Source of the DNA: Spisula solida
Taxonomy: Eukaryota > Mollusca > Bivalvia > Venerida > Mactridae
NCBI GenBank assembly: GCA_947247005.1
Contig: OX365955.1
Coordinates: 35,133,822 to 35,197,821 of the forward strand
DNA length: 64,000 nt
Direction: 5' to 3'
Below are positions 1-64,000 of this stretch, in pieces; the first letter of the stretch is position 1, and each line of letters opens with the position of its first letter. A program made the position numbers and the translations under genes. The notes beneath the pieces were generated by a model that was not told the DNA's origin, ran no database searches, and saw nothing but the letters and a program-made list of their open reading frames with translations.

Positions 1-1310
1 CTTCTGATAGGTGCAACAGAAGAACATATGCCTCTCGACTAAAAAGAAATGAATGCTCCATATACGAAAGAGGAGCTAACGTATTAGTCAGATACCCATT
101 CGGAATCAGGGTGCCTTACAAAAGGTATGTCCTTAAAGGCAAGGTTCTGAGGAGAGGCAGGGACTATTCTAAATATCAAGTGGTTTTTACAAAACCAGAT
201 GGCACTGTTGTCACTCAGTGGGTTGCCGTGGACAATTTAACTAGTACAACAATGCAAAAAGAAAAAGAAAGAAGGGCAAAAGCGTACTCTTTCTTTCAAA
301 GGGCAGAAACAAGGCGAAATCACAGACAAATGTTTTACATACCCCTCCAACATGGAGACGAGGTCACTGAATTGTCTGTTGAAAGGCAGGAGTCACTTTC
401 TGAACAAGAACAAGAAGTTATTGACGATGATGCTTTTGCTGCAGATCCCACTGTAAAAATTATTGAGGACCCTAGAGAAGTCGGTAATTGTCAATTTGCT
501 GCCATCAGCCATCAACTAAAATCTGTTGGAGTTTATATGAGCGACATGCAGCTTCGAAAGCTCTCCATAAATCATTTACAAACACACAATAGTCATTACG
601 AAAATTTCGTCTCTGGTTCCTTAAAGGCATACTTGAGACGAATGTCTTGCAGAACGACATTCGGTGACAATTTGACGTTGGTTGCTCTGGCCAAAGAACT
701 CAACTGTCAGTTCATTGTAATAAACTCAAACGGACCGCAATATCATAGAATTATATCAAACACAGGTGTTTATGACCGAAACATGACTTCATTTACTTTG
801 GGTTTTTACCCAGAAGTACATTATGTCTCAGTCAAAATAACGGATCAAACAACACTTCAAGGTATATTACGAAGTTGTTGTCATTCTTATGATGAGCAAG
901 GTAATGCATCAATACATCAAAATAATGAGAGCATACTACACGATATTGACATGAATGTCTCTAATACTACAGCTAATGCTGTAAGTGACCACAGTGATAG
1001 TGCGGATGATTTTGGCTCCAGTCATGAGAGCATCGAACACGATATTGACATGAATGCCTCTAATAATACAGCTAATGCTGTAAGTGACCACAGTGATAGT
1101 GCGGATGATTCGAGCTCGAGTCATGAGAGCATCGAACACGATATTGACATAAATGTCTCTAATACTTCAGCTAATGCTGTAAGTGACCACAGTGATAGTT
1201 CGGATGATTCGAGCTCGAGTAATGAGTGCATCGAACACGATATTGACACAAATGCCTCTAATACTACAGATAATGTTGTAAGTGACCATAATTATAGTAC
1301 GGATGATTAG
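1..1310 (+). CDS. OTU-type cysteine protease ORF, 5' end outside window
   Basis: The frame is open from the window edge to TAG at 1308-1310. The first codon sometimes proposed, GTG at 111, is only an internal Val, so the real start lies upstream. The first ~55 residues after position 111 are basic and beta-rich and look like an integrase C-terminal (SH3-like) tail; this is a guess. An OTU domain follows. Counting from 111, the GNCxFxA nucleophile box has Cys127 with Ile-Ser after it, then a GDxxTLxALA segment (~residues 175-184), a hydrophobic strand, and a His237-Tyr-Val-Ser-Val box. Cys and His are therefore both present. The tail is Asp/Ser-rich and made of four 33-residue repeats. OTU proteases cleave ubiquitin-like conjugates. 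Here the ORF abuts a LINE, so it is probably part of a transposon (a DDE-integrase element or the LINE itself) rather than a host deubiquitinase. Confidence 0.6.
   Translation, partial: SDRCNRRTYASRLKRNECSIYERGANVLVRYPFGIRVPYKRYVLKGKVLRRGRDYSKYQVVFTKPDGTVVTQWVAVDNLTSTTMQKEKERRAKAYSFFQRAETRRNHRQMFYIPLQHGDEVTELSVERQESLSEQEQEVIDDDAFAADPTVKIIEDPREVGNCQFAAISHQLKSVGVYMSDMQLRKLSINHLQTHNSHYENFVSGSLKAYLRRMSCRTTFGDNLTLVALAKELNCQFIVINSNGPQYHRIISNTGVYDRNMTSFTLGFYPEVHYVSVKITDQTTLQGILRSCCHSYDEQGNASIHQNNESILHDIDMNVSNTTANAVSDHSDSADDFGSSHESIEHDIDMNASNNTANAVSDHSDSADDSSSSHESIEHDIDINVSNTSANAVSDHSDSSDDSSSSNECIEHDIDTNASNTTDNVVSDHNYSTDD
927..1307 (+). repeat. In-frame 99-bp tandem repeat, four units
   Basis: Units begin at 927, 1026, 1125 and 1224, exactly 99 bp apart; the last is cut short by the stop codon. 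Each encodes 33 residues of the pattern ESIEHDID...SNTTANAVSDHSDS, ending in an acidic/serine run. The period is a multiple of three, so the frame is kept. The third and fourth units share GAGCTCGAG, which points to recent unit conversion. Confidence 0.9.
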
Positions 1311-1661
1311 AGAAATGATTTAGTTAGAATAATACCAAATGTAGCTTCGATTCCTCCTTTGCCCGTATTTAGTAATACGTTTAATTATATCATACTCTGT
1401 CAGATCATCGCCATTAATGCGATACACATTACAAATGGTGAGTTCCGATTTTGCAGATGTTGTTAGGGGTTTGTGTTATCCCCGAATTTACTTAAGGCCT
1501 AGTCAACATTTGAGGATTGTACCTACACCGATAAGTGTGGTAAGGCTCTGTCGAGTATATGGGAGCCACTCTGGACTCATGTTACAAGTCAGACGACTAT
1601 TGAGTGAGTCTGGTGGAAGATGGTACAGAGCATGGCTGACGTTGCGATATGTAGGATATGA

Positions 1662-3224
1662 GTGGTTCGAAATTGTAAATGTGGCATGGAGGTAAAAAAT
1701 GAAGATAAAACACGTAAGAGGGATGATCCATATATAACCAATACACGAAGCCGATCTGTGTCAACCAAGTCTACTACACGAAACCGTTCAGTGTCGGTAA
1801 ATAGCACGAATCGAAAGTCACGTGGTCGACCGGCCAAACAGTCGACGACTGATACCAGTAGAAATTATTCGTGTGTGCGTACACAATCACGCTCAAAATC
1901 GCCGACTGATAGCGCACGAAATCATGTTCATAACAACGACGATACGGGTGGACCTCATTAGGACAGCGAGCGGCCTTCGATACACATTACTGACAATAAA
2001 AACATTAGATTCGCTGTATTGAACATCAATGGATTGATAACTAAATATCGTAATAAATTGAAATCACCAGAATTACAAAATATATTTAAAAACAATGGCA
2101 TTATTTGTTTCACGGAAACATGGGGATGCGAGCAGCATGGTTTTGACGATTTTGAACATTTTGAATTAAATAGAACTCACAAGCTTAAAGGTGCAACTCG
2201 CAATTCAGGAGGAATACTATTATATATCAGACGTTCGTATTTAAGCAGTCCAGATATAAATAATTGTATAACCATGACAACGTGTGATTCTCATATGTGG
2301 TTTAAACTGGAAAGAAAACTGTTTATATTTGATAAAGATTTGTTTGTATGTCTCTGCTATATTGTACCCTCAAACTCATCCAGAAACGTGTATGTTGATA
2401 GAAATGTTTATGATATTATTTCTGATGATATGATCAAATTGCAAAACTCGAGCAAAAGCGAGTCTTATTTTATGTTAGTTGGTGACCTTAATTCTAGAGT
2501 TGGTCAACTAACAGACTATGTTAGCAACGATAATGTATTTTTGATAGATCAGGGTGTATTGCCTGATGAATATTTAAACGACCGTGTATTGCCTAGAAGA
2601 TCACATGATTTTAGCTGTAACTCAAATGGACATTTGTTGATTGATTTTTTACGACAATCTGGTTAGCGTATTGCTAATTGTCGTGTGTGCGATGACCCGG
2701 GCCAATTTACATATGTAAGCAAGAATGGCTCTAGCGTGGTAGATTGTTGCATTGTAAATCAGGAATTACTAAATTATTTTTCGAACTTTCAAGTTCATAA
2801 CCCAAATATACTGTCTGATCATTGCTTGATAGAATTTTCGTTTATTGCAGGCGAACATTTTGATAGTATAAGTTCTTGTAATGTTGATAAGTCTTCTGTA
2901 GAAGATACTTATTCTAATTCAACTATGTACAATAAGTGGGATCCTAGTAGAAAGGACAGTTATGTACAACTTCTCCAATCGAGCGATTTTACACCGTTTA
3001 TTAATGACTTGTCTGATAATGTATCACGTGCTAACACATCACATGACATTGATTTTTCTATAAATAGATTCATTGAAAAGTTTAATGATGTATGTAAACC
3101 TTTATTCGGTAAGGTTTATAATTCTAATACTACGCGTAGCGGCCAATCGTCTGCTAATCTAGACAATCGATTAATTTTGATGATACGTGCAAATCAGCGC
3201 GACAGTCTTATTATAGTTGCCTAA
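1662..3224 (+). pseudogene. LINE ORF, N-terminal and endonuclease part, with stops
   Basis: A basic, Ser/Arg-rich segment (1662-1958) is followed by TAG at 1959-1961. The same frame resumes directly with the endonuclease: an NINGL start (~2025), CFTETW (~2107), LVGDLNSRVG (~2476) and SDHCLIEF (~2815). These are the usual metal-binding and catalytic landmarks of AP-endonuclease-type LINE domains. A second in-frame TAG lies at 2664-2666 inside the domain. The frame is lost between about 3180 and 3200. TAG 1959 could be a true ORF boundary, but no Met follows it before the endonuclease, so I favour a mutation. Confidence 0.75.
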
Positions 3225-3375
3225 ATGTGTACCGTCGTGATAAATCAGACATAAATCGAATAAACATGATAAATGCTCGCACTTTATATAAGAACTGTGT
3301 TAGACGTTTTAATTTTTCTATAAACAGCAGACGAACTGATAAATTGATGAAAGCAAAATCGACGAACGCCATCGG

Positions 3376-5447
3376 ATCCATTTTTCCAACCTGACGAAGA
3401 TGTCATACATTTTAACGAAAATTATTTAAATTCTAAGATTATGTTTGATGAATTGGATCTCCCATTCACTAGTAAAGGGGTTTCCGAATTATCATTAGGA
3501 CGCAGTGCAGGCCCTGATTGTATTTTAAATGAATTTTTAATTTATGGACATGGCACATTAGCGCCCTACTTTTTGGAATTGTTTAATAAAAGTTTAAGCC
3601 TTGGTTATTTCCCCGAGTCATGGGGCGAAGGATTTATAATTCCTTTACACAAAAAAGGTAGCGTTCATAATGTAAATAATTATAGGGGAATTACTTTACT
3701 TAGTACAATCGGTAAACTGTTTACACGATTAGTTAATAATAGATTGTCATATTGGGCGGAGGAGTATTATATTTATATTGAGGCACAAGCAGGCTTTAGA
3801 TCTAAAATGGGCACGTGTGACAATATTTTTGCTTTACATGGTCTTATTAATCATTAAATAAATAATAACAAGAAATTATATTGTGTTTTTATTGATTTCA
3901 GCGAAGCGTTTGATTATGTTGTTTATGAAAATATTTGGTATAAACTTATCAAACTTGGCATAAGGGGAAACCTGTTTAACGTAATCAAGTCAATGTACGA
4001 ATCGGTGAAATCTAGGGTTAAAATCAGAAACAAACTAGGAGAGAGCTTTGAGTGTTTACTTGGTGTTAGGCAAGGCGAATGTCTGAGCTCATTTTTATTT
4101 TCAATTCATATAAATGACCTTGAAGATGAACTGTTCAAAAACGGTTTTGAAGGCATAGATACAGGTTTTATGAAATTATATTTATTAATGTACGCCGATG
4201 ACATTGTCATACTTGCAGAATCTGCAGACAGTTTGCAGAAAGGTCTAAACATTTTAAACGAATATTGTAGTCGTTGGAAATTAAAAGTTAATAAAGAAAA
4301 AACTAAAGTAATTGTGTTTAGGAAAGGCGGTCCATTACCGAAAAATTTAAAGTTTTATTACGACAATACTATTTTGGAAATTGTTAGTAGATTTACTTAT
4401 CTAGGCATTGTATTTACATGCGGTGGCTCCTTTAATGAAACTCAGTTAGCATTATCTGGTCAAGCTAACAAGGGCATTTTCTTGTTTAAAAAATATTTGT
4501 CAAAATTCACCAACATTAGTATTCAACATTCGTTAGAACTATTTGATAAGCTTATTACACCAATTCTAAATTATGGTAGTCAGATTTGGGGCTTTCACAA
4601 AGCCATTCAAATAGAACGAGTGCATTTACAATTTTGCAAAAGTTTATTAGGTGTCAAAACTTCAACTCAAAATGATTTTGTTTATGGAGAACTGGGCAGA
4701 ATGGATCTACTAAGCACACGGCTATTTAATATCATTAAGTTCTGGTTGAAAATAATCATATCAAGCGCTAGAAAACTTATACGAATAATTTATAATGTTT
4801 TATTAACAGACATTGATAGACACCCGAATAAAAGCAACTGGGCTTCATTAGTAAGAGATATGTTAAATAACTTAGGATTTGGGGTTGTTTGGATATCACA
4901 AAGTGTAGGCAATTCCACAACATTTTTGTCAATTCTGAAAACACGCTTAAAAGATACGTTTATTCAAAATTGGAATTCCAGGTTATTTGATTCGAGCAGG
5001 GCATTATTTTACAGAAATTTTGATACTTTTGAGTTTAAAGAATATCTTAACATGGTAAACATTCCGAAATACAGAATTGCATTAACTCGATTGGGAGTGT
5101 CATCACACAGACTCAATATTGAGAGAGGCAGATGGCAACAGCCAAGCTTACCAATTAATGAACGCTTATGTCGTGTCTGCAACAAACTTGAAGACGAATA
5201 TCATTTCCTGTTTGAATGTGAACTTTATAAAGACCTGAGAATTACATACCTGAAACCATATTATCGCAATTGTTCAAGCATGTACAAAACTGTTGAACTA
5301 TTAAGATGTGAAAATAACAAAATCATTCGAAATCTAGCTGTATATGTTTTCAAAGCCTTCGAAGTTAAACAAAAAACGAGTGACAATTTACAATCGCTGC
5401 TTTGTTCGTTTGATAATTTTGTTTATATAACATGCAGTGTGCGTTAA
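3376..5447 (+). pseudogene. LINE reverse transcriptase part, one internal stop
   Basis: Reverse transcriptase that would copy the element RNA at a nicked target. Landmarks: SAGPD (~3505), the first catalytic Asp in FIDFSEAFD (3888-3914), GVRQGE (~4062) and YADD (4191-4202), followed by the thumb and a terminal CX2CX7HX4C motif (~5169-5219). One TAA (3855-3857) falls between the fingers and the first catalytic box. The pieces from 1662, 2019, 2685, 3441 and 3993 are all in one frame: two compensating frameshifts (near 3190 and 3340-3375) shift it and restore it. The break count is low, so decay is recent. Confidence 0.8.
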
Positions 5448-5716
5448 GTAATTTTGTTTGTATAATATGTATGTCTACCAGTATGATCTTTGAATAGTGA
5501 AAATTATGTAACAACTTGTATAAATGTATGAATTTAATAGTTATGGTACATCAATTCAAATATGAAAATTTAGTAATGCTGTATTGACTGATTATTCCAT
5601 GATCCCACATTTTATTAATGTTGTAAATTCACTGTAAACTCTTTAAACTATCGGATATCCATTGAACTGTATGTATTAATATGTATTTATCTGTTGATAA
5701 TTTGATGTTTGTCCAA

Positions 5717-5770
5717 GGGCCATATTGGCCCATTTCAAACTATGTAATATGTTGTATCAATACTGAATAA
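5717..5770 (+). terminator. LINE 3' UTR hairpin and polyadenylation signal
   Basis: GGGCCATATTGGCCC (5717-5731) is a perfect 6-bp stem with a 3-nt loop. AATAAA follows at 5765-5770. A hairpin close to the 3' end is typical of LINE tails recognised by their own reverse transcriptase; its role here is inferred. Confidence 0.45.
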
Positions 5771-5783
5771 AAGTCTTCTTCTA

Positions 5784-6688
5784 ACGAGAAAGTGCTTATA
5801 ACTCAGTTATTACATGTTATTTTCTAAATTTATTGTATGTGGTTGTTAATACATACATACGAAGAAAAAGTACGAAATAGGTTTCAAATATATGGAAAAA
5901 TAAATTGTTTGGAACATTTTTGCTGACTAATATAACCGATAGTTGGGGCAACGTCATTTTTGCACCTTTTAACCTATTCAGAATTTAATTATGATCAATT
6001 TGACGATCACATTCCTTAGATGGCCTTACCGTATTTATTTTTAAAAAACTTTTCAGATTATCCTCCTTTAATAATATACGTCTTCGCCAATATCATACCA
6101 AGTTGAAAAATGACCCACAATAGTCATTCTTAGGAATTTCGTTCAAAACATCCAACATCTTCGTGCGTAGTTCTAACGTCGACGTCACGTTACGTCTACT
6201 TTGCGTTAGATCACTAGCATTTTTTTCAGTCCATTTATAATATGTTATGTTCATAAATCGAAGCTTTGCACATGACATGATCACGAAATGATTACTGAAT
6301 ATCGTGCACAATTTTATAATTACTTTTATAATCATTTTTCCTACCACGGAACGATGACACGTGCATGACGTAATGATTGACAACACAACCCGTGTATGAC
6401 GTCGAAATCAGTAAGGCGGGTCTTAGGTGACCCCAAGTACCAATTTTTATCACATTGCTATTGCTTACCTGAAAACTGCGAGGGTTTAAGTTTGCGTGAA
6501 AACGGTGAAAAATCCGAAAAATGTCCCGCCTAAGCGTATTGAGGGTTACCTTAGCAACCATATATTTTAGCATGATGTCGCCGTAATCATGAATATTCAA
6601 GGAAATATTGCTAATGTATGTTATTACTTCCAGCATAAGTTTGAGTAAAATCGAACGGACTATAACAAAATTATAAGCATTTTCTCGT
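5784..6688. mobile_element. Mariner-like MITE with TA target duplication
   Basis: Left end ACGAGAAAGTGCTTATAA (from 5784) and right end TTATAAGCATTTTCTCGT (to 6688) are inverted copies with one mismatch over 18 bp, and weaker similarity continues inward. TA flanks both sides (5782-5783 and 6689-6690). The 905-bp interior has only short minus-strand frames with no transposase motif, so it looks non-autonomous. Confidence 0.7.
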
Positions 6689-6703
6689 TATATATGGAAT
6701 CAT

Positions 6704-6751
6704 ATGTAATCATAGACCTACGAGGGATGCCTCGTAGGTCTATGATTACAT
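6704..6751. repeat. Perfect 22-bp-stem hairpin
   Basis: Arms 6704-6725 and 6730-6751 are exact reverse complements separated by GATG. The core reads CATAGACCTACGAGG / CCTCGTAGGTCTATG. It lies 15 bp beyond the MITE. It could be a remnant of a further palindromic element; no function is evident. Confidence 0.85.
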
Positions 6752-6759
6752 TATGATTT

Positions 6760-7080
6760 TAAGTTAGAAAAAAAATATAAAAAAAATAAATCCTGCTAGA
6801 TCGGTTTTCGACCTTGACGTGGTTGGCAGGCTTTTCAACTAACAGAAAACCTCATCACATACTTCTTGTAATGGAGTACAGTGCACAATCATGCTTAAGT
6901 TTGTTGATGTCGCAGTTTAACTGCAACTCGCTATCACAGGTGTATACATTGGCATTTCTATACATAACCCCTATACACAGGTTCGCAGACCAAACTAGAA
7001 TTATGGGACACGGGTGTCCCAGTTATAGCACATATCATTTCAAATAAGGACGCAGAGGGGGTGGTGGGTTGAGGTAACAT
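6760..7080. other. No recognisable feature
   Basis: A 77-codon plus frame exists (6814-7047) but starts with a good ATG context only by chance and resembles nothing I know. I see no splice sites or repeats worth naming. Confidence 0.3.
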
Positions 7081-7084
7081 TATT

Positions 7085-7990
7085 ATTCAAAATGAATGTT
7101 AAGCCTTGTAAGAACAGACACAACGAGAACTCCACCAGTTATCTATACATTGAGACTGTTAACATGTGAAGGTTTGAAGAAATTCCACCAAGTTCAACAT
7201 ACAAGATTTTTCATTATTTGGTATATAGTAAAAGGAACAAAGGCTCATAACTCTCGTAAAATTATGTAGCGAAATCAAGAGGTTGTAAATATGTTAAAGC
7301 TTGAAGAAACTCCACTAAGCTGTTTTTGACGAAGTTCATTTTTTTTAATATGTAGTACATAGTAAAAGTAACAAAGAGCAACTCTATTAAATTTGACGCA
7401 GCAACAATTCCTTCCTTTACGGTCATCTATACATTGAGATTGTTAATCTATGGAAAAAATTCATTCAACCGCCACAAGGGCGCAGGTGCATCCTCTACCA
7501 GTGCAGATACAGCTTGATCTAACCAGAGGGACAGGCTGAGAAAAGCCCCTGTAGGGAGAGACAGAGATATTAGATACAGGCATGTTCGGCGCTGCAGAAG
7601 TGCGCCTATTTCTTAATTCGAACAGACAGCCTGGTTATTTTATGTGCCCGGTGTATAGCACAGATACACAGCTTCCTGACACAATCACCCATACACTTTG
7701 CAGACAACACGGCCAGACACATCGGGAAATATTATAAATATTTCAGAATTGTCAAGTTCCGATGCCGGGAATTGAACCCACGACCTCTGAATTGACAATC
7801 CAGTGTGTTACCACCGAGTTTATCCGTTCAACAAACAACGAGTTTCATTATGGGGCACGTTGTAAAAGTAATCAAGGGCCATAACTCTAAGAAAATAGAT
7901 CCCAAACTCAACACACACAATGATTTTCGTTTTGAGGTATATAGCACGAGTAACAAAGGGTTGCAAGGTTATTTTCAAAGTGTAATAACA
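7085..7990. repeat. Old ~140-bp tandem repeat, interrupted by a SINE
   Basis: Related segments recur: CTATACATTGAGA at about 7141 and 7429, GAAGAAATTCCACCAAG at about 7177 against GAAGAAACTCCACTAAG at about 7303, and AGTAACAAAG with 'CATAACTCT' motifs at 7245, 7370 and 7885. Spacing suggests degenerate units of roughly 130-145 bp. The similarity resumes after 7833, so the SINE at 7470-7826 landed inside this repeat. Confidence 0.45.
7470..7826 (-). mobile_element. tRNA-derived SINE
   Basis: Read on the minus strand, the 5' end (from 7826) is tRNA-like: a box-A-like TGGTAACACACTGG and a box B GGTTCAATTCC, followed by an unrelated ~280-bp body. TTCAAC flanks both ends (7464-7469 and 7827-7832), a plausible target duplication. 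Bivalves carry several tRNA-headed SINE families, and I cannot say which this is. The body lacks an obvious A tail. Confidence 0.65.
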
Positions 7991-9856
7991 CTCCCAACCC
8001 GTTTTGTAATAAATACCTCACTTTTGAGGTGATTTCAAAAATTTATTACATTTTGAAAATTTATTACATTTGGAACACATATTACAAACCGGGTTGCAAG
8101 GTTATTTTCAAAGTGTAATAACTCTCTCAATCCGTTTTGTTATGAATACCTCACTTTTGTGGTGATTAAAAAAATTTATTACATTTTGCAACTTTATTAC
8201 AAAAAGGGTTGCAAACATTTTTTCAAAGTGTAATAAGCTCTCAACCCGTTATGTAATAATTATTACATTTTGCAACTTTATTACACAACGGGTTGCAATG
8301 TTTTTTTCAAAGTGTAATAACACTTTCTTAACCCGTTTTGTAATAAATACCTTACTTTTGAGGTGATTGCAAAAATTTATTACATTTCGAAAAATTATTA
8401 CAAAACGAGTTGCATGGTTATTTTCAAAGTGTAATAACTCTCTCAAACCGTTTTGTTATGGATACCTCACTTTTGAGGTGATTGCAAAAATTAATTACAT
8501 TTGGAAAAATTATTACAATATGGTTGCAAGGTCATTTCCAAGCAAAAGAACGACTCAAAACCTTTTTTTGTAATGAATACCTCACTTTTGAGGTGACTTC
8601 AAAAAATTATTACATTTCGAAAAATTATTACAAAAGGGTTGCAAGGTCATTTCCAAGCAAAAGAACACTTCTTAACCCGTTTTGTATTGAATACCTCACT
8701 TTTGAGGTGATTTCAAAAAATTATTACATTTCGAAAATTTATTACAAAACGGGTTGCAAGGTCATTTCCAAGCAAAAAAAACACTTCTTAACCCGTTTTG
8801 TATTGAATACCTCACTTTTGAGGTGATTTCAAAAAATTATTACATTTAGAAAATGTATTACAAAACGGGTTGAAAAGTTTTTTTTAAGTGTTATAACACT
8901 CCCAGCTTGTTTTGTAATAAATACCTCACTTTTGAGGTGATTGCAAAAATTAATTACATTTGGAAAAATTATTACAAAACGAGTTGCATGGTTATTTTCA
9001 AAGTGTAATAACACTTCTCAACCCGTTTTATAATAAATACCTCACTTTTGAGGTGATTTTTAAAAAATTATTTCATTTCGAAAAATTATATCAATATGGT
9101 TGCAAGGTCATTTCCAAGCAAAAGAACGCCTCAAACCTTTTTTTGTAATGAATACCTCACTTTTGAGGTGACTTAAAAAAATTATTACATTTCGAAAAAT
9201 TATTACAAACGGGTTGCAAGGTCATTTCCAAGCAAAAGAACACTTCTTAACCCGTTTTGTATTGAATACCTCACTTTTGAGGTGATTTCAAAAAATTATT
9301 CCATTCGAAAATTTATTACAAAACGGGTTGCAAGGTCATTTCCAAGCAAAAGAACACTCCTTAACCCGTTTTGTACCGAATACCTCACTTTTGGGGTGAT
9401 TTCAAAAAATTATTACATTTCGAAAATGTATTACAAAACGGGTTGAAAAGTTTTTTTTAAGTGTAATAACACTCCCAGCTTGTTTTGTAATAAATACCTC
9501 ACTTTTGAGGTGATTTCAAAAATTTATTACATTTTGAAAATTTATTACATTTTGAACATATATTACAAAACGGGTTACAAGGTTATTTTCAAGGTGTAAT
9601 AACTCCCGTTTTGTAATGAATACCTCACTTTTGAGGTGATTTTAAAATTGTTTATTACATTTTGCAACTTTATTACAAAACGGGTTGCAAACATTTTTTC
9701 AAAGTGTAATAAGCTCTCAACCCATTTTGTAATAATTATTACATTTTCCAACTTTATTACAAAACGGGTTGCAAATATTTTTTCAAAGTGTAATACGCTC
9801 TCAACCCGTTTTGTAATAATTATTACACTTTGCAACTTTATTACAAAACGGGTTGT
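7985..9856. repeat. ~115-bp satellite with five-monomer higher-order repeat
   Basis: The anchor ACCTCACTTTTGAGGTGAT, itself a small inverted repeat, recurs at 8349, 8464, 8579, 8693, 8809, 8923, 9039, 9154, 9268, 9382, 9496 and 9622, a period of 114-116 bp. Looser units lie at 8015 and 8148. Each monomer also carries TTACAAAACGGGTTG and its inverse CAACCCGTTTTGTAA. Monomer variants repeat with a 573-575-bp period (8464 to 9039, 8579 to 9154, 8809 to 9382), giving a five-monomer higher-order unit. Beyond 9640 the anchor is lost and shorter ~70-bp inverted units continue. No coding content. Confidence 0.9.
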
Positions 9857-10107
9857 AACAGAGCAAACCCTGCATCAACTAAACAACGAGCATGGCCTGA
9901 AAATAATACAAAGCATGTTTTTGTTATTTTATCTATAACCTTGTCATACATTTTGTAAACCAGTAGCTAAAATGATAAGAGAATGTATAAGCTTTATTAC
10001 ACTATTTTTTTCTCAAGAGCTCAATGACTGTACATGTTATTTAAAAAACACTATCAGTAAGCTATGAAAAAGCATTAGTTGTTATATGAATTGGTGTACT
10101 GTTCACT

Positions 10108-10345
10108 TTAAACTGTCCTTGGTGGCAGAGTGGTTCAAGCCTCATCCTCGAGAATTGAAGGTTGTGGGTTCAATCCCAGGCCTCAACATACAAGTAGTTA
10201 AAATGGTACTCTTTTGCTTAAAGCTCAGCATATGATTGTTGTTCCAGGCCCAGTGTAAGAATAATGTAACTAGGTAGGTTTCATATGCCTTAAATACTGA
10301 TGGTAGGACATACTTAAAACAATCGCTTTCAAGAACAAACAATGA
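10108..10345 (+). mobile_element. tRNA-derived SINE
   Basis: The head has box A TGGCAGAGTGGTTC (~10121) and box B GGTTCAATCCC (~10168) at tRNA spacing. A non-tRNA body runs to about 10345. The acceptor stem is poor and the body follows directly, so a functional tRNA gene is unlikely. Confidence 0.6.
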
Positions 10346-10608
10346 TTATGACTATTAATTTCAGCGACACAGATGATAATGTTCAACTAAAAATAACGTA
10401 ACAAAAAAGATCTATAGTTAAATCCATAGTGGGATATTGCACATGTATATCATATGGGAGTTATGTACTACACAGTGGGAATACCCACAAAAATGGATGA
10501 TCTTACATATCAATTGTGTTGACTGTGTGAATCCTTGAAATAAAAATAAGTGTGAATTTACACAATATCTTAAAAAGTTATTCAATATATTTTGTCAAAA
10601 GAATGTAC

Positions 10609-10952
10609 CTGGGCAATTGTCTGAATGAATAGAAAAATTCACTGCACCACTACCATGTTCCTCCAGTGACCAGTCAATCATGGAAATAACAGAGTTAGGG
10701 CCATGTGAACTGGTTCCATCCTGTCCTATCGTTTCATTTTCATCAACCAAAAAGTTGAGCTGAAGTGGAATGCCATCAATGAGGAACCCAAAGATCTGAA
10801 CCTTGCGTAATGAAAGAAAATATAGTGGACCCATCTGTCTTGAATGATGTGGGAGGCTTACATTTTGACTGAAGTCAAAATTTTAATGTAAAATGGAGGT
10901 AGCTGTCCTCATTGACACTGCGCTTCACACAATCATTGTACATTTCACGTTC
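10609..10952 (-). pseudogene. Exon of a transposase-like gene (DUF7869-type), frameshifted
   Basis: On the minus strand a good acceptor (TTTATTTCAG) precedes 10952 and a donor (CCAG|GTACATTC) follows 10609. The exon reads EREMYNDC..., then DFSQNVSLPHH, GPLYF, HGPNSVISM and ends in HSDNCPG. That layout (D-F-Q start, GP-Y-F, then H-x-D-N-C-x-G before a QNKN-type continuation) is one I recall from a family of transposon-derived proteins widespread in cnidarians and bivalves, tentatively DUF7869, with an RNase H-like core. One extra T in the run at 10877-10880 breaks the frame between the two halves. No following exon is visible before the satellite array, so the gene seems truncated. Confidence 0.6.
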
Positions 10953-11014
10953 CTGAAATAAATCGGTATCTAATAGATACATGTACACCAAGATGAACAA
11001 ACATAGTGATACAA

Positions 11015-11085
11015 TAATCAGTATATGGTACCTCAGTATTAAGTACCGTGGGTGTTGGGTTCGAATCCCACCTACCAAGTGTGGG
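11015..11085 (+). mobile_element. tRNA-like SINE fragment
   Basis: TGGGTTCGAATCCCACC (~11057) is a perfect box B with its T-stem. The upstream TGGTACCTCAGTATTAAGTACC is a degraded box A region. No full cloverleaf is seen, so this is probably a SINE head. Confidence 0.35.
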
Positions 11086-11127
11086 TTCTTATAATTCAAA
11101 ATTTCTATATTTAATAACACATTTAAA

Positions 11128-12106
11128 CAAGAGGGCCAAAATTGCCCTAGGTCGCTCACCTGTTGTAGCAGTACATGCAAGATTTGTGATTTGACCTAGT
11201 GACCTAGTTCTTTTTGACGCAATATCGCACTTGACCTAGATGTTGCGGAGATGTATACTCTGACCAAGTTTCATAAGGATTAGGCTAAAATTGTGACCAC
11301 TAGTGGCTATACGAGGTTTTTTAATGATTTGACCTAGTTTTTTACCCTAGATGACCCGATATCGAACATGACCTATATTTTGTTGTGATGATCATTGTGA
11401 CCAAGTTTCCTAAAGATTAGGTCAAAATTGTGACCTCTAGTGACTACACAAGGTTTCTATGATTTGACCTTGTGACCTAGTTTTTGAGACCGGATGATGC
11501 AATATCGAACATGACCTAGATTTTGTTGAGATGATCATTGTGACCAAGTTTAATAAAGATTAGGTCAAAATTGTGACCTGTAGTGAATACACAAGGTTTT
11601 TTTATTATTTGACCTTGTGACCTAGTTTTTGACCCGATATGACCCAATATCGAACTTGACCTAGATTTTAATGTGATGATCATTGTGACCAAGTTTCATA
11701 AAGATTAGGTCAAAATTGTGACCTCTAGTGACTACACAAAGTTTTTCTATAATTTGACCTTGTGACCTAGTTTTTGACCCCCGACAACCCAATATCCAAC
11801 TTGACCTAGATTTTGTTGAGATGATCATTGTGACCAAGTTTTATAAAGATGAGGTCAAAATTGTGACCTCTAATGACTACACAAGGTTTTCCTATGATTT
11901 AACCTTGTGACCTAGTTTTTGACCCCAGATGACCCAATATCGAACTTGACCTAGATTTTGCTAATATAATCATTGTGACCAAGTTTCATAATGATTAGGC
12001 CAAAATTGTGACCTCTAGTGTCTACACAAGCAAATTGTTGACGGCCGGACGACGGACGAAGAGTGATCATAAAAGCTCACCCTGTCACTTTGTGACAGGT
12101 GAGCTA
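11128..12106 (+). mobile_element. TGACCT-rich non-autonomous element, copy 1 (family A)
   Basis: Starts ACAAGAGGGCCAAAATTGCCC, then CGCTCACCTG. The core is about five ~145-bp tandem units containing GACCTAGTTTTTGACC, GATGATCATTGTGACC and AGGTCAAAATTGTGACCT. A GGACGACGGACG tract follows, then a terminal hairpin (12074-12105, AGCTCACC...GGTGAGCT). It sits wholly within the intron between the two transposase-like exons. No coding content. Confidence 0.75.
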
Positions 12107-12361
12107 ATAAAAACAGAACTTAACTCCACGATATTAATTTAATACAACATTTTGAACACGGGTATTGTGCCTTCATCAGGTAAATTGATAAACAGAAAAG
12201 TAATAACTTGATATAACTGTTCTTTAGCAGCAATGTCGAAATTAATTTGATCAAAATTGTTGTTTGCGCTTATGGCATAATTATATATATATGTTTGTAC
12301 ATGCAGGCTATGTCTATTATAATAATACACTAAACATAATGATTGTATATCAAATGCATAC

Positions 12362-13113
12362 CTTCGGAGCTTTCATAATGTGATGTTGCATATTTGCCAA
12401 TGAGTGCAGTTTGTCCTCTTCTGAAACAGAATCCACAATCGCTTTCTCATCCGCTCACATGTAGCACATACATCATCTCGTGGATTTGCTATCCTTATAT
12501 GTGGTACACATGTACTCCACAGAGTCTTAAACATTGAAAGGCTGACATGATTTATTGGTGGGTCATATTCAATGCATGACGTCTTATAACTGTTATGTAT
12601 ATCAACCTTAGTACAGTCTGTCAGCGTTCTTCTAATCCTCAATCGTTTCTTACCACGTTTCGTCTTCTCAGTTAAGTTATCATTCATTAATCCCATGATG
12701 TACATTTCTTTGGTTTCTCTATCCATTTCTTGAATGTTCAATATATAGTTAAAGATTTGATCGTCTGAAAACTTTTTACGGCAATCTAAATTACAACAAT
12801 GGGCATTTTTAAATTTCTTATTTTTTTCTAAATCATCATCGAGTATAGCCAATTTATTATCACAGTCAACCTCACCACTACCATCCTCCTCTTCATCAGT
12901 ACTATTGTCCTCTGATTGCAGATCTGCATCATAACCAGTTGCACCATGAACCTCCTCTGAGCTGTGAACGAAATCCCTCGCTCTTGTAGCAATTAGATCA
13001 CGTGTATCTGTGACGTCCACCTCAGACTCAGCGCTTTCATTATCAATCTGAGAAACCACAGGTGTGCTCATGGGTGTTCTCCCAAAATGACCCGATATAA
13101 TACTTTCCAATTC
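12362..13113 (-). pseudogene. Upstream exon of the same transposase-like gene
   Basis: Minus-strand exon bounded by acceptor TTTTAATTGCAG (before 13113) and donor CCGAAG|GTATGC (after 12362). It encodes an acidic N-terminal region, then CCNLDCRKKF (a Cys cluster), RGKKRLR, and DDVCATCERMRKR. Near 12443-12446 one A seems lost. The frame then continues as DSVSEEDKLHSLANMQHHI...KAPK up to the donor. That end joins in phase 0 to EREMYN of the exon at 10952, which is strong support for a spliced pair. An intron of 1.4 kb separates them. The two independent single-base shifts in this gene mark it as decayed or as an assembly with homopolymer errors. Confidence 0.65.
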
Positions 13114-13412
13114 CTGCAATTAAAATTCAATTAACTTTCAATTACTGCCAAATAGGGATGAATCATATTCATATACATGTACACTGGTATGCATGCACAT
13201 GTAGATCTACGATGATTACTGAAATTCAAGTTGTTGTACTGTTATAGAACGTTGAGTAACTGTAAAGTGTAATGAAAAAAAGTTTATCACAGTTGTACGG
13301 TAGATCTAGATCTATTACAGATCTAACTAATATTAAAAACAAGTGTAAATTATACGAACTATGTACAGTGCGACCAAATATGTTGCCCCGTCAATTAAAT
13401 ACAGTTTCATAC

Positions 13413-13480
13413 CTGATGATCGCATGTGTATATTAATTTGTTTTCATTTAACGTGTCACAACAATTGTTTTCTAAACAAC
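13413..13480 (-). CDS. Possible 5' exon of the transposase-like gene
   Basis: Minus-strand donor CATCAG|GTATGAAA ends at 13413. The preceding frame (…CCDTLNENKLIYTCDHQ) joins in phase 0 to the next exon's ELESII. A TATATA (13505-13510) lies about 30 bp upstream of the open stretch. No in-frame ATG is visible, so the true start may be the later Met in the next exon, or further upstream. Confidence 0.3.
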
Positions 13481-13613
13481 GCGCATTGGAATTGTGAAAC
13501 AGCCTATATATGCTGTCCTAGTTAGCAGACATCACACTGTATCGGCAAAACGCAATTTGTCCGGTTTAACGACGCGGGTACGGCTAACGTAACGAAAATG
13601 ATCCGGCTAAAAA

Positions 13614-14423
13614 ATGGTGGATATCAACAATAATCAGCAGGTGAGTGTAACATTTTTACGTAATTTGTATGGTTATTCTTGAATTCTGATGACAGGAATA
13701 CTCTTACGGAATGCCCAAGTTTGTCCTGCATACTCGTAGCTACTTGGTTTTGTCTTTCATCAATGCATATGCACGTAATGCACGTTGAAAGTTATGATTC
13801 AATCGTGAACAATGCAAAACAGACATGAAATGCGGACATTTTAGACAAATTAGACAAAGTAAGGGCTTACCGAGTCTAAACTATGTACTTGCATGTATTG
13901 TAGGGTTAAATTTCTTGCCCAGATACTCATCTTTTATTAATAATGTATTTATATAGGCCAAAATCTAACGTTTTCAAAGTTGAACGAATCATGGTCCGGT
14001 TGTCGATACAACGAAAATGGTCCGGCTTGTGTTTTACTCGCCATAACAACTATTGCAATGTCATTTTCTTGTATTACTCTGACTAATTTTACCATCATTT
14101 TCTACTTTTTGTTGCTTGTGTATAACTGAATAATTAACACGCCCTCACATATTGCACTTACTGCTGAATAATGGGTTAGAGCCTCGGTCTGGTTGCACAT
14201 TTATAGATGAAGAATAGATTGTCATAGATGAATCTTTAAAGTTGACTTGAATATTTGTCTAGATGTAGATATTTTGACATGCAGACATCGATATGAACGT
14301 GTATGTACAACCAATCAACTGATTCTTCTTTTTATTTATTTTCAGGGGAAAAAACAAGGCTCTAATGTGACTTATGTGCAAAGACATTCATATTTATTTC
14401 GACCATGTCTAGACAAAGACTAA
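13614..14423 (+). CDS. Candidate two-exon micro-ORF, weak
   Basis: ATG at 13614 opens nine codons to a consensus donor CAG|GTGAGT (13640). A pyrimidine-rich acceptor TTTTTATTTATTTTCAG ends at 14345, and the frame continues for 25 codons to TAA 14421-14423. Phase is kept. The product (34 residues, MVDINNNQQ + GKKQGSNV...) resembles nothing I know. It starts divergently from the minus-strand gene, so the interval 13480-13614 could be a shared promoter. Intron content 13641-14345 is otherwise featureless. Confidence 0.2.
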
Positions 14424-14747
14424 GTCGTGGACAACATTTTAAAAGAAATTAATGTACCCAGTGTGGCAAAAGTTTTACCGCAAAGTCGTCTTCCTTTCCA
14501 ATGTTTCACAGGGTGCTGGAGAAAACAGCCCAACTGCTGATAGGGATGCTACTTTTCAAGGAAATGTTCCTTTTCCCTCAGACTTGCGCATGTTTCATAG
14601 AAACTGGTATAAAATACCACTATTTTTGCTTCCGAAGCGAGACAAATTCCGTCTTGGATTGGTAGCAGTTGGTGATGTCAAAGTCACATTGTATTGCTAC
14701 ACTGCTATTGTAGGTAACTAGTTCATCATCATCAAAGTAGACATTCC

Positions 14748-15085
14748 ACTTGGTATGTGACGTAATTGTTGGCTAGGAACGCAAGTAAAAATCTAAAAAA
14801 AACAATCGTAGGTACTTTATTCTTTGAATGAATTTGAAGACACTCTTGATGCTCAACCCCAGAATAGGTGCTATCCATGCCAATTAATATTCTTGAAACC
14901 AACACAACTGCTATCAAGTCGATTCGACAGAAGTCCTTTCGTAGAAAAATATTACGTCGCATGGACAGTACTCAAATTTGGCTCGAGTTTTTAGTAAATA
15001 TCGTTAAATCGGTCTAAGAATAAAATAGTTACGTTGCTTGCGTTAAATTCTTAACCCCCAAAATTATGTCACATACCACATGATA
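14748..15085. mobile_element. MITE with imperfect inverted ends
   Basis: GGTATGTGACGTAATT (~14751) has an inverted partner AATTATGTCACATACC (~15062-15077), differing at one base. Both ends contain AACGCAAG further in. The interior (~330 bp) is non-coding. Target duplication not resolved. Confidence 0.5.
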
Positions 15086-16050
15086 TGATCACATTTTTGC
15101 TTGGATAAACGTGTCGAAAAAACAATCACATCCAGAACATATTATATGTTCAGATTATTGAAAAGAATAATGCACAAATCGAACAGTTTACAGTTTATTT
15201 GAAATACATTAGGCATTATGCAGATGAGTAAACAAAGATACAAAATGTACAAGAAAAAATAATTACATATATATACATGGTCAACAGTCAATCAATATTG
15301 TAATTATGTAACATATACACCTATTAAAACCCCATCACTCTAAACTTGATCTTGTTTTGTTCTATGTTCCTTATTTTATGATGTATTCTTTCGTCGAGAG
15401 TTCAATTCAGATACCTTTCGTGGCTGATTTGTGTAGAGTATATAGCGCTCTATCCACTTGTCAATGTTTTCACTAATAGGGGGGGGGGGGGGTTATATAT
15501 GATAATTATGCTTGGATTGATTGAATTTTGGAAATTGATTGTCAAATTTCCCTCCCATGTGCAGATAGTCCTGTCTAATTCCTTGGGGTGTGGTTGCTTC
15601 CCTAGAGTAGATTTTCACTACTAAACATACATGGGGGAAAACATTGCATTGCACTACGACTTATTGTCTCGACTGTTAGCAAATTGTATTCATTCATATT
15701 TTAATTTATCTCTAGAAGAATAATATGAATGCATTGGATATTTTGTTCGTTAAAGTTGCTAAAATATAGGAAATTCGGGAACGTTTTAAATGAAGGTTTG
15801 AAAGGCTCATGAAATCTCATTTATGTCAAATATTTTTTTATATCACTATTGTACTTGGTTCGCACGTATAATGGAATTAAAGTATGTCAATATATGATTA
15901 TGAAATATGTACAGTGGTTTTAAACATAGGTACAATGTTTCAAATTATCTGAGTTTACCCTATATACGTTTCGAAAGCTGGTACACAGTTTTCAACGGAT
16001 GCAATTGTCTTAGCAAACACGGATGTCAGTTCCTGTAACGTCATATCCGT
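15086..16050. other. Non-coding, one poly-G tract
   Basis: AT-rich DNA with a G homopolymer near 15479-15492. No gene, splice pattern or repeat that I can support. Confidence 0.4.
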
Positions 16051-16345
16051 TGCGGCTAAATCGCTAAGCGGCATCCATATAGCCGAGACATCAATACTAA
16101 TTAACGTGCGTGATATAACGTAGGTTTTCTGGTGAACTTCGTAATCCCACCTTCCATGCTTAAACCTACGTCATATGGATGGCACGGCAATATGTATGCC
16201 GCTTAGCGATGACCAATAGACTAGTATTAATAGTCCCAACGCATGTCACATAAGCCATGCCCCTCTGACAGTTGTAGGCGGTTTAACGGAAATTACCGTA
16301 ACCTACGTTATATATGGTTGTCTCGGCTATATGGATGCCGCTTTG
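16050..16345. repeat. Small foldback element with 25-bp perfect inverted ends
   Basis: 16066-16090 (AAGCGGCATCCATATAGCCG...) and 16319-16343 are exact reverse complements. A middle segment (~16187-16213) contains TATGCCGCTTAGCGAT, an inverted copy of the left end plus its flank, and ACGTAGGTTT / AAACCTACGT form another nested pair. The whole could fold on itself; a MITE is the likely origin. Confidence 0.65.
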
Positions 16346-17545
16346 TATTAGACAAACGTTCTTGTGTCGAAACGATATTTTAGCAGGAATTACAAACATG
16401 TACTGTTTGTTAACATACTACAGTATGTTATTATATTTTAATTTTATCTTCAGTGAAGAAGTGTTTATTTTTCTGTGATTCTGATGTTTAGTATTTAACA
16501 ACTGAAGCAAGAAATGCAAAATAAATAATATGCATACTCCAACTTTGTGTTAACTAGTAGTATCCATACAGTACATGCACATTACACGTGATTTCTAAGT
16601 TGATATCCTGCTCGTTTTAACGAGCGGGTCAATTTTGGATTCATCACATTTAAAATATTTTTCCGCACGGGGCTTCATCCAAATTCCTGTTCAATGTTCC
16701 AGTCTTTTTGTGTGGTGTGGTCATTCTTTTATTACACTAGCCGAAGCTGCGATCCCTACAAAATATAAACAAAAAACAGGTAGAGCATTAGCTCAATATC
16801 TCGTAAAAAGGTGTCCTTTAAATAAAATAAATAAATATACTAGATTTATATAGCGCCCTTTTCATGCGAACGTACGTACAAAGGCGCTTCACATAGAAGT
16901 GAGGGTGGCACCCCCCTCCCCCCATGAATCCCGAATACTTCTTAATTTTTCAGCGAGTCCCGAATACCACCTTATTTTTCGGCTGAATCTCGAATACTTT
17001 TAGCCAGTTTTGAAACATAAAAAGCTTTTTAAAAAACACATCCTATCACCGTCCACAACTCGCTAACTTAGACGAAGAATGTCGTAAGTGCAAAAATGCT
17101 ATTTTGAGAAAAGAAAAACTGTCTGAAAACTACTCTTAACTATTGGAAAAACAAGCCTTTTCCATTTCAGTATGTTTAATATGACCTGTTCCGATTTTAT
17201 AGGATTGATTAGGTGTTAGGATGTAGAAAATATTGACATGCACACACCTTTTCATTGAAAATAACAATGAATCCATCCGAGGACAGGTTTTGTGATATAA
17301 TCATCCAAAACATCTATAAATCTACTAATTGACTTAAGGCTAAACTAAATTATAGTATCATACGAATTAAAAGCATGTTTCAAATACCAGAACCAATGTA
17401 GCAAGGGCGTTGTATGAAATCGTGATTGTCATAATTATGAGCAGTACATGTATACTACGTAAACTCGTTCTCATTTTGATAATAGTCACTGATAAAGTAA
17501 TTGTGCGAGCGAATCGAGACTGAAAATGTCCCCCCCCCCCCCCCC
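16346..17545. other. Non-coding; TATAGCGCC motif and poly-C tract
   Basis: TTTATATAGCGCCCTTTT (~16846) is followed by CAAAGGCGCTTCACA (~16879), a short inverted pair that I recall as a common repeat tail in animal genomes. AATCCCGAATACTTC and CGAATACCACC repeats follow (16925-17000). A C homopolymer occupies about 17529-17545. No gene seen. Confidence 0.35.
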
Positions 17546-17740
17546 ATCTTTGATAAGGGGGTATATTGTTTTGCACATGTCGGTCGGTCTGTTGGTCAGT
17601 CGGCAGACCAAATGGTTACCGTTTAATAACTAAAGAACGCTAGGATCCTCAAACTTTACATGGATGTTGGTCATCCACAGCAGATGACCCCTATTGATTA
17701 TGAGGTCAGTAGGTCAAGTGTCTTTGTGTCATGGGGGTAT
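17546..17740 (+). repeat. Interspersed repeat family E, copy 1
   Basis: Begins CATCTTTGATAAGGGGGTATA and runs through GTCGGTCGGTC, ACCAAATGGTTACCGTT, CAAACTTTACATGGATG and GACCCCTATTGATT. The same landmarks occur inverted at 39,600-39,975, so this is a dispersed family. No coding content. Confidence 0.65.
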
Positions 17741-19190
17741 TACGTGTTTTACATTCATCTCTGTATGAAACAAAAAACTGTATATAGCGATTTTTGTGCG
17801 AGCTATAAAAGAATGCATTTCTATCTGAGCAGCCTATCGCACAAATTTGTTGTCTACTTATTATACACTGATAAATTAAGGTAAAATGCGTTGATTATCT
17901 TAGCTGTACGCCGCACAAAATCATTCTCTACTTTATGAGCGAGCGAAGCGAGTTAGAACAAATGCTTCGTTTTTGCTGAGCTATGAAGGCCTACCAAACG
18001 AACTCATTCTCTACTTGATAATGTTCAATGTTCAATGATAAAGTTTTTGTGCGAGCTAAGCGTGCTAGAAAAATGCCAAAGACTCGTTCTATGTTTGATA
18101 ATGTAACTGACAAAGTTACTACTCAGTAAGCAAAATACAAAGCTTATGTAAGCTAGGCAAAGTGTTGACATATCCTGTATCTGAGCTGTATGACACACAA
18201 ACACGTTCTCTACTTGATACTATTACCACGGTGCATGATCAAACCTACATTGTTGGTACAAAACTGGCGTTGCATTCACTTTTTGGTATAAGCAACGAAC
18301 TTTTACGTACAAAAAAAACGAAAAACACACGCATGAGGTCACGGAAAATTCAAAAAGTTCTACTTCAGAGACTTTAGATGATTTAACTAATGTTACCACG
18401 GAACATTAGAAACGTTTAAGCTTCCATCTGCATGAAAACAAAATGAAAAGCTTCAGCAGTTTCCGCAAAATAAGGGTTACAGTTTGGGTACTGCTTTACC
18501 AAATCGGGAAATGGAAATCGTTTTTTGCAATTATTTTTAAAACTTGTGATGTTTTGTGCATAGTTTTTACCTATATATTCAGTTTTTTATCTATTGAGAC
18601 AGTAAAAGAAAAGAAATCATCCTCTTAAATCAATATCTCCTCTTAAAACACGATTTTATCAAAATATAAAGCACCTATGTTTTACGTATAGCACAAAACT
18701 AGGGCACCTCCGTTATTTTCGGCATCACTAAGTCACTTATAACGTATTCAGCAACTACTCGTACATGGTTTTTCTAAGCATACACTAGCTATTCGTTTCA
18801 GTATAGGATGGTAAGTTTTGTAGATTTGTATTTCAGACATTGTCAAGTGTCTTCTCGACCATCGTGCCACCCAACAAGTTGAATACACTTTACATTTTCT
18901 ACAGAATCAATGCACAGAAGGCAGACATATGCTTTATTGCAGACTTCGTGACTTTTTGAGTCCAGGGTCAAGTTATTTACAATATAAAGCAATGGAATCC
19001 AGTTATGTACTTGTTGAAATAGTTATCAATACTTTACGCCATGATTAGGTAATACACTGTTCCTTCAATATGCCAAATAGTGACAGAAATGGCAATCGTG
19101 CATATTTAGAAAAGTTGCGTAATGTATTATTCAGAGCCAATGCACTGAAGCCATGCTGTCACACCGATTATGACTCATTTACTATATTGC
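17741..19190. other. Non-coding with GCGAGCGAAGCGAGC-type motifs
   Basis: Short palindromic motifs GAGCGAGCGAAGCGAG (~17938) and TGCGAGCTAAGCGTGCTAG (~18050) recur here and again near 21547. Small open frames (17660-17884, 18162-18377) have no recognisable content. Confidence 0.35.
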
Positions 19191-19215
19191 TTTCCAAGTA
19201 GCTGTATCCAAACTG

Positions 19216-19440
19216 TTAGCACTTCCCTGTTAAAATGGAGCTGTATTCAAAGCATGACATGCATTGGTTACAGGTCCACGTCGTGTTATGCAGCATAGAC
19301 CACAAGGTCGCTTTAGGGACACCGTGGACATACTCCGGACTCAGGTGTGTCGGGTCACACTGAAATCTTGATTTACCAAAAAGAAAATTCTCGGTGCATT
19401 CTCCAAACGTCTGACACGATGACGGTGTCTTAAAATTCAA
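19216..19440 (-). CDS. Possible terminal exon of a Cys-rich protein
   Basis: A minus-strand frame ending in a stop at 19216 carries seven cysteines in ~70 residues (SSC, GEC, RFQC, WTCNQCMSC, GKC), with varied, protein-like composition. A weak acceptor (TTTTCTGTTTGAATTTTAAG) precedes 19435. I do not recognise the family. It could be a 3' exon of a secreted protein or a chance frame; no partner exon is visible. Confidence 0.25.
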   Translation of the reverse strand: MNFKTPSSCQTFGECTENFLFGKSRFQCDPTHLSPEYVHGVPKATLWSMLHNTTWTCNQCMSCFEYSSILTGKC

Positions 19441-20083
19441 ACAGAAAACGATCATTCAGGACGACATTTGCAAAATAAAGATTACATGCTTTCGTTCAAA
19501 TTAATCTCGCAGTAGCAAGGAGTCATACGATGAGTGTTTTTTGAGGGAGGGAAGCTATATGCTAGGTCAACATACATCGTACATGAAGATGTAGTAACTT
19601 CAAACGCAGCTACAAACTTGATGCGTGAAATGTAATTTTTTCAAATCCATAGTAAAACCCCTGCCCCAGAGCCATACAGCTGGTCAACCCACCGAAATTG
19701 TCACTCCCCTTAATTTCAGACCAGTGAAAGCCTACATTAAATATATGTATGTGTAATTCTACTTGATCTTTGGATGTATGCAAACATCGCAGATGAATTA
19801 CTGTTGGTCAAACTACGAAGATCGCCCGGCTATGCTCCTGCAATAAAGTCGGTAAAATCACAGATAAAGTCACGGCTATATTTCCCCGCTATTTTGAGGT
19901 GAAACAAAAAGCCCCACACTCAATTGGCAGTACGGGGGCTTGGGAAAGGAAAAAACACGCACCAGCGCTCGCACCCTTACTCGGGTTTCATTTGACTAGT
20001 GCATAGCACTAAAGCACGTGCGAAATCATGACGTTACCAAGTTATGGTCTAACTTATATCGGATGCTGACAAATGAAAGATCC
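19441..20083. other. No recognisable feature
   Basis: Mixed-composition non-coding DNA. GCACTAAAGCACGTGCG near 20010 contains CACGTG, an E-box, with nothing around it. Confidence 0.3.
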
Positions 20084-20146
20084 GTAGACCATTTGGGCGA
20101 ATTATATTCAGCCAGAGACGGCCAGAAGTACAAATTTTGACATAAT
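20084..20146 (+). repeat. 63-bp direct repeat, copy 1
   Basis: Identical over 63 bp to 20980-21042 (starts GTAGACCATTTGGGCGAATT, ends TTTTGACATAAT). The copies lie 896 bp apart in the same orientation. The DNA between is very AT-rich and non-coding. Confidence 0.9.
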
Positions 20147-20979
20147 TGATTCTGCACTTTTGTATAATATTATGTAGTTGTATTTTCTACATAGTTTAAT
20201 AACAATTATAATACAATTAAGAATTAAGAAATACGTACACAAATATAATGCATATGTCTCTTTGTAAATTACGTTACTGTCAAATGAGATACTAAAAAAG
20301 GCAGCATCAATCTCATCTTACTAACATCAAAGTTCAGAAAACAAAAAATATCGGCTTTATAAATGATCATTAATTTATGATCAGCAATAAAACCCCTACA
20401 GCGAAGTATACAAGTTATTCACAGCGGGGGATGCCATAAAGGATTAACGGGGTCGTAATATTAGAATCTTCGGCAATCTACGTAAAATGCCGAGTACTTC
20501 CGAGACGATAAATTCTTATTTAAATTAAAAATGTCAGTTGACTAAAAGTTAAATAGGACCGCAAAGATAGCTATTAAGCTTAATTATTTTTATATATCTT
20601 AAAAGAAAAATAAATTACCAACACAATGTTGTAACATTTCTTGTCACATTTTAACAAAATAGTGTAAATTTGAAACAAAACTGAACAAAAATATTAAAAT
20701 TGGCATTTTTATCGGGTTTTCAATAGAAAGTAAAGGCCGTTATAAAGACGAAGAGTTGCTGTTTTTAAACTTATGTAGGACCATTGATTCATTATTTTAA
20801 ATTAATGAAAAAATATTCATAAGAAGGCAGATAAATTAAATAAACATTTGTGATAGTAACACATTTTGTGTGTTAAACGTAAAACAAGTTACAGCGATTT
20901 ATTCAATTATAGCCTTCTTACTTCTATATGTAAACGGCTATCGGGTTTCGAATATCAGATGGTTAAAAAAGTTGGGGAT

Positions 20980-21042
20980 GTAGACCATTTGGGCGAATTA
21001 TATTCAGCCAGAGACGGCCAGAAGTACAAATTTTGACATAAT
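20980..21042 (+). repeat. 63-bp direct repeat, copy 2
   Basis: Perfect match to 20084-20146. Such a pair could flank a small retroelement or result from recombination; the ends lack TG...CA, so an LTR is not supported. Confidence 0.9.
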
Positions 21043-21679
21043 GTAGGTGCCTTTATACAAACAATATAGGTGACTTACTTTAAGTTAATTAATGCAAGAT
21101 ATTTTCATGTTCGAATGTTATTTCCGCTTTTTGTGATTATTCCAATATCAAAGTATTATTACAGTATAAATTGAACATCACAACAATACAAAAAATTGGA
21201 TTCGTTCTTCAAACACTTTTTCAATACACGTGTCAACTTTTTTTACTGTGATACGAAACAGAAGGTTCCTTCCTATTCATACATCGGATGCAAACTTCGA
21301 CTTAATTTTGAGCGCATTACATTTTTACATCTTCGAGAGGTTCCGTAAAACCATTCCAGTTATGAAATACAGCCAAATCTATGAGTAAATGGATATCAAA
21401 AAGTTGACTACATCGTCACTTTATGCTGTTTGTACAAGTTCATAGGAAAAGTTAGGTGCTTGTACGAACAAGTGAGATAAAAACGCGACTTTTATACCAA
21501 CAATGTAGGTTTGATCATACACCGTGATTACTTGATACCTGTATTGTGCGAGCGAAGCGAGCTAGAAAAAAGCGTTGTTTATCTGAGCAGTATTATACTA
21601 TACAGTATACAGCTGGTACATTGTTTGTATCTTACAGGCGAGACTAAGGTCAGGTGACTTGTCATATCTAGGGATATTA
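21043..21679. other. No gene seen
   Basis: AT-rich DNA ending in TGTGCGAGCGAAGCGAGCTAG (~21546), the same motif as near 17940, then the start of the CA-rich array. Confidence 0.35.
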
Positions 21680-24600
21680 CCCAGACACTCTAACACCCAG
21701 ACACACAAACACACAGACACTCTAACACCCAGACACACACAGACACCCAGACACACAAACACACAGACACTCTAACACCCAGACACACACAGACACCCAG
21801 ACACACAAACACCCAGACACACAAACACCCAGACACTCAAATACACAAACACACAAACACCCAGACACACAAGCACATAGACACACAGACACACAAACAC
21901 CCAGACACACAGACACACAGACACTCAAACACACAAACATCCAGACACACAAACACCCAGACACTCTAACACCCAGACACACAAGCACAGAGACACACAA
22001 ACACACACACACACAAACACACAGACACACAAACACACAGACACACAAACACACAGACACACAGACACACAAACACCCAGACACACAAACACACAGACAC
22101 ACAAACACCCAGACACACAAACACACAGACACACAAACACACAGACACACAAACACCCAGACACACAAGCACCCAGACACAAGCACACAGACACACAAAC
22201 ACACAAACACACAGACACACAAACACCCAGACACTCAAACACCCAGACACTCTAACACCCAGACACTCTAACACCCAGACACACAAACACACAGACACTC
22301 TAACACCCAGACACACAAACACACAGACACTCAAACACACAAACACACAGATACACAAACACACAGACACTCAAACACACAGACACACAAACACGCAGAC
22401 ACACAAACACACAGACACACACAGACACCCAGACACACTAACACCCAGACACACAAACACACAGACACTCTAACACCCAGACACACAAACACACAGACAC
22501 TCAAACACACAAACACACAGACACACAAACACCTAGACACACAAACACACAGACACTCTAAGACCCAGACACACAAACACAGAGACACTCAAACACACAG
22601 ACACACAAACACCAAGACACACAAACACACAAACACACAGACACACAAACACACAGACACACACAGACACCCAGACACTCTAACACCCAGACACACAAAC
22701 ACACAGACACTCTAACACCCAGACACACAAACACACAGACACTCTAACACCCAGACACACAAACACACAAACACACAAACATACATACACACAAACACCC
22801 AGACACACACAGACACCCAGACACTCTAACACCCAGACACACAAACACACAGACACTCTAACACCCAGACACACACAGACACCCAGACACACAAACACCT
22901 AGACACACAAACACCCAGACACTCAAATACACAAACACACAAACACCCAGACACACAAACACAAAGACACACACAGACACCCAGACACACAACCACAGAG
23001 ACACACAAACACACAGACACTCTAACACCCAGACACACAAACACACAGACACTCTAACACCCAGACACACAAACACACAGACACTCTAACACCCAGACAC
23101 ACAGACACTCCAACACCCAGACACACAGACACACACAGACACCCAGACACACAAACACACAGACACACAAACACACAAACACACAGACACACAAACACCC
23201 GGACACACAGACACACACAGAACCCAGACACACAAACACACAGACACTCAAACACACAAACACACAGACACACAAACACCTAGACACACAAACACACAGA
23301 CACTCTAACACCCAGACACACAAACACACAGACACTCAAACACACAGACACACAAACACCAAGAAACACAAACACACAAACACACAGACACACAAACACA
23401 CAGACACACACAGACACCCAGACACTCTAACACCCAGACACACAAACACACAGACACTCTAACACCCAGACACACAAACACACAGACACTCTAACACCCA
23501 GACACACAAACACACAGACACTCAAACACACAAACACACAGACACACAAACACCTAGACACACAAACACACAGACACTCTAAGACCTAGACACACAAACA
23601 CACAGACACTCAAACACACAGACACTCAAACACACAGACACACAAACACCAAGAAACACAAACACACAAACACACAGACAAACAAACACACAGACACACA
23701 CAGACACCCAGACACTCTAACACCCAGACACACAAACACACAGACACTCTAACACCCAGACACACAAACACACAGACACTCTAACACCCAGACACACAAA
23801 CACACAAACACACAGACACTCAAACACACAGACACACAAACACCCAGACACACAAACACACAAACACACAGACACACAAACACACATACACACACAGACA
23901 CCCAGACACTCTAACACCCAGACACACAAACACACAGACACACAAACACACAGACACACAAACACCCAGACACACAAACACACAGACACACACAGACACC
24001 CAGACACACAAACACCCAGACACACAAACACCCAGACACTCAAACACACAAACACCCAGACACACAAGCACCCAGACACACAAGCACACAGACACACAAA
24101 CACACAAACACACAGACACACAAACACCCAGACACACAGACACACACAGACACCCAGACACTCTAACACCCAGACACACAAACACTAAGACACTCTAACA
24201 CCCAGACACACACAGACACCCAGACACACAAACACACAGACACTCTAACACCCAGACACACACAGACACCCAGACACACAAACACCCAGACACACAAACA
24301 CCCAGACACACAGACACTCAAACACACAAATATCCAGACACACAAACACCTAGAAACTCTAACACCCAGACACACAAGCACACAGACACACAAACACCCA
24401 GACACACAAACACACACACACACAAACACACAGACACACAAACACACAGACACACAAACACCCAGACACACAAACACACAGACACACAAACACCCAGACA
24501 CACAAACACACAGACACACAAACACCCAGACACACAAGCACCCAGACACACAAGCACACAGACACACAAACACACAAACACACAGACACACAAACACCCA

Positions 24601-26930
24601 GACACTCAAACACCCAGACACTCTAACACCCAGACACTCTAACACCCAGACAAACAAACACACAGACACTCTAACACCCAGACACACACAAACACACAGA
24701 CACTCAAACACACAAACACACAGACACACAAACACACAAACACACAGACACTCAAACACACAAACACACAGACACACAAACACCCAGACACACAAACACA
24801 CAAACACACAGACACACAAACACACAGACACACACAGACACCCAGACACTCTAACACCCAGACACACAAACACACAGACACTCTAACACCCAGACACACA
24901 AACACACAGACACTCTAACACCCAGACACACAAACACACAGACACTCAAACACACAAACACACAGACACACAAACACCTAGACACACAAACACACAGACA
25001 CTCTAAGACCTAGACACACAAACACACAGACACTCAAACACACAGACACTCAAACACACAGACACACAAACACCAAGAAACACAAACACACAAACACACA
25101 GACAAACAAACACACAGACACACACAGACACCCAGACACTCTAACACCCAGACACACAAACACACAGACACTCTAACACCCAGACACACAAACACACAGA
25201 CACTCTAACACCCAGACACACAAACACACAAACACACAGACACTCAAACACACAGACACACAAACACCCAGACACACAAACACACAAACACACAGACACA
25301 CAAACACACATACACACACAGACACCCAGACACTCTAACACCCAGACACACAAACACACAGACACACAAACACACAGACACACAAACACACAGACACACA
25401 AACACCCAGACACACAACCACACAGACACACAAACACACAGACACTCTAACACCCAGACACACAAACACACAGACACTCTAGCACCCAAACACACAAACA
25501 CACAGACACTCTAACACCCAGACACACAGACACTCAAACACCCAGACACCCAGACACACACAAACACCCAGACACACACAAACACCCAGACACACACAGA
25601 CACCCAGACACACAAACACCCAGACACACAAACACCCAGACACTCAAACACACAAACACCCAGACACACAAGCACCCAGACACACAAGCACACAGACACC
25701 CAGACACACAAGCACCCAGACACACAAGCACACAGACACACAGACACACACAGACACCCAGACACTCTAACACCCAGACACACAAACACACAGACACTCT
25801 AACACCCAGACACACACAGACACCCAGACACACAAACACACAGACACTCTAACACCCAGACACACACAGACACCCAGACACACAAACACCCAGACACACA
25901 GACACTCAAACACACAAATATCCAGACACACAAACACCTAGAAACTCTAACACCCAGACACACAAGCACACAGACACACAAACACCCAGACACACAAACA
26001 CACACACACACAAACACACAGACACACAAACACACAAACACACAGACACACAAACACCCAGACACACAAACACACAGACACACAAACACCCAGACACACA
26101 AACACACAGACACACAGACACACAAACACCCAGACACACAAGCACCCAGACACACAAGCACACAGACACACAAACACACAAACACACAGACACACAAACA
26201 CCCAGACACTCAAACACCCAGACACTCTAACACCCAGACACTCTAACACCCAGACACACAAACACACAGACACTCTAACACCCAGACACACACAAACACA
26301 CAGACACTCAAACACACAAACACACAGACACACAAACACACAAACACACAGACACTCAAACACACAAACACACAGACACACAAACACCCAGACACACAAA
26401 CACACAGACACACAAACACACAGACACACACAGACACCCAGACACTCTAACACCCAGACACACAAACACACAGACACTCTAACACCCAGACACACAAACA
26501 CACATACACTCAAACACACAAACACACAAACACACAGACACACACACACCCAGACACACAAACACACAGACACTCTAAGACCCAGACACACAAACACACA
26601 GACACCCAGACACTCTAACACCCAGACACTCTAACACCCAGACACACAAACACACAGACACACAAACACACAAACACACAGACACACAAACACCCAGACA
26701 CACAAACACACAGACACACAGACACACACAGACACCCAGACACTCTAACACCCAGACACACAAACACACAGACACTCTAACACCCAGACACACACAGACA
26801 CCCAGACACACAAACACCCAGACACACAAACACCCAGATACTCAAACACACAAACACCCAGACACACAAGCGCACAGACACACAAACACACAAACACCCA
26901 GACACACAAACACACAGACACTCTAACACT
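21680..26930. repeat. 5.25-kb degenerate octamer array (CA-rich strand)
   Basis: Built from 8-bp words of the form nnnnACAC, mainly CAGACACA, CAAACACA, CCAGACAC and CTCTAACA, with occasional 4-bp phase slips. Large internal duplications are visible. The rare strings AAGAAACAC and CTCTAAGACCTAG recur 1,424 bp apart (23,577 and 25,001; 23,651 and 25,075), and TATCCAG with CTAGAAACTC recur 1,588 bp apart (24,331 and 25,919). The plus strand is almost free of G runs; the minus strand is G/T-rich with GGG triplets. Long minus-strand frames rich in Val-Cys-Leu are a by-product of the repeat. Confidence 0.95.
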
Positions 26931-27468
26931 TACTGTCATCAATCATACAGGATGTATACTAGTTACTCAAACACAAACATGACTCTATATATAATACGTT
27001 CATGCAACACAGACAGAACCTACACTCACGTTCATATAAACACGTATATGTGAGAGCCAATACATACATATAGACAACCACACCAATATGCAAATACATA
27101 TGTACCTTAATCACTGCATTCCTTAAGCCGCCTGTAAGGAAAGTAAAGACGCTTTTACGACCACATGAAAAATTCAGTACGAGACTTCAGATGCACCGTT
27201 TCTGCGAAACGAAAAAGAAACATTGCAACATTAGACATTGTTAATTATTTTTGAAGGAAATAAAGCGCCTGTTAAGATACATCTCATGCAATTATTGTGG
27301 TTGTCTGATAAGTATGCATGGTATGATCATCAACAGTACAAAGATTTTACAAATTTTGCACAGCATATAAAAAACATCGGATAAAGTCCGACATACAATA
27401 TTTCACATAATTGTAAGTCCACCCTACTGGTTAAAACGCGGTATGTCTACATTATTCAACAGGCCGCT
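26931..27468. other. No gene seen
   Basis: Non-coding transition between the octamer array and a mariner-like element; nothing else that I can support. Confidence 0.35.
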
Positions 27469-27470
27469 TA

Positions 27471-28391
27471 CGAGGGGTGTTCGATATGTATTGTCACTTG
27501 GGTCACAAATAAGAAAATTCGTTGATATCTTTAAATCTTTATACATTTCTGGAACCATCAAGATTTCCGCAATATTTCCTGAAAAAATCTATAAAATTTA
27601 ATGACTGGAATGTTGTTTCTGTTGTCTTTTCGAATGGCTAGTATTAGACACTGCGACGTTTTGCGAATAACTGTCGATTAAAACTCCCTTTCGGGAAATA
27701 ATCTTATCCCACAACTATCATACCTTAATAATGTAAATTCCTTCGATAAAGACATGATTTGCTGTACTTCATTGCCATTTTTGAACAAAATTATAAGAGC
27801 ATTTCAAAGTCGCGAAAATAGGTGTCAAAATTAGTAAAAAAAGCATGCTAATTTTCAATGATTTGTTTCGGTTAGTTTAATTGATGGAATTTGACATATC
27901 ATACATGTATGTAAGCCATTGACCATCAACATTGATTTCTGGGAAGAATTTGCGATCAAAATGCAATTGATATGAAGTTATTGGTGCGTGAACCAACAAG
28001 CATCATTTTGTATAAATAAGAGTGATCTCCCTTGTTTTGACCGTCTTACTCGTAGACAACAAAATATTTCATTTTGATTTAAAGTGATAATGGAAACATA
28101 AGGACCCAGTTATCGTATCGTATGTGCAGTTTAACGAATACTGACATTTACTTTTCTAAACAACTACTGCAAAGATTACACAAATTTAGCTTAAAATGAA
28201 CATAAGGCCAGTGTACTCGAGCATACCCTCTTCTAAGTTTAATAAATTACTTAATTGTTGACGAAAGGTTATGTAATTTTTCAGATAAAGTATAGAAACA
28301 TGCACCTTTTAGAGAGTAATCGTAGAATCCTTCTAAATATTGTCATAGAAAAATGCAAAGGACAGTGACAATACATATCGAGCACCCCTCG
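27471..28391. mobile_element. Mariner-like element, non-autonomous, TA duplication
   Basis: Left end CGAGGGGTGTTCGATATGTA and right end TACATATCGAGCACCCCTCG are inverted copies, and the match continues inward (TTGTCACT) with one mismatch over 28 bp. TA flanks both sides (27469-27470, 28392-28393). CGAGGGG-type ends are typical of mariner relatives. The 921-bp interior has no transposase frame. Confidence 0.8.
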
Positions 28392-29482
28392 TACATTATC
28401 ATTGAAGTACCCGGCTGTACTATTTCCTAGGTGTCCGAGGAAAATGAATGAAAAATACTTGGACGTCCAAGCTTTTTCCAAGGAAAACGTTGGAAATCTT
28501 GGACATTGATCAAGTTGTCCAAGCTGCCAAAACAATATCCGTGGACATTTCCATGGACAAATAAAATTTTCCTCGGAATAGCTTGAACATTATCTCGGAA
28601 AGTGAAACTTAGTCTATTTTATGCTCGGAAAATACGTACAATCCAGAACTTAGACACTTTTCAGCTTGGACATCACTCGGAAACCTCAACTTAGTTAATT
28701 TTTAGATTGGACATTGGACCTCTTGGACTAATAGTTATTGTACATGTCTTATATACACACAAATAGCCTCCATTCACCACCTGTGTTGATGAGAAGCTGA
28801 GATAAGAGCCTGTTTACAATTTCCCAGTCTGATACATTGCTAGTTTGAATTTCCCCCAAAATATTTCCTCTCTTCTGATTGGCTAGTTTGAACTTGTCTG
28901 GGGTTCATTGTTTCAAGATCTCACAAAAATGTGCAATGTTTTCAACAGTTTATGGGATATTGCTAGTTTGAGTATTTTGGGAAGTGTTTCGAACCAATCA
29001 ATCCTCTAAGACTTAAATGAAGGATACTTCTGCATCTGACTTATATACTGCAGTACAAGGATTATTAAATGTGGAATTATTTATTCAAAACAACAGTTGT
29101 AACAGAGCTCTGTGAAGTTTGATGAATCATTATAATGGTAAGTAATTTAGTATTAAACAACAGCTTTTTAAGTAATGTACACAATGTTTTATTTAAATTG
29201 CTATGAATTTGAGCTTAATTTACATCATGATAGTGTTAATGTCAAATTATAATTTAATTACAATACCTAGACTCTCAGGAAGTGTTGAGGATGTGCTACA
29301 TGTATCACGAATTGGGTACTATACTACAGATTGTAATCTCAACCCTGAATCTTTATGTACACTAGTCGAATGTTCTAAGTACACACTTTGTAATTTTCAT
29401 TGAACAGGAAAAGTATTAGACCCATCAGTGAATCGAATATACCATTGGAATCAGGAAACTATTGTCTATCACGTTGAGTTAA

Positions 29483-29865
29483 TCACCATTCTGAAATATA
29501 ATAACAACATACTAGAAAATGACCATTTAGTTCACTGCTTAAAACAACAAAGTCGCACATCAATATTATGTATGACCACCGTCTGCCCTGATGATAGCCT
29601 GACATCCTCTGAGGCATTAAATTGATAATGATGTGTACCAATTGCTGCTGGAGTGCATTCCGTTCTAGTAAAGAGTTCGTTGTGAGTTCCTGTACGTTCT
29701 GGTGTTGCCGTCGTGCTCGGATGCGTCGCCCCAACTTATCCCAGACGTATTATATCGGATTTTGGTCCGGGCTACAAGGTGGGCATTCAATCGTGCAACC
29801 TAAAAAGGACATTACATCAAAATCAAACTCCATGTGATGAGAATGTGCTCATATCTTACAAAATA
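29483..29865 (-). pseudogene. Tc1/mariner-like transposase C-terminal fragment
   Basis: On the minus strand the frame reads AHSHH, then CPPCSPDQNPI, a stop, YVWDKLGRRIRAR, and a terminal QRMSGYHQGRR. This is the last third of a DD34E transposase: SPDxNPIExxWD is the box with the catalytic Glu. Here that Glu codon is TAA (29750-29752). The DNA-binding half and the first two Asp boxes are absent. It is a relic inserted in, or captured by, the larger TIR element. Confidence 0.75.
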
Positions 29866-31499
29866 CACGATTGATCGAAAATAGTGAGTTTTTGTTAAAT
29901 TGTAGTAGTAATTCTGATGACAAATGCCTATTGAAAGTTACTTCCATGCTCAACATCAAATTGCTCCATACAAATAAATGGACTTGTTCTGTTGAATTCA
30001 ACGATTCCACATTATTTCACAATTTTTAAGTGATACAACCATCAGTCAGATGTTGTCATAAACGTGTTTTGACGAATTTAAGGACTAAATGTAAATGACG
30101 CCATGTGACGTCTCATTTTTAAATCGAGTCAATAGAAACATGCAGCTTTTTCGAGAATTCAATGCAACAACCATAATAAAAAATTTGTGCATGTGTTAAG
30201 AACCCCAAAACAGCCAAATAATGAATTAAATCTTACCAGTCTTATTGGCATGCCAATTTCAAGCATTCATATTGCACTTGCGCACTCCCCAATCGTCATT
30301 TGCGTCAAATGATACGAACTATTTTTATGGCTTTATGTTTGGGGGTCGAATGTTAATCGTGTATGAAATGATTTAAACACATGTACACATATTTGAGGTG
30401 TGAGCACGAGAAAAATATGATTTCGTCATTTTCGTCACGCATCAATGATTGTCACGTAGATCTTGGGTTTTTTCTTCTGTATTAAAGACAGTCACCAACA
30501 TATGCTATCTAAACAGTTTTTTTGAGTTGAGATGATTATGTTCCTGATTTATTCGAGTTCTAAAAGTGTGTACTTAGAACATTCGTCAAGTGTATAGTCT
30601 TGGTACAAATTGTTATAACTACTATTTAAAGGTCAAAACCTCATGTGTTTAATATTTTTATCTAACTTTAAAATAATAGAATGTCTGAATATCTGTACAA
30701 TTTGATAGTAATTAATGTTTACTAATTAACACAATCAACATTAAAGTTCAAATACAGGTTAATTTTAAACAAAAAATGATATCTAATAAATACTAAAAAC
30801 ATTTTACAGGAACAAGCAGAGTCATTTTAATTTAGGTTGAAATGAGATATGATGATAATTTTGGAACCAAGCAACTCAAAATAATGGTACTTTGATATGT
30901 GTGTGCATGAAACTGGGCACAATGTTAGATGGGTGGGAAGAACGTGAATACATCAAAGATGAAGGCTTATAATGAACCAGGTACACATTTAAATCATTCA
31001 TATAAATAACAATATACAACTTTAAACAATTTGCCATCTAAAATGTCAATAAGTCATTTAAAATGATATCAGAAGCTGTAGTGAATATGTAACATATGGA
31101 AGCATTGCAGTCTATATCTAATGTCACATGTATATAATATAAATTGTTGATAATAACAAATTAATAAGATGAAGAAGTATATATTGTTCTATTGCAATGT
31201 TATAGACACTGCTAAGAACATCTTGTTGAGGTACTGAGGTATCGCATTGCATCAATAGTGCAAAGCTGTAATTTAAAATTATTTATACATTTAAAGATAA
31301 ATATGGTAGGAAAATTATACATATTGTATTTATGATTTTAGCATACTTTTTCTTTTTAATATTACTATTTATAATTTACAGGTTGATAGCTTTGATGAAC
31401 AAGCTGGACCCAGTATTACAAAATTGTTGTTGAAGATACCGACTGTCAGGCTTATAAGATGATAATTTGCTGCAAGTAATAGATATTGTACTGGTTATT

Positions 31500-31641
31500 C
31501 GTCAAAAGTGTCTTCTTACAAGGGTTATTGTACAGTTTGGTGAGGAAAAAGAACATAATTGTCCGAGGCAAAGCCGAGGATAATTTGTTGTTTGTCCTCC
31601 CCAAACTGTACAATAACCCTTGTAAGAAGACACTTTTGACG
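31500..31641. repeat. Long hairpin, 41-bp perfect arms
   Basis: Arms 31500-31540 and 31601-31641 are exact reverse complements (CGTCAAAAGTGTCTTCTTAC... / ...GACACTTTTGACG); after one mismatch a further 5 bp pair. The ~60-nt loop has CCGAGG twice around GCAAAG. It lies inside the 5.3-kb TIR element. Confidence 0.9.
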
Positions 31642-33029
31642 AAAAACTAGTACTATATCTGACTTATACTCCGACAAAAATAAAACTATCACCAGAGAAA
31701 CAATGATTATTAAAATATATTCTGGCACAATTCAAGAACAGAAGATGTTTTGAAGTTTAGAAAATATAATTGTAATGTTCAAAATAAGCTTGGCCTAATG
31801 ATCCTAAGGGATTATCCACCTGTCCATTCATAAAGTGCTGAGCATTTATTAGCATGTGAAAATTAATTGAATAAACATCAAGAATGCCCATGTGTTATTG
31901 CACCACATAAAAGAATACACATCTATAGGTTTCCACATTGGTGATACAGGCTCGATGCACAAAGCTACATATCTGTGCATATTATTTGTCTTTTATTTTT
32001 TAAAAAAAAATAGACAATCCATGAAAATATTTTCAAACAGGTTCATATAAAAAAAGCTTCTAATAGATTGTAAACTGTTTTGTAAATGTTAAGACAATGT
32101 ATTAGGTTTATACTTGAAAAAAATGCTTGTACAAATGTATTATGATAAGATCCTTAAAGAAATGACATATTTTCTAGTTAAAACATACATTTTTCTCGTG
32201 GATATATTTATTTATATAATGTTGTATTGAAGTAATACTTAATGACATAACCAATGCTCATGAAAAAATAGAAAAAAGTTATAGCCACTAATCGGTCGAT
32301 GTATATGATTCAGGTTTCTTGCTATTGATTGTCAATTTGTAAAATGCATGTTTCAAGCTTACAAATGGTTTGTAGTTCGGTTTCAATTGCTACTGATAAT
32401 TAATACTGTAAAATCATTGAATTTAGAGGGGTTTACTCAATATTATAACAAATTAAGCCATTGTTGTTTAATTGTTTGGGTGTAGATAAATTGTGAGGAT
32501 CGAATTTTATGATATAGTTCAACCAAGACATTGATTAAAATTTAACGCCACAAACTTGACATTTTTTACAGTAATGCAGCATATTTTTCCATGCTGTGTG
32601 TTTTTACAATTTCCTAGCTTTGTGTTTAATGCTTTAGGCAATCAGTTGCTACAAATGTATGTTGTTTATTTAACTGTTACACAGATTTGTAATAGTTTTC
32701 GTCTAATTGACCATTAATGGCAATTATTTTCTGAGTGAAACAGTTTTCTTATGGCTCACAAAAGGGTCCGCTTACTAAAATAATGTACACTTTTTTAATG
32801 GAATCAGTGGGCGTGTCGGAGTATAATTTATGATAAATGTAGCTATAGCAAATTGTGATGCTGTAGGAAATGAACACATCAGGCTGATCATATGATAGTG
32901 ATTTGTGTTTTGTTAAAATTTGTTATCTCAGTTAATTACACTCATTAAATATTTTAATTGTTTTATTAATTTTGTTCTAGTACTTTTTAAGCACACTAAA
33001 AGTTTGTACAGGTGTCTTCATAGGACGGG

Positions 33030-33650
33030 TGTTCATGGAATATTCGTCGGACATGTCCAAGGTTTATTCCTCGGACGTCAAAGGTTTTTTCCTCGGACAT
33101 GTCCAAGGTTAATTCCTCGGACGTCCAAGGTTTTTACCTCAGACGTCCGAGGTTTTTTCCTTGGACAGGAATTTTTTGTAATTGAGAGAACCTTGGACAA
33201 TTCCTAGGTAAAAACCTTGGACACCCAAGCTTTCCCAGGATGTCCGATGAAAATATCTCGGACATCCAATCTTCCAAGAAAAATACCTTGGACTTCCAAG
33301 ATTGCTTGGAAATACCTTGGACGTCCAAGCTTTCCAAGGATGTCCAAGGAAAAACCTCGGTCCCAATACTCCGAGGTTTCCTAGGAAAGTATCTCGGACA
33401 TTCAAGCTTCCATGTAAAAACCTGGGACGTACAAGCATCCTAGGAAAATACCTTGGACTTCCAAGCTTTCCAAGAAAAAAACCTCGGTCCCAATACTCCG
33501 TGGTTTCCAAGGTTTCCGATTAAATGTCCAAGCTTTGACCTAGGAATATTATGCCCCTGCCATCTTTTATATTTTCACTTGGTTACTGAACAGCTCGGTA
33601 AGTTCGTCACCAATACTCCGTGGTTTTTTCTCTCGGACAATTGGTGATAT
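33030..33650. repeat. Subterminal GGACGTCCAAGG repeat zone
   Basis: Dense short repeats of CCTCGGACGTCCAAGG, CTTGGACTTCCAAGC and CCTCGGTCCCAATACTCCG, in both orientations, just inside the right end of the TIR element. A sparser set lies inside the left end (28430-28740). Open frames on both strands here come from the repeats. Confidence 0.75.
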
Positions 33651-33689
33651 TTTCCGAGGAAACCTAGGAAATTGTACAGCCGGGTCATT

Positions 33690-34426
33690 AGATAATTATT
33701 GTTCTAGAAAAAATCTGCATTCAAAAGTAGCGTTGTTGTTCAGACAGTTGTACATAAAATGTTCTAGTTCGTCAGTATAGTAAAGCTGACATCTAGCACA
33801 CGAAACTGGATATTCTAAAGGAGTTTGACAACAGAGTCTAGCAATAAATTTCATGAGGGAAAGGCTATTTGGTATTTCCTTCGAGACTTTCCAAATGTTT
33901 GATGTGAGTTCAGCGTGAATTTCTCGAAAACACAAAAAGTAATTACAGGTCAACATTCTCGTTTTCCAGGCAGACGAAACAGTGTCATTCACTCTAGTTT
34001 TTACTATTTTTTTCACAAGTACGTGTTTAGCAGGGAAAGTCCCTTCTGCAATATATTCTCAATATATATGTAGACAGATCATACATTTTTAGAATTTGAT
34101 ATGTATCCGGAATAAAACCGCGAGTTTTTAGCGTAGTTCGTGCTCCATACTGGAAAAGTCTGTACGTAAACAATTGGTTTAGATCGGCACATGGGTTCGA
34201 ATTGCACAAAGTTCCCAGGAATAACAGTTTCTGAATGTCTATATAGGCTTCAATGGATGTAAAGCCTAAAAGTCCAGTCACCATATCCGACCGGGTCAGT
34301 CGCGGTAGACCCTGTGCATGTTTAAGGCAGAAGTGGTGGGTTGCTTCAAGTTTCTATATGTCAGCTCGTGTAATCGAGTTCCATAACTCGCAGCCGTAGA
34401 CGGCACGTGGACGCACACACGTGGTA
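33690..34426 (-). pseudogene. LINE reverse transcriptase, C-terminal piece
   Basis: Minus-strand frames read VRPRAVYGCELWNSITRADI, a stop, then GLPRLTRSDMVTGLLGF and QKLLFLGTLCN. After a 1-nt shift near 34030-34040 come a basic stretch and CX2CX9HX4C (CARC...HFMYNC). This is the post-thumb end of a LINE ORF. It is a different LINE from the one at 1-6 kb, judging by the spacing of the Cys/His motif. Its 3' end is cut by the TIR element ending at 33685. Confidence 0.75.
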
Positions 34427-34428
34427 TA

Positions 34429-35753
34429 CGAAGGCTGTTCAAATTGGAATGCAACTAAGCCCCTACATTTTTTTCCTTAATAGATTCTATTGAAACTAGC
34501 CTTTGATCCTATTGCAGTATTCATCTCCGGTATATATGCCAAGTTTCATTCAGATATTCCATATTTAAAATGCGATTTTATTATCATTCATAGGGTCACT
34601 GTGCATATACTGGACATGTACGTGTCAAACCGAGATCTTAACGTATCTGATATTTCTTCCGACATTGCAATTTAAAAGTCGTTTGAAACAAATAAAGATC
34701 ACAAGCGACATTGTTTGACAAATCAGGATGGTCGGAAAGCTCAAGAACCTTCACGCTTCTCAGAAAGTCGCGTTAATGGCTGCTGCAGGTGGAGGCCCAT
34801 TGCTCTGCAATAGCATGTCATACTTCAAACATGTGCTTTGAGAGCGATTGTCGGAGTATTCCTTCAATTTCTGAAGGAATTTTCCTTTTTCAAGCTTGGC
34901 ATTTACCCATTGTCTATTTTATACATCAAATTTAATGGTAGAAACTTGGTATATATAGAAAAAGGTGTACATTTCTGCTGACGCCCATGGTGCGTTTTGC
35001 AATGCATACTTTTGTTCTGTGTTTGCTGGCCCATATTAGTTTAAGGATCTGTCGCATGGGTGAAAAAATCAACCCGTGGTCATAACATTCGCAAACGGTC
35101 GACTTTTTTTATCTAGAAACTGGTTTCAACTATTTTTTGGACAGTTTGCAAGGGCATGTGTGCTGGCGTCTCTAAGCAGATAGGGGTATCCAAAGTGTAC
35201 TTATCGTCCTAATTTTTTTAATATGTTTGATAATTGTATGAATAGCTCCTAATGATGTGCCAACACATTGAGCTACTTGCCTAATTGTACATATTCCACC
35301 ACTTTCCAAAACAAATATGATTTTCGCAACCCTTTTATAGTATATTGCGGTATTTGGATGGCGTTCATGGGGTTCCTTTCCAAATAAAATTACACCACTT
35401 TTAAATTGCGTAAACTATCAAGTAGTTGATGAAAAAGACATATCATACCACAATTTCACCAAACATGTTATGTAAAATATTGTATTTTCTCCCGCATTAA
35501 AAAAACAACGATTCTTAAATAGGACCGAATTTGGCCAGAAAAAAGTGACATTTTTCAATAATTTAAGCATTAGTATACACGAGTAGACAGTGTTAAATGA
35601 CGTATTGTTACAGCTACACTCAACGGATTTTAAAATGTGAGGTATCAATTTAAAGCTAATTCAATGTTCTTTGATATACAGCTACTATTCTTAAAAAATC
35701 ATTGATACAAGAAAGATATAGCTTCACTTGCATTCCAATTTGAACAACCCTCG
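34429..35753. mobile_element. Mariner-like element inserted in the LINE
   Basis: Ends CGAAGGCTGTTCAAATTGGA (34429) and TCCAATTTGAACAACCCTCG (to 35753) are inverted with two mismatches over 20 bp. TA flanks both sides (34427-34428, 35754-35755). Removing the element with one TA joins the LINE frame exactly (ARIY then TTCVRPRAVYGC). The 1,325-bp interior is AT-rich; I do not recognise a transposase in it. Confidence 0.8.
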
Positions 35754-35755
35754 TA

Positions 35756-35836
35756 TATCCTGGCGACTGTAGTCGGTTTAGCGCCTGAGTTACTGGCTAG
35801 ACTTCCTGACAGACTGAAGTATGATCCACGCATTAG
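35756..35836 (-). pseudogene. LINE reverse transcriptase, middle piece
   Basis: Eighty-one bases of the same minus-strand LINE stranded between two insertions. They encode MRGSYFSLSGSLASNSGAK..., the region between the palm and the CELW motif. The CATTAG at 35831-35836 is the foldback target site. Confidence 0.75.
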
Positions 35837-37830
35837 TATGGAACGCCATAGCTGTCTTTTGTAGATGCTTGTCATGTTAAATTGTTATCATATCATTTGA
35901 ACATGCCTATACGACATGTTAAATTGTTACAACAACGTCTTAAATTGTCGATAGGGCATGTGAACTTCTCAAGTCACACTGTTAAACTGTCCAAGTATCT
36001 TGTGAACATGTCTATATGCCATGTTAAATTGTTAAAATAGCTTCTTATCATGTTCATTGGGCATGTGAACTTCTCAACAGAACGTGTAATACTCTTAAAC
36101 GACAGTGATTAATTGTTAAAAATCATTTGAAGATGTCTATAAGCTATGTTAAATTGTCAAAATAGCTTCTTATCATGTCCAATAACCATGTGATCTTCTC
36201 AACAGAACGTGTTATATTGTTAAACAAAAGTAGTAAATTGTTAAAATATCATTTGAAGATGTCTACATGACATGTTAAATTGTTAAAATAGCTTCTTATT
36301 ATGTCCAATAACCATGTGAACTTCTTTATAGAACGTATTATATTGTTTAACAACAGTGGTAAATTGTTAAAATATCATTTGAAAATGTCTACATGCCATG
36401 CTATAGTGTTAAAACGATATGTTAACATGTCAACGAGGCATGTGAACTTCTTAATAGACAGTGTTGTTGTTGTTCAAATGTGTATGACGTCATCAATAAC
36501 GTAAGTTCCTCCTGCGTGCATATTGAACAAAGATGGCGGAAACTGTTCAATATACACGCGGGAGGAACTTACGTTATCGATGACGTCATACACATTTGAA
36601 CAACAACAACACTGTCTATTAAGAAGTTAACATGCCTCGTCGACAAGTTAAAATATCGTTTTAACACTATAACATGTCGTATAGACATCTTCAAATGATA
36701 GTTTAACAATTTACCACTGTTGTTTAACAACATAACACGTTCTATTAAGAAGTTCACATGCTGAGTGGACATGATAAGAAGCTATTTTAACAATTTAACA
36801 TGTCATATAGACATCTTCAAATAGTATTTTAACAATTTACCACTGTTGTCTAACAATATAACACGCTCTATTAAGAAGTTCACATGGTTATTGGACATGA
36901 TAAGAAGCTACTTTAACAATTTTACATGTCATACAGACATCTTCAAATTATATTTTAACAATTTATCACTGTTGTCTAACAATATAACACGTTCGATTAA
37001 GAAATTCACATGGTTATTGGACATAATAAGAAGCTATTTTAACAATTTAACATGTCATATAGACATCTTCAAATGATATTTTAACAATTTACCACTGTTG
37101 TATGACAGTATAACTCGTTCTGTTGAGAAGTTCAAATGGTGTTTGGACATGGTAAGAAGCCATTTTAACAATTTAACATGGCATATAGACATGTTCACAT
37201 GACATTTGGACAGTTTAACAGTGTGACTTGACATACAATAATGTTGCACTGAGAAGTTCACATGTCCTACCGATAATTTAAGACGTTGTTGTAACAATTT
37301 AACATGTCGTATAGACATGTTCAAATGATATTTAAACCATTTACCACTGCCGTTTAACAGTATAACGAGATGTGTTGAGAGGTTCGCATGCTCATTCGAC
37401 ATTGTAAGACGTTGTTTTAACAATTCAACAACGCATATGAACATATTCAAATGATAGTTTAACAATTCATCATTGTAGTTAACGTCTAACATGATAATAC
37501 GAAGCTTTGAGAAGTTAACACGTTCTTCTAACATTATCAAGCGTTTTTCAACAATTTAACATGTAACGTAGACATATACAAATGGTGATTTGACAATTTA
37601 TCGATGTGGTTTAACAGTATAACACGATGGCTTGAGATATTATTGTATTCTTTTAACAATTTAAGACGTTGTTTTAACAATATAACAGGGCAAGTTGACA
37701 TATTCAGATGATAGTTTGACAAGTCAACAATGTGGTTTGACATATTAACACATTGTACTAAGAGGTTCACATGTCCTACCGACAAGTCAACATGACAAGC
37801 GTCAACAAAAGACAGCTATGGCGTTCCATA
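35837..37830. mobile_element. Foldback-type transposon with tandem-repeat arms
   Basis: Ends TATGGAACGCCATAGCTGTC and GACAGCTATGGCGTTCCATA are perfect inverted copies. CATTAG flanks both (35831-35836, 37831-37836). Each arm is a run of ~125-bp units (GCTTCTTAT at 36040, 36165, 36291 on the left; AAGAAGCTA at 36776, ~36903, 37028 on the right). The right arm is almost twice as long as the left (about 1,290 against 690 bp). This matches foldback elements such as Drosophila FB and sea urchin TU. No coding content; frames inside are repeat artefacts. Confidence 0.85.
36444..36629. promoter_or_regulatory. Palindromic centre of the foldback element with CRE and YY1-like motifs
   Basis: The arms 36444-36529 and 36544-36629 are inverted copies with few mismatches around a 14-nt centre. 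Each arm holds TGACGTCA (36485-36492, 36581-36588), a perfect cAMP-response element, and the centre holds AAAGATGGCGG (36529-36539), close to the YY1 consensus. A divergent promoter is a reasonable inference; nothing coding is attached. Confidence 0.4.
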
Positions 37831-37836
37831 CATTAG

Positions 37837-38200
37837 CTGTCGTATGTCATCAATATTGAATGGGTGTTTACCGGATGTAGATTGTAAAATTCCGAGGTGA
37901 GTATATGAAATTGTTTCTATAATAGGAGTGTCACCGTGGACTAACTGCACTGGGGTATAATGTGCAAGTTGCTTCCGGTCCATCGTCATTGTTGCGCAAT
38001 TGGCTGCATTGTAGGTATATCTCTACTTGTTTGCGTAAGTATTGCAGATGTTTAGAAGTTCCTGGAGACCGTATCTTGTTAGCCACAACAACAGACTACG
38101 ATTGTAACCAACACGACGAAACATTCTTATGAAATACAAACAAAGGTCAGACGTGGAAAACTTTGTTTCCCCAATGATGCTAAACAGACCTACAAATATA
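37837..38200 (-). pseudogene. LINE reverse transcriptase, palm piece
   Basis: Minus strand reads GLQELLNICNTYANK, a stop, then RYTYNAANC, TMDRKQLAHYTPVQLVHG and YTHLGIL...GKHPFNIDDIRQL. It then meets the CATTAG target site and continues in frame after the foldback element (MRGSYF). This is the region just after the YxDD box; the box itself is not recognisable upstream, so the piece is degraded or 5'-truncated near 38,200. Confidence 0.7.
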
Positions 38201-39595
38201 GAAATTTTAACTACTATCAACTAATGGTACTGAATAGAGCAATAGTCATTTTCTGATTTAGCCAATAATTCTGAATAAAGCTTGAAAATACAGAAAAAAG
38301 TCTGTTTTTGGGAGGCTTGTCGGTGAATAAGGCTAAAACTACATATATTGGCTGCGAATAAAACTAGAACTACAGAAATATTGTAGTATAAATAACTCCC
38401 TTGTCTAGCGTGACGAAAACTGTGGGTGGACTTTCAAACCAAGACCAAACAAGATGTAAACATGAAGACAAAACAATTTATTTACGCAAGAAGATCACAG
38501 ATCAAAATATACAAGCTGATAGATCCAGATATATAGATACACGTTAATAACTTAAGCAATAAAGTTTCAAATGTAACCATGCAGTTTTCGTGGTTTTACT
38601 TCCTGGATCTAGAATGTAGAAAGTCGCTGTTTTTCGGAGCTGCCGTCAAATTAATGACATACTTTGATAAGTTAAATCTATATGGTCTGTACAAGGTATC
38701 CAATTACTGCAGCACCAAAGGTTATGTTGATCATTTAGGGGTTGAATCCAGGTATTCCAACTGCCAAATCAGACTATGGTTTGATGTACCTCACATTACA
38801 CTCCCCCTTCCCTTGTAAAAAATAATCCTACTGGATTATCAGCATACAAATCTATATACTAAATCATAGTCTAAAAGACAATAGAACACATAAATATTAA
38901 ACAACTCAATAAACATTTCAATACATGTATGTAATCAATGTAAATATACTATTTTATCAAAACAATTTAAAACATATTCCTCTTATACATACTATGACAT
39001 ATATATAATATTACAACACTAGTCAGCAGATATACTCGCCAACACGAATTACAACACCAGTCACCCACTATATCTTGATCTAAATTCCACCGTCATCTAA
39101 TGTTTACATCGGTCCACCGTTACGTATTGTCTAAAGCTTTTTTGATAAATCAAGCCTGTCTTGAGTCTGGTATCTCACCTTTAGCGATCCCCTTTAGGTA
39201 CGCCAAGTTATACTGTCTTATTTTGTATGGTATTTTCTGTTCCTCACTGTCACTGGTTGTTGGTCGCGTTTGTCCATCTAACATGAAGAAGGATTAATAG
39301 ACACATAACATTTTTTTAGAAATATTTGGGAACTCGAGTGTGTTTTTTCTTTCGAAAATAGTGTCATTTGCTCCATTGCGAATAACATGTTTTACGGGGG
39401 GTCAATTCCCTCCAATTCCTTGAGGTTACTTTAACTCAAAATCAAACCCGAAGATAATCTTCCAAACTATCGTCTATCACTATCACCTTCCGCACATCTT
39501 CCTGGTCCATCTAGCACAGCAGTATTCCTTGTCATCAGCACTGACAGCTAATACCGGCAATAGTTCTCCCGTAACAAGAGATGTTTGTAAAACAT
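38201..39595. other. No recognisable feature
   Basis: AT-rich non-coding DNA. Two plus-strand frames (38579-38818, 39100-39297) start with ATG but match no family I know and lack clear splice sites. Confidence 0.35.
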
Positions 39596-39599
39596 GTAT

Positions 39600-39975
39600 G
39601 TCCCCATGGCAGCCCAATAGTCAGAAATGGTGAAGATCGCAGTGACCTTGACCTTTGACCTTGTGACCTCAAAATCAATAGGGGTCATCAACTTTTGCTG
39701 ACCAACCTCCATGTAAAGTTTGAAGATCCTAGGTCAAAGCGTTCTCGAGTTAATGAACGGAAACCATTAAAATAGTCAGACATGGTAAAGGTCACAGTGG
39801 CCTTGACCTATGACCTACTGAGCTCAAAATCACTAGGGGTCATCTACTCTTGCTGACCAACCCCCATGTAAAGATCCTAGGTCAAAGCGTTCTTGAGTTA
39901 TTGAACGGAAACCATTTTATACCGCCGACCGACAGACATGTGCAAAGCAATATATCCCCTTATCAAAGATGGGGG
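39600..39975 (-). repeat. Interspersed repeat family E, copy 2 (two tandem units)
   Basis: Contains CCTCCATGTAAAGTTTGAAG, AGGTCAAAGCGTTCTCGAG and GAACGGAAACCATT twice, then CCGACCGACAGACATGTGC and CCCCTTATCAAAGATGGGG. The order is the reverse of 17,546-17,740, so the two copies are in opposite orientation. A purine-rich stretch (39,980-40,150) follows. Confidence 0.65.
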
Positions 39976-40156
39976 GCATAATAGGAGAAATGACAGAAAT
40001 GATTGGGAAGGGACTGGAAAATAAGGATCAGAAAGGAAGTGCTGGTATGGGAAGGACAGCAAGGATCGTAAAGGAAGTGATGATACGGGAAAGGAAACAA
40101 ATGAACAGTAGGAAATTGATGATAAGAGAATTGACTGTAAGAATAAATGTGGCAGA

Positions 40157-40656
40157 AGAGGATCATAGATCCTTGGGTCGCTCACCTGCAAACTTTGAAC
40201 TTGACCTTAAGGTCATCAAGATAAACATTTTGACAAAACTTAATGAAAGTTACAGCAAAAATATGGCCTCCAGAGTGTTAACAAGGTTTTGCTATTATTT
40301 TACAAATTGACCTAGTTTTGACCCCACATGACCCAATTTCAAACATGACCTTAAGGTCATCAAGATTAACATTTTGACCAAACTTCATGAAAAATGTGGC
40401 CACCAGAGTGTTAACAAGGTTTTTCTATTATTTGACCTTTTGACCTAGTTTTTGACTCCACACAACCCAACTTCGACCTTGACCTAGATTTCATTAAGGT
40501 ACAACTACTGACCAAGTTTGATGAAGATCAAAGCACAATTGAAAGTGCTAGAGTGGTAACGGTGAAAAGTCTAACAGACAGACTGACAGACGAACTACAG
40601 ACGACGGACAAAAACAATCACAAAAGCTCACCTTGCCACTTTGTGGCAGGTGAGCT
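40157..40656 (+). mobile_element. Family B element (TGACCTTAAGGTCA type)
   Basis: Starts AGAGGATCATAGATCC, then CGCTCACCTG; ends in GACGGAC tracts and a hairpin AGCTCACC...GGTGAGCT (to 40656). The core units differ from family A by ACTTGACCTTAAGGTCATCAA and CCAGAGTGTTAACAAGG. Same overall architecture as family A, so the two are related subfamilies. Confidence 0.7.
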
Positions 40657-40729
40657 AAAAAGTGAAGAAAATGAACTGGAAACAATGGAAAACGACCATT
40701 TATCAATAATACAACAACCGAAGAAAGGA

Positions 40730-40800
40730 ATGACCCCGTATGACCCAGTATCAAACTTAATATAATACCTAGATTTTGTTGACATGATCATTGTGGTTAG
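40730..40800 (+). repeat. Family A fragment
   Basis: GACCCCGTATGACCCAGTATC and GATTTTGTTGACATGATCATTG match the family A core; both ends are missing. Confidence 0.5.
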
Positions 40801-40864
40801 AATTTTTTTTAAAAGATAACAAAAAATAGGCATAATTATAGTTTAATATATACTGAGGCAATAT

Positions 40865-41720
40865 GTGAAATAAAAAAGGTATGTCGCGGTACTATTTAAG
40901 GGGTCATGGGCCCTTTTGCAACATCACTTTTCAAGAAAATGACCAAACATTCTGATATTTCACAATGTATTTATTTTTGCATTAAAATCGATATTTTTTC
41001 TTGTTACAATCATTTCCATGGGTTTGTATGAACAAACACATAATATTCAAACATTCCTATACACTTTTGGTATTGATTAGAAAATTCAGAAATTTTTGAC
41101 AAAACAATAAAAGTCAAAATTTCCGAAAAAATGACTGCTAAAAAAGACAAAAAAATACACAAAATCGACCGTAGCTCAAAAACGACCTCGATGACCAATA
41201 TATTTTTTATTGCTAATTTTGTGGATAAAAGTGTACTCAATCCAAATATTAAATAAAAAAGATAGGTCACGGGACTGCTTTTTTCGCCATGACGTCATTA
41301 TTGTCCCCCTATTTCATAAAAAACCTTAGTGGAATTGCTTAAAAGTAACGCATTATCTGCGCGGAAAAAATATTCTAATACCAAAAGAGTACTTATATTT
41401 GCATATTATGTACATAAAAGTATAGTAAATATAAACTTAGAAGAAATTGACGTGTTACAAGAATTATTTTAGGTGCAGTTACGTCGTAATTGTGTCTCTT
41501 TGTTATGAAAAGTGCGGTAAAATGGCGCAAAAAGGCCAAATTAGTACATTTTGCATATATGTTTTTCCCATAATTTCTAGTCTTGTCATAATCTATTTTT
41601 GGCTAATGATGTTGATTAAAGTGTACTTTATCTTAAAATTTAAATAAAACAGGTTATCACGCTACACTTCGTGCTATTATTACTGAATTATCTCCCCTTT
41701 TCCCCAATTTGGTAGTGACG
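40865..41720. repeat. Diverged ~385-bp tandem repeat
   Basis: AAATAAAA followed by a GGTATGTCGC / GATAGGTCACGG / CAGGTTATCACG stretch recurs at about 40869, 41251 and 41641. Each later copy is preceded by a similar AAAGTGTACT. Divergence is high, so unit borders are approximate. Confidence 0.35.
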
Positions 41721-41737
41721 TCGCATTCCATCCAGCA

Positions 41738-42120
41738 AGGGGGCACAGATGGGCCCTGAATCGCTCACTTGAATAATCTTCACAATTTTAGTCAATATAT
41801 CATAAATTTATTCCCTATATATCAGTAAAAGGGGATTTGTGAAGTCCCAGGCAATACAAACACTTATTATAAATGGGTGCAGGTAACCCAAGTAATAATT
41901 TCTAATTTCACAAAAAAATGAATGAAAATGTAATCGCTATTTCACGCAGAGTGTTTTCATATTATGTGCTCAGTGAATTTATTTTTTACCCCAAAGTACC
42001 TATATTTATACTAACCCTAGATAGTATCACGACAAACATTTTGTCCAGTTTTCAAGACGACCCCGTGCACAATGCGGCCTCTATCCCCGTTTAAGCTATA
42101 TGCGCAGAAATGATGCGCAT
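41738..42120 (+). repeat. Family C element fragment
   Basis: GGGCCCTGAATCGCTCACTTG matches the start of the element at 56,808. The rest is diverged and lacks the terminal hairpin. Confidence 0.4.
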
Positions 42121-42127
42121 AAACAAC

Positions 42128-42762
42128 TGTATCAAACGTCCTTAACCCAACTTCAAACTTGACCTTAAGGTCATCAAGATACACATTTTGACCATACATC
42201 ACGAAGATTAAAGCAAAAATGTGGCCCCCAGAGTGTTAACAAAGTTTTCCTATTATATGGCCTTTTGACCTAGTTTTTGACCCAACGTGACCCAACTTTG
42301 AACTTGAACTTAAGGTCACCAAGATAAACATAAACCAAACTTCATGAAGATTAAAGCAAAAATGTGGCCACCAGAGTGTTAACAAGGTTATCCTATTATT
42401 TGACCTTTTGACCTAGTTTTTGACCCCACATGACCCAACTTCAAACTTGACCTAGATGTTATTGAGAAACAACTACTGACCAAGTTTGGTGAAGATCAAA
42501 GCAAGAATGTGACCTCCAGTGTTAACAAGGTTTCGCTATTATTTGACCTTTTGACCTAGTTTTCGACCCCAAATGACCCAACTTCGAACTTGACCTAGAT
42601 TTCATTGAGATACAACTATTGACTAAGTTTGGTGAAGATCAAAGCAAAATTGAAAGTGCTAGAGTGTTAACGGTGAATTGTGTAACGGACTGACAGACGG
42701 ACAGACGACGGACAAAAAACAATCACAAAAGCTTACCTTGCCACATCGTGGCAGGTGAGCTT
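42128..42762 (+). mobile_element. Family B element, 5' part degraded
   Basis: Core units with CTTGACCTTAAGGTCATCAA and GTTTTTGACCC, a CGGACAGACGACGGAC tract, and a final hairpin with GGCAGGTGAGC. The usual opening AAGAGGxCC is missing. Confidence 0.6.
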
Positions 42763-42975
42763 AAAATGTGACCTCTAGAGTGTTAACTAGGTTTTCTTTG
42801 ATTTGACCCCAGATAACCCAGTTACGAACTTGGCCTAGATTACATAGGGACAAACATTTTGACAAAGTTTCATCAAGATTAAGTGAAAACTGTGACCTCT
42901 AGAGTGTTAACAGTCAAATTGTTGACGGTGGACGAAGGACAGTGGACGACGGACATAGGGCGATCACAATAGAAC
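42763..42975 (+). repeat. Family A fragment
   Basis: GTGACCTCTAGAGTGTTAAC occurs on both sides of a single core unit, followed by GGACGACGGACATAGGGCGATCACAATAG. It is truncated before the terminal hairpin and directly abuts the family B element. Confidence 0.5.
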
Positions 42976-43389
42976 AAAATACAACTTTTATCTATACACA
43001 TACACAATGTTGCCTGTGTTGAGCAAAGAATGTTCGCAAAATGTGAAGAACTGGTTTGGGGACATACGTTTGAGCCGACCGAAACTAGAAAACGCCCTTC
43101 GATAAAGAAGAGAAATCATTATTTAAAAGAAACAAACAAAGAAAATAATTCTGTAAAAATGGCCGAAATCACACCACACCAGTAACAGGTTGATATATGG
43201 ATAACAACACTGACTATATGTACAGGGAGATTTTTACGGGAGCCACATGGTACAAATAGCCCTGTTGTGAAATAAATAGTTTGCACCTATACTGGGAATC
43301 GAACCCATGAAGGGTTAATAATGGATTAAGGGGAATACGTGATTATGAGCAGATGTCACTAGCAGTCTTTTCGTCATACAAATATTCTA

Positions 43390-43737
43390 TCAGCTGTCTT
43401 CAGTCAACTTATTCACACTATCTTCTTTCATTTCAAATAAAGAACAATTTTCACTCGTCCTTTGACAAATATCATACGCTGTTTCACCAAGATTGTTTTT
43501 AAGTTTCACATTCACATTTTTGTCATTGAGGAGTAACTCTAAACATTGTCGGCATTCCCTGTCTGAGGATGCTATATGTAACGCAGTCTGTCCGCTGTTG
43601 GTTTGAGCATTGACATCAGCATCATGCTGTAACAAGATATTCACCACATCAGCCTGGTTCCATCGTGATGCACTGTGTAATGCTTGCCAACCATCTATTG
43701 TTTTAGCACCGATATTAGCATCATTTTGTAGTAGGAG
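43390..43737 (-). CDS. ANKRD49: ANKRD49, last coding exon
   Basis: Minus-strand exon after acceptor TTTCTACTATCAG; ends in TGA (43390-43392). It encodes 115 residues: the remainder of one ankyrin repeat (LLLQNDANIGAKTIDGW), full repeats ALHSASRWNQADVVNILLQHDADVNAQ and TALHIASSDRECRQCLELLL, and a non-ankyrin tail with LKNNLGETAYDI and SLFEM. This repeat order and tail match vertebrate ANKRD49, a small ankyrin protein of ~240 residues in which the same LKNNLEETAFDI-type tail occurs. The role in animals is poorly defined. Joins the 56.1-kb exon in phase 0 across a 12.3-kb intron. Confidence 0.9.
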   Translation of the reverse strand, partial: LLLQNDANIGAKTIDGWQALHSASRWNQADVVNILLQHDADVNAQTNSGQTALHIASSDRECRQCLELLLNDKNVNVKLKNNLGETAYDICQRTSENCSLFEMKEDSVNKLTEDS

Positions 43738-44968
43738 CTGATAGTAGAAATAGTAGAATGTACACATAAAAATGATAAATATTTATACAAATAATATTTA
43801 CAGCTGCAGTAATTTGGTTATTGAGAATTGCTACATAATGCAACTTGGTAATGTTGAAACTAGGGCATTCAGCTAGGGCATTCAGCTTTTTGACAGCTGG
43901 GACCTTGGCAATTCATTTTCTCGTTTGGTTATGTTCTTGATGAAGTCTCTTATTGTGACCAAGGTGTAGCGCGTCGTCGAGCGTGACGGACAATAAATAA
44001 TCATTAAGATTAACGCCTAACTTGGAAAATCCTTGCGATAGCTCGAAGATGACTTGATCAACATGTATGGGGATTCTTTGCACTCTTAATCAGTGATATA
44101 CACATGATTTCGTTGTTTGTGTGATTGTAGGGACTCTGTCAAACTGACGCCATGGTAAAATAAGAATAAACGGAATAATTAAGGCAGAGTTAGGGATACT
44201 CCTCCTTAATTTCTGAGAAATAAGAGGCAAATTTCTGAACGATATGTTACTGGCAAACTCTACGGTCAATATAGATTTCAAAACAATAAATCTTTCATTC
44301 CATTTGAAAGTTCATTAGAAATTGTATACACTGGGTCGGATATGAGTCCAGAAAGGAGCTTGGTGCAGCTCAAACGGTGACGCTTGGAATGACGTCATGG
44401 GACGACAAGCGTCACGCACACATTACATGAATAAAACTATGTTATATGTGCATTCGGTCGGATATATCCTACTCTGAATAATGCTTATTTACTTTTGAGC
44501 CTTGCTGACACAACAAAATTGCTAGATGAAAAGTCCGCGAATATATTGATCACCCCTCATATTCTTACTTCAAACAGATCATTCAGTGAAGATTAAAATA
44601 AACATTAGATCTCTCTCAAATTGATAGCTTCCTGGGTTACTAGAACCAGTATTCAGGCATCCTAGCCTTGTGGAACCAATTATCGACATTTTTTGGACAT
44701 AATTAGTGTTATTTTTTCTTCAAAACTATGTGGAATAAATTGATGTCTGGATGATAACAGACCCTTCTTTCCTCTTTTATTATGGACTGTTTACATTTTG
44801 TATCACAATGATTTAATAAACAGCTGACGTCATTGTTTTTATGCTCAACTTGGTTGCACAATGGAGAACATGTTCGAAACCAATTATAGACACATGTCGA
44901 AAGTCAATGATATTATAGAATAACAACTAGTGAATTAATTCTAACACTTTAATATAAACCTTCTTAAA
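43738..44968. other. ANKRD49 intron, unique part
   Basis: Non-coding, mostly without known repeats. It includes the small hairpin at 44377-44415. A short duplicated phrase (AGGGCATTCAGCT, ~43862 and ~43876) is the only other oddity. Confidence 0.4.
44377..44415. repeat. Hairpin with CRE palindrome in its loop
   Basis: GTGACGCTTG (44377-44386) and CAAGCGTCAC (44406-44415) pair perfectly. The loop includes TGACGTCA (44390-44397). It could bind CREB/ATF factors; no adjacent gene start is visible. Confidence 0.5.
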
Positions 44969-45091
44969 AACAAGAGGCACTTAAGCGCTCACCTGTTAAC
45001 TAGCAGTTTAGGCAGAATCAGTATTTCTTATATATTTTATTTAGATTTTACAGTGACACACTTTGTGGCCAGGTTTAATAAAGATAAGGTA
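44969..45091 (+). repeat. Family B 5' fragment
   Basis: ACAAGAGGCACTTAAGCGCTCACCTG followed by AACTAGCAG and GGCAGAATCAGTATTTCTTA, also found at 56,265-56,310. Broken off after ~120 bp by the next element. Confidence 0.45.
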
Positions 45092-45369
45092 AACAAGAGG
45101 GCCCCTACGGGCCTTAGGTCATGTGCACATTGATCCAGTAGAACTATATTTTTCAGGTATATATGGAAAACAGCGCCCCACCCAATGGCGCCATGTTTTT
45201 TGACAAATGAGGACAAAAATGTCAATTTTGTAAGAGGGTCACCCAACAACTATTTCTGTAAAATTATGTTGAAATCTGGCCAGTGGTTGATTTTCTATGA
45301 TTTTTAAGATTTTCCTATTGGTCGCCATGGCAACCAGAGTTATTTGTAGATTACAATTCTTTTAGCTTT
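45092..45369 (+). repeat. Family D element, copy 1, 5' part
   Basis: Begins ACAAGAGGGCCCCTACGGGCC, then AACAGCGCCCC, GGCGCCATGTTTTTTGAC, AATGTCAATTTTGTAAGAGGG and GGTCGCCATGGCAACC (45320-45335). Copies 2 and 3 have the perfect palindrome GGTTGCCATGGCAACC here. The copy is interrupted at TTTTAGCT, near 45369. Confidence 0.6.
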
Positions 45370-46545
45370 TTGTGTGGCGTAAACGCCACACAATGATATT
45401 ACCACTTTTCAGCTTACGACCAATTTAACGCATTAGGCCTCGGCAAATAAATAGTTCTATGATTTGAACAATATTACAAGCATGCAACACAGGTTACACG
45501 TATCATTGGACCTGATTTGTTTACATTACCAACATTTACTTACATTAAGATCAACAATTTTATCAGACTTTTATTTTTAGAGGATTTTTATAGCAAATCA
45601 TTCCGCAACGGACTATATTTTTACTACCAACGAATGTTCTCACTGGTGGCGGGAATCTAATAGTTCCCACGGTTTTCAATCGTATACTGTAACGTATGTA
45701 AATCACTCCGCCGCTGCACATTTGCAGACGATGACCTAATTATGTTGTATACAAACATTGATGCTATATATAGCTGGTGGGGGGAACTGAAATAGTTCTA
45801 CGTACATATCGATCGGCCGATTAACGATGTTATCGCGGTAAGCGTTAAACGCACTAGTCAATTTCTACCGTGCTTTATATAAGACCTCATAATTTTCGTA
45901 TCTATTATCCGATTTTGAATATTTAAAGCTTGTAATGAAGCAGAGATATATGTATCTCTTTTAGACAACATTCAACACGATACCCTAATAAGTTAATCCA
46001 CGGCGACGAGTAAGAATCCGTTCCGCGTAAAAGTAAGTTTAAAATATCCCGTTTTATACCAAATAAACGGTCGAAAATCATCAATTATTAATTTAATATT
46101 CGATCGATTTTGTTCGTTAAAGCTTGTTTTAAAAGCTAATACTTAAAGGTTTTATAAAATGTAAAACTTGTTTTTAAAGCATTAATCGGCCGATCGATAT
46201 GTGGGAGCGACGCCTTGTTTACCCCTTTTACATACGTTAATATAGAGTGTCATTTAATTAACATGCGTGGTCATACGGAGAATAAACAGTCAGTTATCTT
46301 GACACTGGTCGAATTCTCCAAGTCGTTAAAAATGGTATTTGTAAATATCCCTTCATTGATGCTCAGCAGTTACTTAAGTAAGTTCCAGGTAACTGCTGGT
46401 TCTCTTGGTGTCTTTAGCTGCACAAATGTTTGAGTAAGGGTGTGCTTATCAGAACTGTGACATAAAATTATGATACAACCTGGATTCGATATTGGATTTA
46501 ATGGCATCAGTACGCCACACACCAGTACTTTCAGTGCTTTGATTG
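45370..46545. mobile_element. Insertion splitting family D copy 1
   Basis: The D repeat breaks at TTTTAGCT (45369) and resumes at TAGAAAGGACCACCC (~46546). The ~1.18-kb insert starts with a 10-bp-stem hairpin TGTGTGGCGT-AA-ACGCCACACA (45371-45392) and has GTACGCCACACAC near its right end (~46509). It holds a 72-codon plus frame at 46215-46433 with no recognisable product. Transposon type not determined. Confidence 0.45.
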
Positions 46546-47029
46546 TAGAAAGGACCACCCAAGGAACATTCTTACCAATTTATAATGAAATCCAACAAGT
46601 ACTTTCAGACAAGAAGATTTTTAAAGATTTTCTCTAGATATATAGGGAAAAACGAGCCCCGCCCACTGGCGGCCATGTTTTTTGATGAATCACGAGAAAA
46701 ATGTCAATTTTGTAAGAGGGCCACTCAAGAACTATTTCTGTAAAATTATTTTGAAATCTGGACATAGGTTAATTTTTAAGGATTTTTTAAAGATTTCCCT
46801 ATCGGTTGCCATGGCAACCAGAGTTATTTATAGATTACAATTATTTTAGCTATACTTAGAAAGAACCACCCAAGGAACATTCCTGTGAAGTTTGGTTGAA
46901 ATTGGCCAAGTGGTTTAGGAGGAAATGTTGTTTGAATGAATTGTTGACGCACATACGCTTGGACACACGACCGACGGATGAAGAGCGATCACAATAGCTC
47001 ACCTTGTCACTATGTGACAGGTGAGTTAA
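46546..47029 (+). repeat. Family D copy 1 end and copy 2, with RFX-like palindrome
   Basis: Copy 1 ends in AAGGAACATTCTTACC. Copy 2 starts near 46584 (GAAATCCAACAAGTACTTT) and contains GGTTGCCATGGCAACC (46804-46819), an exact palindrome matching the consensus X-box bound by RFX factors. The end is GACGGATGAAGAGCGATCAC plus hairpin CTCACCTTGTCAC...GTGACAGGTGAG. Confidence 0.6.
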
Positions 47030-47146
47030 AAATGAGGTAAACAAGAGCACCACCTTGCGGGTGCAGACGCTCATCTGATCAATGTCACTGTGAAAAAAGG
47101 CCCATTACCCTTGCATAAAGTAGGGCAGTGTTATTGGTCTTGCTTA
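47030..47146. repeat. Short interspersed fragment
   Basis: ACAAGAGCACCACCTTGCGG with CAGACGCTCATCTGATC is the start of yet another bivalve-type repeat, cut short by the next family A element. Confidence 0.35.
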
Positions 47147-48516
47147 AACAAGAGGGCCCAAAGGGCCCTAGGTCGCTCACCTGTCGAATTTAACCTAGAT
47201 TTTGTTAAGATGATCATTGTGACCAAGTTTTATACAGATTAGGCAAATATTGTGACCTCTAGTGACTACAAAAGGTTTTTATATTTGACCTAATGACCTA
47301 GTTTTTGACCCCAGATAAACCAATATCGAACTTGACCTAGATTGTGTTGAGATGATCATTGTGACCAAGTTTCGTAAAGATCAGGCCAAAACTGTGACCT
47401 CTAGTGACTACACAAGGTTTTTCTATTATTTGACCTTGTGACCTAGTTTTTGACCCCAGATGACCCAATATCATACTTGATCTAGATTTTTTTTAGATGA
47501 TCATTGTGACCGAGTTTAATAAAGATTAGACCAAAATTGTGACCTCTAGTGACTACGCAAGGTATTTCTATGATTTGACCTTGTGACCTAGTTTTTGACC
47601 CCAGATGACCCATTATCGAACTCGACCTAGATTTTGTTGTTATGATCATTGTGACTAAGTTTCGTAAAGATCAGGCCAAAACTGGGACCTCTAGTGACTA
47701 CACAAGGTTTTTCTATGATTTGATCTTGTGACCTAGTTTTTGACCCCGGATGACCCAATATCAAACTTGACCTAGATTTGGTTGTGTAGATCATTGTGAC
47801 AAAGTTTCGTAAAGATTATGCTAAAACTGTGACCTCTAGTGACTACACAAGGTTTTTCTATGATTTGACCTTGTAACCTAGTTTTTGACCCCAGATGACC
47901 CATTATCGAACTTGACCTAGATTTTGTTGAGATGATCATTGTGACCAAGTTTCATAAAGACTAGGTCAAAATTGTGACCTCTAGTGACTACACAAGGTTT
48001 ATCTATGATTTGACCTTGTGACCTAGTTTTTGACCCCGGATGACCCAATATCGAACTTGACCTAGATTTTGTTGAGATGATCATTGTGACCAAGTTTCAT
48101 AAAGATTAGGCTCAAATTGCGACCTCTAGTGTGTTCACAAGCTTTTTCAATGATTTGGCCTCGTGACCTAGTTTTTAACCCCAGATGACCCAATATCGAA
48201 CTTGACCTAGATTTTATAGAGATGATCATTGTGATCAAGTTTCATAAAGATTAGGCTCAAATTGTGACCTCTAATGTGTTCACAAGGTTTTCCTTTGATT
48301 TGGCCTAGTGACCTAGTTTTTGACCCCAGATGACCCAATATCGAACTTGACCTAGATTGTATGAAGATGATCATTGTGATCAAGTTTCATATTGATCAGG
48401 CTAAATTTGTGACCTATAGTGTGTTCACAAGCAATTGTGAACGGACGGACGGACGGACGACGACGGACGAAGAGCGATCACAAAAGCTCACCTTGTCACA
48501 AAGTGACAGGTGAGCT
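47147..48516 (+). mobile_element. Family A element, full length, ~9 core units
   Basis: Starts ACAAGAGGGCCCAAAGGGCCC (a hairpin), then GGTCGCTCACCTGTCG. Core units recur every ~145 bp (GACCTAGTTTTTGACC at 47294, 47439, 47584 and on). It ends GGACGGACGGACGGACG, AAGAGCGATCAC and the terminal hairpin AGCTCACC...GGTGAGCT (to 48516). The layout is left arm, tandem core, ACGG tract, terminal hairpin. It recalls the pearl / HINE-type elements described in oysters and clams. Confidence 0.75.
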
Positions 48517-48539
48517 AAAAAGAAATAGAAAAATGCTCT

Positions 48540-51500
48540 TTTTCTCAAAAATTAAAGCTTATAAATGTATGAGTGTGAATGTCACTGTTATTTGATAATT
48601 GATCACTTTAGGGCATGACCAAAATATATATAAAGTGGCAATAAATTATTGCATTTTCGAACAATTTAACCATGGTGAATGTTTGGAAAAACACCTTGAA
48701 AATGCATATTCTACCTTGAATAGTCCTTGAATTTTGGTGTGAGAATTTTGTATGAACCATGTATATGGAAAATCCTATTTATTAGAAATCGTCCCTAAAA
48801 TTTCTAAAAATACAACTCTCAAAATGGCTTTATTCTATAGAAACTCATGATTTTTTCAAATGATGTTCTTTTTCTCTGAACCTAAAGCATAACATTTTGT
48901 ACTGGTACTGGTTTTGTAGGCCTGCACATAAAATTTGATATAAATCTATGCATTTTTCTGGCTCACTACACTCGCACAATAACTTTGATCAGTGGAGACG
49001 CATCAATGTGCTGATGAAGGAAAAATATCAGTTTTCTACACAGACAGAGAATGGTTTTATTAGTTTCCATGAGACCCTACAACTATACAGATATATTTCA
49101 TTAAGTAGTTGCTGTACATTTGGAAAATGTGAAAGCAACTAGCTGTATATAATGTAATTGATTATAAGTTTGTAGCAGGTTGCTGCAGGTATTGGCATAT
49201 ATAACCCTGATTGTTTGTAAAAACTGTCCCTTAAATATTGCTGAAAAGACAAAACCCTAGGTTAAAGGCCACCTCTGATCAAAGACCCCCAATATAAAGA
49301 GTATTTTAAACCTGTCTGGATCTTCAAAAGACCTACACATTTTTTCTACCATCTGACTATTTTCAATGATATTTAGACTGTGAAGAGAGACCAACTGTCT
49401 ACAAAAAAATGCTGTTGAATTTTCCCATTAAAGGTTTTTCAATGCAGAAAAAAAACACTGTAAACAATTAAATATTTCCTGTTTAGAGACACTTTTGCAT
49501 TTAATTGCCTAGGAATTATAAATTATATTTTGTCTGAAAATGATGCTGTAAATTTAAAATGCACCTCATTTTTTTATTGCAGAATCATATACAGATAGAA
49601 CATTCATGTACATGGTAATATGAGAATCACTCATATAGACAAGATATTACAGCTTTAGGGATAACCGGTAATACTTCAATTTAGCTAATTGTCTGGATGT
49701 ACCTTTTCTAATAGTTTTGGTACCAGCATGTATGCACATTTCTTCTAGTGCATGTATTTATCATTAATGCATTATGCAAATAAAATAATGGGTCACATTT
49801 TACTGAAACTGATTTATAGAGCTAAAATAATGTGTTTGTACACATTTTAAACGAAAGTAGGCTTATTAAATGACTTTTCTGTTGTTGTTTTTTTAATTTA
49901 TCCTTTCATCTGAACATTCATGTAGATAACTAGAAGTGTATTACTTCATTATGTAGATAACTAGAAGTGTATTACTTTAATGAAGTAATTTTAATTAAAT
50001 TCATTTTAAAATTAAGCATAATTCTTTTAGTTCTTTACACTGTTCCGGTCTAATTATTTTGTGTTCTTACTTGTATTGTTAATTTTCAAGTTCCACACAT
50101 GACTTGAATAGTACTTTATTTTAATGCCTAGTACTTGGAAAATTGCTTGAATTTGACACTGCAAAAAGTCCTTGAAAGTACTTGAATTTTGTTAAAAGCA
50201 TATTTCTGGTAAATTTAGAAATATAGTTTGCTACTGATAGAAAACAGACTAAAATAACCAAACAAATAGAAGTTGATAAACAAATGTTAGATTGTGGACT
50301 AAAATTAACTCAAATCTATTTTTAGTCCTTGAAAATTGACCAACAGTACTTGAAAAGTCCTTGAATTTTTAGAGGGAAGTAATGTATGTACAATGATTTT
50401 CTATTATGTATTTTTCAGGAAGTGCATCCCTGCTTGTTCAACTGGATGGTGGTAACTTAAAGAGGAAGTACATTGGGGGAAATGCCTTTGACCAGTGGAA
50501 TTATTGGTGTTAATACATGAACTTTCGAAGGAGCACTGCTGTGGTCCTGGATAATCTCTATAAATATTGTAATGCTAATATACTTTAGAATTTGGTCTTT
50601 TAGCCACAAACATAGACAAAGCAACTTGTGACAGTAAATTTCAAAACCTACTCAAATGGATTTCTTTTCTATCTTCTGGCATTTTCTCAAATGTCTAAAT
50701 TAAGTCTTGAAAATTCCTCCACATAAATAGTATTTCATGCATTCTTCTTAAAATACATGCATATGCAAAAATACAAGCATTTTGATTGTCTAGATTTTGT
50801 ATAATTTTCAAGTTTCCAATTGTAGAAGGTTACTTAAAAAAATATGGTATTAATTAAATTGCATATACATACATAGACACTGAAAATATTAAGGTATGAT
50901 CAATGTGAATAGCTGTTGAATACTTTAGTTTCCCTAAGAGTGTAACATTGTTGCAATACAGAGGTTATACTGTGAATATGTTATTATTTGCCAATTAGGG
51001 GTTTGCAAATATGAGATTGTGAAATACACAGAAGAAATACAGTATGGACTTGTGTCTTTCTTTTTATTTATGTTCAATGATTCTGCTTTTACCTAAATAA
51101 TCTAAGGGCAGTATACTAAATGCTAGATTATCATCCCAGTTTCTTGCCTCCTTTACCTTTTTCTTCTAGCATTAATACGGCTTGCTACAAAGCTTTCATA
51201 CTTGCATGGATGTTGTATTTGAACACTCTCCAGACGCCTGTATCACCTTACCTCATTTTGACCTTTATGTTGTAGTGACCTAATTTTGGACTTATACTTA
51301 TTGAGCGTCCAATTCTTGTTAACCCAAATTTCGTCTTACATCAAGGTGTTGCCTTAAAACTTGACATACTTGTTTACCATCATAAGGGGGCAAACCCCTT
51401 GTACTATCAAAGCAATGTAACGCTATCCAACATTTTAACAGAATTATGGCCCCTGATTGACTTAGCTATTTTATGGACAAGGCTTCCATGGGGGCATAGG

Positions 51501-51610
51501 CGTTTATTGAACGCAGTCTTGTTTTCAACTTATATTAATCACTCTCGACACCTCATTCCTGATGTTATCCAGCGCCACTAGGGTCTGAGAGAAGAGAAGG
51601 CAGTTTCCCC
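48540..51610. other. ANKRD49 intron, no gene recognised
   Basis: AT-rich. Phrases such as TACTTGAAAAGTCCTTGAATTTT recur (48722, 50158, 50350). A plus frame at 48948-49142 (…HNNFDQWRRINVLMKEKYQF) looks protein-like but has no clear donor. The repeat at 51190-51560 (GACGCCTGTATCACCTTAC...) is of a dispersed type. Confidence 0.35.
50419..50512 (+). CDS. Possible plus-strand terminal exon
   Basis: A TTTTTCAG acceptor is followed by a frame ending in TAA (50510-50512): SASLLVQLDGGNLKRKY then GGNAFDQWNYWC. Composition is protein-like and FDQW also occurs in the frame at 48,948, so the two may be remnants of one gene or element. Not recognised; could be chance. Confidence 0.2.
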
Positions 51611-51614
51611 TTTT

Positions 51615-51928
51615 TAGCCCACTAGTCACAGGGTGAGCTTTTGTGATCACTCGTCGTCTGTTCCTCCGTCCAAAATTGATTGTTAACACATTACATGTAG
51701 AGGACACAGTTATGAACCAATCTTCATGAAACTTGGTCAGCATGTATATAATCTATGTCTAGTTCGAAACTGGGTGATATGGGATGGAAAACTAGGTCAC
51801 TAGGTCATTTCGTAGAAAACCCCATTAAACCTCCCCATTGTGTACCCATTTGAGGACAAAATTACAGCCCAATATGTTGAACAACTAAGACAGGTGAGCT
51901 ACCTAGGGCCCTTTGAGCCCTCTTGTTT
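51615..51928 (-). mobile_element. Family A/B-type element, inverted and short
   Basis: Read on the minus strand it starts AAACAAGAGGGCTCAAAGGGC, then TAGCTCACCTG, and ends with GATCACAAAAGCTCACCCTG. Only one diverged core unit lies between. It is the clearest family copy in the opposite orientation. Confidence 0.6.
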
Positions 51929-51929
51929 G

Positions 51930-52062
51930 CTGAGCGTCTAGTAAGGGAATGACTGGTACCATTTTTATTTCGTCTTTGGTATGACGCGGCAACGGATCAA
52001 ACCTGAGACCCCCTCACTAGAAGTGGACGCTCAACCACCGGTCTATCGAGGAGGCCGCAATA
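51930..52062 (-). mobile_element. tRNA-derived SINE head
   Basis: Minus strand: GCGGCCTCCTCGATAGACC, a box-A-like GGTGGTTGAGCGTCC, and box B GGTTTGATCC. It sits directly beside the family element on its left. The body is short or absent. Confidence 0.5.
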
Positions 52063-53588
52063 GATTCTTCTAGAACAAATTGATTATGTTGCTCAAGAGT
52101 GTTTTTGTTCTGAAAGGAGGGTCGCTCTGGCTCTCTGGAGAGGTTGCACTGTACTTCAGCTGGAGCAGTTATATAATGTTGAGGAGGTACATATAGGTAA
52201 CAAATAAAGCAGAATACAACATAAAATACATGTACATTAACTGTATCACTTTAGTGTATTTAATTAACATAACATGTATATACAGAAGACACACATTTGT
52301 AGAAAGAATTTTTGATGTCAAGCCACAAAACCATCAAGTTGCAATATATTGAATACATATTATGTACTAGATAAATTCTGTAAATCTTAAAACTGCATAC
52401 ATTTAGTCTAATTGCACATGGGCGTCGTGTATGGTACAGTGAATGGTGTCTGATAAAGCTTTGGACATAAACGCCGCAGTGTGCATTGCTTTCCTCGGCG
52501 TACACATACTTCGCTGCTGACATCTTGAAGTTCCACAAAGACGCGTTTGTCAGAGTTAATGTTAATTAAGTTAAAGATATAGATCTATAATCAAATGAAA
52601 ACGTTGGAATGTTCCTACGTAAGAAAGTAAAAAAACTAGCCAGACACTTGTGAATATAAGCAAACACAAACATGTTCTGAGGTTATATAGAGATACAGTT
52701 ACTGTAGACCTGAGATAGGCCTACACCTAAATCTAGTACACTTGATTCATAAGATCTAGATCTACTCGGTTATTATTTACTTATCTGAGATGATTTACAT
52801 ATATTTCAAGCTGGAATGCACAAAGTATAATCAGGATCTATCTTTTTCTATTCAAATCTATCTGAAAAAAGAAATCTAAAAGACTTAGTCTTCTCTTAGA
52901 TCTATGACGTCATGTACTTCGACGGTATAGCACACCACTCCAGTCCATTTCACACATCATGCCAGAGCGGTGGCCGCTTACGCCATTATTAAGAATGCAC
53001 AAAAATGGCGTCTGAGCTGTCGACCGACGTGTCTCAGACATGACTTTCTATGTACAGTGTCTATAGGTAGGATTATAATAAAAGTAACAATCTATGGGCA
53101 TGTATGTAGACATACATTAAAAATTGCAATCACTACTACATTTTGTAGCTTCGAACCAATCCGCCGCACACATTTTAGGCCTTCTAGCTTCGCAACTTAC
53201 AATATTCACTTTAATGCATTTCGCTGAATTCGTCAATCGATGGGTATTTATTTGATTTTTGTCTTAATTTAGTTATTTGTTCTTAATCTGATATTTTCAG
53301 TCGCTTTTTCGGGTAATCGCAAATTGCCGGCAACATAATGTTAATTATTGTTTACATTGACAACGCTTATTTGACAAGTGCGCATCACGTAGCGGAAGTG
53401 ACGTTTCTAGACGGCGTCTGAAATTTTACCGACTTACGACAAAAGTTTGTCTTAGTTGTGACACTCGAGTTACGACAACGTTGATAAAACGGTTTTGTCA
53501 CATCTTATTGTTTTGTCGTAAGTTGCAGAGTTAAGATAAGACATGTCGTAGCTAAGACATCTTGATAAAACGCCCCCTATAATTTTCT
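52063..53588. other. No gene recognised
   Basis: A minus frame with ATG at ~52521 (MSAAKYVYAEESNAHCGV...) and a plus frame 52970-53227 are open but unrecognised. At 53,420-53,575 phrases GACTTACGACAAAAG, GTTGATAAAACGG and CTTGATAAAACGCC recur, probably the end of a repeat. Confidence 0.35.
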
Positions 53589-53589
53589 A

Positions 53590-53802
53590 TAATTTGACCT
53601 AGTGACCTAGTTTTTGATCTCAGATGACCCAATATCGAACTTGACTTAGATTTTGTTGAGATGATCATTGTGACCAAGTTTCATAAAGATTAGGCCAAAA
53701 TTGTGACCTCTAGAGAGGACACAACCCAATTGGCGGACGGACGGACGACGGACGAAGAGTGATCACAAAAGCTCACTCTGTCACTTTGTGACAGGTGAGC
53801 TA
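53590..53802 (+). mobile_element. Family A element, 5'-truncated
   Basis: One core unit (GACCTAGTTTTTGATCTCAG ... AGGCCAAAATTGTGACCT), GGACGGACGACGGACG and the terminal hairpin to 53802. The opening arm is missing. Confidence 0.65.
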
Positions 53803-53809
53803 AAAATGG

Positions 53810-54600
53810 GGAAAGATGCGTGTTATGTGCTATAAATTTGTTACATGTACTTAATGTATATGAGATGATGTTGGTATTAATGTGTAAGCATATATATAAG
53901 ATGAACTGATGTTGATATGATGATGAATGTATTGATAATAGAAAGTAAGCTAGCTTGCCCAAGTGCTAACTACAATTATACTATACAATAAGTTATGAAG
54001 TGTTTGTTGTTTAATGTAGTAGATCTATGGTAAAGATCTGTGAAGATCACAGGAAACACACATAATACAGGAAATTAAACGCAGTAGAGAAACAGTTTGT
54101 GACAGAATAGATAATTGCCAATTCTTTTGTATCCAATGGACAAACACAATCAATGTTTGACAGGGCTTAACAAAGGGACAAAGGATTAACCGAAGGTGAG
54201 AACATTGATAAAGCGGCAACTAGATACTGTGCAATACTTGGAAGTATGTATGTGATAGATTGAAACAAAAGTGAATTTGTCACAATGAGACTTAGATTCC
54301 GCAGAGTTCGCGGGAGACTAAAATATGAAAAACTTTGTAGCCACGAATATGCCGACTTAAAGTTAGTATTCGCGAAACTAAAGCGGTTAACAGTAGTATT
54401 ACTTGGTGATTTTTGCAATTTGTTCAGGCCTGTAGGACATGTGATGAGCATTTGACAGCGATCGTCTGCTGTTCTCAATTTGAAAACGAAGCTTATAATT
54501 TGTGACTGACCTATTTAGGACAAACTTATCACTTGCTTATTTATACGTGTGAAAACTACTTTCAGTTTGAAAGTATAAAGTGTAAGTAAGGTCAAATGTA
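53810..54600. other. No gene seen
   Basis: ANKRD49 intron sequence without recognisable repeats or coding frames between two family A elements. Confidence 0.4.
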
Positions 54601-54601
54601 A

Positions 54602-55821
54602 ATAAGAGGGCCCAAAGGGCCCTAGGTCACTCACCTGTCGAACTTGATCTAGATTTTGTTAAGATGATTATTGTGACAAAGTTTCATACAGATTAGGTCA
54701 AAATTGTGACATCAAGTGACTACACAAGGTTTGTATGATTTTACCTAATGACCTAGTTTTTGACCCTGTACGACCCAATATCGAACTTGACCTAAATTTT
54801 GTTGAGATGATCATTGTGACAAAGTTTCATAAAGATCAGATCAAAAGTGTGACCTTCTATTATTTTACCATGTGACCTAGTTTTAGACCTCGGATGACCC
54901 AATATCGGACTTTGCCAAGATTTTGTTGAGATAATCATTGTGACCCAGTTTCATAAAGATTAGGCCATAATTGAGACCTCTGGTGACTACACAGGGTTTT
55001 TCTAATATGTGACCATGTGACCTAGTTTTTGAACCCGGATGACCCAATATCGAACTTTGACAAGATTTTGTTGACATGATCATTGTGACCAAGTTTTCAT
55101 AAATATTAGGTCAAATTGTGACCTCTAGTGACTACACAAGTTTTTTCTAAGATTTAACCTTGGGACCTAGTTTTTGAACCCTGATAACCCAATATCAAAC
55201 TTGACCTAGATTTTGTTGAGATGATCATTGTGACAAAGTTTCATAAATATTAGGTCAAAATAGTGACCTCTAGTGACTACACAATGTTTTTCTATGATTT
55301 GACCTTGTGACCTAGTTTTTCACCCAGGATGACCCAATATCAAACTTGACCTAGATTTTGTTGAGATGATCATTGTGACCAAGTTTCATAAAGATTAGTT
55401 CAAAATTGTGACCTCTAGTGACTACACAAGGTTTTTCTATGATTTGACCTTGTGACCTGACCTAGTTTTTGACCCTGGATGACCCAATATCGAACTTGAC
55501 CTAGATTTTGTTGAGATGATCATTGTGATCAAGTTTCATAAAGATTAAGTCAAAATTGTGACCTTTTAGTGACTACACAAGGTTTTTCAATAATTTGACC
55601 TTGTGACCTAGTTTTTGACCCCGAATGACCCAATATCAAACTTGACCTAGATTTTGTTGAGATGATCATTGTGACCAAGTTTCATAAAGATTAGGCCAAA
55701 ATTGTGACCTCTAGTGTCTACATAAGCAAATTGTTGACTGACGGGACGGACGAAGGACGGACGAATGACGGACGAATAGTGTTCACAAAAGCTCACTCTG
55801 TCACTTTGTGACAGGTGAGTT
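54602..55821 (+). mobile_element. Family A element, full length, ~8 core units
   Basis: Opens AAGAGGGCCCAAAGGGCCC and CACTCACCTGTCG, has ~145-bp core units, a GACGGACGAAGGACGG tract and the terminal hairpin CTCACTCTGTCAC...GTGACAGGTGAG. One unit has an extra GACCT (TGTGACCTGACCTAG, ~55453), a small internal duplication. Confidence 0.75.
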
Positions 55822-56033
55822 AAAAAGTGTTGATAATTGGTACCTGTCGATAATTGGTTCCATGAGGCTTGTAGTATATCAAGAGTTTAATGTTCAATGT
55901 TTAACCTCTTCAAACTCTTTACTCATAACCTTCTAGGATCAGGGGTCAGGGTTATACCCTCTAAACAGATCAACTCTACTGAAGCCTTATAAAGAAAAGA
56001 AACTAAACCAGCAAGAGTAAAGAAAGTACTCAC

Positions 56034-56194
56034 ATCAACCATCTGTGTATGTCCATTGTATGAGGCTCGATGTAGTGGAGTATAACCATCATTATCTACA
56101 CAAGCGACAAGCTGGCAGTCTGAACTCACTAACTCAAGTACAGTATCTCTGTGATTGTTCTCTGCAGCCCATAACATTTTCTTTCCTGGATCCT
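56034..56194 (-). CDS. ANKRD49: ANKRD49, middle coding exon
   Basis: Minus-strand exon of 161 nt between acceptor GTATATGTTGTAG (before 56194) and donor GAT|GTGAGT (after 56034). After two bases that complete a Lys codon, it encodes DPGKKMLWAAENNHRDTVLE... and DNDGYTPLHRASYNGHTQMVD, i.e. the pre-ankyrin WAAE segment and the first full TPLH repeat. Phase 1 at the start and phase 0 at the end both fit the neighbouring exons. Residue order is as in ANKRD49 from vertebrates. Confidence 0.92.
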
Positions 56195-56229
56195 CTACAA
56201 CATATACAAACATCACGGTCAGAATGGCA

Positions 56230-56806
56230 TAAACAAGAGGGCCATTGGCCCTAAAGAACTCACCTGATAACTAGCAGTACCGGCAGAATCAGTATTTGTT
56301 ATGATATGACCTTGATATTTGATGCAGATTTTACAAATACACACTTTGTCGCCAGGTTTTATAAAAATGAGGTAAAAAATGTGACCTCTGGAGTATAAAC
56401 AAGTTTTTTTTTGATGCCATCTGGTGACATAGTTTTCAACACCACATGACCCAACTTCAAACGTGACCTTAAAGTCATCAAGATAAACATTTTGACCAAA
56501 CTTCATGAAGGTTAAAGCACAAATGTAGCCTCCAGAGTGTTAACAATTTTTTGCTATTATTTGACCTATTGACCTAGTTTTTGACCCCACATGACCAAAC
56601 TTCAAACTTGACTTTAAGTACACCAAGATAAACATTATGACAAAACTTGATGAAGATTAAAGCGAAAATGTGACCTCTGGAGTGTTAACAAAGTTCTCCT
56701 ATTATTTGACCTTTTGACCTAGTTTTTGACTCCACATGACCCAACTTAGATCTTGATCTAGATTTCATTGAGATACAACTACTGAATAAGTTTGGTGAAG
56801 TTCAAT
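56230..56806 (+). mobile_element. Family B element, 3' end missing
   Basis: Starts ACAAGAGGGCCATTGGCCC and AACTCACCTG; core units with CAAACGTGACCTTAAAGTC and CAGAGTGTTAACA. It stops at TTCAATAAAA, where the next element begins, without ACGG tract or hairpin. Confidence 0.6.
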
Positions 56807-56807
56807 A

Positions 56808-57420
56808 AAACAAGAGGGCCATGAGGGCCCTGAATCTCTCACCTGAATCACTTTGCTCATGATATTTTTATATATGAAACTGTAGCCTCTTAAAGAAGAC
56901 AAGTGTCCTAAATTTGAGAAAGGACCTTATTAGAATGCTACAGACCAACTTTTATGAAGATCCATCATGCGGTTCAAGAGAAGAAGTCTTTTAAAAAAAA
57001 TCTATTCTTAGGTGTAGCGGCCTGTATTAAGGACCAAGTGCCCTCATTTGAAAAAAGTTCAGAAAGGACTTTTTAGATATGCTACAGACCAAGTTTGATG
57101 AAAAATACAGTCTCTATTGCATATACAAGCTTTATCTATGATATGACCTAGTGACCTAGTTTTTGAACCCAGTTGACCCATATACAATCCCAACCTAGAT
57201 TTCATCAAGACAAACATTCTGACCAATCCTTACAAAAATCAAATGAAAAATATGCCCTCTATGCAAACAAAAGGTGTTTCTAAGATGTAGCCTAGTGACC
57301 TAGCTTTTGGTCCCACTTGATCCATATAAAATCCAGACCAACCTAGATTTCACCAAGACAATCACTCTGACCAAATTTCATAAATATCTAATGTTAACTA
57401 CAGCCTCTATCATCATCATA
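56808..57420 (+). repeat. Family C element
   Basis: Starts ACAAGAGGGCCATGAGGGCCC, then CTCTCACCTGAATCAC. The body has GATATGACCTAGTGACCTAG and CATCAAGACAAACATTCTGACC. The terminal hairpin is absent; family D follows directly, so C and D may be the two halves of one longer element. Confidence 0.5.
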
Positions 57421-57777
57421 GTGAAATCCAACCAGTACTTTTAGCGGAGAAGACTTTTAAAGATTTTACTATAGATACATAGGGAAAAACAGCGCCCCAG
57501 CCACTGGCCGCCATGTTTTTTAATGAATCATGACAAAAATGTCAATTTTGTAAGGTCACCCAACGACTCTTTCTGTAAAATTATTTTGAAATCTAGCCAG
57601 CGGTTGATTTTTAAGATTTTTAAAAAGATTTTCCTGATGGTTGCCATGGCAACCAGAGTTATTTATAGATTAAAATTATTTTAGCTATTTTTAGGAAGGA
57701 CCACCCAAGGAACATTCCTGTGAAGTTTGGTTGAAAGTGGCCATGTGTTTTAGGAGGATAAGTCGTTTGAATGAATT
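57421..57777 (+). repeat. Family D element, copy 3, with RFX-like palindrome
   Basis: GAAATCCAACCAGTACTTTT, CCGCCATGTTTTTTAATG, AATGTCAATTTTGTAAG, GGTTGCCATGGCAACC (57639-57654) and CCACCCAAGGAACATTCC, in the same order as copy 2. It ends at the border of the 30-bp minisatellite. Confidence 0.65.
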
Positions 57778-57778
57778 G

Positions 57779-60700
57779 CGCTTACCTGTATGTCCTCCAC
57801 ACTTCCTTACTTACTCTGTATGTCCTCCACACTCTCTTACTTACTCTGTATGTCCTCCACACTCTCTAACTTACTCTGTATGTCCTCCACACTCTCTAAC
57901 TTACTCTGTATGTCCTCCACACTCTCTAACTTACTCTGTATGTCCTCCACACTCTCTAACTTACTCTGTATGTCCTCCACACTCTCTTACTTACTCTGTA
58001 TGTCCTCCACACTCTCTAACTTACTCTGTATGTCCTCCACACTCTCTTACTTACTCTGTATGTCCTCCACACTCTCTTACTTACTCTGTATGTCCTCCAC
58101 ACTCTCTTACTTACTCTGTATATCCTCCACACTCTCTTACTTACTCTGTATGTCCTCCACACTCTCTTACTTACTCTGTATGTCCTCCACACTCTCTTAC
58201 TTACTCTGTATGTCCTCCACACTCTCTAACTTACTCTGTATGTCCTCCATTCTCTCTTACTTACTCTGTATGTCCTCCACACTCTCTTACTTACTCTGTA
58301 TGTCCTCCACACTCTCTTACTTACTCTGTATGTCCTCCACACTCTCTAACTTACTCTGTATGTCCTCCACACTCTCTTACTTACTCTGTATGTCCTCCAC
58401 ACACTCTAACTTACTCTGTATGTCCTCCACACTCTCTAACTTACTCTGTATGTCCTCCATTCTCTCTTACTTACTCTGTATGTCGTCCACACTCTCTTAC
58501 TTACTCTGTATGTCCTCCACACTCTCTAACTTACTCTGTATGTCCTCCACACTCTCTTACTTACTCTATATGTCCTCCAAACTCTCTTACTTACTCTGTA
58601 TGTCATCCACACTCTCTTACTTACTCTGTATGTCCTCCACACTCTCTAACTTACTCTGTATGTCCTCCACACTCTCTTACTTACGCTGTATGTCCTCCAT
58701 TCTCTCTTACTTACTCTGTATGTCTTCCACACTCTCTTACTTACTCTGTATGTCCTCCAAACTCTCTTACTTACTATGTATGTCCTCCACACTCTCTTAC
58801 TTACTCTGTATGTCCTCCACACTCTCTAACTTACTCTGTATCTCCTCCACACTATCTTACTTACTCTACTCTGTATGTCCTCCACACCTTCTAACTAACT
58901 CTGTATGTCCTCCACACTCTCTAACTTACTCTGTAGCTCCTCCACACTCTCTAACTTACTCTGTATGTGCTCCACACCATCTAACCTACTCTGTATGTGC
59001 TCCACACCCTCTAACTTACTCCGTATGTCCTACACACCCTCTAACTTACTCAGTATGTGCTCCACACTCTCTAACTTACTCTGTATGTGCTCGACACCCT
59101 CTAACTTACTCTGTATGTGCTCCACACCCTCTAACTTACTCTGTATGTCCTCCACACCCTCTAACTTACTCTGTATGTCCTCCACACTCTCTAACTTACT
59201 CTGTATCTCCTCCACACTCTCTAACTTACTCTGTATCTGCTCCACACTCTCTTACTTACTCTGTATGTGCTCCACACACTCTAACTTACTCTGTATGTCC
59301 TCCACACCCTCTAACTTACTCTGTATGTGCTCCACACTCTCTAACTTACTCTGTATGTGCTCCACACTCTCTTACTTACTCTGTATGTCCCCCCACCTCT
59401 TACTTACTCTGTATGTCCTCCATTCTCTATTACTTACTCTGTATGTCCTCCATACTCTCTAACTTACTCTGTATGTCCTCCATTCTCTCTTACTTACTCT
59501 GTATGTCCCCCACACTCTCTTATTTACTCTGTATGTCCCCCACACTCTCTAACTTACTCTGTATGTCCTCCACACTCTCTAACTTACTCTATATGTCCTG
59601 CACACTCTCTTACTCTACTCTGTATCTCCTCCACACTCTCTAACTTACTCTGTATGTCCTCCACACTCTCTTACTTACTCTGTATGTCCTCCACACTCTC
59701 TAACTTACTCTGTATGTCCTCCACACTCTCTAACTTACTCTGTATGTCCTCCACACTCTCTTACTTACTCTGTATGTCCTCCACACTCTCTAACTTACTC
59801 TGTATGTCCTCCACACTCTCTTACTTACTCTGTATGTCTTCCACACTCTCTTACTTACTCTGTATGTCCTCCACACTCTCTAACTTACTATGTATGCCCT
59901 CCATTCTCTCTTACTTACTCTGTATGTCCTCCAAACTCTCTTACTTACTCCGTATGTCCTCCAAACTCTCTTACTTACTCTGTATGTCCTCCACACCCTC
60001 TAACTTACTCTGTATGTGCTCCACACTCTCTTACTTACTCTGTATCTCCTCCACACCCTCTAACTTACTCTGTATGTCCTCCACACTCTCTTACTTACTC
60101 TGTATGTGCTCCACACACTCTAACTTACTCTGTATGTCCTCCACACCCTCTAACTTACTCTGTATGTGCTCCACACTCTCTAACTTACTCTGTATGTCCT
60201 CCACACTCTCTTACTCACTCTGTATGTCCTCCACACTCTCTTACTTTCTCTGCTCTGTATGTCCTCCACACTCTCTAACTTACTCTACTCTGTATGTCCT
60301 CCACACTCTCTAACTTACTCTGTATGTACTCCACACCACTCTCTAACTTACTCTGTATGTACTCCACACTCTCTAACCCTCTCTATATGTCCTCCAAACT
60401 CTTACTTACTCTGTATGTACTCCACACTCTCTTACTTACGCTGTATGTCCTCCACACTCTCTTACGTACTATGTATGTCCTCCACACTCTCTTACTTCCT
60501 CTATTTGTCCTCCAAACTCTTACTTACTCTATATGTCCTGCACACTCTCTTACTTACGCTGTATGTCCTCCACACTCTCTTACTTACTATGTATGTCCTC
60601 CACACTCTCTTACTTCCTCTATTTGTCCTCCAAACTCTCTTACTTACTCAGTATGTCCTCCACACTCTCTAACTTACTATGTATGTCCTCCACACTCTCT

Positions 60701-62134
60701 AACTTACTCTGTATGTCCTCCACACTCTCTAACTTACTCTGTATGTCCTCCACACTCTCTTACTTCCTCTATTTGTCCTCCAAACTCTCTTTCTTACTCA
60801 GTATGTCCTCCACACTCTCTAACTTACTATGTATGTCCTCCACACTCTCTAACTTACTCTGTTTGTCCTCCACACTCTCTTACTTACTCTGTATGTCCCC
60901 CCCCCACCTCTTACTTACTCTGTATGTCCTCCATTCTCTCTTACTTACTCTGTATGTCCTCCATACTCTCTAACTTACTCTGTATGTCCTCCACACTCTC
61001 TAACTTACTCTGTATGTCCTCCACACTCTTTAACTTACTCTGTATGTCCTCCACACTCTCTTACTTACTCTGTATGTCCCCCCACCTCTTACTTACTCTG
61101 TATGTCCTCCATTCTCTCTTACTTACTCTGTATGTCCTCCATACTCTCTAACTTACTCTGTATGTCCTCCATTCTCTCTTACTTACTCTGTATGTCCTCC
61201 ATACTCTCTAACTTACTCTGTATGTCCTCCATTCTCTCTAACTTACTCTGTATGTCCTCCATACTCTCTAACTTACTCTGTATGTCCTCCATTCTCTCTT
61301 ACTTACTCTGTATGTCCTCCATACTCTCCAACTTACTCTGTATGTCCTCCACACTCTCTAACTTACTCTGTATGTCCTCCACGCTCTTTAACTTACTCTG
61401 TATGTCCTCCAAACTCTCTTACTTACTCTGTATGTCCCCCACCTCTTACTTACTCTGTATGTCCTTCATTCTCTCTTACTTACTCTGTATGTCCTCCATA
61501 CTCTCTAACTTACTCTGTATGTCCTCCATTCTCTCTTACTTACTCTGTATGTCCTCCATACTCTCTAACTTACTCTGTATGTCCTCCATTCTCTCTTACT
61601 TACTCTGTATGTCCTCCACACTCTCTAACTTACTCTGTATGTCCTCCACACCTCTTACTTACTCTGTATGTCCTCCATTCTCTCTTACTTACTCTGTATG
61701 TCCTCCATACTCTCTAACTTACTGTGTATGTCCTCCATTCTCTCTTACTTACGCTGTGTGTCCTCCACACTCTTTAACTTACTCTGTATGTCCTCCACAC
61801 TCTCTTACTTACTCTGTATGTCCTCCACAATCTCTAACTTACTCTGTATGTCCTCCAAACTCTCTTACTTACTCTGTATGTCCTCCACAATCTCTAACTT
61901 ACTCTGTATGTCCTCCACACTCTCTTACTTACTATGTATGTCCTCCACAATCTCTAACTTACTCTGTATGTCCTCCAAACTCTCTTACTTACGCTGTATG
62001 TCCTCCAAACTCTCTTACTTACTCTGTATGTCCTCCACACTCTCTTACTTACTCTGTATGTCCTCAACACTCTCTAACTTACTCTGTATGTCCTCCACAC
62101 TCTCTTACTTACTCTGTATGTCCTCCATACTCTC
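57779..62134 (-). repeat. 30-bp minisatellite of an exon/splice-donor junction (~145 units)
   Basis: On the minus strand the unit is GTGGAGGACATACAGAGTAA followed by GTAAGAGAGT. Its upstream end merges with the last 22 nt of the ANKRD49 exon at 62113-62209, and the splice donor A|GTAAGT is part of nearly every unit. Two main variants differ in one base: AGTAAGTAAGAG (stop in the exon frame) and AGTAAGTTAGAG (open, SKLESVEDIQ per unit). Sub-blocks recur, such as CCCCACCTCTTAC at 59391, 60902, 61080 and 61438, and GTGCTCCACAC units at 58967-59380. The long plus-strand frames are artefacts. Confidence 0.95.
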
Positions 62135-62209
62135 CTCTTCTATGTCTTCCTCATCCATCTCCCAGTAACTTGGAAAGTTATTCGGGTCTCGCCTCTTGGC
62201 TTCAAATAT
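62113..62209 (-). CDS. ANKRD49: ANKRD49, upstream coding exon (not the first)
   Basis: Minus-strand exon of 97 nt: acceptor ATATATATTTTAG before 62209, donor CAGA|GTAAGTAAG after 62113. It encodes IFEAKRRDPNNFPSYWEM then a run of Glu/Asp and SMEDIQ. One base plus the AG of the next exon makes Lys, giving IQKDPGKKMLWAAE, as expected from the family. Together the three exons give 201 residues; the vertebrate protein is ~240, so an N-terminal exon should lie upstream, perhaps beyond the window. The last 22 nt of this exon are the founder of the 30-bp minisatellite. Confidence 0.85.
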
Positions 62210-62272
62210 CTAAAATATATATATATAGGTATACAGTCAAACTAATCAGTACACACAACCCATGGGAACTGC
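62210..62272. repeat. Short TA microsatellite at the intron end
   Basis: TATATATATATAGG (62216-62229) lies directly upstream (minus strand) of the acceptor and replaces a normal pyrimidine tract. Confidence 0.5.
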
Positions 62273-62830
62273 AAACAAGAGGATCATAGATCCTGGAGCG
62301 CTCACCTGCTAAACATGCCCCAAACTTTGAACTTGACCTTAAGGTCATCAAGATAAACATTTTGACTAAACTTGATGAAGGTTAAAGCAAAACTGAGGCC
62401 TCCAGAGTGTTAAGAAGGTTTTGCTATTATTTGACATATTGATCTAGTTTTTACCCACATGACCCAACTTCAAACCTGACCTTAAGGTTATCAAGATAAA
62501 CATTTTAACCAAAGTTGATGAAGATTAAAGCAAAAATATGGCCTCAAGAGTGTTAATAAGATTTTTCTATTATTTGACCAATTGACCTAGTTTTTGACCC
62601 CACATGAACCAACTTCAATCTTGAACTTTAGGTCATCAATATACACATTTTGACCAAACTTCTTGAAGATTGAAGCAAAAATGTGGCCTCCAGAGTGTTA
62701 ACAGATTTTCCTATTTTTTTACCTAGTTTTTGACACCGCATGACCCAACTTCAAACGTGACCTTAAGGTAATCAAGATAAACATTTTGACCAAAGTCGAT
62801 GAAGATTAAAGCATAAATATGGCCTCAAGG
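62273..62830 (+). mobile_element. Family B element, 3' end missing
   Basis: Opens ACAAGAGGATCATAGATCC, CGCTCACCTGC. Core units contain TTGACCTTAAGGTCATCAAG (62333-62352) and CAGAGTGTTAA. It fades after GGCCTCAAGGTAATAAACC without tract or hairpin. Confidence 0.6.
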
Positions 62831-64000
62831 TAATAAACCACTAAATGCATACGCGACCCAAAATCGGATACACTCAAATAGTCCTGACAGAAACTTCTGT
62901 TTGCCTGGAATTGGTGATATGCCTTGACAAAAATGAAACTAGAATCATCTTATTGAGTTAAAAGGTATTGTATACATGTAGTTGAATGAGTGAATGTGTT
63001 TCATCTTGAATATTTTGAGATTTTGGCATATTTGACAAAGCGAAAGTAGAGTGGGGTAAAACCCACATTGGATCGGTTCGCGCGTCTGTAAAAATTTGTC
63101 TACTGCCTTTGACGAACAAAATCTTACTTATTTTAAACAAGACCCCCTGTTTATTGGTCTTATTTTGTAGCTGCAACATACTGCTTTTCAATGATATAGG
63201 TCTGTGAACTGGCCATAGACTTTAAGGTTCACTCTAATGGGCGAAAATGTGTATTTTTCTTCAGTGAATTAAATACACTTTTGGCATAAAAACACATTAG
63301 TCTCATATATCAATTTGTAGCTTAAAGTTCAAATAATCTATATCAATGAGTGTTTTTGTTATATTTACTTGTTATAAACAATGTATTTATAAAAAGTTAA
63401 TTACAAAATAGGTAACATTTTTCAAAATGTCAGTCTCATTTATTGGGTAACAAAATGCTAGAAAAATTAGAAATTGTGGTTGTCAAATATTTGATCAAGG
63501 TCATGCCTGCCTATTTATTTAAATAAAAGCAGTCAAAATACATTGATTTTGGACAATAAAATACATCAACATGAATTAAAATATATCACATGTGTATGTG
63601 TGAAGGCCTACTTTTAATAAATCCTAAATAGTTTAGGGTACGGTGGGCCTGACGGACCAGATAGTTGTTGGTTTGTCAATAACCGATTTTATCGGGTCTA
63701 TGAGACTTAAAACTTGATTATTTGCACAAGTTTTAAGTTACCTAGAAAGAACTGAAACAGGTTTATGGAAAAATAATTAAAGCTTTAGTATTTCTTTCAA
63801 TTATACACATATTTAGTTAGATATTCCTTTCCATTGTATTTTATTTGTTTATATACCAAAGAAATTGCTACTTTATCTTTAGTCGTACTGGTCACTGATA
63901 ACGTTTGTTCCGTCCGTTAGCCCGTTTCTTTTAACATGAAGAAAATGCTGTATTTGGTCAGTTTGTGTGTTAAAATGGTTAAATATTACTCAAAAAACTA
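62831..64000. other. No gene recognised
   Basis: AT-rich DNA upstream of ANKRD49 on its strand. A minus frame at 62958-63191 is open but has no recognisable motif, and no exon encoding the expected N-terminal ~40 residues could be identified. Confidence 0.35.

Follow-up and report, generated by a model that had tools for sequence, protein, structure and literature searches.

A minisatellite of about 145 units built from the exon end and 5' splice site of a putative ANKRD49 gene in the bivalve Spisula solida

The closest described counterparts of the locus reported here are human repeats located at exon ends. CBS carries a 31-bp VNTR at the exon 13/intron 13 boundary, named c.1444_1467+7(16_21), with 16-21 copies (PMC2630376). 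Its longer alleles have been reported with lower CBS activity (Lievers et al. 2001, as cited in PMC2630376 and PMC5188458), and it is tabulated elsewhere with a query mark near its expression effect (PMC1395315). IFI6 (6-16, G1P3) harbors a minisatellite with multiple splice donors, two downstream units of which are used (PMC4526556); the original report is that of Turri et al. 1995 (cited in PMC3618361, PMC2572611, and PMC2915984). In human segmental duplications, repeats situated at exon-intron boundaries account for 27 documented intron modifications, the variable repeats averaging 30-bp units and ~4 copies (PMC2812944). Intron gain by tandem genomic duplication is described in the potato RdRp gene (PMC4974935), and a further VNTR is said to act via splicing (PMC6692358).

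The stretch of Spisula solida DNA analysed here (64,000 nucleotides, hereafter the window) contains a 30-bp minisatellite that begins inside a predicted ANKRD49 exon on the minus strand (exon A) and occupies 73% of the intron that follows. TRF (score 6806) delimits it at 57781-62134 and counts 144.9 copies with 90% matches and 1% indels. The features of the locus are listed below, a slash marking an exon-intron boundary.

62113..62209, minus strand: predicted ANKRD49 exon A, 97 nt, IFEAKRRDPNNFPSYWEMDEEDIEEESMEDIQ plus 1 nt; acceptor TTTTAG upstream; its 22 terminal nt form the beginning of the repeat unit
62107..62112, minus strand: authentic donor GTAAGT (CAGA/GTAAGTAAG), phase 1, giving the sole intact 201-aa frame among 132 GTAAGT sites
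62105..62107, minus strand: in-frame TAA past the first donor (MEDIQSK, then stop), from virtual splicing
57779..62134, minus strand: 30-bp minisatellite of ~145 units, sense unit GAGAGTGTGGAGGACATACAGA/GTAAGTWA
57778..57785, minus strand: donor-like GTAAGCGC of the last unit, after CAG, with one A fewer than the other units and the top matrix score of the array (7.35)
57418..57778, plus strand: copy of a dispersed element adjoining the exon-distal array end, identical to 46582-46943 in 314 of 364 columns
56034..56194, minus strand: predicted ANKRD49 exon B, acceptor TTGTAG/AGGATCC, donor GTGAGT
43390..43737, minus strand: predicted last coding exon of ANKRD49 (exon C), to TGA, from tblastn and virtual splicing

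The unit is composed of the 22 terminal bases of the exon and 8 intron nucleotides that include the 5' splice site. At the exon end it reads GAGAGTATGGAGGACATACAGA/GTAAGTAA, and the usual sense unit is GAGAGTGTGGAGGACATACAGA followed by either GTAAGTAA or GTAAGTTA. These A and T forms number 74 and 70, respectively, in an alignment of 144 units that leaves aside the leading fragment as well as the last unit, which is divergent. A 23-base core, searched with up to three mismatches, is found 137 times in the window, always on the minus strand and within 57810-62130, where 100 dinucleotide shuffles predict 0 matches. The GTAAGT hexamer is present 132 times on the array's minus strand (30.3 per kb) versus 7 times in the other 59.6 kb of that strand (0.12 per kb); the plus strand of the array has none. 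It is in register in 131 of the 144 aligned units, and successive sites are spaced by exactly 30 nucleotides in 115 of 131 intervals. TRF, the core matches, and the unit alignment concur with an earlier note on this DNA, which had described a 30-bp unit of 22 exon-end nucleotides plus donor, repeated ~145 times into the intron. The uniform CAGA/donor unit it proposed holds for the typical units, which carry GTAAGT, but not for the division into two forms nor for the last unit, CAG/GTAAGCGC. This last unit, CAG/GTAAGC at 57785, adjoins the dispersed element; it may be what remains of an older donor. No strong higher-order repeat emerges among the 144 units, identity by lag being almost flat, and some blocks of 3-4 units recur. 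A regular alternation of TAA and TTA units is rejected (72 transitions vs 71.9 expected), and plus-strand ORFs of 399, 622, and 478 residues within the array are probably a product of the 30-bp period with few stops. Rfam returns 0 matches at gathering score within the window.

When exons A, B, and C are joined, they yield 201 codons and then a stop, with the frame unbroken. The encoded protein is 76% identical to a Ruditapes philippinarum ANKRD49-like protein over 100% of the 201-aa query (E 5.2e-95); a Mactra antiquata protein shares 75% identity with it and a Mercenaria one 73%. Homology along the protein thus places it in ANKRD49, in agreement with the earlier assignment; the intact ORF and canonical splice sites would fall short of proof of expression. 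In tblastn, Ruditapes and Mya proteins match exon A at 62209-62114, and a Mactra protein at 62209-62162. No N-terminal exon carrying the start codon was found within the window, where clam N-termini give weak short matches only, among the matches listed; it may lie beyond 64000. The window protein was aligned with 19 of 120 listed homologues (342 in total), among which EESMEEIQK(D/N/H)P is common to Ruditapes, Mactra, Mercenaria, Mya, and one further protein. The last base of exon A is 62113 and the donor G is 62112. The phase-1 join CAG A/AG GAT encodes the K of IQKDP, and this column is occupied in 19/19 aligned homologues (11 K, 7 N, 1 R), which supports a phase-1 intron with its donor at 62112. 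This in-frame splice supports the position that the earlier note had given to the authentic donor. The array-coded peptides EDIQSK, VEDIQ, IQSK, and ESVED occur in 0 of the 120 homologues listed out of 342.

The exon end ESMEEIQ is present in Ruditapes, Mactra, Mercenaria, and Mya. Being conserved in clams, it is older than the array, so that the exon would be the source of the repeat rather than its product; the exon-end origin initially suggested for the unit gains support from this conservation. On the evidence of the sequence, tandem duplication multiplied the 22 terminal exon nucleotides and the 5' splice site to ~145 copies within the intron. Units in the exon's own ATG state number 10 of 144, exon unit included, and cluster toward the exon (mean index 30.2 vs 71.4 expected, P=0.0004 under random placement, a control that takes the units as independent, an assumption that copying violates). 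Divergence from the consensus amounts to 0.8-2.8% of sites in the three exon-distal blocks versus 2.5-7.8% in the other nine; hence, the most recent growth probably took place at the exon-distal end. The second copy of the dispersed element that adjoins this end, at 46582-46943, is followed by a different sequence after a shared ATTG.

Other repeats populate the window. A second large tandem array extends over 5.2 kb at 21682-26929 (period 16, consensus CAGACACACAAACACA, 330.9 copies, 81% matches by TRF). Arrays of similar 143-145 bp units are located at 11215-12030, 42145-42649, 47184-48421, 54855-55726, 56375-56747, and 62313-62829 (TRF); the second intron holds two of these, and the intron of the donor array one. 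Four long plus-strand ORFs follow in series at 1962-2666, 2667-3224, 3351-3857, and 3858-5447, which, judged by eye, resemble an endonuclease and a reverse transcriptase from a non-LTR retrotransposon that is broken up. Upstream of them, at 925-1312, is a 99-bp tandem repeat.

The consequence of using a later donor was followed by virtual splicing, in which each of the 132 GTAAGT sites was joined to exons B and C, the overlapping GTAAGAG sites being left out. The 201 codons remain intact from 62112 only. The other 131 donors lead to a TAA stop at codon 35, because reading through the first donor meets the TAA at 62105-62107. The later GTAAGT copies are thus a run of predicted "poison" donors. 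By the usual rule of nonsense-mediated decay, a stop well upstream of an exon junction makes a transcript a target. The B-C junction lies well downstream of codon 35, and such transcripts would, therefore, be targets. No plausible acceptor is found in the array, as the best of its 962 AG dinucleotides has 40% pyrimidine in the 20 preceding nucleotides (55% for the exon B acceptor, 65% for that of exon A), and the array would consequently supply donors alone. The idea that it acts as a splice-site decoy is plausible on these predictions, and is sharpened by them since 131 of 132 GTAAGT donors would be unproductive.

The explanation towards which we lean, with some reserve, is a tolerated exon-intron-boundary minisatellite with some unproductive splicing that costs the gene output by copy number. 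The array would lower gene output in proportion to its number of units, like the reported human CBS VNTR, without being selected for that. The first donor would be the productive one, as the sole GTAAGT site that joins exon B in frame according to virtual splicing and to the orthologues, and the other 131 GTAAGT sites would be equivalent donors bringing in an in-frame stop. Exon A is short, and with its only plausible acceptor just upstream it would mostly be defined by the nearest donor, leaving a working gene. We infer that some transcripts would leak to the donors of later units and undergo nonsense-mediated decay. When identical donors compete, the intron-proximal one is often favoured. 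This preference would predict leakage beyond what a functioning gene can afford, and counts against the tolerated-repeat explanation.

The alternative that survives best, possible although rather unlikely, is a passive intronic minisatellite: the first donor takes all the splicing, the other copies are silent, and array length is without consequence. The absence of any clear selection on the donors agrees with it. GTAAGT is intact in 91.0% of the 144 units, a value that six random columns match in 5.7% of draws (P=0.057). Four overlapping hexamers fare better (GTAAGA and AAGTAA, 93.1%; TAAGAG, 92.4%; AGTAAG, 91.7%) and one equally well (TAAGTA, 91.0%), all sharing columns with the donor. There may nevertheless be mild constraint, as the best hexamer without a donor column, ACATAC, is intact in 88.2%; mean column variation is 1.7% in the donor vs 4.9% in the others. 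There is no purging near the exon either, the first 12 units (authentic one included) having 12/12 donors intact, and the ORF is intact, both as expected of a passive repeat, but comparable human arrays are reported to affect splicing or activity. The donors would thus appear neither clearly kept nor purged, and their neutral look speaks against a selected function and, to a mild degree, against a large cost. That the array is a length-tunable splicing sink, in which more than 100 equal poison donors after the single productive one set the yield of ANKRD49 mRNA, heritably variable from individual to individual via copy-number turnover, is in our estimation improbable.

Exon A and the first five units (61960-62209) fold more stably than shuffled sequences (z -2.75, 3 of 200 as stable). 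A short hairpin, GUAUG...CAUAC, precedes several donors in the same segment. A kept unit hairpin is not relied on, since stem variants, by eye, often break pairs.

The strength of the donors was estimated with an approximate human consensus matrix. The typical units and the authentic donor, all with A at -1 and G at -2, score 2.8, the exon B donor 3.9, and the last unit 7.35. Sites scoring at least 4 number 2 in the array (0.46 per kb) versus 28 on the rest of the strand (0.47 per kb). In units of the TAA type, an overlapping GTAAGAG lies 4 nt further on and scores 2.05 in the first unit. In RNA duplex prediction, the first donor pairs with the U1 5' end at -10.4 kcal/mol, one A being bulged out (CAG-a-GTAAGTA), and the last unit at -11.5; 59 sites are at -10.4 and 57 at -8.8 kcal/mol, two classes that presumably correspond to the TAA and TTA forms. 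Calling the units U1 sites would, therefore, seem fair, and calling them strong consensus donors would not. The earlier note's count of over a hundred tandem U1 donors stands with the 132 GTAAGT sites, but most are weak by the approximate human matrix, which lifts only 2 array sites to 4 or above. As the exon-distal CAG/GTAAGC outscores the authentic donor (7.35 vs 2.8), donor strength does not account for use of the first donor, a point against the favoured explanation.

The weakness of the authentic donor, at 2.8 and with its A at -1 and G at -2, is what an enhancer would remedy: many U1 sites and GGAGGA motifs beside it would raise the local density of U1 and SR proteins and aid exon definition. 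GGAGGA is an SR-protein motif, and 114 copies are present in the sense array. Such a role is very unlikely, however, as conservation is not clearly higher in the donor columns than elsewhere in the unit and nothing shows a need for it. An assembly artefact or a non-functional gene copy is extremely unlikely, given 64 distinct unit types among 144 units, a window without any N, and an ORF intact over three exons. The probability is close to negligible for telescripting or U1 titration, the proposals that the array protects the transcript against premature polyadenylation or ties up U1. It would add 131 U1-complementary sites to one pre-mRNA, and an ATTAAA is located at 57524, ~255 nt past the array, but the sense-strand intron holds 0 AATAAA and this single ATTAAA, which lends little support to the suppression of premature polyadenylation. 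U1 ranks with the most plentiful RNAs of the nucleus, and one locus with ~131 sites would be too few to deplete it, making titration implausible on numbers. Finally, it is scarcely conceivable that the true donor is the last unit's CAG/GTAAGC and the array exonic: this site has the top matrix score of the array, and its CAG end with the alternative acceptor TAGAG/GAT is in frame, but the read crosses the in-frame TAA at 62105-62107 and the join drops a residue present in 19/19 aligned homologues.

The anatomy of the array is that of the CBS VNTR. In both, an exon end and its donor are repeated into the intron (24+7 bases in CBS, its name read literally, and 22+8 here), and in the array the first unit overlaps the authentic exon end while the rest are intronic. 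The two differ in scale, with 16-21 copies versus ~145, ~7 times the largest CBS number found (21), and in reading, since the 31-bp CBS unit shifts the frame whereas the 30-bp unit keeps it but adds a stop. The CBS VNTR is also polymorphic, with a reported activity effect, whereas the present array is known from one assembly's sequence alone. IFI6 likewise has tandem units at an exon end that carry donors. Its units are 12 bp long and in open frame. Extra donors would, therefore, add residues in IFI6, whereas here they add a stop. The repeats of human segmental duplications share with this array a unit of ~30 bp and a position at exon-intron boundaries; those of the duplications alter splicing, have ~4 copies on average, and give novel introns, whereas an existing intron is lengthened here (PMC2812944). 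In potato RdRp, tandem duplication is also tied to splice sites, but the outcome there is a new intron, whereas the present one has, by its sequence, been lengthened (PMC4974935). In intron gain, both splice sites lie inside the unit; the array has no plausible acceptor, and that of exon B is 1.6 kb past it. The open-licence literature yielded no published case of an array of this scale, no work on ANKRD49 in molluscs, and no matching study of competing 5' splice sites. The view that no such case had been described holds, as far as searched, for the scale, but not for the kind, because the CBS 31-bp VNTR and IFI6 share the anatomy. With 132 near-identical donors behind one acceptor, the first alone productive, the locus offers a natural test of 5' splice-site choice, and of how far a gene tolerates repeat growth across its own splice site. 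It extends to a mollusc gene a repeat type of human medical genetics (CBS): the kind is already known from CBS and IFI6, and the scale and the host are new.
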